Assembly (NCBI GenBank): GCA_018058095.1
Contig: JAGPCO010000071.1
Location: forward strand, 1-40,425
Length of the DNA stretch: 40,425 nucleotides
Direction of reading: 5' to 3'
From: Kofleriaceae bacterium
GTDB lineage: Bacteria; Myxococcota_A; Polyangia; Haliangiales; Haliangiaceae
A program made the translations under genes and the position numbers. Of the stretch, positions 1 through 40,425 are shown piece after piece. The first letter of the stretch is position 1. The number at the start of each line of letters is the position of its first letter. The notes below the pieces were generated by a model, which saw nothing but the letters and a program-made list of their open reading frames with translations, made no database searches and had not been told where the DNA came from.

Positions 1-2
1 TG

Positions 3-557
3 ACCCTGACCGACGACGAGCAGCCCATCGTCGCCAGCATGGGCCTGATGACCGCCAAGCCGGTGCTGTACTGCTGCAACGTCGGCGAGGGTGACCTGCC
101 GGCCGGTAACGCCTGGAGCGACGCGGTGCGGGCACGGGCCGAGAAGGAGGGCGCTGGCATCGTCATCCTGTGCGGGAAGATCGAGGCCGAGCTGGCCGAG
201 GTGTCGGACCCGGCCGAGAAGGCCGAGCTGCTCGCCGCCTACGGGCTCAAGGAGCCGGCGCTGGCCAGCCTGGCCCGCGAGTGTTACCGCCTGCTCGGCC
301 TGCAGTCGTACTTCACCGCCGGCGAGAAGGAAGTGCGGGCCTGGACCATCAAGAAGGGCGCGACCGGGCCGCAGGCGGCCGGGGTCATCCACACCGACTT
401 CGAGAAGGGCTTCATCCGGGCCCAGGTCTACACCCTGGCCGACCTCGAGCAGCACCACTCCGAGGCGGCGATCAAGGCCGCCGGCAAGATGCGCATGGAG
501 GGCAAGGAGTACGTCGTCGCCGACGGTGACATCATGCACTTCCTGTTCAACGTGTAG
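3..557 (+). CDS. ychF: YchF/OLA1-type GTPase/ATPase, C-terminal part
   Basis: The reading frame is open from the window edge, so the N-terminal G domain lies upstream and only about 184 residues are seen. The visible part begins just before the segment MTAKPVLYCCNV, covers the end of the ATPase domain, and then the conserved TGS domain: YFTAGEKEVRAWTIKKG, then PQAAGVIHTDFEKGFI and the terminal DGDIMHFLFNV, all hallmarks of the YchF family. YchF is a soluble ribosome-associated P-loop NTPase that hydrolyses ATP better than GTP and is linked to translation and oxidative-stress responses (family knowledge). The end is intact with a TAG stop. A small unknown gene follows on the same strand. Confidence 0.95.
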   Translation, partial: TLTDDEQPIVASMGLMTAKPVLYCCNVGEGDLPAGNAWSDAVRARAEKEGAGIVILCGKIEAELAEVSDPAEKAELLAAYGLKEPALASLARECYRLLGLQSYFTAGEKEVRAWTIKKGATGPQAAGVIHTDFEKGFIRAQVYTLADLEQHHSEAAIKAAGKMRMEGKEYVVADGDIMHFLFNV

Positions 558-633
558 CGCCTTGGTGGAGCACGGCCAGCGCGCGGCCAGCACGAAGGCG
601 GCGATCGAGACAGGCACACAAGTGGGGCTGTCT

Positions 634-924
634 GTGCCGAGACGCGACCCCACCGACGTCACGTGGATCACGCTGGCCATCGAGAAGGTCGGCGACGACT
701 ACCTTGCCCATGCCAGCGTGATCCGGGAGTCGAACATCCACGCCGAGGTGTTCGACCTCGACCGCACGCTCGCTTGCGCCACGCTCGACGAGGCGATGGA
801 GGTGCTGACCTCGATCGCCCAGGCCGAGCGTGTCGACTTCGTGCCGACCGCCCTCAAGGGCCAGCGCCTGTTCAGCCCGGCGGCGGAGGTGATCGAGCGC
901 CACCGGCCAACCGGGCGTGGTTGA
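634..924 (+). CDS. Small hypothetical protein
   Basis: About 96 residues if it starts at GTG 634; GTG 565 or GTG 622 in the same frame are alternatives. From 634 on, codons end almost always in G or C and the protein looks globular (strands TWITLAIEKVGDDYLAHASVI, then a helix DEAMEVLTSIAQ). The stretch 565-633 has A-ending codons and is less convincing, hence the later start. No -10 box or clear ribosome binding site was found close to any of the starts. I do not recognise the family. It lies 76 nt behind ychF on the same strand and may be co-transcribed. Confidence 0.55.
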   Translation: MPRRDPTDVTWITLAIEKVGDDYLAHASVIRESNIHAEVFDLDRTLACATLDEAMEVLTSIAQAERVDFVPTALKGQRLFSPAAEVIERHRPTGRG

Positions 925-1004
925 CCACCGGACCGCCGCGGCGGCCGATGCCGGCAGCCGCGGGTCGTGTCCCCAATGGGCGTCGACGTGGTCGCCACCT
1001 ATGA

Positions 1005-1021
1005 CCGATCGAAATGATCGG
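1005..1021. other. Small hairpin between convergent genes
   Basis: CCGATC (1005-1010) and GATCGG (1016-1021) form a 6-bp stem with loop GAAAT, in the gap between the convergent genes ending at 924 and 1157. There is no T run, so it is at best a weak terminator. Confidence 0.35.
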
Positions 1022-1044
1022 GCTTTGGGACGGGACACCCCCTG

Positions 1045-1159
1045 GCAGGATGCTCAAGAAGCATCCTGCTAGGCATTTTCGATCTCGCAGCCCGAAAAAA
1101 AATGCGGAGCCCGTCCCGTCGGCAGGAGCCGCCGGCACGGGTTTTTCAGCAGCCTGCTA
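1045..1159 (-). repeat. Dispersed TAGCAGG hairpin element, copy 1 (interrupted)
   Basis: Read on the minus strand, it starts with TAGCAGGCTG (1159-1150), whose TAG is the stop codon of the helicase gene. Then comes an extra stretch of about 60 nt with a T8 run, then CGAGATC, and a hairpin with a 10-bp perfect stem (1045-1054 with 1060-1069, loop CAAGA). The same order of parts without the extra stretch occurs at 13740-13796. An outer inverted repeat GACGGGAC (1029-1036) / GTCCCGTC (1113-1120) encloses the hairpin. Confidence 0.7.
1095..1141 (-). terminator. Possible terminator of the helicase gene
   Basis: On the minus strand, a stem CCCGT-gc-CGGC / GCCG-ACGGG (1141-1115) begins 16 nt after the TAG stop. 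It is followed 12 nt later by a run of eight T (1102-1095). The T run is not directly next to the stem, so this is a non-canonical intrinsic terminator. Confidence 0.4.
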
Positions 1160-4100
1160 CGCCGGCGTGACCCGGTCGTCGCCCAGGGTGATGGCGCCGC
1201 GCTGGTCGAGGTGATCGATGCCGGCGCGGACGCGGATGCCGATGCGCTCCGACAGCCGGGCGAACCCGAGCAGGCGGGCGGCGTCGCGCACCAGATCGTC
1301 GACCGCCACCCCCGCGCTGCCGCCAGCGGCGTGGGCGCGCAGGGTCACCACCAGCGCGGCCCCGGCCAGCTCGGCGATGGGGACCTCGTCGATGTCGCGC
1401 CGGGTCTCGGCCGACTCGGTCGCGACCCGCACCGGCGGCAACAGGGTCGGGTCCTGGTCGAGCCGCCAGATCACGTCGGCCTCGTCGCCGAAGCGGCCGC
1501 GGCCGATCACCGCCGTGCGCAGGTGCTCGGTCACCCGCTGGGTGACGCGGCCGACGCCGAAGTAGGCGCCGACCCGACGCGACAAGAGGCCGAGGCTGAC
1601 CGGAGCCTCGGTGGTCAGCACGCGATCGATGATGCGACCGAGCTCGTCAGCGTGGCGCGGCTCGAACAGGTCGTCGGGGCGACGGCGGCCCGCGGGCACT
1701 GGCGCCACCTGGTAGCGGGCCACCGCCGGCGCGAGCGCGGCGGCCGCGGCCTGGGCCCGCGCCGTCGGCCGGCTGCCCTTGGCCAGCGTCGCGGTCGCGC
1801 CGGACCGCGCCGCGGTCGGCACCGGCGCCGACACGGTCGTGGTCGTCAGCGGGCGCGCGCTGGCGCGGCTGCCGGGGCCGTTCGCTCGCGCGGGCGCGGC
1901 CGGCCGAGCCGGGCGCGCCGGCACCGCGGCCGGCCGAGCCTCGCTGGCCCGGCTGGACCCCGACCGGCCGCTGGTGCGCAGCGTGCGCGAGGCCCCAGCG
2001 CTGGCCTCGGTCGGGGCGGCGCCGACCGCCGCGCTGGTCGAGCTCGGGCCCGATGCGGCGACGGCCAGCGGGAGCGGCGGTGCGGTCGGGCGGGCCCGCC
2101 GACCCTGGCGCGCCGCCGCGACCGCGGCGATCACCGCGCTGTGCGCCCGCGTCAGCTCGCGCTCGGGGTCGGCCCACCAGTCGAGGGCCCAGATGCGGTG
2201 GGTCCGCCAGCCACGCCCGGCCAGGCCGAGCGGGCGCAGGCGCTCGCGATCACTCGCGCGCCGGTAGCTGGCGTGGACCGGCCCGTCGAGCTCGATCGCC
2301 AGCAGCATGCGGGCCGGATCGTCCGGATCGACGATGGCCAGATCGATGCGGTCGCCCCCGACACCGACCTGGTGCCGGACCTGCCAGCCGCGCGCCTCGA
2401 GCGCGTGCGCCAGCGCGGCGCAGATCGGCGTGGCCGCGGCGTCGGCGCCGGGCTCGGCGTGGTGGCCGCGCAGGTACGCCGCCAGATCGGTGATGCCGCG
2501 CGGGGCCGGCAGGGCCACGCCGGCCACGCTGTCGTCGCGCCGCTCACGCTCGCCCGCGCTCGGCAGCGACGCCGCGGCCACGGTCGAGAACACCACCAGC
2601 TGCTCGCGGGCCCGGGTCAGGGCCACCAGCAGCCGGCGCTCCCCGCCGGGGGCGGCCAGCGGCGACGCCGCCAGGTCGGCGCCGTCGGCGCGGCCGAGGG
2701 CGAGGGCCAACAGAACCCGATCGCGCTCGAGCCCCTGCGCGCCGGCGACGTCGGTGACCTGCAGCGGCTCGGCCGAGGCCTCGGCCGTCGCCAGCTGGGC
2801 GTCGACCGCGGGGTCGAGCTGACGGGCCCGGGTCAGGCGGTCGCGCACCAGCTGGGCCATGGCCGGCGTGAGCGCCACCACCGCCAGCGACGGCGCGCGC
2901 CCGGCGCCGATGTCCTCGCGCAGTCGACCCAGCAGGTCGTGCACCACCGCGTCGGCCTCGGCGGCGAGCGCGCCGGCGCGGTCGGCCTCGGCCAGCCCGG
3001 CCGCCGCGCCCGGCGGCTCGACCGTCCGCACGGCGACGCCGAGCTGTGGGCCGGCGTCGACAGCCGACGGCCAGATCCGCAGCGCGTCGGCGTAGTAGGT
3101 CCGGCTCGGCCAGGCCATGAGGTCGTGATGGCGCGACCGGTAGTGGCCACGCAGGCTCAGCTGCGGCAGGCGGGCGATGACACACTCGTCGAGGATCGAC
3201 TCGAGATCGGCCGGCGCCAGCGCCGGCTCGCCGGCCGCACCGGCGTCGCTGGCCCCGGCCCTCCAGGCGCGCGCCGGTGGCAGCTGACGGGCGTCGCCGA
3301 CGATCACCGCGGCGCGACCACGCGCGACCGCGCCGATGGCCTCTGCCGTCGACAGTAGCGACGCCTCGTCGACTACCACCAGATCGAACAGCGGCATCGC
3401 CGCCGGCAGCAGCCGCGCCGCCGCCAGCGGGGTCACCAGCACACACGGCTTGAGGCGCGGCAGCAGGGTCGACAGGCCGGCCAGCACCTGCGGCAGGGCC
3501 CGCCCGTCGCCGCCGTGCGGCGCCCGCAGCTCGTGCAGGAGCGTGCCGACCTGGCCGTCGATGTCGTCGCTCGGGCGCGGCGCGCGCTCGGACAGCCGCG
3601 CCAGCAGCCGGTTCTTGGCCAGGGCCAGCGCCGACCGATCGAGGTCGACGAACTGCGCCACCGCGGCGTGGTGGCTCACGCCGTGGAAGCCGGCCAGGGC
3701 CGGGGCGCGGGCGATGGCCGCCTCGGCCCAGCCCAGCAGCAGGGCCCGGCGCCACGCCGCGGCGGCCTGCTCGGTCGGCAGCTCGCCGCTCTCGCACGCC
3801 GCCACCACCGGCGCCAGGCCGGCGGACATCGCCTGGCCGCGGGCGTGGACGTAGGCGGCCCAGCCGCGCAGGTGGGCGTGCCCCAGCTGCCAGCGCTCGA
3901 CCTGGGCCAGCACCGCCGGCAGGTGGCCGCGCTCGCCGTCGAGCCCGCCCGGTTCCACGCCGGCCACCTCGGCCAGCCGGGCCAGCGCGGCGCGCCAGCG
4001 CACCACCGCCGCCGCGCCGTCCCCGAAGCGCGGCCCATCGACGTCGCTGCCCGGCGCCGCGCCTGGCAGCAGCGGCGCCGCGACCTGGGCCACCAGCGCC

Positions 4101-6271
4101 CGCCACGCCGTGTCCCGGGCGCCGGTCATGCGGATCCCGTCGAAGGTGCGGCGCAGCTCGCGGGCCCAGGCGATCGCCGCCTCGGCCCGCTCGAGATCGA
4201 GCGTGCGCGGATCGCCGGTCCACAGGTCGGCGAACCAGCGCTTGGCCGGCGCCGCCGCCTCGGCCAGCAGGCGGGCGACCACCCGCTCCTCGGCCGCGAC
4301 CTCGAGGTCCTCGGCCAGGACCAGGTCGGCTGGCAGGCGATCGACCAGCAGCGCGCGCCGCACCTCGGCCCGCGCCGCCCGCAGGGCGACGAAGCGCACC
4401 ACCCCGCCCCGCTCCGACCAGCGCCGGAACGTCTCGGCCAGCCCGGCCGCGTCGAGGCGGTCGACCGCCTCCGACCAGCGCGCGGCCAGGCGCGTCCGCA
4501 GCGTGTGCTGGCGCCGGACCAGCGCCAGGTAGGCGACCGGGTCACGCGGGATGTGCGCGGCCGAGGTGACCGGGCGCGACCGCACCAGCGCGACCCGCGG
4601 CGCCAGCTCGGCGCCGTCGCCGGGCTCGGCCGCTGGCAGCTCGGCGATCAGCTCCACCCCGGGCCGGGGCGAACGCGCGGCGACGGCGAACAGCGTGCCG
4701 AGCGCCTCGAGCTCGGCCCGGGTCTGGACCCGGGCCCCGGGCACCGCCTGGACCAGGCGACCGACCTGCTCGGCCAGCGCGCGGGCGGCCTCGGCCAGCT
4801 CGTGCAGGGCGTCACCAACGACCTCGTGGCTGGTCAGGCCCCAGCTGCCGAGCGTCGACGACCGCCACGGGTGCGCGGCGATGGGGGCGACGTCGGTGGC
4901 GGCGCGGGCGTAGGCGCTGGCCACGCTGGCCCGGATCGCGACCTCGTCGGGGCTCAGGCCCTGCCAGGCCGCCGCCGCCGGCGGCAGGCGCGGGGCGTCG
5001 CGCAGCGTGGCCAGCTCGGCCAGCGCGTCGTGCACCGACATCCCGAGCGGACCGGGCGCGTGCAGCGCCTGGGCCGCGCCGTCGAGGGTGGCGCGGGCGG
5101 CGTCGAGCGCGCTGCCGCGATCGAGCTGGGCCCCGGGCCGCCAGGTCCGCTCGAGCACCCGGCCGAGCTCGGCCAGCACCTCGCCGCGGCGCACGCCGTC
5201 GCCGTGCAGCGGCAGGCAGAAGTCGCCGATGCCGGCGCTGACCAGGCGGCGCTGGGCCGCGCTCAGCGCGGCCTCCTGCCCGGCCACCACCAGCACCGTC
5301 TTGCCCTGGCCGAGCGCGTGGGCGACGACGCCGGCCACCGTCTGCGACTTGCCCGCGCCGGGCGGGCCGTGCAGCACGAACGACGCGCCGCGGCCGGCGC
5401 TGGCGATGGCCGCCAGCTGATCGGCGTCGGCGTCGAGCGCCAGGGCGACCGCGCCGGTGGCGAGCCCGGCGGCGGCCTCGGCGTCGACCAGCGCGTCGGT
5501 CGGGACCGGCAGCCGCTCGCCGCTGGCGCGGGCCAGGTGCCCGGCGACCGGGCTGGCCAGCACCGCGTCGGCGCGCCCGGCCAGGTCGGCCCACAGCAGC
5601 TGGCGCGACACCTCGGGCCACACGCCGAGGTACGTGGCGCGCTCGACCCGCCAGCCCGGCCGGGTCGCGATGGCCTCCTCGACCTGGCCGAGCCAGGTCG
5701 CCAGCTCGGTGGCGCCATCGGCGTCGACCGGGATGGTCAGGCCGAGGCTGGTGCGGATGCACTCGAGCACGGTGCGGTTGGCGTGGACCACGTCGTCGGC
5801 ACCGAGCACGCGAAAGCCGGGCACACGCTGGCGCGGGCGCAGCACCACCGCGCGCAGCCCGAGCGGGGCGCGGTGCGCGACCCCGGCGGCGTCGATCCAG
5901 TGCAGCAGCCCCAGGCCCAGCCAGAGCGCGTGGGCGCCGCGGACGCGGGCCAGCTCCGCGTGCTCGGCGCGGGCCTGGGCCAGGGCCGAGGTCGGGGCGG
6001 CGATGGCCAGCGCGCGCAGCTCACCGTCGCCGGCGCCGACCTCGTCGCCGTGATCCCCGCTGTCGAAGCTGAGCAGCGCCAGCGCCACCCCGGCCGCCAG
6101 CGCGGCGTCGACCGCGCATGGATCCGCACCCGCCAGCGGCCAGGCCGCACCATCGGTCGCGGCCCCGGGGCGGAGCAGACGCAGATCGAGCAGCGGGTTG
6201 TCGGGGCCCTGATCGATCAGGGCCCGCTTCCACGACTCCAGGCGCGCGCACGCCAGCTCTTCGTCCTTCAC
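1157..6271 (-). CDS. DUF4011 / SF1 helicase / Vsr-like nuclease / DUF3320 protein (probable phage defence)
   Basis: A giant protein of about 1704 residues. The N-terminal ~270 residues resemble DUF4011. The SF1 helicase core follows: Walker A GPPGAGKSQT near 302, motif II VVVDEAS near 963, motif III VGDARQLPPA near 990 and motif VI VALTRAREQ near 1214, with a long helical insertion between the first two. Residues ~1283-1370 form a PD-(D/E)XK nuclease of the Vsr/MTES_1575 type with RIDLAI followed by AIELDG (D...ExD). An Ala/Pro/Ser linker leads to a DUF3320-like end (~1530-1704). Single proteins of this architecture have been reported in phage-defence surveys (from memory). The role would be sensing or unwinding and cutting foreign nucleic acid. 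GTG 6271 is chosen because a -10 TATGGT ends 6 nt before it; TTG 6289 is the alternative and would run through that box. The TAG stop lies in the repeat at 1045-1159. Confidence 0.88.
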   Translation of the reverse strand: MKDEELACARLESWKRALIDQGPDNPLLDLRLLRPGAATDGAAWPLAGADPCAVDAALAAGVALALLSFDSGDHGDEVGAGDGELRALAIAAPTSALAQARAEHAELARVRGAHALWLGLGLLHWIDAAGVAHRAPLGLRAVVLRPRQRVPGFRVLGADDVVHANRTVLECIRTSLGLTIPVDADGATELATWLGQVEEAIATRPGWRVERATYLGVWPEVSRQLLWADLAGRADAVLASPVAGHLARASGERLPVPTDALVDAEAAAGLATGAVALALDADADQLAAIASAGRGASFVLHGPPGAGKSQTVAGVVAHALGQGKTVLVVAGQEAALSAAQRRLVSAGIGDFCLPLHGDGVRRGEVLAELGRVLERTWRPGAQLDRGSALDAARATLDGAAQALHAPGPLGMSVHDALAELATLRDAPRLPPAAAAWQGLSPDEVAIRASVASAYARAATDVAPIAAHPWRSSTLGSWGLTSHEVVGDALHELAEAARALAEQVGRLVQAVPGARVQTRAELEALGTLFAVAARSPRPGVELIAELPAAEPGDGAELAPRVALVRSRPVTSAAHIPRDPVAYLALVRRQHTLRTRLAARWSEAVDRLDAAGLAETFRRWSERGGVVRFVALRAARAEVRRALLVDRLPADLVLAEDLEVAAEERVVARLLAEAAAPAKRWFADLWTGDPRTLDLERAEAAIAWARELRRTFDGIRMTGARDTAWRALVAQVAAPLLPGAAPGSDVDGPRFGDGAAAVVRWRAALARLAEVAGVEPGGLDGERGHLPAVLAQVERWQLGHAHLRGWAAYVHARGQAMSAGLAPVVAACESGELPTEQAAAAWRRALLLGWAEAAIARAPALAGFHGVSHHAAVAQFVDLDRSALALAKNRLLARLSERAPRPSDDIDGQVGTLLHELRAPHGGDGRALPQVLAGLSTLLPRLKPCVLVTPLAAARLLPAAMPLFDLVVVDEASLLSTAEAIGAVARGRAAVIVGDARQLPPARAWRAGASDAGAAGEPALAPADLESILDECVIARLPQLSLRGHYRSRHHDLMAWPSRTYYADALRIWPSAVDAGPQLGVAVRTVEPPGAAAGLAEADRAGALAAEADAVVHDLLGRLREDIGAGRAPSLAVVALTPAMAQLVRDRLTRARQLDPAVDAQLATAEASAEPLQVTDVAGAQGLERDRVLLALALGRADGADLAASPLAAPGGERRLLVALTRAREQLVVFSTVAAASLPSAGERERRDDSVAGVALPAPRGITDLAAYLRGHHAEPGADAAATPICAALAHALEARGWQVRHQVGVGGDRIDLAIVDPDDPARMLLAIELDGPVHASYRRASDRERLRPLGLAGRGWRTHRIWALDWWADPERELTRAHSAVIAAVAAARQGRRARPTAPPLPLAVAASGPSSTSAAVGAAPTEASAGASRTLRTSGRSGSSRASEARPAAVPARPARPAAPARANGPGSRASARPLTTTTVSAPVPTAARSGATATLAKGSRPTARAQAAAAALAPAVARYQVAPVPAGRRRPDDLFEPRHADELGRIIDRVLTTEAPVSLGLLSRRVGAYFGVGRVTQRVTEHLRTAVIGRGRFGDEADVIWRLDQDPTLLPPVRVATESAETRRDIDEVPIAELAGAALVVTLRAHAAGGSAGVAVDDLVRDAARLLGFARLSERIGIRVRAGIDHLDQRGAITLGDDRVTPA

Positions 6272-6277
6272 GGCGCG

Positions 6278-6283
6278 ACCATA
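6278..6283 (-). promoter_or_regulatory. -10 box of the helicase gene (leaderless)
   Basis: TATGGT on the minus strand with 6 nt to GTG 6271; transcription should begin at or next to the start codon. No clear -35. Confidence 0.5.
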
Positions 6284-6376
6284 CGCCAATCGATCGAGGC
6301 ACCCGCGCCCGCGTCGACGGCGCGGGCGGGAGGGATCTGCCCTGGACGCCGGCGGGTGCGGAGGCGCGGGAGGTCG

Positions 6377-6382
6377 TATGGT
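6377..6382 (+). promoter_or_regulatory. -10 box of the thioesterase gene
   Basis: TATGGT ends 8 nt before GTG 6391. The same hexamer is used for the divergent helicase gene about 100 bp away. Confidence 0.45.
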
Positions 6383-6390
6383 CGGGCCCG

Positions 6391-6810
6391 GTGCGGTTCT
6401 TCGAGCAGACCCTGGGCGTGTACTTCGACGACCTCGATCCGTTCCACATCCTGCACAACGCGCGCTACGTGCTGCTGTTCGAGCGGACGCTCGGCGCGTT
6501 CTGGATGGAGGTCGGGTTCGGCGCGTTCCAGGACCACGAGCGCCCCGAGCAGTTCCACCTCGTCGCCCGCAACGAGATCGACTACCTCGAGCCGGTCCGC
6601 GGCGTCGGCAAGGTCCGGGCCCGGGTGTGGATCGAGCGCATCGGCAACACCTCGCTCACCTTCGCGTTCCGCCTCCTGCCGCACGACCGCGACGTCGACC
6701 ACGCGCGCGGACGACGCACCATCGTCCACGTCGATCCGGCCACGCTGCGCCCGGCCCGCTGGTCGGACGACGTGCGGGAGATGCTGGCACCGTGGACGGA
6801 GCAGGCGTGA
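6391..6810 (+). CDS. Acyl-CoA thioesterase, 4HBT hotdog family
   Basis: A protein of 139 residues, the usual size of a single hotdog domain. The N-terminal DLDPFHILHNARYVLLFER matches the active-site segment of 4-hydroxybenzoyl-CoA-type thioesterases (Asp, then HxN and Tyr), followed by the strand FHLVARNEIDYLEPVRG and VWIERIGNTSLTFAFRL. Such enzymes release CoA from aryl- or acyl-CoA thioesters in the cytosol. GTG 6391 is the first start in frame with a fitting -10 box and keeps the conserved FFEQTLGVYFDD at the N-terminus. It is divergent from the helicase gene. A link to the aryl-CoA block at 11-18 kb is possible in function but they are not adjacent. The substrate is unknown. Confidence 0.85.
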   Translation: MRFFEQTLGVYFDDLDPFHILHNARYVLLFERTLGAFWMEVGFGAFQDHERPEQFHLVARNEIDYLEPVRGVGKVRARVWIERIGNTSLTFAFRLLPHDRDVDHARGRRTIVHVDPATLRPARWSDDVREMLAPWTEQA

Positions 6811-6846
6811 TCTGACCCTGACCGGACCCTGACCCGGACCCGAATC

Positions 6847-6876
6847 GGGCACGGGCACGGGCACGGGCACGGGCAC
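6847..6876. repeat. Hexanucleotide tandem repeat (GGGCAC)x5
   Basis: Five perfect copies of GGGCAC, followed by a partial GGGA, between the convergent genes ending at 6810 and 6903. It directly adjoins the hairpin at 6880-6904. Length change by replication slippage is likely. Confidence 0.9.
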
Positions 6877-6879
6877 GGG

Positions 6880-6904
6880 AGCAGGCGGCGAGGCGCCGCC
6901 TGCT
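6880..6904 (-). terminator. Hairpin overlapping the stop codon
   Basis: AGCAGGCGGCG (6880-6890) and CGCCGCCTGCT (6894-6904) form a perfect 11-bp stem with a 3-nt loop. On the minus strand the stop TAG (6905-6903) of the upstream gene runs into TAGCAGGCGG. No T run; probably an mRNA 3'-end structure. Confidence 0.55.
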
Positions 6905-7850
6905 AGCGGTACGGCGAGGTCGGGGCCGCCGCCTCGGTCAGGAGCTCGATGACGCGGCGGGCGTCGTCGAGCTGACGGCCGCTGGCCAGGCCACGCAGCT
7001 CGAGAGTGAGGGCGCTGCCATCGGCGCCGAGCGCGACGACGTCGGCGCCCGCCAGCGCCGGCGCCAGCAGCGGCCAGCGCGGCGGCAGCGGCCCGGTCGC
7101 GGCGAAGCGGCGCGGGCCCAGCTGGTGCTGCCACGGCAGGCCGAGCCCGACCTCGGTCAGCCGCCACGGCGCGCCGCCCAGGGCCGGGCCGGTCAGCACC
7201 GTGCGCAGCGACGCCGCAGCCTCCTGCCACTCGAGCGCGTCGCGGCTGCCCGGGCGGCGCCAGCGCACGTCGAGGCTGACGCTGGCGCCGCGGGTCGTCA
7301 TGATCCCGGACAGCGGCCAGTCGCCGAGCGGGCGGGCCGATCCGGCGGCCAGCGCGGCGTGCCAGCGGCCGACCAGCGCCTGCCGATCGGCCCGCAGCGC
7401 GTGCTGCACGTCGAGGTGGCGCTGCACCGCGCCGGCGTCACCGACCCGGATGAGGCCGCGGGTGCCGACTCGATCACCCGCCGCGTGTAGCTCGACCGCG
7501 TCGTCGATGCTGCCGGCGCTGAGCGCGGCCCGGCTGACCGCGCCGAGCACCAGCGGCAACAGGGCCGGCTGATCGGTGAACACGAAGTGATCGCGATCGA
7601 ACCCGGCCTCGCCGACGGGGACGTCGCGCCAGTAGCCATGGGCCATGCCCCGGCGCGACACGAACAGGACGAGGTCGAGCCCGGCTGCCTGCGGGGCGCC
7701 GGTGCTCAGCAGCCACTGCCGGCCCCACCAGCGCGACTCGCCGGCGATCGCGACGTCCCCGACCTGGCCGCGCAGGGTGCGCGGGCCGCGGGTCCACTCC
7801 CCCACCGGCAGGTCCCAGCCCAGGTCGGTCTGGGGCGCCGTGCCGGCCAC
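6903..7850 (-). CDS. Hypothetical protein, partner of the kinase-fold gene
   Basis: A protein of 315 residues with no signal peptide or membrane segment. It starts at GTG 7850, two nt after the TGA of the kinase-fold gene, so the two are surely one operon. I do not recognise the family. The N-terminal third has strands with conserved-looking aromatic residues (GESRWWGRQWLLST, HGYWRDVPVG, HFVFTDQPALLP). The C-terminal part (GPRRFAATGPLPPRWPLLAPAL, LTLELRGLASG) looks like an alpha/beta repeat of the first half, but this is a visual impression. The tight coupling suggests a function with the pseudokinase. The stop TAG is embedded in the hairpin at 6880-6904. Confidence 0.75.
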   Translation of the reverse strand: MAGTAPQTDLGWDLPVGEWTRGPRTLRGQVGDVAIAGESRWWGRQWLLSTGAPQAAGLDLVLFVSRRGMAHGYWRDVPVGEAGFDRDHFVFTDQPALLPLVLGAVSRAALSAGSIDDAVELHAAGDRVGTRGLIRVGDAGAVQRHLDVQHALRADRQALVGRWHAALAAGSARPLGDWPLSGIMTTRGASVSLDVRWRRPGSRDALEWQEAAASLRTVLTGPALGGAPWRLTEVGLGLPWQHQLGPRRFAATGPLPPRWPLLAPALAGADVVALGADGSALTLELRGLASGRQLDDARRVIELLTEAAAPTSPYR

Positions 7851-7852
7851 CG

Positions 7853-9322
7853 TCAGATCTTCTTGTTGCGGCGCTGCTGGAACGAGTACGGCCGGTGCGC
7901 CGAGCCCTTCTTGTCGGGGTCGTCGTCGTCGACCGGCGTGCCCATCATCGGCTCCTCGGAACCGGGCTTGAACTTGACCGACGACAGCGGGTTGTCGCCG
8001 ACCAGCACCTGGGTCTGGTGGTCGAGCACGTTGGACAGGCCCTCGATCTTGTCGATGTCGTCGAGGATGTCGTCGACCGAGGCGTAGCGCTCGCCGCGGG
8101 CGTCGCGCGTCATGCGATCGAAGATGTCATCGATGCCAGGCGGGATGGCCGGGTTGATCTGCGACGGCATGGGCGAGCGGCGGCCGGGCAGCTTCCGGGT
8201 CAGCAGCTCGTAGAAGATGATGCCGAGGGCGTAGATGTCGCCCTGCGGCCCGGAGTTGGTCGGGTCGCTGTACAGCTCGGGCGCCATGTACGCCACGTTG
8301 CCCATGCCGACGTAGATCTGGCGGATGACGGCGTGGTCGCGCTCGACGATCCGCACCACGCCGAAGTCCGACACCTTGACGTTGCCGTAGGCGTCGATGA
8401 GCAGCTGCTCCGGCTTGAGGCCGCGGTGGTAGACGCGGGCGTTGTGGGCGGCGCGCAGCGCGTGCAGCGTCTGCAGCAGGTACTTGAGCACCAGCTCGAC
8501 CGGGACCTCCTCGGCGTCGTTGATCAGCCGCCGGGCCGAGCCGTTGGGCGCGAGCTCGGTGATCACGTACGGGAAGTCGCGCTCGAGGTTGACGTCGTGG
8601 ATGGGCAGGATGTTGGGGTGGGCCAGGTTGGCCGCGGCCCGCACCACGTCGGTGAACCGGCGCACGATCTCGCCGCGCTGGTCCTCGCTGAAGAAGCCGA
8701 ACAGGTCGCGCACCTCCTTGAGGGCGACCTCGCGGTTGAGCGGCACCTGCCGGGCCCGGTACACCGTGCCGATGCCGCCCGAGCCGATCATCGCCAGCTT
8801 CTCGTAGCGGCCCTCGAGGGCGTCGTTGCTGCCCGTGATCTCACCACCTGCGACTGCCATCTGCCGGCCTCCCGACGTCGTGATCTTCGGCGCCTTGGGT
8901 GCGGCCGGGTTCTGGTGCGCGCCCGACGGCTCACGCACGCCGGACATGGTCGACGACAACACGCCGGCCTGCGGGGCCATGGGCACGCCGGCGACCGACT
9001 GCTGCAGGCGCGACTGCCGCAGCTTCTTGAAGTGGGTGACGGCGCGCTCGGTGAACTCGGCCAGGTTGCCTCCGTTCACCACCTGCTCGCCGTCGGGCGT
9101 GACCTCGAGCGAGTCGGCGCTGCGGTCGTGGCGCAGGTAGCCGGACTTCTCGAGGAAGCCGACGTACTCGGCGAACGGGATGGACACCGCGCCCTCGCAC
9201 ACCCGGCGGATATCGTCGACGCGATTCTGCCGGCCGTAGCGGGCCTCGGCCATCACGTTGGCGAGGATGAAGCGAGCCTCCTCGCACAGGACTTCCTTGG
9301 TGACCTTGGCGCGACCTTCCAT
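7853..9322 (-). CDS. Serine/threonine protein kinase fold, catalytic Asp missing (pseudokinase)
   Basis: A protein of 489 residues. Residues ~10-100 look like a winged-helix-type domain (EEARFILANVMAEARYG ... GYLRHD...LEVTPDGEQVV); a Pro/Ser/Ala linker follows, and the kinase fold begins near 171. The Gly loop IGSGGIGTVYRA, the ATP-binding Lys in VALKEV (~202), the DFG motif (D~319) and the APE-like MAPELYSD are present. The catalytic loop reads HRGLKPEQ (299-306) instead of HRDLKPEN: both the catalytic Asp and the Mg-binding Asn are replaced. It should bind nucleotide but phosphorylate poorly or not at all, as seen in pseudokinases. No transmembrane segment; the acidic tail and basic end are probably disordered. 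The promoter is TTGACC-N18-TACAAT, 8 nt from ATG, so the mRNA is probably leaderless. Confidence 0.92.
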   Translation of the reverse strand: MEGRAKVTKEVLCEEARFILANVMAEARYGRQNRVDDIRRVCEGAVSIPFAEYVGFLEKSGYLRHDRSADSLEVTPDGEQVVNGGNLAEFTERAVTHFKKLRQSRLQQSVAGVPMAPQAGVLSSTMSGVREPSGAHQNPAAPKAPKITTSGGRQMAVAGGEITGSNDALEGRYEKLAMIGSGGIGTVYRARQVPLNREVALKEVRDLFGFFSEDQRGEIVRRFTDVVRAAANLAHPNILPIHDVNLERDFPYVITELAPNGSARRLINDAEEVPVELVLKYLLQTLHALRAAHNARVYHRGLKPEQLLIDAYGNVKVSDFGVVRIVERDHAVIRQIYVGMGNVAYMAPELYSDPTNSGPQGDIYALGIIFYELLTRKLPGRRSPMPSQINPAIPPGIDDIFDRMTRDARGERYASVDDILDDIDKIEGLSNVLDHQTQVLVGDNPLSSVKFKPGSEEPMMGTPVDDDDPDKKGSAHRPYSFQQRRNKKI

Positions 9323-9330
9323 GCCGGCTG

Positions 9331-9360
9331 ATTGTAGGTGCCGACGAGGCCGGGGGTCAA
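9331..9360 (-). promoter_or_regulatory. Promoter of the kinase-fold gene
   Basis: Minus strand -35 TTGACC (9360-9355), 18-nt spacer, -10 TACAAT (9336-9331), then 8 nt to ATG 9322. One of the best sigma-70-like promoters here. Confidence 0.65.
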
Positions 9361-9394
9361 ACCAGGGCGGGCGCGAACGACGCGGCGCCGCGGA

Positions 9395-9817
9395 TCAGGC
9401 CGGCGGCGGCGGCGGCGCCCCGTCGGCGACGAGGCGGGCCACCAGCGGCTGATCCGCCGGCAGGATGTCGGTCCCGGGCAGCGCGGCCGGCGCGACCCAG
9501 CGCAGGTCGGCCACCTCGCGCGCGTGCGGCCGGGCCCCGACCGGCAGCGCGCACACGTACACGATCATCAACAGGTCGAAGGCGGGATAGGCGTGATGCA
9601 GGACCTCCCACACCGGGCCGATGACCGCGGTCACGCCGAGCTCCTCGTCCAGCTCGCGCGCCAGCGCCGCGGTCGGCGCCTCGCCTGGCTCGAGCTTGCC
9701 GCCGGGGAACTCCCACTGCAGCGGCAGCGCCTGATCGGCCCGGCGCTGGGTGATGAGGACCCGGCCGGCGGCGTCGACGATGAGGCCGGCCACCACCAGC
9801 GTGCGCGGCCGGATCAC
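9395..9817 (-). CDS. Nudix hydrolase, MutT-like
   Basis: A protein of 140 residues with a complete Nudix box (GKLEPGE, seven residues, RELDEELGV), matching Gx5Ex7REUxEExGU. The preceding LITQRRADQALPLQWEFPGG is typical of the 8-oxo-dGTP diphosphatase (MutT) group, which hydrolyses oxidised dGTP to the monophosphate; the real substrate is not proven. GTG 9817 overlaps the TGA of the upstream NRDE gene by 4 nt, so translation is coupled. It ends in a Pro-rich tail (APPPPPA). Confidence 0.9.
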   Translation of the reverse strand: MIRPRTLVVAGLIVDAAGRVLITQRRADQALPLQWEFPGGKLEPGEAPTAALARELDEELGVTAVIGPVWEVLHHAYPAFDLLMIVYVCALPVGARPHAREVADLRWVAPAALPGTDILPADQPLVARLVADGAPPPPPA

Positions 9818-10602
9818 GACGGCACCGCCACCGGGTGGAACGGCGCCTGGCACGGCGGCCCCTCGGCATGGAGGTAGCGCACGACGCGGCCCGGGGCGAG
9901 CGCGACCAGGCTGGCGCTGCGGGTCCCGTAGCCCGGTCCGTGGATGCAGGTCGCGCGCACCGCGCGCGCCAGCGCGGCCGGCACCAGGGGCGCCTCGACC
10001 GCGACGTCGGCGTCGTCCTCGGCCGGCTGCTGGTGATCGGCCAGCGCGGCGGCCAGCGCCGGCCACAGCGCCGCCTCGGACGCCTGCTGGTGGTCGGCCA
10101 GCGCGGCGGCGATCGCCGCCTCGACGCGGGCGCCACGCGGGAAGCCGGGCGCGCCGAGGCGATCGTTGCACAGCACGTGCAGCCCGGGCGGGAGCGCCGC
10201 CACCTCGCAGGTGCGGGTGTCGTGGCGCAGGTAGGCGACGTGGGCGGCGCCAGCGTCCCCGAACACCAGGTTCATGCTGCTGTAGGCGCCCGGGTCGAGC
10301 GCGCGCACGTACGCGAGCGGATCGGGCACCAGCAGCAGCGCGCGCACCACCTCGCCGCGCGAGCGCGCGCCGGGCACGCGGGGCGTCGCCGCGCGCTGGT
10401 TGGTCACCGCCGCGAACGCGCCATCGCGCCGCACCGCGAACCAGGTGCCACCCGACTCGGCGTCGACGCCGCCGACCACGCCGCCGGCGCGGTCGAGCAG
10501 CTCGGGCGGGCGCGCCGGCCGCGCGTACAGCTCATCGCGGTTGGCGGCGATCACCAGCGGGAGGCCCGGATGAACGCCGAGGGCGACGGCGATGGTGCAC
10601 AC
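9814..10602 (-). CDS. NRDE family protein (TANGO2-like)
   Basis: A protein of 262 residues starting MCTI and followed by the family signature AANRDELYARP. NRDE proteins have an N-terminal-nucleophile-like fold with Cys2 as the likely nucleophile; the eukaryotic relative TANGO2 is linked to haem and lipid handling, and the bacterial function is unclear. Residues ~170-205 contain a near-duplicate of AALADHQQ, a small local tandem duplication. The start GTG 10602 is fixed by the need for Cys at position 2 and by a -10 TACGGT ending 6 nt upstream. It is in an operon with the MutT-like gene (4-nt overlap). Confidence 0.85.
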   Translation of the reverse strand: MCTIAVALGVHPGLPLVIAANRDELYARPARPPELLDRAGGVVGGVDAESGGTWFAVRRDGAFAAVTNQRAATPRVPGARSRGEVVRALLLVPDPLAYVRALDPGAYSSMNLVFGDAGAAHVAYLRHDTRTCEVAALPPGLHVLCNDRLGAPGFPRGARVEAAIAAALADHQQASEAALWPALAAALADHQQPAEDDADVAVEAPLVPAALARAVRATCIHGPGYGTRSASLVALAPGRVVRYLHAEGPPCQAPFHPVAVPS

Positions 10603-10608
10603 GCGCGC

Positions 10609-10614
10609 ACCGTA
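10609..10614 (-). promoter_or_regulatory. -10 box of the NRDE gene
   Basis: TACGGT on the minus strand, 6 nt before GTG 10602; no clear -35. It lies just outside the inverted repeat TTTAGGG (10620-10626) / CCCTAAA (10668-10674) that spans the divergent promoter region. Confidence 0.45.
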
Positions 10615-10647
10615 GCAATTTTAGGGCCCGAAGCCGGACCCCGCGCC

Positions 10648-10676
10648 TTGCAAAGGCCCCCACCCGCCCCTAAAGT
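10648..10676 (+). promoter_or_regulatory. Promoter of the DUF507 gene
   Basis: -35 TTGCAA (10648-10653), 17-nt spacer, -10 TAAAGT (10671-10676), then 8 nt to ATG 10685. The predicted transcript has almost no leader and no Shine-Dalgarno. Confidence 0.6.
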
Positions 10677-10684
10677 GCCGCGAA

Positions 10685-11200
<516 letters not shown>

Positions 11201-11230
11201 GCCGCGCCCCGGCGCCGGGCCGCTTCTGCG

Positions 11231-11236
11231 TATAGT
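11231..11236 (+). promoter_or_regulatory. -10 box of the aryl-CoA ligase gene
   Basis: TATAGT ends 6 nt before GTG 11243; no clear -35. It suggests a leaderless mRNA for the ligase-creatininase pair. Confidence 0.5.
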
Positions 11237-11242
11237 GCGCGC

Positions 11243-12940
11243 GTGAGCGCCGCCGCCGACGTCCGCTTCCCCGACGACTTCAACCTGGCCGACTACTTCC
11301 TGTTCGACCGCCTGCGCGAGGGCCTGGGTCAAGAGGTCGCCCTCCGCTTCGGCGACCGGGCCTGGACCTACGCCGAGGTGGCCGAGCGCAGCCGGGCCCT
11401 GGCGCACTACCTGGTCGCCACCGGCCTGGCCCCGGAGCAACGCGTCTACGTCGTGCTACCCGACGTGCCGCCGTTCGCCTGGGGCATCTTCGCCACCCTG
11501 GCCGCGGGCGGCATCCTGACGATGGGCAACCCGGCCGCGCCGGCGGCCGACCTCGAGTACGTGATCGGCTACGTCCGAGCCCGCGTGCTGCTCACCACCC
11601 CGGCCGTGGCCGAGGCGCTGGCGCCAGCCCTGGCCGCGCTGCCCGGCCTGCGCACCATCCTGCTCGCGCCCGACGCCGCCACCGGCGACGACCCGGAGAC
11701 CCGGTGCGAGGTCGGCCCGGCCCTGGCCGCCGCGGCCGCGGCCGCCGGCGTGACCGTCACCTCGCTCGAAGGCGCGGTCACCGCCGGCGCCGCCGCGCCG
11801 GTGCCGCTGCCGCGGACCCGGCGCGACGATCAGTGCGTGTGGCTGTTCACCTCCGGCTCGACCGGCAAGTCGAAGGCGGCGATGCACACCCACCGCGACT
11901 TCGCCTTCAACACCGAGGTCTACGCCAAGCGCACGGCCGGCTACCGGCGCGGCGACGTGTGCGTGAGCGTGCCGCGCCTGTTCTTCGGCTACGCCACCGG
12001 CACCAACCTGTGGTTCCCGTTCGCGGTCGGCGGCACCGTCGGCCTGTTCTCGGAGCGGCCGACGGCCGAGAGCCTGTACGCGGCGATCGAACGCTACCGC
12101 CCGAGCATCGTCACCAACGTGCCGACCATGCTCGGCAAGCTGCTCGACCTCGACGACGAGCGGCGCGCCCGTGGCGAGCCCGGCCTCGACCTGCGCTGCG
12201 TCCGCTTCCACCTCTCGGCCGGCGAGGCGCTGCCCGAGGCCCTGCTGACCCGGTTCCTGGACCGCTTCGGCGGCGAGGTCCTCGACGGCATCGGCTCGGC
12301 CGAGATGTTCCACATCTACTGCAGCAACCGGCCGGGCCAGGTCGTGCCCGGCTCGCTCGGCCGCGCCGTCGACGGCTACACCCTGCGCGTGCTGGCCGAG
12401 GACGCGCCTGGGCCGGGCGCGCCCGAGCTGGCGCCGGGTGAGATCGGCGTGTTGTGGGTGCGCGGCGACAGCGTCGCCCTCGGCTACTACCAGGATCGGG
12501 ACAAGAGCTGGCAGACCTTCCATGGTCACTGGTGCCGGACCGGCGACCTGTTCACGCTCGACGCGGGCGGCCTCCTGTACTTCGCCGGCCGCGCCGACGA
12601 TCTGTTCAAGGTCGGTGGCGTGTTCGTCGCCCCGCTCGAGGTCGAGGACTGCCTGCTCGGCCACCCGGCGGTGTCGAGCGCGGCCGTCATCCCGGCCCAG
12701 GACGAGGGCCTGACCAAGCCCAAGGCGGTGATCGTCGTTCGGCCCGAGGCCCGGGCCCGCCTCGGCACCGAGGCCGGCCGCGCCGCCCTGGCCGACGAGC
12801 TCAAGGCCCACGTGCAGGGCCACCTCAGCAAGCACAAGTACCCGCGCTGGGTGGTGTTCGTCGACGAGCTGCCCAAGAACGATCGCGGCAAGATCGACAA
12901 GAAGGTGCTGCTGGCTCAGCAGACGGCGGGCGCGCTGTGA
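11243..12940 (+). CDS. Benzoate-CoA ligase family protein (aryl-CoA synthetase)
   Basis: A protein of 565 residues, ANL superfamily. It has the AMP-binding P-loop FTSGSTGKSKAAMHTH (~202), the A5-like segment DGIGSAEMFHIY, the hinge region WCRTGD (~430) and the catalytic Lys in GKIDKK near the C-terminus. The N-terminal FNLADYFLFDRLREGLGQEVALRFG and GSAEMFHIYCSNRPG are typical of the benzoate/2-aminobenzoate-CoA ligase branch. It would activate an aromatic acid with ATP and CoA in the cytosol. The last codons overlap the creatininase-type gene by 4 nt (GTGA). The exact aromatic substrate cannot be read from the sequence. Confidence 0.9.
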   Translation: MSAAADVRFPDDFNLADYFLFDRLREGLGQEVALRFGDRAWTYAEVAERSRALAHYLVATGLAPEQRVYVVLPDVPPFAWGIFATLAAGGILTMGNPAAPAADLEYVIGYVRARVLLTTPAVAEALAPALAALPGLRTILLAPDAATGDDPETRCEVGPALAAAAAAAGVTVTSLEGAVTAGAAAPVPLPRTRRDDQCVWLFTSGSTGKSKAAMHTHRDFAFNTEVYAKRTAGYRRGDVCVSVPRLFFGYATGTNLWFPFAVGGTVGLFSERPTAESLYAAIERYRPSIVTNVPTMLGKLLDLDDERRARGEPGLDLRCVRFHLSAGEALPEALLTRFLDRFGGEVLDGIGSAEMFHIYCSNRPGQVVPGSLGRAVDGYTLRVLAEDAPGPGAPELAPGEIGVLWVRGDSVALGYYQDRDKSWQTFHGHWCRTGDLFTLDAGGLLYFAGRADDLFKVGGVFVAPLEVEDCLLGHPAVSSAAVIPAQDEGLTKPKAVIVVRPEARARLGTEAGRAALADELKAHVQGHLSKHKYPRWVVFVDELPKNDRGKIDKKVLLAQQTAGAL

Positions 12941-13743
12941 GCGCGAGCGACCGCCGCCTCGGCGGCAAGCTCGCGCACATGACCAGCCCCGAGGTCGCGG
13001 CGCTGCTGGCCGCGGGCGCGCCGGTGATCGCGCTGGTCCCGGTCGGCTCGACCGAGCCGCACGGCCCGCACCTGGCGCTGGCGACCGACGTGGTCATCTC
13101 CGAGGGCGCTTGCGTGCGCGCCTTGCCCGGGCTGGCCGCGCGCGGGTGGCCGGCGGTGATCGCGCCGTCGGTCGGCTACGGCGTGACCGAGTGCGCGGCC
13201 GGGTTCGCCGGCGCGGTGTCGGTCCCGGCCGCGGCGCTGACGACCTTCCTCGGCGCCGTCATCGACGGCCTCGTCGCGGCCGGCTTCGCCCACGTGTGCC
13301 TGGTCAACAACCACCTCGAGCCGGCCCACGACGCCGCGGTGCGCGCCGCGCTGGTCGATCGTGCGCCGGGCCAGGCCAGCGTGGCGTGCCCGCTGACCCG
13401 GCAGTGGGCCCGCACCCTGTCGCCCGAGTTCAAGAGCGGCGCCTGTCACGCCGGCCAGTACGAGACCTCGATCGTGCTGGCGGTCGACGCCTCGCTGGTC
13501 GACGAGGCCGCCCGCACGGCCCTGCCGCCGGTGCCGATCAGCCTGAGCGACGGCCTGCGCGCCGGGCTGACCACGTTCGCGGCGATGGGCATGAGCGCCG
13601 CCTACGCCGGCGCCCCGGCGGCGGCGACCGCGGCCGAGGGTGACGCCACGCTCGACCAGCTGGCGGCGATGATCGTCGGCGAGGTTGCCGCCGCGCTCGC
13701 ACCGGCGCCGGCCGGCGCGCCTGCTGGTCCACGAGCGAGCTAG
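12937..13743 (+). CDS. Creatininase family amidohydrolase
   Basis: A protein of 268 residues from GTG 12937, whose first bases overlap the ligase stop. The metal-binding elements of creatininase are recognisable: GSTEPHGPHLALATD (E40, H42, D51) and NNHLEP, which keeps the His-x-Glu pair of true creatininases rather than the NGHGGN of other members; HAGQYETS follows. These are two-metal cytosolic enzymes that hydrolyse cyclic amides or formamides. Translational coupling to an aryl-CoA ligase suggests a role in the same catabolic route, for example removing an amide or formyl group; this is inference. Its TAG stop is the first three bases of the hairpin element at 13740-13796. Confidence 0.88.
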   Translation: MSASDRRLGGKLAHMTSPEVAALLAAGAPVIALVPVGSTEPHGPHLALATDVVISEGACVRALPGLAARGWPAVIAPSVGYGVTECAAGFAGAVSVPAAALTTFLGAVIDGLVAAGFAHVCLVNNHLEPAHDAAVRAALVDRAPGQASVACPLTRQWARTLSPEFKSGACHAGQYETSIVLAVDASLVDEAARTALPPVPISLSDGLRAGLTTFAAMGMSAAYAGAPAAATAAEGDATLDQLAAMIVGEVAAALAPAPAGAPAGPRAS

Positions 13744-13796
13744 CAGGCTGCGAGATCAGAAATGACTAGCAGGATGCTTCTTCAGCATCCTGCTAG
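13740..13796 (+). repeat. Dispersed TAGCAGG hairpin element, copy 2
   Basis: It starts CTAGCAGGCTGCGAGATC and ends in a perfect 13-bp stem (CTAGCAGGATGCT 13766-13778, AGCATCCTGCTAG 13784-13796, loop TCTTC). The TAG at 13741-13743 is the stop of the creatininase-type gene, and the TAG at 13795-13793 on the other strand is the stop of the convergent small gene. It matches the minus strand of 1045-1159 part by part. It may also act as a bidirectional terminator. Confidence 0.8.
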
Positions 13797-13972
13797 GCGT
13801 ACGCCGAGCAGCTGTGCCAGCTGGCCTCGTACGGATCCCAGGTCGTGAAGCCACACGCGCAGCCAAGGTAGCCGTAGCGGACGTAGGCGTAGCCGCCGCC
13901 GTCCGCCGGCGGCAGCTTGTGAGAGGGCAGCGACTGGACCTTGAGGGGACGCCGGGTGGTGGTTCGCTTCAT
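13793..13972 (-). CDS. Small Cys-containing hypothetical protein
   Basis: 59 residues from ATG 13972, beginning MKRTTTRRPLKVQSLPSHKL and continuing with an aromatic, Gly-rich middle (GGGYAYVRYGYLGCACGFTTWDPYEASWHSC). The frame stays open upstream to GTG 14101, but that part looks like non-coding sequence. Three Cys (CxC plus one near the C-terminus) might bind a metal or form a disulphide. I do not recognise it. The stop TAG is supplied by the repeat element. It is convergent with the creatininase-type gene. Confidence 0.5.
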   Translation of the reverse strand: MKRTTTRRPLKVQSLPSHKLPPADGGGYAYVRYGYLGCACGFTTWDPYEASWHSCSAYA

Positions 13973-14160
13973 CGCATCGACGAGGTGCAGGGCCCGCGCC
14001 AGCACCGCTGCGCCGGAGTCCGGGGCCTTGCGCCAGCGCCATGGCGCGGCCTGCGCGACCTGCGCAGGGACGTCGTGTGCATGAACGAAACCCGTGCACA
14101 AACAGCAACTTGCGACATCAGCCCGACATCAACGCGACGGCCCCGCCTTGCCACCGAGCC

Positions 14161-14174
14161 GGATGCGGGCATCC
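14161..14174. other. Short hairpin upstream of the zinc-finger membrane protein gene
   Basis: GGATGC-GG-GCATCC forms a 6-bp stem eight nt before GTG 14182. It may be part of the 5' region of that gene. Nothing else was recognised in the 13973-14181 gap. Confidence 0.3.
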
Positions 14175-14181
14175 TCGATCG

Positions 14182-14619
14182 GTGAGCCTGGTGCCGTGCG
14201 CGTCCTGCACCTCGACCCCGGCCATGCGCTGCGGTCGGTGTGGCGCCGCGTTGTGCCGGGCCCACGCACCGTCGCCCGGCCGCCGCTGCGCCGGGTGCGA
14301 AGCCGACTGGCGTGACGACCGGGCCACGCGGCGCACCGCCAAGGCGCTGTTCGCCCCGCCGGTGGCGGTGGTCGCCGCCGGCATCACCTTCGGCGCGCTG
14401 GCGCCAGTGCTGGCGGCCGGCGCCATCAGCGCCGGCCTGTCGTTGCTGGTCGCCGGCACCGCCGCCGCGCTCGGCACCGTCGGCATGGGCCGCACGGTCG
14501 ACCGCGCCGCCCGCGCCGCGTTCCTGCGCGAGAAGAGCCGGCTGCTACCGGCGGCGCGGGTGGTCCGCCGGCGCGGCGCAGCGGGCCCACGCCGCGATCC
14601 GGGGGCCGGCGTTCCGTGA
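14182..14619 (+). CDS. Small membrane protein with N-terminal zinc-ribbon-like motif
   Basis: 145 residues from GTG 14182. The first 35 residues hold a B-box-like Cys/His cluster: CASC, CGRCGAALCRAH and CAGC. A hydrophobic stretch of ~50 residues follows (ALFAPPVAVVAAGITFGAL and AISAGLSLLVAGTAAALGTV), enough for two membrane helices, then a basic C-terminal tail. This fits a small inner-membrane protein with a cytosolic zinc-binding head. The frame is open upstream to 14041 but the earlier part is unconvincing. The family is not recognised. The SDR gene follows after 49 nt on the same strand. Confidence 0.6.
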   Translation: MSLVPCASCTSTPAMRCGRCGAALCRAHAPSPGRRCAGCEADWRDDRATRRTAKALFAPPVAVVAAGITFGALAPVLAAGAISAGLSLLVAGTAAALGTVGMGRTVDRAARAAFLREKSRLLPAARVVRRRGAAGPRRDPGAGVP

Positions 14620-14668
14620 TCACGCGGTCCGGGTAGATCCGCCCCGGCATCCGCGATATCCAGCGGCC

Positions 14669-15436
14669 ATGCAGCTCACCGGGCGATGCGCCCTCGTCAC
14701 CGGCGGTGGTCGCGGCATCGGCGCCGCCTGTGCGCGCGCCCTGGCCGGCGCCGGCGCCCGGGTCGTCGTGGTCGGCCGGGGCCAGGCCGCGCTCGAGGCG
14801 ATCGCCGCCGAGCTGGGTGGGGTGGCGCTGACCGCCGATCTGGCCGACCGGGCCGACACCGATCGCCTGCTGGCCGCGCTGCCGGGCGCGATCGGCGGCG
14901 CCCACATCGACATCCTCGTCAACAATGCCGGCCTGGCCGAGAGCGCGCCGCTCGAGGCGACCAGCGACGAGCTGTGGGATCGCGCGCTGGCCGTCAACAC
15001 CACCGCCACCTTCCGCATCACCCGGGCCCTGGTCCCGGCCATGGTCGCGGCCGGCTGGGGCCGCGTCGTCAACATCGCCTCCAACGCCGGCGTGTCGGGC
15101 TACGCGTACACCGCGGCCTACTGCGCGTCGAAACACGCCGTGGTCGGGCTGACCCGGGCCCTGGCCATCGACCTGGCGCGCACCGGCGTGACCATCAACG
15201 CGCTGTGCCCGGGCTGGGTCGACACCGACATGGCGGCCGAGGCCGTGGCCCGTATCGCCGACAAGACCGGCCGCTCGCCGGCGCAGGCCCGGGCCGCGCT
15301 CGAGGGTATGAGCCCGCAGCGGCGCATGATCGAGGCGACCGAGGTCGCGGCCGCCGCGCTGTACCTGTGTGCGCACGAGGCGCGCGGCGTCCACGGCCAG
15401 GCCCTGGTCATCGACGGCGGCGCCATCCTCAAGTGA
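14669..15436 (+). CDS. SDR family NAD(P)-dependent oxidoreductase
   Basis: 255 residues, a classical short-chain dehydrogenase: TGGGRGIG (11-18), NNAG (85-88), N110, the catalytic S138, Y151 and K155 (YCASK) and the PGWVDTDM segment. It oxidises or reduces a hydroxyl/keto group with NAD(P) in the cytosol. It heads a chain of four genes (SDR, RidA-fold, enoyl-CoA hydratase-fold, acyl-CoA dehydrogenase) joined by overlaps, so it most likely acts as the 3-hydroxyacyl-CoA dehydrogenase of that pathway (inference). Confidence 0.92.
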   Translation: MQLTGRCALVTGGGRGIGAACARALAGAGARVVVVGRGQAALEAIAAELGGVALTADLADRADTDRLLAALPGAIGGAHIDILVNNAGLAESAPLEATSDELWDRALAVNTTATFRITRALVPAMVAAGWGRVVNIASNAGVSGYAYTAAYCASKHAVVGLTRALAIDLARTGVTINALCPGWVDTDMAAEAVARIADKTGRSPAQARAALEGMSPQRRMIEATEVAAAALYLCAHEARGVHGQALVIDGGAILK

Positions 15437-15450
15437 CGAAAGCGACCCTC

Positions 15451-15903
15451 ATGACCTCCACCCCACCCACGTCCGCGCTGTCCGTCGTCGAGGTCCCCGG
15501 CTGGCCGCCGCCGCGCGGCTACGCCAACGGCATGATCGCCGCCGCCGGCGCCCGCTCGCTGCACGTGGCCGGGCAGATCGCCTGGCTGCCCGACGGCACG
15601 TTCCCGTCGGACGACCCCATCACCCAGTTCGGGATCGCGCTCGACAACGTGCTGGCGGTGGTCGCCGCCGCCGGCGGCGGGCCGACCGACGTCGCCAGCA
15701 TGACGGTGTTCGTGACCGACATCGACAGCTACCGCAGCCGGGCCCGCGAGCTCGGCCCGATCTGGCGGGCCCGCCTCGGCAAGCACTACCCGGCCATGGC
15801 CCTGGTCGCGGTGCCGGCCCTGGTCGAGCGCGCCGCCAAGGTCGAGATCCAGGCCGTCGCCTACCTGCAGCCCGCGCCCGCCGCCCCCGGAGCCACGCCA
15901 TGA
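15451..15903 (+). CDS. RidA/YjgF family protein, lacking the deaminase Arg
   Basis: 150 residues from ATG 15451; GTG 15433, overlapping the SDR stop, is the alternative start. The fold is recognised from YANGMIAAAGARSLHVAGQIAW, ALDNVLAVVAAAGGGPTDV and VTDIDSYRSRARELG. RidA enzymes hydrolyse reactive enamines/imines and use an Arg in PARxxVEV; here the segment reads PAMALVAVPAL, so the key Arg is Met. It is therefore not the archetypal RidA group and may have another activity or bind an aryl-CoA ring intermediate. It overlaps the next gene by 4 nt (ATGA). Confidence 0.9.
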   Translation: MTSTPPTSALSVVEVPGWPPPRGYANGMIAAAGARSLHVAGQIAWLPDGTFPSDDPITQFGIALDNVLAVVAAAGGGPTDVASMTVFVTDIDSYRSRARELGPIWRARLGKHYPAMALVAVPALVERAAKVEIQAVAYLQPAPAAPGATP

Positions 15904-16802
15904 CCAGCCCCGCCGCCCTGCCCCGCCCGACCTCGTTCGCGCTCGAGCTCGACCACGCCGTCGTGACGATCACGCTCGACCGCCCCGACCGCCTCAACGC
16001 GCTGACCTTCGAGGTCTACCGTGAGCTGGCCGAGACCTTCGAGCGGCTCGATCAGCTGCCCGAGGTGCGGGCCATCGTCATCACCGGGCGCGGTCGCGGT
16101 TTCTGCTCGGGCGGCGACCAGGACGACATCATCAAGCACCTGCTCGGGCAGGACACGCCGGCGCTGCTGGCGTTCACCCGCGCCACCGGCCGCCTGATCG
16201 CGGCCATGCGCCGGTGCCGCCGCCCCATCGTCGCCGCCATCAACGGCGTCGCCGTCGGCGCCGGCGCGGTGATCGCGTGTGCGTCCGACCTGCGCATCGC
16301 CACCAGCCGGGCCCGGTTCGGCTTCATCTTCCCGGCGGTCGGGCTGTGTGGCGCCGACATGGGCATCACCTACCTGCTGCCGCGTATCGTCGGCCTCGGC
16401 CACGCCTCCGAGCTGCTGTTCTTCGGCGACAAGATCGACGCGGCCGAGGCCCTGCGCATCGGCCTGGTCAACCGCGTGGTCGAGACGCCCGAGGAGGCGG
16501 TGATGATGGCCCGGGCCTGGGCCGATCGCCTCGCCGCCGGCCCGGCCTTCGCGCACGCGATGACCAAGCAGATGATCGAGAGCGAGGCGCGCATGCCGCT
16601 GGCCGAGGCCATCGAGGCCGAGGCCCAGGCCCAGGCCCTGTGTATGCAGCACCCCGACTTCGCCGCCGCCCACGCCGCGTTCAAGGCCGGGCAGCAGCCG
16701 GTCTTCGCCGGCGCGCCGCCGGCGCGGCCGCAGCTGGCCGACGCCGTCGGTCCCCAGGGCGACGGCGGGACCCAGCCGGGCCGGCCGGGGCGCGCGCCGT
16801 GA
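15900..16802 (+). CDS. Enoyl-CoA hydratase/isomerase (crotonase) family protein
   Basis: 300 residues; the crotonase core occupies ~10-265. The oxyanion-hole loops are GRGFCSGGD and GVAVGAGAV. The first catalytic Glu of hydratases is replaced: FPAVGLCGADMGITYLLPR carries Asp in the ADMG position, as in isomerase or ring-opening members, while a Glu in HASELLFFG is kept. A hydratase is therefore less certain than ring isomerisation or hydrolysis. The C-terminal ~35 residues are Pro/Gly/Ala-rich and probably disordered. It is coupled on both sides: its ATG overlaps the RidA-fold stop and its TGA overlaps the GTG of the acyl-CoA dehydrogenase. Confidence 0.9.
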   Translation: MTSPAALPRPTSFALELDHAVVTITLDRPDRLNALTFEVYRELAETFERLDQLPEVRAIVITGRGRGFCSGGDQDDIIKHLLGQDTPALLAFTRATGRLIAAMRRCRRPIVAAINGVAVGAGAVIACASDLRIATSRARFGFIFPAVGLCGADMGITYLLPRIVGLGHASELLFFGDKIDAAEALRIGLVNRVVETPEEAVMMARAWADRLAAGPAFAHAMTKQMIESEARMPLAEAIEAEAQAQALCMQHPDFAAAHAAFKAGQQPVFAGAPPARPQLADAVGPQGDGGTQPGRPGRAP

Positions 16803-17941
16803 TCGGCCTGTCGACCGACGACCTGCCCATGCTGTTTGCGCCGCACCACGCGGCGCTGGCCGAGCGGCTGCGCGCGGCGGCGCCGGCGCTGGCCGCGGCC
16901 GAGCAGGTCGCCGGCGACGAGGCCGCGCGCGATCGCGCCGCCGCCGCCGCGCTGGCCGCGGCCGGGCTGTTCGAGCTGGTGGTGCCGGCCAGCGGCGCGG
17001 TCGACAGCCGCGCCCTGTGCCTGGCGCGCGAGCTGCTCGGCCACGTGTCGGCGCGGGCCGACTCGATCTTCGCGGTGCAGGGCCTGGGCACGCACCCGGC
17101 CCTGATCGCTGGCGCCGGGGCGGCCCACCTCGACCTCGCCCCCTTCCGCGCCGGCGCGGCCATTGCCGCCTTCGCGCTGACCGAGCCCGGCGCCGGGTCT
17201 GACGTCGCCGCCATCTCGACCCGGGCCGAACGCGACGGCGACGGCTGGCGCCTGACCGGCGACAAGTGCTTCATCTCCAACCTCGGGCTGGCCAGCCACG
17301 CCACCGTGTTCGCCAGCGTCGATCCAGCGGCGCGGCACAAGGGCCTGGCCGCGTTCTGGGTCCCGCTCGACCGCCCCGGCGTCACCGTGGTGCCGGCCCA
17401 GGCCAGCGCGCCGCACCCGATCGGCAGCCTGCAGCTGCGCGGCGTCACCCTCGGCGCCGAGGCGCTGATCGGCACGGTCGGCGCAGGGTTCGGCCTGGCC
17501 ATGGCCACCCTCGACGCCTTCCGCGTCTCGGTCGGCGCCGCCGCGGTCGGCATGGCCCGGCGCGGCCTCGACGAGGCGACCGCGCACGTGCGCGCGCGCG
17601 TGCAGTTCGGCAAGCCGCTGGCCGAGCAGCCGCTGGTGCAGGCGCACCTGGCCGACATGGTGGTCGACCTCGACGCCGCCCGCCTGCTGGTGCTGCGCGC
17701 CGCCTGGCTCAAGGACGAGCGCGGCGGCAAGGTCACGCGCGAGGTGTCCATCGCCAAGCTGGGCGCGACCGAGGCGGCGCAGCGGGTGATCGATCGCGCG
17801 GTCCAGCTGCTGGGTGGCCTCGGCGTGATGCACGGCGGCGTGGTCGAGCACCTGTACCGCGCCATCCGCCCGCTCCGCATCTACGAGGGCACCAGCGAGA
17901 TCCAGCGCACGATCATCGGCAAGCTGGTCGCCGCCGGCTGA
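16799..17941 (+). CDS. Acyl-CoA dehydrogenase
   Basis: 380 residues, the normal length of the family. It has the FAD/substrate segment FALTEPGAGSDVAAI, a KCFISN strand segment, the C-terminal helical domain with FGKPLAEQPLVQ, QLLGGLGVM and the catalytic base E363 in YEGTSEIQR. It is a soluble flavoenzyme that forms an alpha,beta double bond in acyl-CoA and passes electrons to ETF. GTG 16799 overlaps the preceding stop, making it the last gene of the four-gene unit. A minus-strand lipoprotein gene converges 44 nt downstream. Confidence 0.93.
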   Translation: MIGLSTDDLPMLFAPHHAALAERLRAAAPALAAAEQVAGDEAARDRAAAAALAAAGLFELVVPASGAVDSRALCLARELLGHVSARADSIFAVQGLGTHPALIAGAGAAHLDLAPFRAGAAIAAFALTEPGAGSDVAAISTRAERDGDGWRLTGDKCFISNLGLASHATVFASVDPAARHKGLAAFWVPLDRPGVTVVPAQASAPHPIGSLQLRGVTLGAEALIGTVGAGFGLAMATLDAFRVSVGAAAVGMARRGLDEATAHVRARVQFGKPLAEQPLVQAHLADMVVDLDAARLLVLRAAWLKDERGGKVTREVSIAKLGATEAAQRVIDRAVQLLGGLGVMHGGVVEHLYRAIRPLRIYEGTSEIQRTIIGKLVAAG

Positions 17942-17985
17942 GGCGACGGTGGCGCGACGGTGGTGCGCCGCGCGTCGTCGCGGCC

Positions 17986-18846
17986 TCAGTGCGTGTACAC
18001 GACGAGGTAGTTGAGGTCGACGCCAGCCAGCGAGTCGACGCCGATTCCGACCGCCGCGGTCGCCTCGGAGGGGACCTCACCCGTGACCTGCGCCATGCCC
18101 TGGCGCGCGGTCGCCTGGTCGGCCGCCGTCGACGCCGTGATCTCGAGGGTGACCTGGAATGGCGACCCAGGCGTCAGGCCTGTCGTCCCGGACGTGAGGC
18201 CCAGATCGGTCGGCATGCCATTGGCGACGGACCGCAGGTCGAGGTCCCCGTTGAGGCGCTGGCGGGCCATCAGGCCGTCGGGCGCGACCGGATCGGCGGT
18301 CGGCGTGATCCGGGCCCAGACCGACACGTCGCCGACCTGGCTGACGTCAGTCAAGACGAACCCCGCCACCACCGTGAGGTGCTGCAGCGCCGCCGGCAAC
18401 CCGACCTGCGCGAACAGCTGGGTGTCCCCGGAGCACATCGCCGCCAGGTGACCGTCGAGCGCTTGCCAGGTCGCGCTCCCCTCGGCAAAGAGGGTGACGC
18501 CGTCGGTGGCTTGAAACCCCTGAAACAGCACGAGGGTGTCGCGCCGGTCCTCGCGCGGGTCACACACGTCGCCCACGCCATCTTCGTCCCGGTCATCCTG
18601 GGCCTGGTTGCCGAGGTGGGGGCAGTTGTCGCACGCGTCGTGGATCCCGTCGAGGTCGTCGTCCCCGGGCAACGAGCAGTTGGCGTCGACCGGCGGCACC
18701 GCATCGACCGGACCATCGAGCCCGGCGCCGTCGCGGGCGGGGCCGTCGGCCGAGCCCGACACCCCGAACAGCAGATCACAGCCCGGCAACACCGTGATCG
18801 CCAGGGTCGTGGTCAAGGCGACAGAGACCCCGTGCTTGCCGAACAT
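17986..18846 (-). CDS. Lipoprotein with thrombospondin type 3-like repeat
   Basis: 286 residues. The signal peptide runs MFGKHGVSVALTTTLAITVLPGC with lipobox LPGC, so the mature protein should be anchored in a membrane, probably the outer one. A Ca-binding TSP3-like segment follows (DDDLDGIHDACDNCPHLGN, then DDRDEDGVGDVCD). The rest is a beta-rich domain with the look of a concanavalin-like sandwich (LVLFQGFQATDG, VSVWARITPTAD, PFQVTLEITAS). ATG 18846 is chosen because the signal peptide starts there and GAGGAG stands 11-16 nt upstream. No function is known; it converges with the acyl-CoA dehydrogenase gene. Confidence 0.85.
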   Translation of the reverse strand: MFGKHGVSVALTTTLAITVLPGCDLLFGVSGSADGPARDGAGLDGPVDAVPPVDANCSLPGDDDLDGIHDACDNCPHLGNQAQDDRDEDGVGDVCDPREDRRDTLVLFQGFQATDGVTLFAEGSATWQALDGHLAAMCSGDTQLFAQVGLPAALQHLTVVAGFVLTDVSQVGDVSVWARITPTADPVAPDGLMARQRLNGDLDLRSVANGMPTDLGLTSGTTGLTPGSPFQVTLEITASTAADQATARQGMAQVTGEVPSEATAAVGIGVDSLAGVDLNYLVVYTH

Positions 18847-19019
18847 CGCTCGCAGTGTCTCCTCACGGCGGATTCGGCGCCAGCGGGGTCGTCTCGCCTG
18901 GACCGGCCCCGGTCCACCCTGGGACCACGGCCCCGGCCAACCGAGGCGGTAACCGCTCGAAAACAATGGCCGTGGGGCCGGGGGATACGCTGGCGCGCCG
19001 GTTGCGATGACCCTCGACC

Positions 19020-19613
19020 ATGCAGACCCACCGCCCCACCCTTCACGCTCACCCCCTCGCCTCCAACCGTGGCACGTCGCGCTCCACGCTGCGGCGCGCG
19101 ACCCTGGCCGTCCTGGCCGCCGCCCTGGCCGCCTGCGTCGGCGCCCCCGACGAGGGTGACGATGGCGAGGACTTCACGTACGAGCTGCCCGAGGAGGACC
19201 AGGAGGCGGCCGGCTTCGGCGCCGCCGCCGCCCGGTCGTGCTCGGTCTCGACCAGCGACCTCGAGGGCGGCTCGGCGTCGTCGATCGTGTCGATCAACAT
19301 CTCGCGCGACCAGGGCCGCTCGGCCTCGCTCGGCGGCATCAGCTGGGGCGTCGCCAACGACATGACCTTCTACGGCGGCGGCAACAACAAGGTCCAGGTG
19401 TACTGGCAGACCAAGCGCGGCGGCAGCTGGAGGGACGCGTTCGGCGACGCCGCCTGGTCGGCCAACCACATGGGCGAAGGCGACGGCTCGGCCTTCATCG
19501 GCCAGGCCATGAGCTGGGGCGCCGACGTCACCGGCGTGCGCCTGCGTGTCCGCACCTCGTGGGACACGTTCGGGTCGGATCCGAGCAAGACCTGCTACCT
19601 GTCGGTGTTGTGA
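19020..19613 (+). CDS. Hypothetical lipoprotein
   Basis: 197 residues from ATG 19020. A long basic N-region (RGTSRSTLRRATL) precedes the hydrophobic stretch and the lipobox LAAC, so the true start could be an internal one, but the lipoprotein call holds. After the Cys comes an acidic linker (DEGDDGEDFTYELPEEDQE) and a small Ser/Gly-rich beta domain with WGVANDMTFYGGGNNKVQVYW and two Cys that could pair. The family is not recognised. It is divergent from the TSP3 lipoprotein at 18846. Confidence 0.75.
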   Translation: MQTHRPTLHAHPLASNRGTSRSTLRRATLAVLAAALAACVGAPDEGDDGEDFTYELPEEDQEAAGFGAAAARSCSVSTSDLEGGSASSIVSINISRDQGRSASLGGISWGVANDMTFYGGGNNKVQVYWQTKRGGSWRDAFGDAAWSANHMGEGDGSAFIGQAMSWGADVTGVRLRVRTSWDTFGSDPSKTCYLSVL

Positions 19614-19623
19614 CCGCCCGGTG

Positions 19624-19629
19624 TACCGT
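19624..19629 (+). promoter_or_regulatory. -10 box of the amidase gene
   Basis: TACCGT ends 8 nt before ATG 19638, in the 24-nt gap behind the lipoprotein gene; no clear -35. Confidence 0.4.
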
Positions 19630-19637
19630 CGCCTGGC

Positions 19638-21077
19638 ATGGATGACCTGGCCTCGCTCGACGCCACCGCCTGCGCCGCCCTGGTCCGCACCGGCCAGGTC
19701 AGCCCGCGCCAGCTGGTCGACGCTGCCATCGATCGCATCGACCGCCACGACGGCGAGCTCGGCGCGGTCATCGTCCGCCGCTTCGACCAGGCCCGGCGTG
19801 AGGCCGACGGCGACCTGCCCGACGGTCCGTTCCGCGGCGTGCCGATCCTCATCAAGGACATCTGCGCCCAGGTCGAGGGCCTGCCCTACGCGGCCGGGGT
19901 CCGCCCGCTGCGCCAGCTCGGCCTGCGGGCGGCACACGACAGCTACCTGGTCGCGCGCCTGCGCCAGGCCGGCTTCATCATCCTCGGCAAGACCAACACC
20001 TCCGAGCTCGGCATCCTGCCCGCGGCCGAGCCGCCGGCGTTCCCGCCCAGCCGCAACCCGTACGACCTGACCCGCACCACCGGCGGCTCGAGCGGCGGGG
20101 CCGGCGCCGCGGTCGCCGCCGGCCTGGTGCCGATCGGCCACGGCAACGACGGCGGTGGCTCGATCCGCATCCCCGCCGCCTGCTGCGGCCTGTTCGGGCT
20201 CAAGCCGAGCCGGGCCCGGGTCTCGCTCGGTCCCGACCTCGGCGACGTCAACGGTGGCCTGGTCGCCGAGCACGTGTTGACCCGCTCGGTGCGCGATTCG
20301 GCCGCCGTGCTCGACGTGCTGGCTGGGCCGATGCCGGGAGATCCGTACGCCGCGCCGCCGCCGCGCCGGCCGTTCGCGGCCGAGGTCGGCGCGCCGCCCG
20401 GCCGCCTGCGCATCGGCTTTGCCACCCGCCACCTCGACACCGAGGCCGGTGTGCGCCCGGCCCACCCGACCTGCGTCGGCGCGGTCGAGGCGACTGCGCG
20501 CCGGCTGGCCGCGCTCGGGCACGACGTGTGCCCGTTCGAGATCACCGCGCTGCACGACCCGGAGTGGACGCCGCGCTTCCTGACGCTGTGGGCGGTCGGC
20601 GTGGCGCAGGAGCTGGCCGAGATCGAGGCCGTGCTCGGGCGCACCCTGGTCGACGCCGATGTCGAGCCCCTGACCGCGGTCCTCGGCGCCCTCGGCCGCG
20701 GCGTGCCGGCCCCGGTCTATGCCGCGGCCTGGCGCTGGATCCATCGCGCCAGCCGGGTCATCGCCGCCAGCTGGGACGAGATCGACCTGTGGTTGTGCCC
20801 AACCGTGACCACGCCGCCGCCGCGGCTCGGCACGTTCTCGTCGCGTGCGGACGATCCGCTGCCCGCCATCTTCGCCGCCGGCGAGTTCGCGCCGTTCACC
20901 GCGCCGTTCAACGCCACCGGCCAGCCGGCGGCCTCGGTCCCGGTCGGCCACGACGGCGACGGCCTGCCGCTGGCGGTGCAGCTGGTCGGCGGGTACGGCC
21001 GCGAAGATCTCCTGCTCCAGGTCGCCAGCCAGCTCGAGGCCGACCAGCCGTTCGTGCACCGCGCGACCCGGCGCTGA
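19638..21077 (+). CDS. Amidase signature family protein
   Basis: 479 residues with the complete Ser-cisSer-Lys triad: K73 (PILIKDI), S151 ([10 protein letters not shown]) and nucleophile S175 ([12 protein letters not shown]). The [23 protein letters not shown] version is closest to amidases of the 6-aminohexanoate-cyclic-dimer hydrolase/NylA type. It hydrolyses a linear or cyclic amide; no signal peptide, so cytosolic. It follows the lipoprotein gene by 24 nt but has its own -10 box. The substrate cannot be told. Confidence 0.92.
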
Positions 21078-21080
21078 GCG

Positions 21081-22226
21081 TCAGCGGAACGCGTCGCAGT
21101 CGCCGGTCAGGCTCGAGATCCAGGCGCGGACGAGGGCGACACCCTCGGCGTGAACCAGGGTGCGTCCGAGCTCGGGCATCTTGACGTCAGCCGCGGTCGC
21201 CTCCAGCCGGTACACCAGGATCGACGCGTCGGGCTGGCCGGGCACGATGCCCCAGCGCCGCCCGCCCGAGCCCTGCCCGGCCGCCACCGGCGGCTTACAC
21301 ACGCCGTACCGGTACGGCTCGAGCTGGCCGATGCTCAGGTCGAGTCCGGAGGTGATGGCCGGCCCGGTCGGGTTGTGGCAGTGCGCGCAGTTGATGTCGA
21401 GCCAGCCGCGCGCGCGCGCCTCGAGCGTGCCGTCGGCGGCGTCGTCGAAGCGCGGCGTGCGCGGCCAGGTGGCCGGATCGGCCGGCGCCCCGACCAGGTG
21501 CCCGGCGGCGATGAGGCCGGCCAGCTGGTTGCCGCTGGCCGGCGCCACCGCGTCCCGATTGAGGTGACGCGCCTTGGGGCCGATCGGCCCCATCACCTCG
21601 GCGTGCTCCTCGTGGCAGTTCTTGCACTCGTTCTTCGACGGCACGCCGTACGCCAGCTGGTGCGACCCGGCGTCGTCGGCGAACGTGACGTCGAGCGTCC
21701 GCGCCCCGGCGGTGAGCAGGGCGTCGTCGACCGCGCCACCCAGCTCGCTGCCGTCGGGGTAGACGTACGACGCGCCCTCCCACCCGGTGCTGCGGTGGAC
21801 CAGGACCCGGGTCTCGAGCAGGCGCTCACCCGCGGCCGGCGCGCGCAGGTCGTGCGGCATCGAGAAGGTCTTGACGATCACCGCCCCGACCGGAACGGTG
21901 AACGTGTCGACGTCCGACCAGGTCATCGGCGCGGCCGCGCCGTCGGGCAGCCAGATGAACCGGCGCTTGAGCGCGTAGTCGGAGAACAGCGGCGTGGCCA
22001 GGTCGTACGCCTCCACGCCGTCGGCCGGGGCCTGGGCGCCAAGGTCGGCGAACAGCCGGTAGCTGGCCAGGTGCGTGCACATCGGCCCCTCGCCCAGGCG
22101 GGCCGGCGCCCCGGCCGGGCCGGGCACGACGCGGCACAGCTCGTCGGCCAGCGTGTCGTCGCCGCCACACGCCGCCCCCAGCGACGCCCCCAGCGTCAGG
22201 AGCACCCCGGCCGCCGCCTGCCTCAT
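21081..22226 (-). CDS. Dihaem c-type cytochrome-like lipoprotein (HNE_0200/SO_2930 family, TIGR03806-like)
   Basis: 381 residues. The signal peptide MRQAAAGVLLTLGASLGAAC has lipobox GAAC. Two haem c motifs are present: CKNCH at 201 and CAHCH at 280. Segments such as YDLATPLFSDYALKRRFIWLP, YVYPDGSE and PGQPDASILVYRL match the conserved family that regularly occurs next to a beta-helix protein. It is exported and lipid-anchored and probably takes part in electron transfer or oxidation of a carbohydrate-like substrate (unknown). ATG 22226 is one nt behind the TGA of the beta-helix gene, so the two form an operon. Confidence 0.88.
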   Translation of the reverse strand: MRQAAAGVLLTLGASLGAACGGDDTLADELCRVVPGPAGAPARLGEGPMCTHLASYRLFADLGAQAPADGVEAYDLATPLFSDYALKRRFIWLPDGAAAPMTWSDVDTFTVPVGAVIVKTFSMPHDLRAPAAGERLLETRVLVHRSTGWEGASYVYPDGSELGGAVDDALLTAGARTLDVTFADDAGSHQLAYGVPSKNECKNCHEEHAEVMGPIGPKARHLNRDAVAPASGNQLAGLIAAGHLVGAPADPATWPRTPRFDDAADGTLEARARGWLDINCAHCHNPTGPAITSGLDLSIGQLEPYRYGVCKPPVAAGQGSGGRRWGIVPGQPDASILVYRLEATAADVKMPELGRTLVHAEGVALVRAWISSLTGDCDAFR

Positions 22227-22227
22227 G

Positions 22228-23496
22228 TCAGAGCGCGACCGCCGGCAGCGGCGGGTGCGTACACTCGACCACGCTGGCGTCCTGATCCGCCAGCGAGCCC
22301 ATGCCGGTCGGGAAGTTGATGTTGAGGAAGTCGGCGTCGCCGTTGTTCTCGAAGCACACCCGCAGGTTCTCGGGGTAGATGCCGCCCGGGCCGCGCACCG
22401 GATCGACCACGCCGTCCCAGATGAGATCGGGCACGACGATGGGCGGGGCGCTGTACTCGTCGACCGCCAGCACCAGCAGCGCGCCCAGCTCGCCGGTCGG
22501 CATGTTGGCCAGGCCCGACACCGTGTTGTCGTGGACGTGGATCGCGGTCGGGTACGAGTCGAACGCCGGATCGTCGGGGCTCGGGTCGATCGGCAGGAAG
22601 CTGATGACCGAGATCGCGGCCGCCAGGTGGTCGGTCACGACGTTGTCGAAGATCTCGACCGCGTTGGCGGCCAGCACGGCCACGCCGGTGCCGGGCGGGA
22701 TCTTGCCGACGATGTTGCCGGCCGGCGCGAAGTTCTCGAAGTTGTTGCCGGTCAGCTCGTTGTCGAAGACCCGGGTCTGGGTCCCGTTGCCGACGGTGAG
22801 CCCGGGCAGGTTGAACACCAGCACGCCGCCGGTGTTGTTGCTGGCGCGGTTGGCGTAGACGTCGGCCCGCTTGCAGTTCTCGATCTCGATGCCGGCGACG
22901 TTGGTCTCGACCTTGTTGTTGCGGACGATGACGTCCTCGGACTGCCCGACGTAGATGCCGGCGTCGGACGCGTTCGACACCTCGCACCGCTCGATCAGCA
23001 CGCGCTTGGACAGCACCGGGTACAGGCCGTAGGCACCATTGTCCTGGCTGGCACCCCCGGTCCACGTCACGCGCAGGCTCTGCAGGGTGACGCCGTCGAC
23101 CCCCTCGAGCTTGAGCCCGTCGCCGGCGGTGTCCTCGATGGTGAAGCCGCGCGCGGTGAAGTTGTCGCCGGTGACCAGGATGCCCTGGGCGCCGGTGGTC
23201 TGCCCGGCGAACGACAGCACCGTGCGATCCTTGCCCTGGCCGAGCAGGGTCACGTTGTTGGCGGTGATCTGCAGGGCCGCGGTCAGGTCGTAGCGGGCCG
23301 CGGCCAGGATGATGACCTGGCCGTCGACCGCGTTGTTGAAGACGGCGTCGAGCTCCTCGCTGGTGGTGCCGTCATCGACGGTGACGCAGCCGGGCTGGTC
23401 GTCGGGGCACAGGTCGAGCTTGAGGTTGTCGCCGCACCCGGCCGCGGTGAGCACGACCAGGGCGAGGGACGGGGCGAGGACCGACGAGGAGCGCAT
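22228..23496 (-). CDS. Parallel beta-helix lipoprotein (TIGR03805-like), partner of the cytochrome
   Basis: 422 residues. The signal peptide MRSSSVLAPSLALVVLTAAGC has lipobox AAGC. The mature protein is a right-handed parallel beta-helix: repeated rungs such as NNVTLLGQG, DGVTLQSLRVTW, DAGIYVGQSEDVIVRNNKV and VAGIEIENCKRADVYANRASNNTGGVLVFN are typical of pectate-lyase/copper-protein NosD-like folds. It may bind or cleave a polysaccharide outside the cell. ATG 23496 is the first start with a signal peptide; CATGGT 6 nt upstream may be its -10. It is directly followed by the dihaem lipoprotein gene, as in the known family pair. Confidence 0.88.
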   Translation of the reverse strand: MRSSSVLAPSLALVVLTAAGCGDNLKLDLCPDDQPGCVTVDDGTTSEELDAVFNNAVDGQVIILAAARYDLTAALQITANNVTLLGQGKDRTVLSFAGQTTGAQGILVTGDNFTARGFTIEDTAGDGLKLEGVDGVTLQSLRVTWTGGASQDNGAYGLYPVLSKRVLIERCEVSNASDAGIYVGQSEDVIVRNNKVETNVAGIEIENCKRADVYANRASNNTGGVLVFNLPGLTVGNGTQTRVFDNELTGNNFENFAPAGNIVGKIPPGTGVAVLAANAVEIFDNVVTDHLAAAISVISFLPIDPSPDDPAFDSYPTAIHVHDNTVSGLANMPTGELGALLVLAVDEYSAPPIVVPDLIWDGVVDPVRGPGGIYPENLRVCFENNGDADFLNINFPTGMGSLADQDASVVECTHPPLPAVAL

Positions 23497-23546
23497 GGGT
23501 CGACCATGCCCCAGGCGGCCGAGGCCGGTCAAATGCCCTCGCTCCC

Positions 23547-24713
<1,167 letters not shown>

Positions 24714-24721
24714 TTCTCGTA

Positions 24722-24750
24722 GTGATACCGGGCAGATGGTACGATGTCAA
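24722..24750 (-). promoter_or_regulatory. Promoter of the rhodanese-ThiF gene
   Basis: Minus strand -35 TTGACA (24750-24745, consensus), 17-nt spacer, -10 TATCAC (24727-24722), then 8 nt to ATG 24713. The predicted mRNA is leaderless. The palindrome GTGATTTCAC (24760-24769) just upstream could be an operator. Confidence 0.65.
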
Positions 24751-24805
24751 CGTAACACGTGATTTCACATCGGAAACCGCGGGTTTAAACAGCGGTGCTG
24801 CACCC

Positions 24806-24846
24806 TTGCGTACGGGTGAGGTTGTTCGTAGGGTCCGAACAGGAGC
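24806..24846 (+). promoter_or_regulatory. Promoter and ribosome binding site of the HesB/ErpA gene
   Basis: Candidate -35 TTGCGT (24806-24811), 17-nt spacer, -10 TAGGGT (24829-24834). A clear Shine-Dalgarno AGGAGC (24841-24846) precedes ATG 24852, so this gene, unlike most first genes here, has a ribosome binding site. Confidence 0.4.
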
Positions 24847-24851
24847 CCCCG

Positions 24852-25247
<396 letters not shown>

Positions 25248-25281
25248 GCGGCGACCACGGCGCGCCGACGCCGTCGCGCGG

Positions 25282-25310
25282 TTCGAAATCGCGCCTGATT
25301 CGACTACAGT
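25282..25310 (+). promoter_or_regulatory. Promoter of the GlcD-type gene
   Basis: TTCGAA (25282-25287), 17-nt spacer, TACAGT (25305-25310), then 6 nt to GTG 25317. Confidence 0.5.
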
Positions 25311-25316
25311 GCCGGC

Positions 25317-26723
<1,407 letters not shown>

Positions 26724-26731
26724 GACGACTC

Positions 26732-27466
26732 ATGCTCATCCACGCCCGCCACGTCCTGTGCCTGCTCATCGACGATCTCGACGACCTGGCCCGCATCGTC
26801 GACGCCTTCCCTGGCTTCACCGTCGACTGGACCTACTCCAAGGCCGAGCCCGATCCGCGCATGGAGCGGGCGTTCGAGTCGTCGCGCGATCGCGTCGTGC
26901 CGTCGCTGGGCGACGACGACCGCGCCGCCATCGCCGGCCACCGCGCGGTCGGCTACGTGCTGTCGCCGCACCTCCTGGTCGACGACCCCGACCCGGCCTC
27001 GGCCCAGGCGGTGTCGGCCCAGGCCGTGCGCCTCATCGGCGCCGCCTTCGCCGCCGGCGCGCGCGCCGCCAAGGGCGAGAGCTCGGGCATCGCCCACGGT
27101 CGGCGCCGCTGGATCAGCCTGGCGGAGATGGTCGACGGCGACGCCGACAGCCGGGCGATGGGGCTCCACGCGGCCTGGGTCCGCCGCCCGATCGGTGACG
27201 ACAGCCACTACTACTCGTGCGGCATGCACCTGCTCGGCAAGCCCGACGTCGAGATCGGCACCACGACGCCGCCGGCGACCGCGCTGACCTGGCTCGACGC
27301 GGTCGCGATCTGGTCGCTGACCGAAACCGGTGGCCTGGTCGACGGCGAGCTGTTCGACCACCTGCCCGGCCAGCCCGGCCGCGCCCTGAGCCGGACCGCC
27401 TGCACCCGCTACCCCGAGGACGACTTCTTCTACAACCCGCACGGCTACTGGCGCATCGGCAGCTAG
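26732..27466 (+). CDS. Hypothetical protein, possibly DUF4261-like
   Basis: 244 residues from ATG 26732, with AGGACG ten nt upstream, 8 nt behind the GlcD-type gene, hence the same operon. It is soluble, with no signal peptide. The segment SHYYSCGMHLLGKPDVEIG resembles the DUF4261 core, and DAFPGFTVDWTYSK and GRRRWISLAEMVDGD look like conserved structural motifs, but the family match is only an impression. A role with the flavoprotein is not evident. Confidence 0.8.
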   Translation: MLIHARHVLCLLIDDLDDLARIVDAFPGFTVDWTYSKAEPDPRMERAFESSRDRVVPSLGDDDRAAIAGHRAVGYVLSPHLLVDDPDPASAQAVSAQAVRLIGAAFAAGARAAKGESSGIAHGRRRWISLAEMVDGDADSRAMGLHAAWVRRPIGDDSHYYSCGMHLLGKPDVEIGTTTPPATALTWLDAVAIWSLTETGGLVDGELFDHLPGQPGRALSRTACTRYPEDDFFYNPHGYWRIGS

Positions 27467-27648
27467 TGCCATGACCGTCGCATACTGCTCCGGCATGGCA
27501 CGTCGCCAAGATCCCACGGGGCTGCGCCCCGCCCCGTCGGCAAAGCCGTCGGGGTCCCCACCCCCCTCCGTGCTCCTCCGCATGGGATCAGAAAGCCGCG
27601 GTCGGAGCACTAGCACCCGACCAACGGCAGCTCGCTAGGATAAGCATC
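27467..27648. other. Non-coding spacer with GC-rich hairpins
   Basis: This 182-nt gap holds CGGGGC/GCCCCG around 27519-27533 and a longer-range inverted repeat GTGCTCC (27570-27576) / GGAGCAC (27604-27610). The 3' end of the GlcD operon and the promoter of the next gene must lie here. No coding frame was found. Confidence 0.45.
27636..27641 (+). promoter_or_regulatory. -10 box of the gene at 27649
   Basis: TAGGAT ends 7 nt before ATG 27649; no clear -35. Confidence 0.45.
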
Positions 27649-28257
27649 ATGCCTCCAGTGAAGGCGGGCCCGGCGTTCTGGCGCTGGCTCGTGAACAAGC
27701 TCCCGGCGCTGCGCGCCAGCGTGACCAGGCCGGACCCCGACGAGGCGCTGCTCGACGAGATCGTCGAGCGGCTGCATGCCGTCGACGAACGGCTGTACTT
27801 CCTGGCCGGCGGCGACTCCGACGGCCCGGCGCTGGAGTTCATCGTCACCGCCGAGGGCGACCTGTCGGCGTTCCCCGTCGTCGAGCGCCTCGTCGGCGAA
27901 GCGCCGACGGTCCCGGGCTGGGTCTTCGTCGCCTTCAAGCAGGCGCACGGCTGCGACTTCGTGACCCGGCACGAGGGCGCGTCCATCGACGCCGCCAGCG
28001 CCTGGTTTCAGCCGCTCCTGGCCGACGGAGAGCTCGGGTTGCGCCTGGCCTGCGCGAGCTACCACGACGACCTCGAGGAGGCGTACCAGTTCGCCGCCGT
28101 GCAGGCCCTCGACGGCGTGCTCGGCGAGTTCGTGGCGGCCCGGGTGGACTACGTCGAGGTCGTCAAGACCCCGCGCGACCCGGCCGGCAAGGGGTTCCGT
28201 CCGCTGGCGCAGCTGCCCGAGTACCTGGCGGCGATCGGCGCGGCCGCGCGGAGCTGA
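27649..28257 (+). CDS. Hypothetical protein
   Basis: 202 residues, soluble, mixed alpha/beta and rather acidic. Segments such as LYFLAGGDSDGPALEFIVTAEGD, VPGWVFVAFKQAHGCDFV and GELGLRLACASYHDD suggest one compact domain, like a conserved protein found beside immunity or housekeeping genes, but I do not recognise the family. ATG 27649 fits a -10 TAGGAT with 7 nt spacing. It converges with the lipoprotein gene that ends at 28264. Confidence 0.8.
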   Translation: MPPVKAGPAFWRWLVNKLPALRASVTRPDPDEALLDEIVERLHAVDERLYFLAGGDSDGPALEFIVTAEGDLSAFPVVERLVGEAPTVPGWVFVAFKQAHGCDFVTRHEGASIDAASAWFQPLLADGELGLRLACASYHDDLEEAYQFAAVQALDGVLGEFVAARVDYVEVVKTPRDPAGKGFRPLAQLPEYLAAIGAAARS

Positions 28258-28263
28258 TCGCGC

Positions 28264-29220
28264 TCAGTCGCCGGCGACGAAGGCGACGACCTTCCACACC
28301 CCGCCGCGTTGCCCCAGGCGCAGCCGCCAGTCGAGGTAGCCGGCGCCCTCGGCCGCCTCGGGCGGGCACGCCACCTCGGGACCGTCGACCCGGCAGCCCT
28401 TGCGAATGACCGCGCCCATGGCCTCGAGCGCGCTCGGATCGGCCTGCCAGCCGGCCATGGCGGCGTCGACGCCAGGGTCGCCACCGAAGCTCCACACCAC
28501 GTCAGGCGCCAGGGTCGCGCGCAGGGTGTCGTAGTCGCGCTGGGCCAGCGCGCGCTGGACCAGGCCGACCGTGTTGCCGGCGCCGGGCGGGATGGGGCCG
28601 TAGGCCGCGCTGTCGATCGGCGCCGGCTGCTCCTCCTCGATGACCTGGTCGGGCACGACGATGGCGTACTGCTGCAGGCGCTTGTACACGTCGACCACCA
28701 GCGCGTCGGTCCGGCCGGCCAGCCAGTGCGGCACGGCCGGGCCGCGCAGCTCCGACGGGACCGCGTTGCCGGGCTCCCACTCCGAGGCGTGGCCGGTGAC
28801 CCGGACCCGCCACGGCCGGCCGCCCGCGACGGCGACGTCGAAGCGGATGAAGTAGCGCTTGCGCGACAGCGAGGTGTTGCCCGACAGCGAGCTCTGGCTG
28901 CGGCCCTGGCTGTCGAGGCCGACCGCGCGGTCGGCGTTCTGCTGCGACTTGGGATCGTCGACGCCGCTGGTGTTGTACTGGACCTGGTGCCAGGCGGTCT
29001 TGATCGTGCCCTTGGCCGGGTTGTCGGCCAGCTGGGGGTAGGTCTCGCGCACCGCCTCGAGCGCCGCGCTGTACACCACGGCGAAGTCGGCGTCGTACTG
29101 CGACTTGCGCGCGGCCTGCACGTCCTTCTTCGAGGTGCACGCGCTGGTGGCGACGGCGGCGGCGGCGCCGAGGGTGAGCAAGGCCCACGCGCGGAGGGGC
29201 GTGTTACGGTGCGACGACAT
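28264..29220 (-). CDS. Hypothetical lipoprotein
   Basis: 318 residues from ATG 29220 (ATG 29223 also possible). A signal peptide (RAWALLTLGAAAAVATSAC) ends in a Cys with a slightly atypical lipobox (TSAC). The mature protein starts with charged TSKKDVQAARKSQYDADFAVVYSAALEAV, then a beta-rich region with SLSRKRYFIRFDVAVAGGRPW, RVTGHASEW and HWLAGRTDALVVDVYKRLQQY. The C-terminal ~90 residues (RALAQRDYDTLRATLAPDVVWSFGGDPG) resemble an SnoaL/nuclear-transport-factor-like fold. The start codon is 1 bp away from the divergent nth start. Confidence 0.8.
   Translation of the reverse strand: MSSHRNTPLRAWALLTLGAAAAVATSACTSKKDVQAARKSQYDADFAVVYSAALEAVRETYPQLADNPAKGTIKTAWHQVQYNTSGVDDPKSQQNADRAVGLDSQGRSQSSLSGNTSLSRKRYFIRFDVAVAGGRPWRVRVTGHASEWEPGNAVPSELRGPAVPHWLAGRTDALVVDVYKRLQQYAIVVPDQVIEEEQPAPIDSAAYGPIPPGAGNTVGLVQRALAQRDYDTLRATLAPDVVWSFGGDPGVDAAMAGWQADPSALEAMGAVIRKGCRVDGPEVACPPEAAEGAGYLDWRLRLGQRGGVWKVVAFVAGD
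29205..29210 (+). promoter_or_regulatory. -10 box of the nth operon, inside the divergent lipoprotein gene
   Basis: TACGGT (in GTGTTACGGT) ends 11 nt before ATG 29222. The same GTGTTACnnT block precedes trpB and the histone-fold gene. It lies inside the first codons of the divergent lipoprotein gene. Confidence 0.4.
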
Positions 29221-29221
29221 C

Positions 29222-30067
29222 ATGGCTGGCTCGGCACGACATAACACGAGGGCGGCGAGGCGGCCCGGCAAAACCGGCGCGGGTGCGGTGGCCAAGGGGA
29301 CCAAGGTGGCCAAGAGCCGCACCAGCACCAAGGCGGCCGCGACCACCCCGAAGCCGTCGCCTCGCCGCGGCGCCGCCGCCCGGACCGCCCCCGCCGCCGC
29401 CCGGACCGCCCCCGCCGCCGCTCGGCGCCCCGCGGCCGACGTGCCCGCCCTCATCGCCGCGCTGGCCCGGACCTGGCCCGACGCGGTGTGCGAGCTCGAT
29501 CACCAGAACGCCTACCAGCTGCTGTGCGCCACCATCCTGGCCGCGCAGTCGACCGACCGCATGATCAACACGCTCACGCCGGCCCTGTTCGCGCGCTACC
29601 CGGACGCGCGCGCCCTGGCCGCGGCCGATCCGGCCGAGCTCGAGGTGCTGGTGCACCGGTCCGGATTCTTCCGGGCCAAGGCCCGCAGCCTGCTCGGCAT
29701 GGCGCGCGCGGTGGTCGAGCGCCACGGTGGCGAGGTCCCGCGGACGATGGCGGAGCTGGTCGCCCTGCCCGGCGTGGCGCGCAAGACCGGCAACGTCATC
29801 CTCGGCACGGCGTTCGGCCAGGCCGACGGCGTGGTGGTCGACACCCACGTGACCCGCCTGGCCGCGCGGCTCGGCCTGACCACCCACACCGATCCGGTCA
29901 AGATCGAGCAGGACCTCATGGCCGCGCTGCCGCGGCCGGCGTGGACCTCGTTCGCCGACCGCCTCATCTGGCATGGCCGCCGGGTCTGCCACGCCCGCGC
30001 CCCCGCGTGCGAACAGTGCACGCTGGCCCCGCTGTGCCCATCGGCCAGCGTGCCGGCCGCCCGGTAA
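29222..30067 (+). CDS. nth: Endonuclease III
   Basis: 281 residues from ATG 29222; GTG 29288 and GTG 29306 are later alternatives. The first ~75 residues are a basic Ala/Pro/Lys tail with a tandem RTAPAAA repeat. The core has the helix-hairpin-helix LPGVARKTGNVIL with the catalytic Lys, VDTHVTRLAARLGL with the catalytic Asp, and the [4Fe-4S] loop C-x6-C-x2-C-x5-C at the end (CHARAPACEQCTLAPLC). It is a bifunctional DNA glycosylase/AP lyase for oxidised pyrimidines in base excision repair. It heads a unit with a Nudix gene (8-nt gap) and trpBA. Confidence 0.95.
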   Translation: MAGSARHNTRAARRPGKTGAGAVAKGTKVAKSRTSTKAAATTPKPSPRRGAAARTAPAAARTAPAAARRPAADVPALIAALARTWPDAVCELDHQNAYQLLCATILAAQSTDRMINTLTPALFARYPDARALAAADPAELEVLVHRSGFFRAKARSLLGMARAVVERHGGEVPRTMAELVALPGVARKTGNVILGTAFGQADGVVVDTHVTRLAARLGLTTHTDPVKIEQDLMAALPRPAWTSFADRLIWHGRRVCHARAPACEQCTLAPLCPSASVPAAR

Positions 30068-30075
30068 GCGCGTCC

Positions 30076-30542
30076 GTGCCGACGCCGCACCCCACCGTCG
30101 CCGTCGCCGCCGTGGTGCTCGACCCGGACGGCGCGGTCCTGCTCATCGAGCGCGGCCGCCCACCCGGGGTCGGCCGGTGGTCACTGCCGGGCGGCCGGGT
30201 CGAGCTGGGTGAGGCGCTGGCGGCGGCGGTGGCGCGCGAGGTGCTCGAGGAGACCGGACTGACCGTCGAGGTCGGGCCGCTGGTGACCGTGGTCGAGCGG
30301 ATCGTCCCCGACGAGGATCCCGCGGCCGGGCCGGGCGCGCGGTTCCACTACGTCATCCTCGACTACCTCGCGCGTGGGGCCGGCGCGCCCCGGCCCGGGG
30401 ATGACGCGCGGGCGGCGCGCTGGGTCGGCCCGGCCGAGCTGGCGGCCCTGGCCGCCGCCGATCGCACGACGGCCGGGCTGGTCGAGGTCGTCGAGCGCGC
30501 CCGCGCCCTGGCCGCCGCCGACGCCGGTGTTACGCTGCGACC

Positions 30543-30546
<4 letters not shown>
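30076..30546 (+). CDS. Nudix hydrolase (ADP-ribose/ADP-sugar pyrophosphatase-like)
   Basis: 156 residues from GTG 30076. A complete Nudix box is present: GRVELGE, seven residues, REVLEETGL. The context [20 protein letters not shown] and [12 protein letters not shown] fits the ADP-ribose pyrophosphatase/MutT-like set, with an uncertain substrate. It follows nth by 8 nt, fitting a DNA/nucleotide-maintenance pair, and overlaps trpB by 4 nt (ATGA), although trpB also seems to have its own promoter inside this gene. Confidence 0.9.
30531..30536 (+). promoter_or_regulatory. Internal -10 box of trpBA
   Basis: TACGCT (in GTGTTACGCT) lies inside the end of the Nudix gene and ends 6 nt before ATG 30543; no clear -35. 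Confidence 0.45.
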
Positions 30547-31792
<1,246 letters not shown>

Positions 31793-31796
<4 letters not shown>

Positions 31797-32614
31797 CCAA
31801 TCCGACCGGGGCGACCGCGCCACGCCTGCGCCAGGTCCTGGCGGCGCGCCGGGCCGAGGGCCGGGCCGCGCTGGTGGCCTACCTGACCTTCGCCGATCCG
31901 GACCCGGCCACGTCGCTCGACGTCGTCGCCGCCGCCGCTGCCGCCGGGGCCGACGTCATCGAGCTGGGCGTGCCGTTCTCCGACCCGAGCGCGGACGGCC
32001 CGGTCATCCAGGCGGCGATGGAGCGGGCGCTCGCCGCCGGTGGTGGACTGGTCAGCGCGCTGGCCGGGGTGCGCGCGCTGCGGGCGCGCGGCGTGACCAC
32101 ACCCGTCGTGCTGTTCGGCTACTACAACCCGATCGCGGTGATGGGGCCAGCCCGGTTCGCCGCGGCCGCCGCCGACGCCGGCGTCGACGCGGTGCTCACC
32201 GTCGACCTGCCGCTCGAGGAGCTGGCCGAGCTGCGCGTCCCGCTGCGCGCCCGCGGCCTCGACGTCATCCCCCTGGTGGCGCCGACCTCGACGCCCGATC
32301 GCATCGCCCAGGTCGGCCGCCTGGCGCCGCCGTTCGTCTACTACATCGCCCTCACCGGCGTCACCGGCGCCGCCGGCGGCGTGCTCGACCCGGCCCGCGT
32401 CGCCGCGGTCCGGGCCGGTCTGGACGGCGCACCGATGATGGTCGGGTTCGGCATCAAGACCGCGGCCGACGCCGCCCGCATGGGTGCGCTGGCCGACGGC
32501 GTCGTCGTCGGCAGCGCGCTGGTCGAGCGGGCCGCTCGCGCCGGCGCGGCCGGTGCGGCCCAGGCCGTCGGCGAGCTGGTCGGCGAGCTGGCCGGCGCGC
32601 TGGCGCGGCGCTGA
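31793..32614 (+). CDS. trpA: Tryptophan synthase alpha chain
   Basis: 273 residues, TIM barrel. Catalytic residues E57 ([10 protein letters not shown]) and D68 (SADGPVIQ) have the spacing of E49/D60 in the enterobacterial enzyme; GYYNPI, VDLPLEE, TGVTGA and GFGIKTAAD are conserved. It cleaves indole-3-glycerol phosphate and channels indole to TrpB. ATG 31793 overlaps the trpB stop by 4 nt. The tail is Ala/Gly-rich ([13 protein letters not shown]). Confidence 0.97.
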
Positions 32615-32640
32615 GCCGGGGCGCGTCGATCGCCGGGGCG

Positions 32641-34425
32641 TCAGCGGTCGCGCCGTCGCCGCCGCGGCGCGCCACCCACCAGCAAGACCAGGCCGAGCAG
32701 CACCGCGCCCGCTCCTCCCCCTGCGTCGCTGCGGCAGCCGCAGCCGCTGCTGTCGTCCCGGCACACGTCGCCGATCGGGCTTCCGCCCGAGGCGGCCTGG
32801 TCGGGGTTGGCCTCGGCCGGGCAGTTGTCGATGGCGTCGATCACCCCGTCGGCGTCGCGGTCCTCGCACAGGTCTCCGGCCGCGCCGCCGCCGCCGTCGG
32901 CCTGGTCGGGGTTGGCCACGTCGGGGCAGTTGTCGCACGCGCTGGCCAGCCCATCGCCGTCGAGGTCGTCGCCGGCGCAGGTGCCCACGCAGGCGTCGCC
33001 CACACCATCGCCGTCGCCGTCGGCCTGGTCGGGGTTGGCCTCGGCCGGGCAGTTGTCGCCGGCGTCGACCACGCCGTCGCCGTCGCGATCGTCGCAGGCG
33101 TCGCCGGCCGCGCCGCCGCCGGTGTCGAGCTGATCGGGGTTGGCCACGTCCGGGCAGTTGTCGCAGGTGGCGGCCAGGCCATCGCCGTCGCCGTCGCCTC
33201 CGGAACACGCACCCGCGCAGGCGTCGCCGACGCCATCGCCGTCGCCGTCGGCCTGGTCGGGGTTGGCCTCGGCCGGGCAGTTGTCGCCGGCGTCGACCAC
33301 CCCATCACCATCGCGGTCGTCACAGGCATCGCCGGCCGGGCCGCCGCCGCTGTCGAGCTGGTCCGGGTTGTTGACGGCCGGGCAGTTGTCGACCGGGTCG
33401 AGCACGCCGTCGCCGTCACCGTCCTCGCACGCGTCGCCGGCCGGGCTGCCGCCGCTGTCGAGCTGGTCGGGGTTGGCCACGGTCAGGCAGTTGTCGCAAC
33501 CGTCGCCGACGCCGTCGCCGTCGACGTCGGCCTGGTCGGGGTTGCTGGCCAGCGGGCAGTTGTCGGTGGCGTCGCCGACCCCGTCGCCGTCGCCGTCGGC
33601 CACGCAGGTCGACGGCATGCCGGTGCAGGCGTAGCCGGGCTCGATCGCGCAGATCGCCGAGCAGCCGTCGCCGTCGTCGCCATCGCCGTCGTCACAGCCC
33701 TCGGCCGCATCGACCACGCCGTCGCCGCAGCTGCTCGTGCACACGCTGGTCTGGAACAGCACCGCGGTGCACTGCCAGCCGTCCTCGATCACGCAGTGGT
33801 GCGAGCAGCCGTCGCCGTCCATGCCGTCGCCGTCGTCACACGGCTCGTTGAAGTGCTTGCTGCCGTTGCCGCACTGGCAGAAGGCGTTGATCACCGGCTG
33901 GATGACCGCGCCGGCGGCGCTACCGTCGGAGTCGACACACACCGTGAAGGCCATCATCCCTGGCCGCCCGAGCTCGAGGTAGCCCGAGCTGTCGGCGCCG
34001 GTGCCGGTCACGCCCCCACCGCCGGTGATGACCAGCGGCACCATCGGCAGCGGCGGCAGGTCGGGCCCGTTGCCGCTGACCAGGGTGACCGGCTCGGGCG
34101 TGCCGTCGATGAGGAAACGTACGATCTCGCTCGGCTCGACGTTGGTCAGGTAGAAGTCGAGCCGGGCCACCACCTGGCTCAGGCTGTAGGTCACGCACTG
34201 CGCCCCGGCGCTGGTGCCGAGCCACAGCCCGGTGACGCCGTGGTCGGTCCGGGTCGCGGGCGCGTCGGGGCTGAGGTCGGTCGTGCAGCTGTCGCCGTAC
34301 ACGCCGTCGACGAAGCGCGAGAAGTTGGCGCAGATGGTGCTGTCGGGATGGGCCGACGCCGACGCCGGCGCCAGCCCCAGCACCACCACCACGCCGATCG
34401 CTGTCCACCCGGCCCTGCGCCTCAT
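32641..34425 (-). CDS. Secreted TSP3-repeat protein with MYXO-CTERM tail
   Basis: 594 residues. The signal peptide is MRRRAGWTAIGVVVVLGLAP, cleaved after ASASA. A ~200-residue beta domain is followed by two Cys-rich DUF4215-type (Myxococcus Cys-rich) units with CDDGDGMDGDGC and CDDGDGDDGDGC. Eight thrombospondin type 3-like modules (DNCP..xNPDQ, then DGDGVGD) follow, which bind calcium. The end carries GCGC, a hydrophobic helix (AVLLGLVLLVGG) and RRRRRD, a MYXO-CTERM-type sorting tail, so the protein is likely exported and anchored at the cell surface. A 60-bp stretch occurs twice, perfectly, 228 bp apart (33011-33070, 33239-33298), a sign of recent module duplication. Confidence 0.92.
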   Translation of the reverse strand: MRRRAGWTAIGVVVVLGLAPASASAHPDSTICANFSRFVDGVYGDSCTTDLSPDAPATRTDHGVTGLWLGTSAGAQCVTYSLSQVVARLDFYLTNVEPSEIVRFLIDGTPEPVTLVSGNGPDLPPLPMVPLVITGGGGVTGTGADSSGYLELGRPGMMAFTVCVDSDGSAAGAVIQPVINAFCQCGNGSKHFNEPCDDGDGMDGDGCSHHCVIEDGWQCTAVLFQTSVCTSSCGDGVVDAAEGCDDGDGDDGDGCSAICAIEPGYACTGMPSTCVADGDGDGVGDATDNCPLASNPDQADVDGDGVGDGCDNCLTVANPDQLDSGGSPAGDACEDGDGDGVLDPVDNCPAVNNPDQLDSGGGPAGDACDDRDGDGVVDAGDNCPAEANPDQADGDGDGVGDACAGACSGGDGDGDGLAATCDNCPDVANPDQLDTGGGAAGDACDDRDGDGVVDAGDNCPAEANPDQADGDGDGVGDACVGTCAGDDLDGDGLASACDNCPDVANPDQADGGGGAAGDLCEDRDADGVIDAIDNCPAEANPDQAASGGSPIGDVCRDDSSGCGCRSDAGGGAGAVLLGLVLLVGGAPRRRRRDR

Positions 34426-34475
34426 CCTCGCAGGATCGCCGAGTGCTCGGCCCGGCGCAACCGCTGCCTGCTCCG

Positions 34476-35972
34476 TCAGTCGACCTCGAGGAAGGCCGGC
34501 CGCGCCGCGCCGGTCGCGCGCTCGATGGCCACCTCGACGTACACGTCGAGCCACCGCCCCTGCACCAGCTCGAGCGCCGCGTCACCCGGGTGCGGGCCGA
34601 GCGCGCCGGTCTGGCGCAGGGCCGCGATGTCGGCGATGTGCCGGGCCCGGAAGGCGAGCGCGAGCTCGGCGTAGCTGCGGCGGTACTCGGTCGGGGTGAA
34701 GTCGAACCCGGCCAGCGCGGTCAGCACCGCGTCGGCGGCGACGGCGCGGGCCGCCGCGGGATCACCCGCGACCGGAGTGGTCGGCTCGACGTAGTCGAGC
34801 GGGCGCAGGATGGCGGCGTCGAGCCCGCGCTGGCCGGCCCCGGTCAGGGCGAGGTCCCGCGCCGCCGGCGACAGGAACCAGCGGCCGATCATGGGCTCGA
34901 GGTTGGCCTCGGCCTGCTGCTCGGCGCCGTACTGCAGCGCCTCGGCGCGCTCGGGCCCGATGAGGGTGCGCAGCTCGGCCCGGAACGTGGCCGTCGCGGT
35001 CTGCGCCCGCGCGCTGGCGAGCGCCGCCGACAGCGCCGGCTCGTCGACGCGGACCCCGATCTGACCGGCGCACGCGCTCACGACCAGCGCCTCGCCACAG
35101 CTCCCGGTGTCGAGCGCGTCGGCCGGCAAGCCACGCAGGCAGGCCTGGGTCGTGCTGCTGCACGTCGGCGCAGGCCAGGTGTCGTAGGCGTCGGCCGCGG
35201 TCAGGCCGAGGCGCTTGAGGGCGGCGGTGAGGGTCGCCTGCTTCTGCAGCGGCGCCAGCCCCGGCCGACTGGCGACGAGCAGCAGCGGCGTGGCCGCCTC
35301 GGGCGCCGCCGCCAGCGCGGCCAGCGCGGCGCGCGGCTCGAGGTCGACCTCGAACCGACCGTCGGGCAAGAGGCGGGTCGTCTGGTCCTGCCCACCCAGC
35401 GTGGCGCGGACGCCGGTGGTCGCCGCCGGCGCGCGGCCTCGCACCCGGTACACCACCGCGCCGGTGGCGACGACCGGCGTCACCTCGGCGGTGAGGTAGA
35501 TCGCGGCGCTGCCGGTGAAGCCGGCCAGCCGCGGCCGCACCGTGACGCGGGCGGTGAGATCGTCGGGCCGTCCCTGGCTCGGCGCGAAGCTCAGGCGCAC
35601 GAACTGGTTCACGCCGTCGACCAGGCCACGCGCGGTGTCGACCGGCCAGCTGACCTCGAAGGTGCGCGCCGAGCGGCCGAGGTAGTCGCCGTAGATGTCG
35701 TCCATGATGAAGGCCAGGCCGCCGGTCAGGTTGCGGCTGGTGCGGCCGCGCAGGACGAGGGCGGCGCCGCCGGCGGGATCGCCGCGCCAGCCCAGCGTGC
35801 GATCGAGCCACAGCGTGGTGTCGCCGGTGCGCACGCGCAGCTCGCTGGCGGCGTCGGCCTTGCCGTCGTCGTCGGCCTCGACCTCCACCTCGTCGGTGAC
35901 GGGATCGTCACCGACGCAGGCGGCGGACAGGGAGGCGGCAGCGACGAGGACGGCCAGCAGGACCTTGCGCAT
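34476..35972 (-). CDS. Hypothetical lipoprotein
   Basis: 498 residues from ATG 35972. The signal peptide MRKVLLAVLVAAASLSAAC has lipobox SAAC, followed by an acidic linker (DDPVTDEVEVEADDDGKAD). The rest has a beta-rich N-terminal half (GGLAFIMDDIYGDYLGRSARTFEVSW) and a mostly alpha-helical C-terminal half with four Cys (CSSTTQAC, GSCGEA, SACAG) that may form disulphides. The family is not recognised. The start codon lies inside an inverted repeat GCGCATACG (35967-35975) / CGTATGCGC (35993-36001). Confidence 0.8.
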   Translation of the reverse strand: MRKVLLAVLVAAASLSAACVGDDPVTDEVEVEADDDGKADAASELRVRTGDTTLWLDRTLGWRGDPAGGAALVLRGRTSRNLTGGLAFIMDDIYGDYLGRSARTFEVSWPVDTARGLVDGVNQFVRLSFAPSQGRPDDLTARVTVRPRLAGFTGSAAIYLTAEVTPVVATGAVVYRVRGRAPAATTGVRATLGGQDQTTRLLPDGRFEVDLEPRAALAALAAAPEAATPLLLVASRPGLAPLQKQATLTAALKRLGLTAADAYDTWPAPTCSSTTQACLRGLPADALDTGSCGEALVVSACAGQIGVRVDEPALSAALASARAQTATATFRAELRTLIGPERAEALQYGAEQQAEANLEPMIGRWFLSPAARDLALTGAGQRGLDAAILRPLDYVEPTTPVAGDPAAARAVAADAVLTALAGFDFTPTEYRRSYAELALAFRARHIADIAALRQTGALGPHPGDAALELVQGRWLDVYVEVAIERATGAARPAFLEVD

Positions 35973-36001
35973 ACGCGCGCGCGGCTGCAAGCCGTATGCG
36001 C
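35967..36001 (-). promoter_or_regulatory. Inverted repeat over a start codon
   Basis: The 9-bp arms GCGCATACG and CGTATGCGC are separated by 17 nt, and one includes the ATG at 35972. It could be an operator or an mRNA stem that hides the start. The rest of the 35973-36115 gap showed nothing else. Confidence 0.35.
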
Positions 36002-36115
36002 GCGCGCCGGAGCCACCTGGCGTGTGCCTTCGCGCAGTTAGGCCGCGGCGGATCGTCGTCGCCGGCGACAGGCCACTGCAGTAGCCGGCCGCTCGGCCTG
36101 GAGCCACGCCGGCGG

Positions 36116-37543
36116 TCAGGGCGGGGTCGGGGCCGGGGCCGGCCCGTCCGCCCCGATCCGGGTCGCGACCACCCGCTGGTCGCCGACGACGAACACCATC
36201 TCACCGCGGGCGAACACCACCACCGCGCCGACCTCCTCGATGAAGTACTCGTCGTCGCTGATCGGCGCCAGCCGGACCGGGCGCTCACCCGGGCTGGCGG
36301 CGACGAGCTTCTTGCCGTCGACGCGGACCTCGACGACCGAGCCGGGCAACGCGTAGCGGCCGGCATGACGGGCCAGCACGTCGGGCCCCGGCAGCTGCAG
36401 CGGCTCCGGTGCGTGCCCGCCGAGCAACTCGAACAGCGGGCCGACCAGGCGATCGACCTGCGCGGTCGAGGTCGCGGCCAGCAGCACCACGCCGTGGCGG
36501 CGCTCGAGGTCGACGCCGAGGTAGGCGTGGAAGCCGCCGGTGCTGCCGTTGTGCCAGCGCCGGCCGGCGCCGTCGATCTGCCAGCCCATGGCCATGGCCA
36601 CCGCCTCCGGTGCGGCGCTGGCCTCGTCGGCGCCCGGCAGGGGCTCGAGGCTGCGCCGCAGCGCGGCGGCGAGCGGGGCCGGCTTGCCCCGACGCCCACC
36701 GCCGGCGGCGTGGGCGTCGAGCAGCAGGCGCGTCAGGCGCAGCAGGTCGTTGGTGGTCGAGCGCAGCCCGCCGAGCCCGGCCATGGCCGGGGTGAAGGTC
36801 CAGAACGGCGCGACCCGCCCGAGCGCGTCGTGGCCGGCGGCGTGCCGGCCCGCCCGCCCGGCCGGGACCTGCTGGAACGTGTCGACCAGCCCGAGCGGCG
36901 CCAGCACCCGCGTCGTGAGGGTCGCCGCGTACGGCGCTCCGGCCCGGCTGGCGAGGAGGTAGCCGAGCAGGCCGTAGCCCCAGTTCGAGTAGTGCACCTG
37001 GCGCCCGGGCGCCGCGCGCAGGCGGGCCCGCGCCAGATCACGCAGCAGCGCGTCCTCGCCGTAGCCGGCGTACGGATCGGCGGTGTGGACCCGGGCCTCG
37101 ATGGCCGGCGGCAGGCTGGGCAGGCCCGAGCGGTGCGCCGCCAGATCGAGCAGGGTGATCGGCCGCTCGCCCGACCCCGGCGCGGTGATGCCCATCGGCA
37201 GCAACGAGACGATGGCGGCGTCGGCCGCGACCTCGCCACGCTCGATCGCGTCGGCCAGGAGGATCCCGGTGAACACCTTGCTGACCGAGCCGAGCTCGAA
37301 CACGGTCGCGCCGTCGGGGCTGGCGCCGGCGCCGACCTTGCCGAAGCCGAACACGAAGGTGCGCTCGCCGTCGACCAGGCCGACCACCAGCGCGTCGACC
37401 AGTTGCGACGCCAGCAGCGGCGCGACCTGGGCCGCCACCTCGGCCCGGTACGGGTCGGTGTTGACCGGCGCCAGCGGGGGCAGCGCGGGTGCGCCCCCTC
37501 CACACGAGGCGGCCAGGGCGAGGACGACGAGGCAGCGGCGCAT
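36116..37543 (-). CDS. Serine hydrolase, class C beta-lactamase/DD-peptidase fold, lipoprotein
   Basis: 475 residues. The signal peptide MRRCLVVLALAASC has lipobox AASC. The penicillin-binding fold has the motifs SVSK (S86, K89), YSN (HYSNWGYGLLGYLL) and HNGSTGGFH in place of KTG. A C-terminal ~110-residue beta domain (GPDVLARHAGRYALPGS onwards) matches the lipocalin-like tail often seen in these enzymes. It probably acts on peptides or esters in the periplasm or on the cell surface. ATG 37543 is the first start giving a lipoprotein signal. Confidence 0.9.
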   Translation of the reverse strand: MRRCLVVLALAASCGGGAPALPPLAPVNTDPYRAEVAAQVAPLLASQLVDALVVGLVDGERTFVFGFGKVGAGASPDGATVFELGSVSKVFTGILLADAIERGEVAADAAIVSLLPMGITAPGSGERPITLLDLAAHRSGLPSLPPAIEARVHTADPYAGYGEDALLRDLARARLRAAPGRQVHYSNWGYGLLGYLLASRAGAPYAATLTTRVLAPLGLVDTFQQVPAGRAGRHAAGHDALGRVAPFWTFTPAMAGLGGLRSTTNDLLRLTRLLLDAHAAGGGRRGKPAPLAAALRRSLEPLPGADEASAAPEAVAMAMGWQIDGAGRRWHNGSTGGFHAYLGVDLERRHGVVLLAATSTAQVDRLVGPLFELLGGHAPEPLQLPGPDVLARHAGRYALPGSVVEVRVDGKKLVAASPGERPVRLAPISDDEYFIEEVGAVVVFARGEMVFVVGDQRVVATRIGADGPAPAPTPP

Positions 37544-37676
37544 GCGCCCCTTATCGCACGCCGGCCCGGCCGCCGGGCGCCCCGCCGCCCGCGGGCGGCA
37601 CCCGCCGGCGCGACCTGTCAGCGCCGCACAGCGGCGCGGGCGCCGACGCGCCCCGGGTTGTGCCACCCTGGGGTCC

Positions 37677-38897
37677 ATGTCGGCCCTGCCCTCCTCCTCC
37701 ACGCTGATGCTCGCTGCCGTCGCCGGCCTGACCGCCTTCGCGCCCGTCGCCCGCGCCGCGCCGGGCGACCAGGGCGTGATGGGCGGCGGCCCGGTTGCCG
37801 AGGGCAGCTGGCGCGACGTCGCCGCCGTCAACTTCTCCGGCACCGCCGAGTGCTCCGGCGTCCTCATCGCCCCCACCGTCGCGCTCACCGCCGGCCACTG
37901 CGACGCTGGCAACCTCGACAGCATCCTGGTCGGCACCAACTCGCTGGCCCGGCCCGAGCTGGGGGAGCTCATCCCGGTCGCCCGCCACGTCGAGTACCCC
38001 GACTCGTTCAACAACTTCGACCTGACCGTGCTGGTGCTGGCGCGCCCGGCCACCGTGCCGCCGCGGGCCATCGCCACCGGCTGGGCCAGCCTGGAGATCA
38101 TCGCCGGCGCGGCGGTGCAGATCGTCGGCTACGGCGCGCTCGATCGCGACGCCTCGCAGTACGTCGACGAGCTGCACGAGGCCGAGACCACCATCACCAG
38201 TGGCGACTGCGCCGAGGACGGCCTGGGCTGCAACCTGCCGGCGCGACCGGCCGGCGAGCTCGGCGCGGGTGGCATGGGCATCGACACCTGCCCTGGTGAC
38301 TCCGGCGGCCCGCTGTACCTCAAGACCTCCTACGGCGACTTCGTGGCCGGCATCACCTCGCGCGGCTACGAGGACGCGGTCTACCCGTGCCAGGACGGCG
38401 GCATCTACACCCGGCCCGACGCGGTGATCGACTGGATCGAGCAGACCGCCGGCGTGCCGGTCAGCCACGCGCCCGAACCGACCGCCGACGCCCTCGCGCT
38501 GGTGCCCGGCGGCGGCGGCCAGACCGTCGTCGTCGCCAACGATCCGAGGGCGACCGCGCACACCTTCGCGCTGGCCGGTCCACCCGAACACGGCCAGGCC
38601 GCGGTCGCCGCCGACGGCCGGGTCCGCTACTGCGCCGCGGCCGGCTACACCGGCGACGACTGGATCCCGGTCACGGTGACGGACGCCAGCAACCCGGCGC
38701 GCACGCTGACCACCCGCGTCTACGTCCAGGTCCAGGACGGGCCGACCGAGACCGGGTGCAGCCTGGAGTTCGACGACGATGGCGCCGGTGGCTGCTGCGC
38801 GGCCGGGCCCGGGCACGCCGGCGGGCGGGCCCTGGTGGCGGGGCTGGTCGGGCTGCTGCTCCTGCGCCGTCGCCGCGCCGCGCCGCGCGCGCGGTGA
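37677..38897 (+). CDS. Secreted trypsin-like serine protease with MYXO-CTERM tail
   Basis: 406 residues. A signal peptide (LMLAAVAGLTAFAPVARAA) precedes a chymotrypsin-fold protease with triad H74 (TAGHC), D115 (NNFDLTVLVL) and S209 (CPGDSGGPLY). The segment ~260-370 is a beta domain (DDWIPVTVTDASNPARTL) and the end holds CC, a hydrophobic helix (ALVAGLVGLLLL) and RRRR, a MYXO-CTERM-type tail for surface sorting. It is divergent from the serine-hydrolase gene. CACCCT 7 nt upstream of ATG may be a weak -10. Confidence 0.93.
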   Translation: MSALPSSSTLMLAAVAGLTAFAPVARAAPGDQGVMGGGPVAEGSWRDVAAVNFSGTAECSGVLIAPTVALTAGHCDAGNLDSILVGTNSLARPELGELIPVARHVEYPDSFNNFDLTVLVLARPATVPPRAIATGWASLEIIAGAAVQIVGYGALDRDASQYVDELHEAETTITSGDCAEDGLGCNLPARPAGELGAGGMGIDTCPGDSGGPLYLKTSYGDFVAGITSRGYEDAVYPCQDGGIYTRPDAVIDWIEQTAGVPVSHAPEPTADALALVPGGGGQTVVVANDPRATAHTFALAGPPEHGQAAVAADGRVRYCAAAGYTGDDWIPVTVTDASNPARTLTTRVYVQVQDGPTETGCSLEFDDDGAGGCCAAGPGHAGGRALVAGLVGLLLLRRRRAAPRAR

Positions 38898-38935
38898 TCC
38901 CGGCGGCGCCGGCCGCGCGGTCGCGCCGGCGGTGT

Positions 38936-38941
38936 TACCCT
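38936..38941 (+). promoter_or_regulatory. -10 box of the histone-fold gene
   Basis: TACCCT (in GTGTTACCCT) ends 7 nt before ATG 38949; the GTGTTAC block is shared with trpB and nth. Confidence 0.45.
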
Positions 38942-38948
38942 GGCGGCG

Positions 38949-39542
38949 ATGAGCGATGACGTGTGGATGCGGTGCAGCGCGTGTCGTCGGGACCTGCGCT
39001 TCGGCGCGACCTACCAGGAGTGCAGCGTGTCGACCTGCAACCGGTCGCGCACGCGGCTGGTGTTCTGCTCGGTCAGCTGCTGGGACAGCCACGTCGCCGA
39101 GCTGCGCCACCGCGAGGCGTGGGCGGTCGAGGCGCGGGCGCCCAGCCGGACCAGCTGGGAGGCCGAGCGCGCGGCCGATGCCGCGGCGGCGCCGGCCGCG
39201 ATCGCCGCCACCCCGAGCGCGGCCGCCGCGGCGGCGACGCGCCCGGTCGCGGTGCCCGAGATCCGACGCCAGGTGGTGACGGCCGGGCCGGCCTCGTCGG
39301 CGCCGGCCGCCGTCGCGCCGGGTGACCCGGCCCTGGTCGACGGCGTCGAGCGCGACATGCTCATCGTCATGTCCAAGCTCAAGAAGTACATCCGCGACCG
39401 CTCCGGCATGAACTGCTCCGACGCGGTGGCCGACGTGTTGTCCGACCACGTGCGCGCGCTGTGCGACGACTCCATCCGCGCCGCCGGCCGCGACGGCCGC
39501 AAGACCGTCCTCGATCGCGACGTGCCGCGCCCCCGACGCTAG
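38949..39542 (+). CDS. Cys/His cluster protein with C-terminal histone fold
   Basis: 197 residues. The N-terminus carries a probable zinc site: C9-x2-C12, C25-x4-C30 and C40-x3-C44-x3-H48. A ~75-residue Ala/Pro-rich linker follows. Residues ~133-192 read like an HMfA/HMfB-type histone fold: a short first helix (MSKLKKYIRDRSG), a long second helix (CSDAVADVLSDHVRALCDDSIRAA), then GRDGRKTVLDRDV with the R184-K185-T186 motif that in archaeal histones sits at the DNA-binding loop. It is probably a cytosolic nucleoid-associated or regulatory protein. Bacterial histone-fold proteins are known, but the Cys/His-cluster-linker-histone layout is unusual. The TAG stop runs directly into the palindrome GGAGTC/GACTCC. 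Confidence 0.8.
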   Translation: MSDDVWMRCSACRRDLRFGATYQECSVSTCNRSRTRLVFCSVSCWDSHVAELRHREAWAVEARAPSRTSWEAERAADAAAAPAAIAATPSAAAAAATRPVAVPEIRRQVVTAGPASSAPAAVAPGDPALVDGVERDMLIVMSKLKKYIRDRSGMNCSDAVADVLSDHVRALCDDSIRAAGRDGRKTVLDRDVPRPRR

Positions 39543-40013
39543 GAGTCCGACTCCGTACCGACTTCGGATCGCCCCGGGGTCGGCCTTCGGCCTCGCGCTG
39601 TGGACAGGCGCCCGGCGAAGCCGGGCGTGAGGGCACTCGAGCCACGGCGACGGCGCCTGCCCACAGCGGTCTCCCCGGGGCTGTCGTGGCTCCCCCAACC
39701 GGATTCCTTCGAATCCGTCCCTGACCCTGACCCCACCCGGCGAAGCCGGGTGTCAGGGGTCTTGGGTGGAAACACCCCCTCAGGGTCCGCATGTCCAGGC
39801 CCGGGCGGACTGCTGTGGGCAGGCGCTCCCTCTCTCCACGCCCATCTCCACCCGCGCCACGCCCTGCGCCTGTCCACAGCAGAAGGCTTTAGCCGACGCC
39901 CGGGCCGGTCCAAACGCGGAGTCGCCGCGCCGAGCGTGAATGCGTCCTGAAACGTCGCCGCACGCCCGACGAAAACCCTTGGCTCGGCCGCCGCGACAAT
40001 ATATAAGCCCTAA
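39543..40013. repeat. Non-coding stretch with REPIN-like inverted repeats
   Basis: 471 nt without a credible coding frame. A 17-nt motif CGCTGTGGRCAGGCGCC occurs at 39596-39612 and inverted at 39652-39668. A variant CTGCTGTGGRCAGGCGC occurs at 39810-39826 and inverted at 39866-39882. In each pair the arms differ only by one A/G. CCCGGC-GAA-GCCGGG occurs twice (39611-39625, 39736-39750), and CGGATTC-CTTC-GAATCCG is a perfect hairpin (39700-39717). This resembles REP/REPIN palindromes around a RAYT gene, which follows. Confidence 0.75.
40000..40005 (+). promoter_or_regulatory. -10 box of the transposase gene
   Basis: TATATA in the AT-rich stretch ACAATATATAAG ends 8 nt before ATG 40014. TTGGCT at 39979 is only 15 nt upstream. 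Confidence 0.4.
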
Positions 40014-40425
40014 ATGTTCTCACGCGCCGCTCGCGCCCGCAGCGACCGAGGCCGCCACGCCGTGCCGGCCGGGGCCCAGGTCAGCTTCGACGACCTCGTG
40101 CGCGGCATCACCACGCCGCCACGGCGGCCGCGGCGGCGCCGGCGCGGCCGTCCGCCCATGCAGAACCGCAACTCGGTCAAGCGCTGCCGGAGACCTCGCT
40201 TCGCGAGGACCACCGTCCACCACGTCAGCCTGCGCACCGTCGACACCCTGCCCAGGCTGCGCACCCACGCCGGCCGCGAGGTGCTCGAGCGCGCCCTCAC
40301 CGGCGCGCGTGACCACACCCGCGTCACCGGCTTCCGCGTCCTGCACTACGCCCTCGAGGGCAACCACCTCCACCTCATCGTCGAGGCCGACGATGACATC
40401 GCGCTGTCGCGCGGCATGAAGGGGC
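40014..40425 (+). CDS. REP-associated tyrosine transposase (IS200-like, RAYT), N-terminal part
   Basis: The frame runs open from ATG 40014 to the window end (137 residues seen; the C-terminus is missing). A basic, Arg-rich tail of ~60 residues leads into RPRFARTTVHHVSLRTV, then FRVLHYALEGNHLHLIVEADDD with the metal-binding HUH pair H118-x-H120 and ALSRGMKG, the Transposase_17 pattern of Y1/RAYT proteins. The catalytic Tyr would lie past the window end. RAYTs are thought to mobilise REP palindromes; REPIN-like pairs stand directly upstream. ATG follows a -10-like TATATA by 8 nt. Confidence 0.85.
   Translation, partial: MFSRAARARSDRGRHAVPAGAQVSFDDLVRGITTPPRRPRRRRRGRPPMQNRNSVKRCRRPRFARTTVHHVSLRTVDTLPRLRTHAGREVLERALTGARDHTRVTGFRVLHYALEGNHLHLIVEADDDIALSRGMKG

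What the first reader, a model, noticed from the sequence alone, without database searches (positions are those of the whole stretch)
38949..39542. Histone fold joined to a Cys/His cluster in a bacterial protein
The C-terminal ~60 residues carry a complete HMf-like pattern: two helices and GRKTVLDRD with the R-K-T motif. The N-terminus has a CxxC/CxxxxC/CxxxCxxxH cluster that should bind zinc, and an Ala/Pro linker separates them. Bacterial histones are a recent field; an arrangement with a zinc head could tether DNA to a partner or recognise a second ligand. The gene has its own promoter and is not in an obvious mobile region.
Basis: partly seen in the sequence, partly recalled or inferred. 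Interest (0 to 1): 0.85.

Follow-up and report, generated by a model that had tools for sequence, protein, structure and literature searches.

The report
Myxobacterial ZZ histone (known family)
This gene encodes a small bacterial histone with a zinc-binding head, a combination already described in 2024 as a 'ZZ histone'; here it proves to be a conserved, separately transcribed and probably scarce gene of myxobacteria, with a newly noticed stand-alone relative of the zinc head elsewhere in the same genome.

Summary
ORF 38949-39542 (+, 197 aa) has an eight-ligand Cys/His head, a disordered Ala/Pro linker and a C-terminal histone fold. Residues 129-197 are modelled with high confidence (pLDDT 90.6), and the best solved match is Bdellovibrio HBb (Foldseek E 5.7e-5, TM 0.88; sequence E 2e-9, profile E 4e-21), closer than HMfB. 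The novelty claim fails: Schwab et al. 2024 defined exactly this architecture as 'ZZ histones', with a Haliangium protein as their illustration. The gene is not confined to Kofleriaceae: relatives occur across Myxococcota and in Bdellovibrionota and others. All eight zinc ligands keep one spacing in 75 of 75 homologues, and most of HBb's DNA-contact residues are kept. Three additions. (1) Orthologues carry a TAnnnT -10 box 5-9 nt before the start codon (23/27; 0.4% in slid controls) and so look leaderless, while the tailed FtF histone in the same genomes has Shine-Dalgarno sites. This suggests low expression. (2) The head is basic, unlike the acidic H3-tail pockets of eukaryotic ZZ domains. 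(3) A stand-alone head microprotein with identical ligand spacing is conserved near coaX/rimO. Most likely function (inferred): an HBb-like dimer binds and bends DNA while the zinc heads recruit a partner.

The parts
38949..39542 (+). ZZ histone CDS, 197 aa
   Evidence: ORF; orthologues with head and histone in 30 of 35 genomes of the order (counted)
38964..39143 (+). N-terminal zinc head, residues 6-65; ligands C9, C12, C25, C30, C40, C44, H48, H54
   Evidence: Invariant ligands and spacing; head modelled at pLDDT 86-97 and closest to ZZ domains, weakly
39144..39344 (+). Ala/Pro-rich flexible linker, residues 66-132
   Evidence: Low pLDDT; linker length varies 39-116 residues in the family
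39261..39275 (+). Short conserved basic motif R105-R106-Q-V-V inside the linker
   Evidence: R106 invariant, V109 nearly invariant in 26 orthologues; an RRxV-like motif in 53 of 75 homologues
39345..39530 (+). Histone-fold domain, residues 133-194 (alpha1 141-152, alpha2 160-181, alpha3 189-191)
   Evidence: AlphaFold2 model and Foldseek/VIA matches to HBb; phmmer E 2.2e-9
39498..39521 (+). Loop L2 RKTVLDRD motif (R184, K185, T186, R190, D191)
   Evidence: R184, T186, R190, D191 are 100% conserved in 75 homologues; equivalents of K185, T186 and R190 contact DNA in HBb
38933..38941 (+). Extended -10 box TGtTACCCT, 7 nt before the ATG (predicted leaderless promoter)
   Evidence: TAnnnT at this place in 23 of 27 orthologues versus 2 of 459 slid controls
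37713..38897 (+). Upstream neighbour: trypsin-like protease; syntenic in Kofleriaceae only, not considered part of the system
   Evidence: PF00089 E 7e-25; synteny

Best explanation
The protein is a ZZ histone. Two copies pair through the C-terminal histone fold and bind DNA without sequence specificity, bending it as the Bdellovibrio histone HBb does. From each dimer two small zinc-stabilised heads hang on flexible linkers and contact a partner (protein or nucleic acid), so that the protein works as a scarce adaptor on the chromosome rather than as bulk packaging. Shown here: the fold, the conserved zinc ligands, the conserved DNA-contact residues, the conserved -10 box, and a second, tailed FtF histone in the same genome. 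Inferred: dimerisation, zinc binding, DNA bending, low abundance and the partner.
For: Histone model pLDDT 90.6, and HBb is the top match by sequence, profile and fold. Eight of ten HBb DNA-contact positions listed by Hu et al. carry the same residue or a family-conserved substitute: S142, K143, K145, C156 (T in 78%, C in 18%), S157, K185, T186, R190; the exceptions are M141 and D158. Zinc ligands invariant. Published family with identical architecture. Leaderless-type promoter against Shine-Dalgarno sites in 16 of 21 FtF genes; low ZZ-histone expression is reported in Bdellovibrio. No conserved neighbour beyond the family, which argues against a dedicated operon partner.
Against: No dimer could be modelled and no zinc, DNA-binding or expression data exist for this protein. 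The head matches to ZZ domains are weak (VIA Z at most 4.7) and Pfam recognises no ZZ domain. The partner is unknown. The promoter-based inference about abundance is indirect.
Confidence: 0.72

Rival explanations
1. The head reads the basic N-terminal tail of the FtF histone in the same cell, as eukaryotic ZZ domains read H3 tails, and so brings the ZZ histone to FtF-covered DNA.
For: An FtF histone with tail MAKATKTAKKAPAKA is in the same genome, strong FtF matches occur in 27 of 35 genomes of the order, and the tails start MAKAK in most.
Against: The head carries net charge +4 here (family mean +3.6), with a basic residue at position 13 in 99% and conserved R32 and R55; Schwab et al. report that the pocket residues are not conserved and judge tail binding unlikely. 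ZZ and FtF histones do not strictly co-occur.
Confidence: 0.12
2. The basic zinc head is a second nucleic-acid-binding module, so that the dimer bridges two DNA segments or DNA and RNA.
For: Basic, highly conserved head and flexible linker; the stand-alone relatives of the head are even more basic (mean +7).
Against: Nearest folds are protein-binding ZZ domains; no nucleic-acid-binding signature was identified.
Confidence: 0.3
3. The histone fold no longer organises DNA; it serves only as a dimerisation platform, as in TAF proteins, for a zinc-finger regulator.
For: Histone folds are known to be reused in this way (general knowledge; raised in PMC11390915).
Against: The DNA-contact residues are kept across 75 homologues.
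Confidence: 0.1

Closest known systems
ZZ histones (Schwab et al. 2024, PMC11390915; example D0LYE7 of Haliangium ochraceum)
   Same: N-terminal two-site zinc finger (C4 and C2H2), flexible linker, C-terminal bacterial-dimer-like histone; same bacterial lineage.
   Different: No clear difference. The paper numbers the C4 ligands C51/C53, while every sequence read here has C-x3-C; D0LYE7 itself was not available to check.
Bacterial dimer histone HBb (Bd0055), PDB 8CMP, 9EZZ, 9F0E
   Same: Histone domain: fold, short alpha3, RKT loop, most DNA-contact residues.
   Different: HBb has no zinc head or linker and is abundant and essential; HBb T8 and A25 are M141 and D158 here.
Bacterial FtF histone HLp, PDB 9QT0
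   Same: Same alpha3 histone superfamily (profile E 9e-11).
   Different: Forms tetramers and wraps DNA; a separate FtF gene exists in this genome.
Eukaryotic ZZ domains (p62, HERC2, ZZZ3, p300)
   Same: Two-zinc cross-brace-like ligand order; best, though weak, structural neighbours of the head.
   Different: Different ligand spacing, basic rather than acidic surface, and no Pfam ZZ match.

Membership tests
ZZ histone | C-terminal alpha3 (bacterial-dimer-like) histone fold | tested here: met
   Model and fold search, HBb best; profile E 3.8e-21 to HBb
ZZ histone | N-terminal zinc finger with a C4 and a C2H2 ligand set | tested here: met
   C9, C12, C40, C44 and C25, C30, H48, H54 conserved; actual zinc binding not testable
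ZZ histone | Head structurally similar to eukaryotic ZZ domains | tested here: inconclusive
   ZZ domains (Nbr1 complex, p62, HERC2, ZZZ3, p300) dominate the VIA list but Z is only 3.1-4.7; no Pfam ZZ hit
ZZ histone | RxTxxxxD motif and alpha1 lysines for DNA binding | tested here: met
   R184, T186, D191 invariant; K143 (K/R) and K145 conserved
Bacterial dimer histone (functional dimer that bends DNA) | Forms only dimers and bends DNA | not testable with these tools
   Needs a multimer model or biophysics
FtF histone | Closest relative is an FtF histone and forms a tetramer | tested here: inconclusive
   HLp and HTkC rank below HBb in all searches; tetramerisation not testable
HMf-type nucleosomal histone | Best match to HMf and a full-length alpha3 | tested here: not met
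   HMfB profile E 3.7e-4 against 3.8e-21 for HBb; alpha3 is one turn

The most novel reading that the evidence does not exclude
The zinc head of the ZZ histone and the stand-alone head microprotein encoded elsewhere in the same genomes bind the same partner, so that the microprotein competes with, or regulates, recruitment of the histone to that partner: a two-component zinc-head system on bacterial chromatin that has not been described.
Probability: 0.12. Interest if true: 0.6.

Novelty: new member of a known kind. Interest (0 to 1): 0.33.

Why it matters
ZZ histones are one of five subfamilies of alpha3 histones and none has been characterised in the laboratory, to judge from the two held papers that name them. 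This case gives a clean comparison within one genome: a tailed FtF histone with a normal ribosome-binding site, a ZZ histone with a leaderless-type promoter, and a free copy of the zinc head. That makes the question of what the head binds testable with small proteins.

Tried and rejected
Full-length model was poor in the histone half (pLDDT 62-75), so its Foldseek search gave no histone match; the domain was remodelled with 75 homologues. Generic sigma-70 and terminator scans found nothing. Pfam with the single sequence gave only zf-FCS at E 0.76 and NCBIfam only archaeal histone at E 0.005, which would have undersold the match. An operon with the upstream protease was considered: the genes are adjacent in 10 of 15 relatives fetched, with 4-nt overlaps in three, but the synteny is absent in other families and the -10 box lies inside or next to the protease end, so inherited gene order is the simpler reading. 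Lateral transfer: the tree is too weakly resolved and the submitters' taxon labels too uncertain to decide. MYND, HIT or TRASH identity of the head: weak matches only.

Full report
What is there. The ORF at 38949-39542 (+) encodes 197 residues. It has three parts: a Cys/His head (about residues 6-65), an Ala/Pro-rich linker (66-132) and a C-terminal domain ending in GRKTVLDRDVPRPRR.

Histone domain. With the single sequence, phmmer against solved structures finds Bdellovibrio HBb at E 2.2e-9 and Leptospira HLp at 4.9e-6. A profile of 75 homologues gives HBb 3.8e-21, HLp 9e-11, HTkC 2.1e-9 and HMfB 3.7e-4. A model of residues 129-197 has mean pLDDT 90.6, with helices 141-152 and 160-181 and a one-turn alpha3. 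Foldseek's top five hits are all HBb (best E 5.7e-5, TM 0.81-0.88 on the target), followed by HLp, HTkC and nucleosomal histones; VIA-align gives Z 8.4 for HBb. Residues that contact DNA in HBb crystals (Hu et al. 2024, PMC11317129) map to M141, S142, K143, K145, C156, S157, D158, K185, T186 and R190. Eight of the ten are the same residue or a family-conserved substitute (the residue numbers printed there for the histone part are one too low).

Zinc head. In 75 homologues the spacing is always 2/12/4/9/3/3/5, although the pattern used to collect them allowed variable spacing. Six of the 80 loci were left out, five because no RKT-like motif followed and one because the pattern did not match. 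The head is modelled at pLDDT 86-97. Its nearest solved folds are mostly ZZ domains, but with weak scores (Z up to 4.7), and Pfam names none. The head is basic: net +4 here and +3.6 on average, with K or R at position 13 in 99% of sequences. In eukaryotic ZZ domains acidic residues bind peptide N-termini (general knowledge), and Schwab et al. note that this pocket is not conserved in the bacterial family.

Known family. Schwab et al. [quoted passage not shown] The paper reports very low expression in Bdellovibrio and no known function. The only other held paper naming the family merely lists it. The finding is thus a member of a published family.

Distribution. Orthologues spanning head and histone occur in 30 of 35 genomes of the order, counted. 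A GTDB scan returned 80 loci, mainly Myxococcota, with Bdellovibrionota and one record labelled Planctomycetota. In a draw of 239 Myxococcota genomes, 53 have a single match spanning both domains (counted by eye). The architecture is therefore not confined to Kofleriaceae. In a comparison of four of the more distant loci with 60 others, no neighbouring gene was shared by four or more loci. In Kofleriaceae a trypsin-like protease usually lies just upstream.

Promoter. The generic scan found nothing. Aligning 27 orthologues on the start codon shows TAnnnT, 5-9 nt before it, in 23, against 2 of 459 positions in slid controls. Related sequences are not independent, but the surrounding bases differ. 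Here it is an extended -10, TGtTACCCT (38933-38941), 7 nt before the ATG. Such a layout implies transcription starting at or next to the start codon, hence a leaderless mRNA (inference). By contrast none of 21 FtF histone genes of the same order has this and 16 have a Shine-Dalgarno-like site. The simplest reading is that the FtF protein is the abundant histone and the ZZ histone is scarce.

Second histone and free heads. The same genome carries an FtF-type histone of 77 aa with a basic tail (G000:C184:40421-40651). It also carries a head-only microprotein (G000:C114:19713-19892) with the same eight ligands and identical spacing in all 28 examples read, mean charge +7. This sits in a conserved neighbourhood with type III pantothenate kinase, a TlpA-like thioredoxin, an HD-GYP-like response regulator and a rimO-like methylthiotransferase, partly kept in other families of the class.

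Mechanism. The best-supported account is an HBb-like DNA-bending dimer that presents two zinc heads on flexible linkers to a partner. Fold, ligands, DNA-contact residues and promoter element are shown computationally; dimerisation, zinc and DNA binding, abundance and partner are inferred. The most open point is the partner: basic-tail reading is disfavoured, while nucleic acid or an acidic protein surface fits the charge better.

Verdict. A correct observation of a published but uncharacterised family. Interest is moderate to low; the free zinc head and the contrast in expression signals are the useful additions.

Noticed in passing
G000:C114:19713-19892 (L131:8959-9192): Stand-alone zinc-head microprotein (about 60-77 aa), same eight ligands and spacing as the ZZ histone head, no histone; conserved across families of the class, beside coaX, a TlpA-like protein and rimO.
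   Followed up: partly
G000:C184:40421-40651 (L144:9419-9652, - strand): Second histone of the genome, FtF-like, with a basic tail MAKATKTAKKAPAKA; strong matches in 27 of 35 genomes of the order.
   Followed up: partly
window 39611-39633 and 39736-39758; 40158-40424: Two near-identical REP-like palindromic repeats (CCCGGCGAAGCCGGG) and a truncated Y1-transposase-like ORF (PF01797, E 0.009, below cut-off) at the contig end; possibly a REP-associated transposase.
   Followed up: partly
window 39261-39275: A short basic motif (RRxVV) is conserved inside the otherwise variable disordered linker of the ZZ histone; role unknown.
   Followed up: no
window 37713-38897: Trypsin-like protease with a C-terminal Cys-containing, hydrophobic, arginine-rich tail resembling MYXO-CTERM sorting signals (tail read by eye; PF00089).
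   Followed up: no
window 36119-38101 (- strand): Beta-lactamase/penicillin-binding-type serine hydrolase domain (PF00144, E 6e-50).
   Followed up: no
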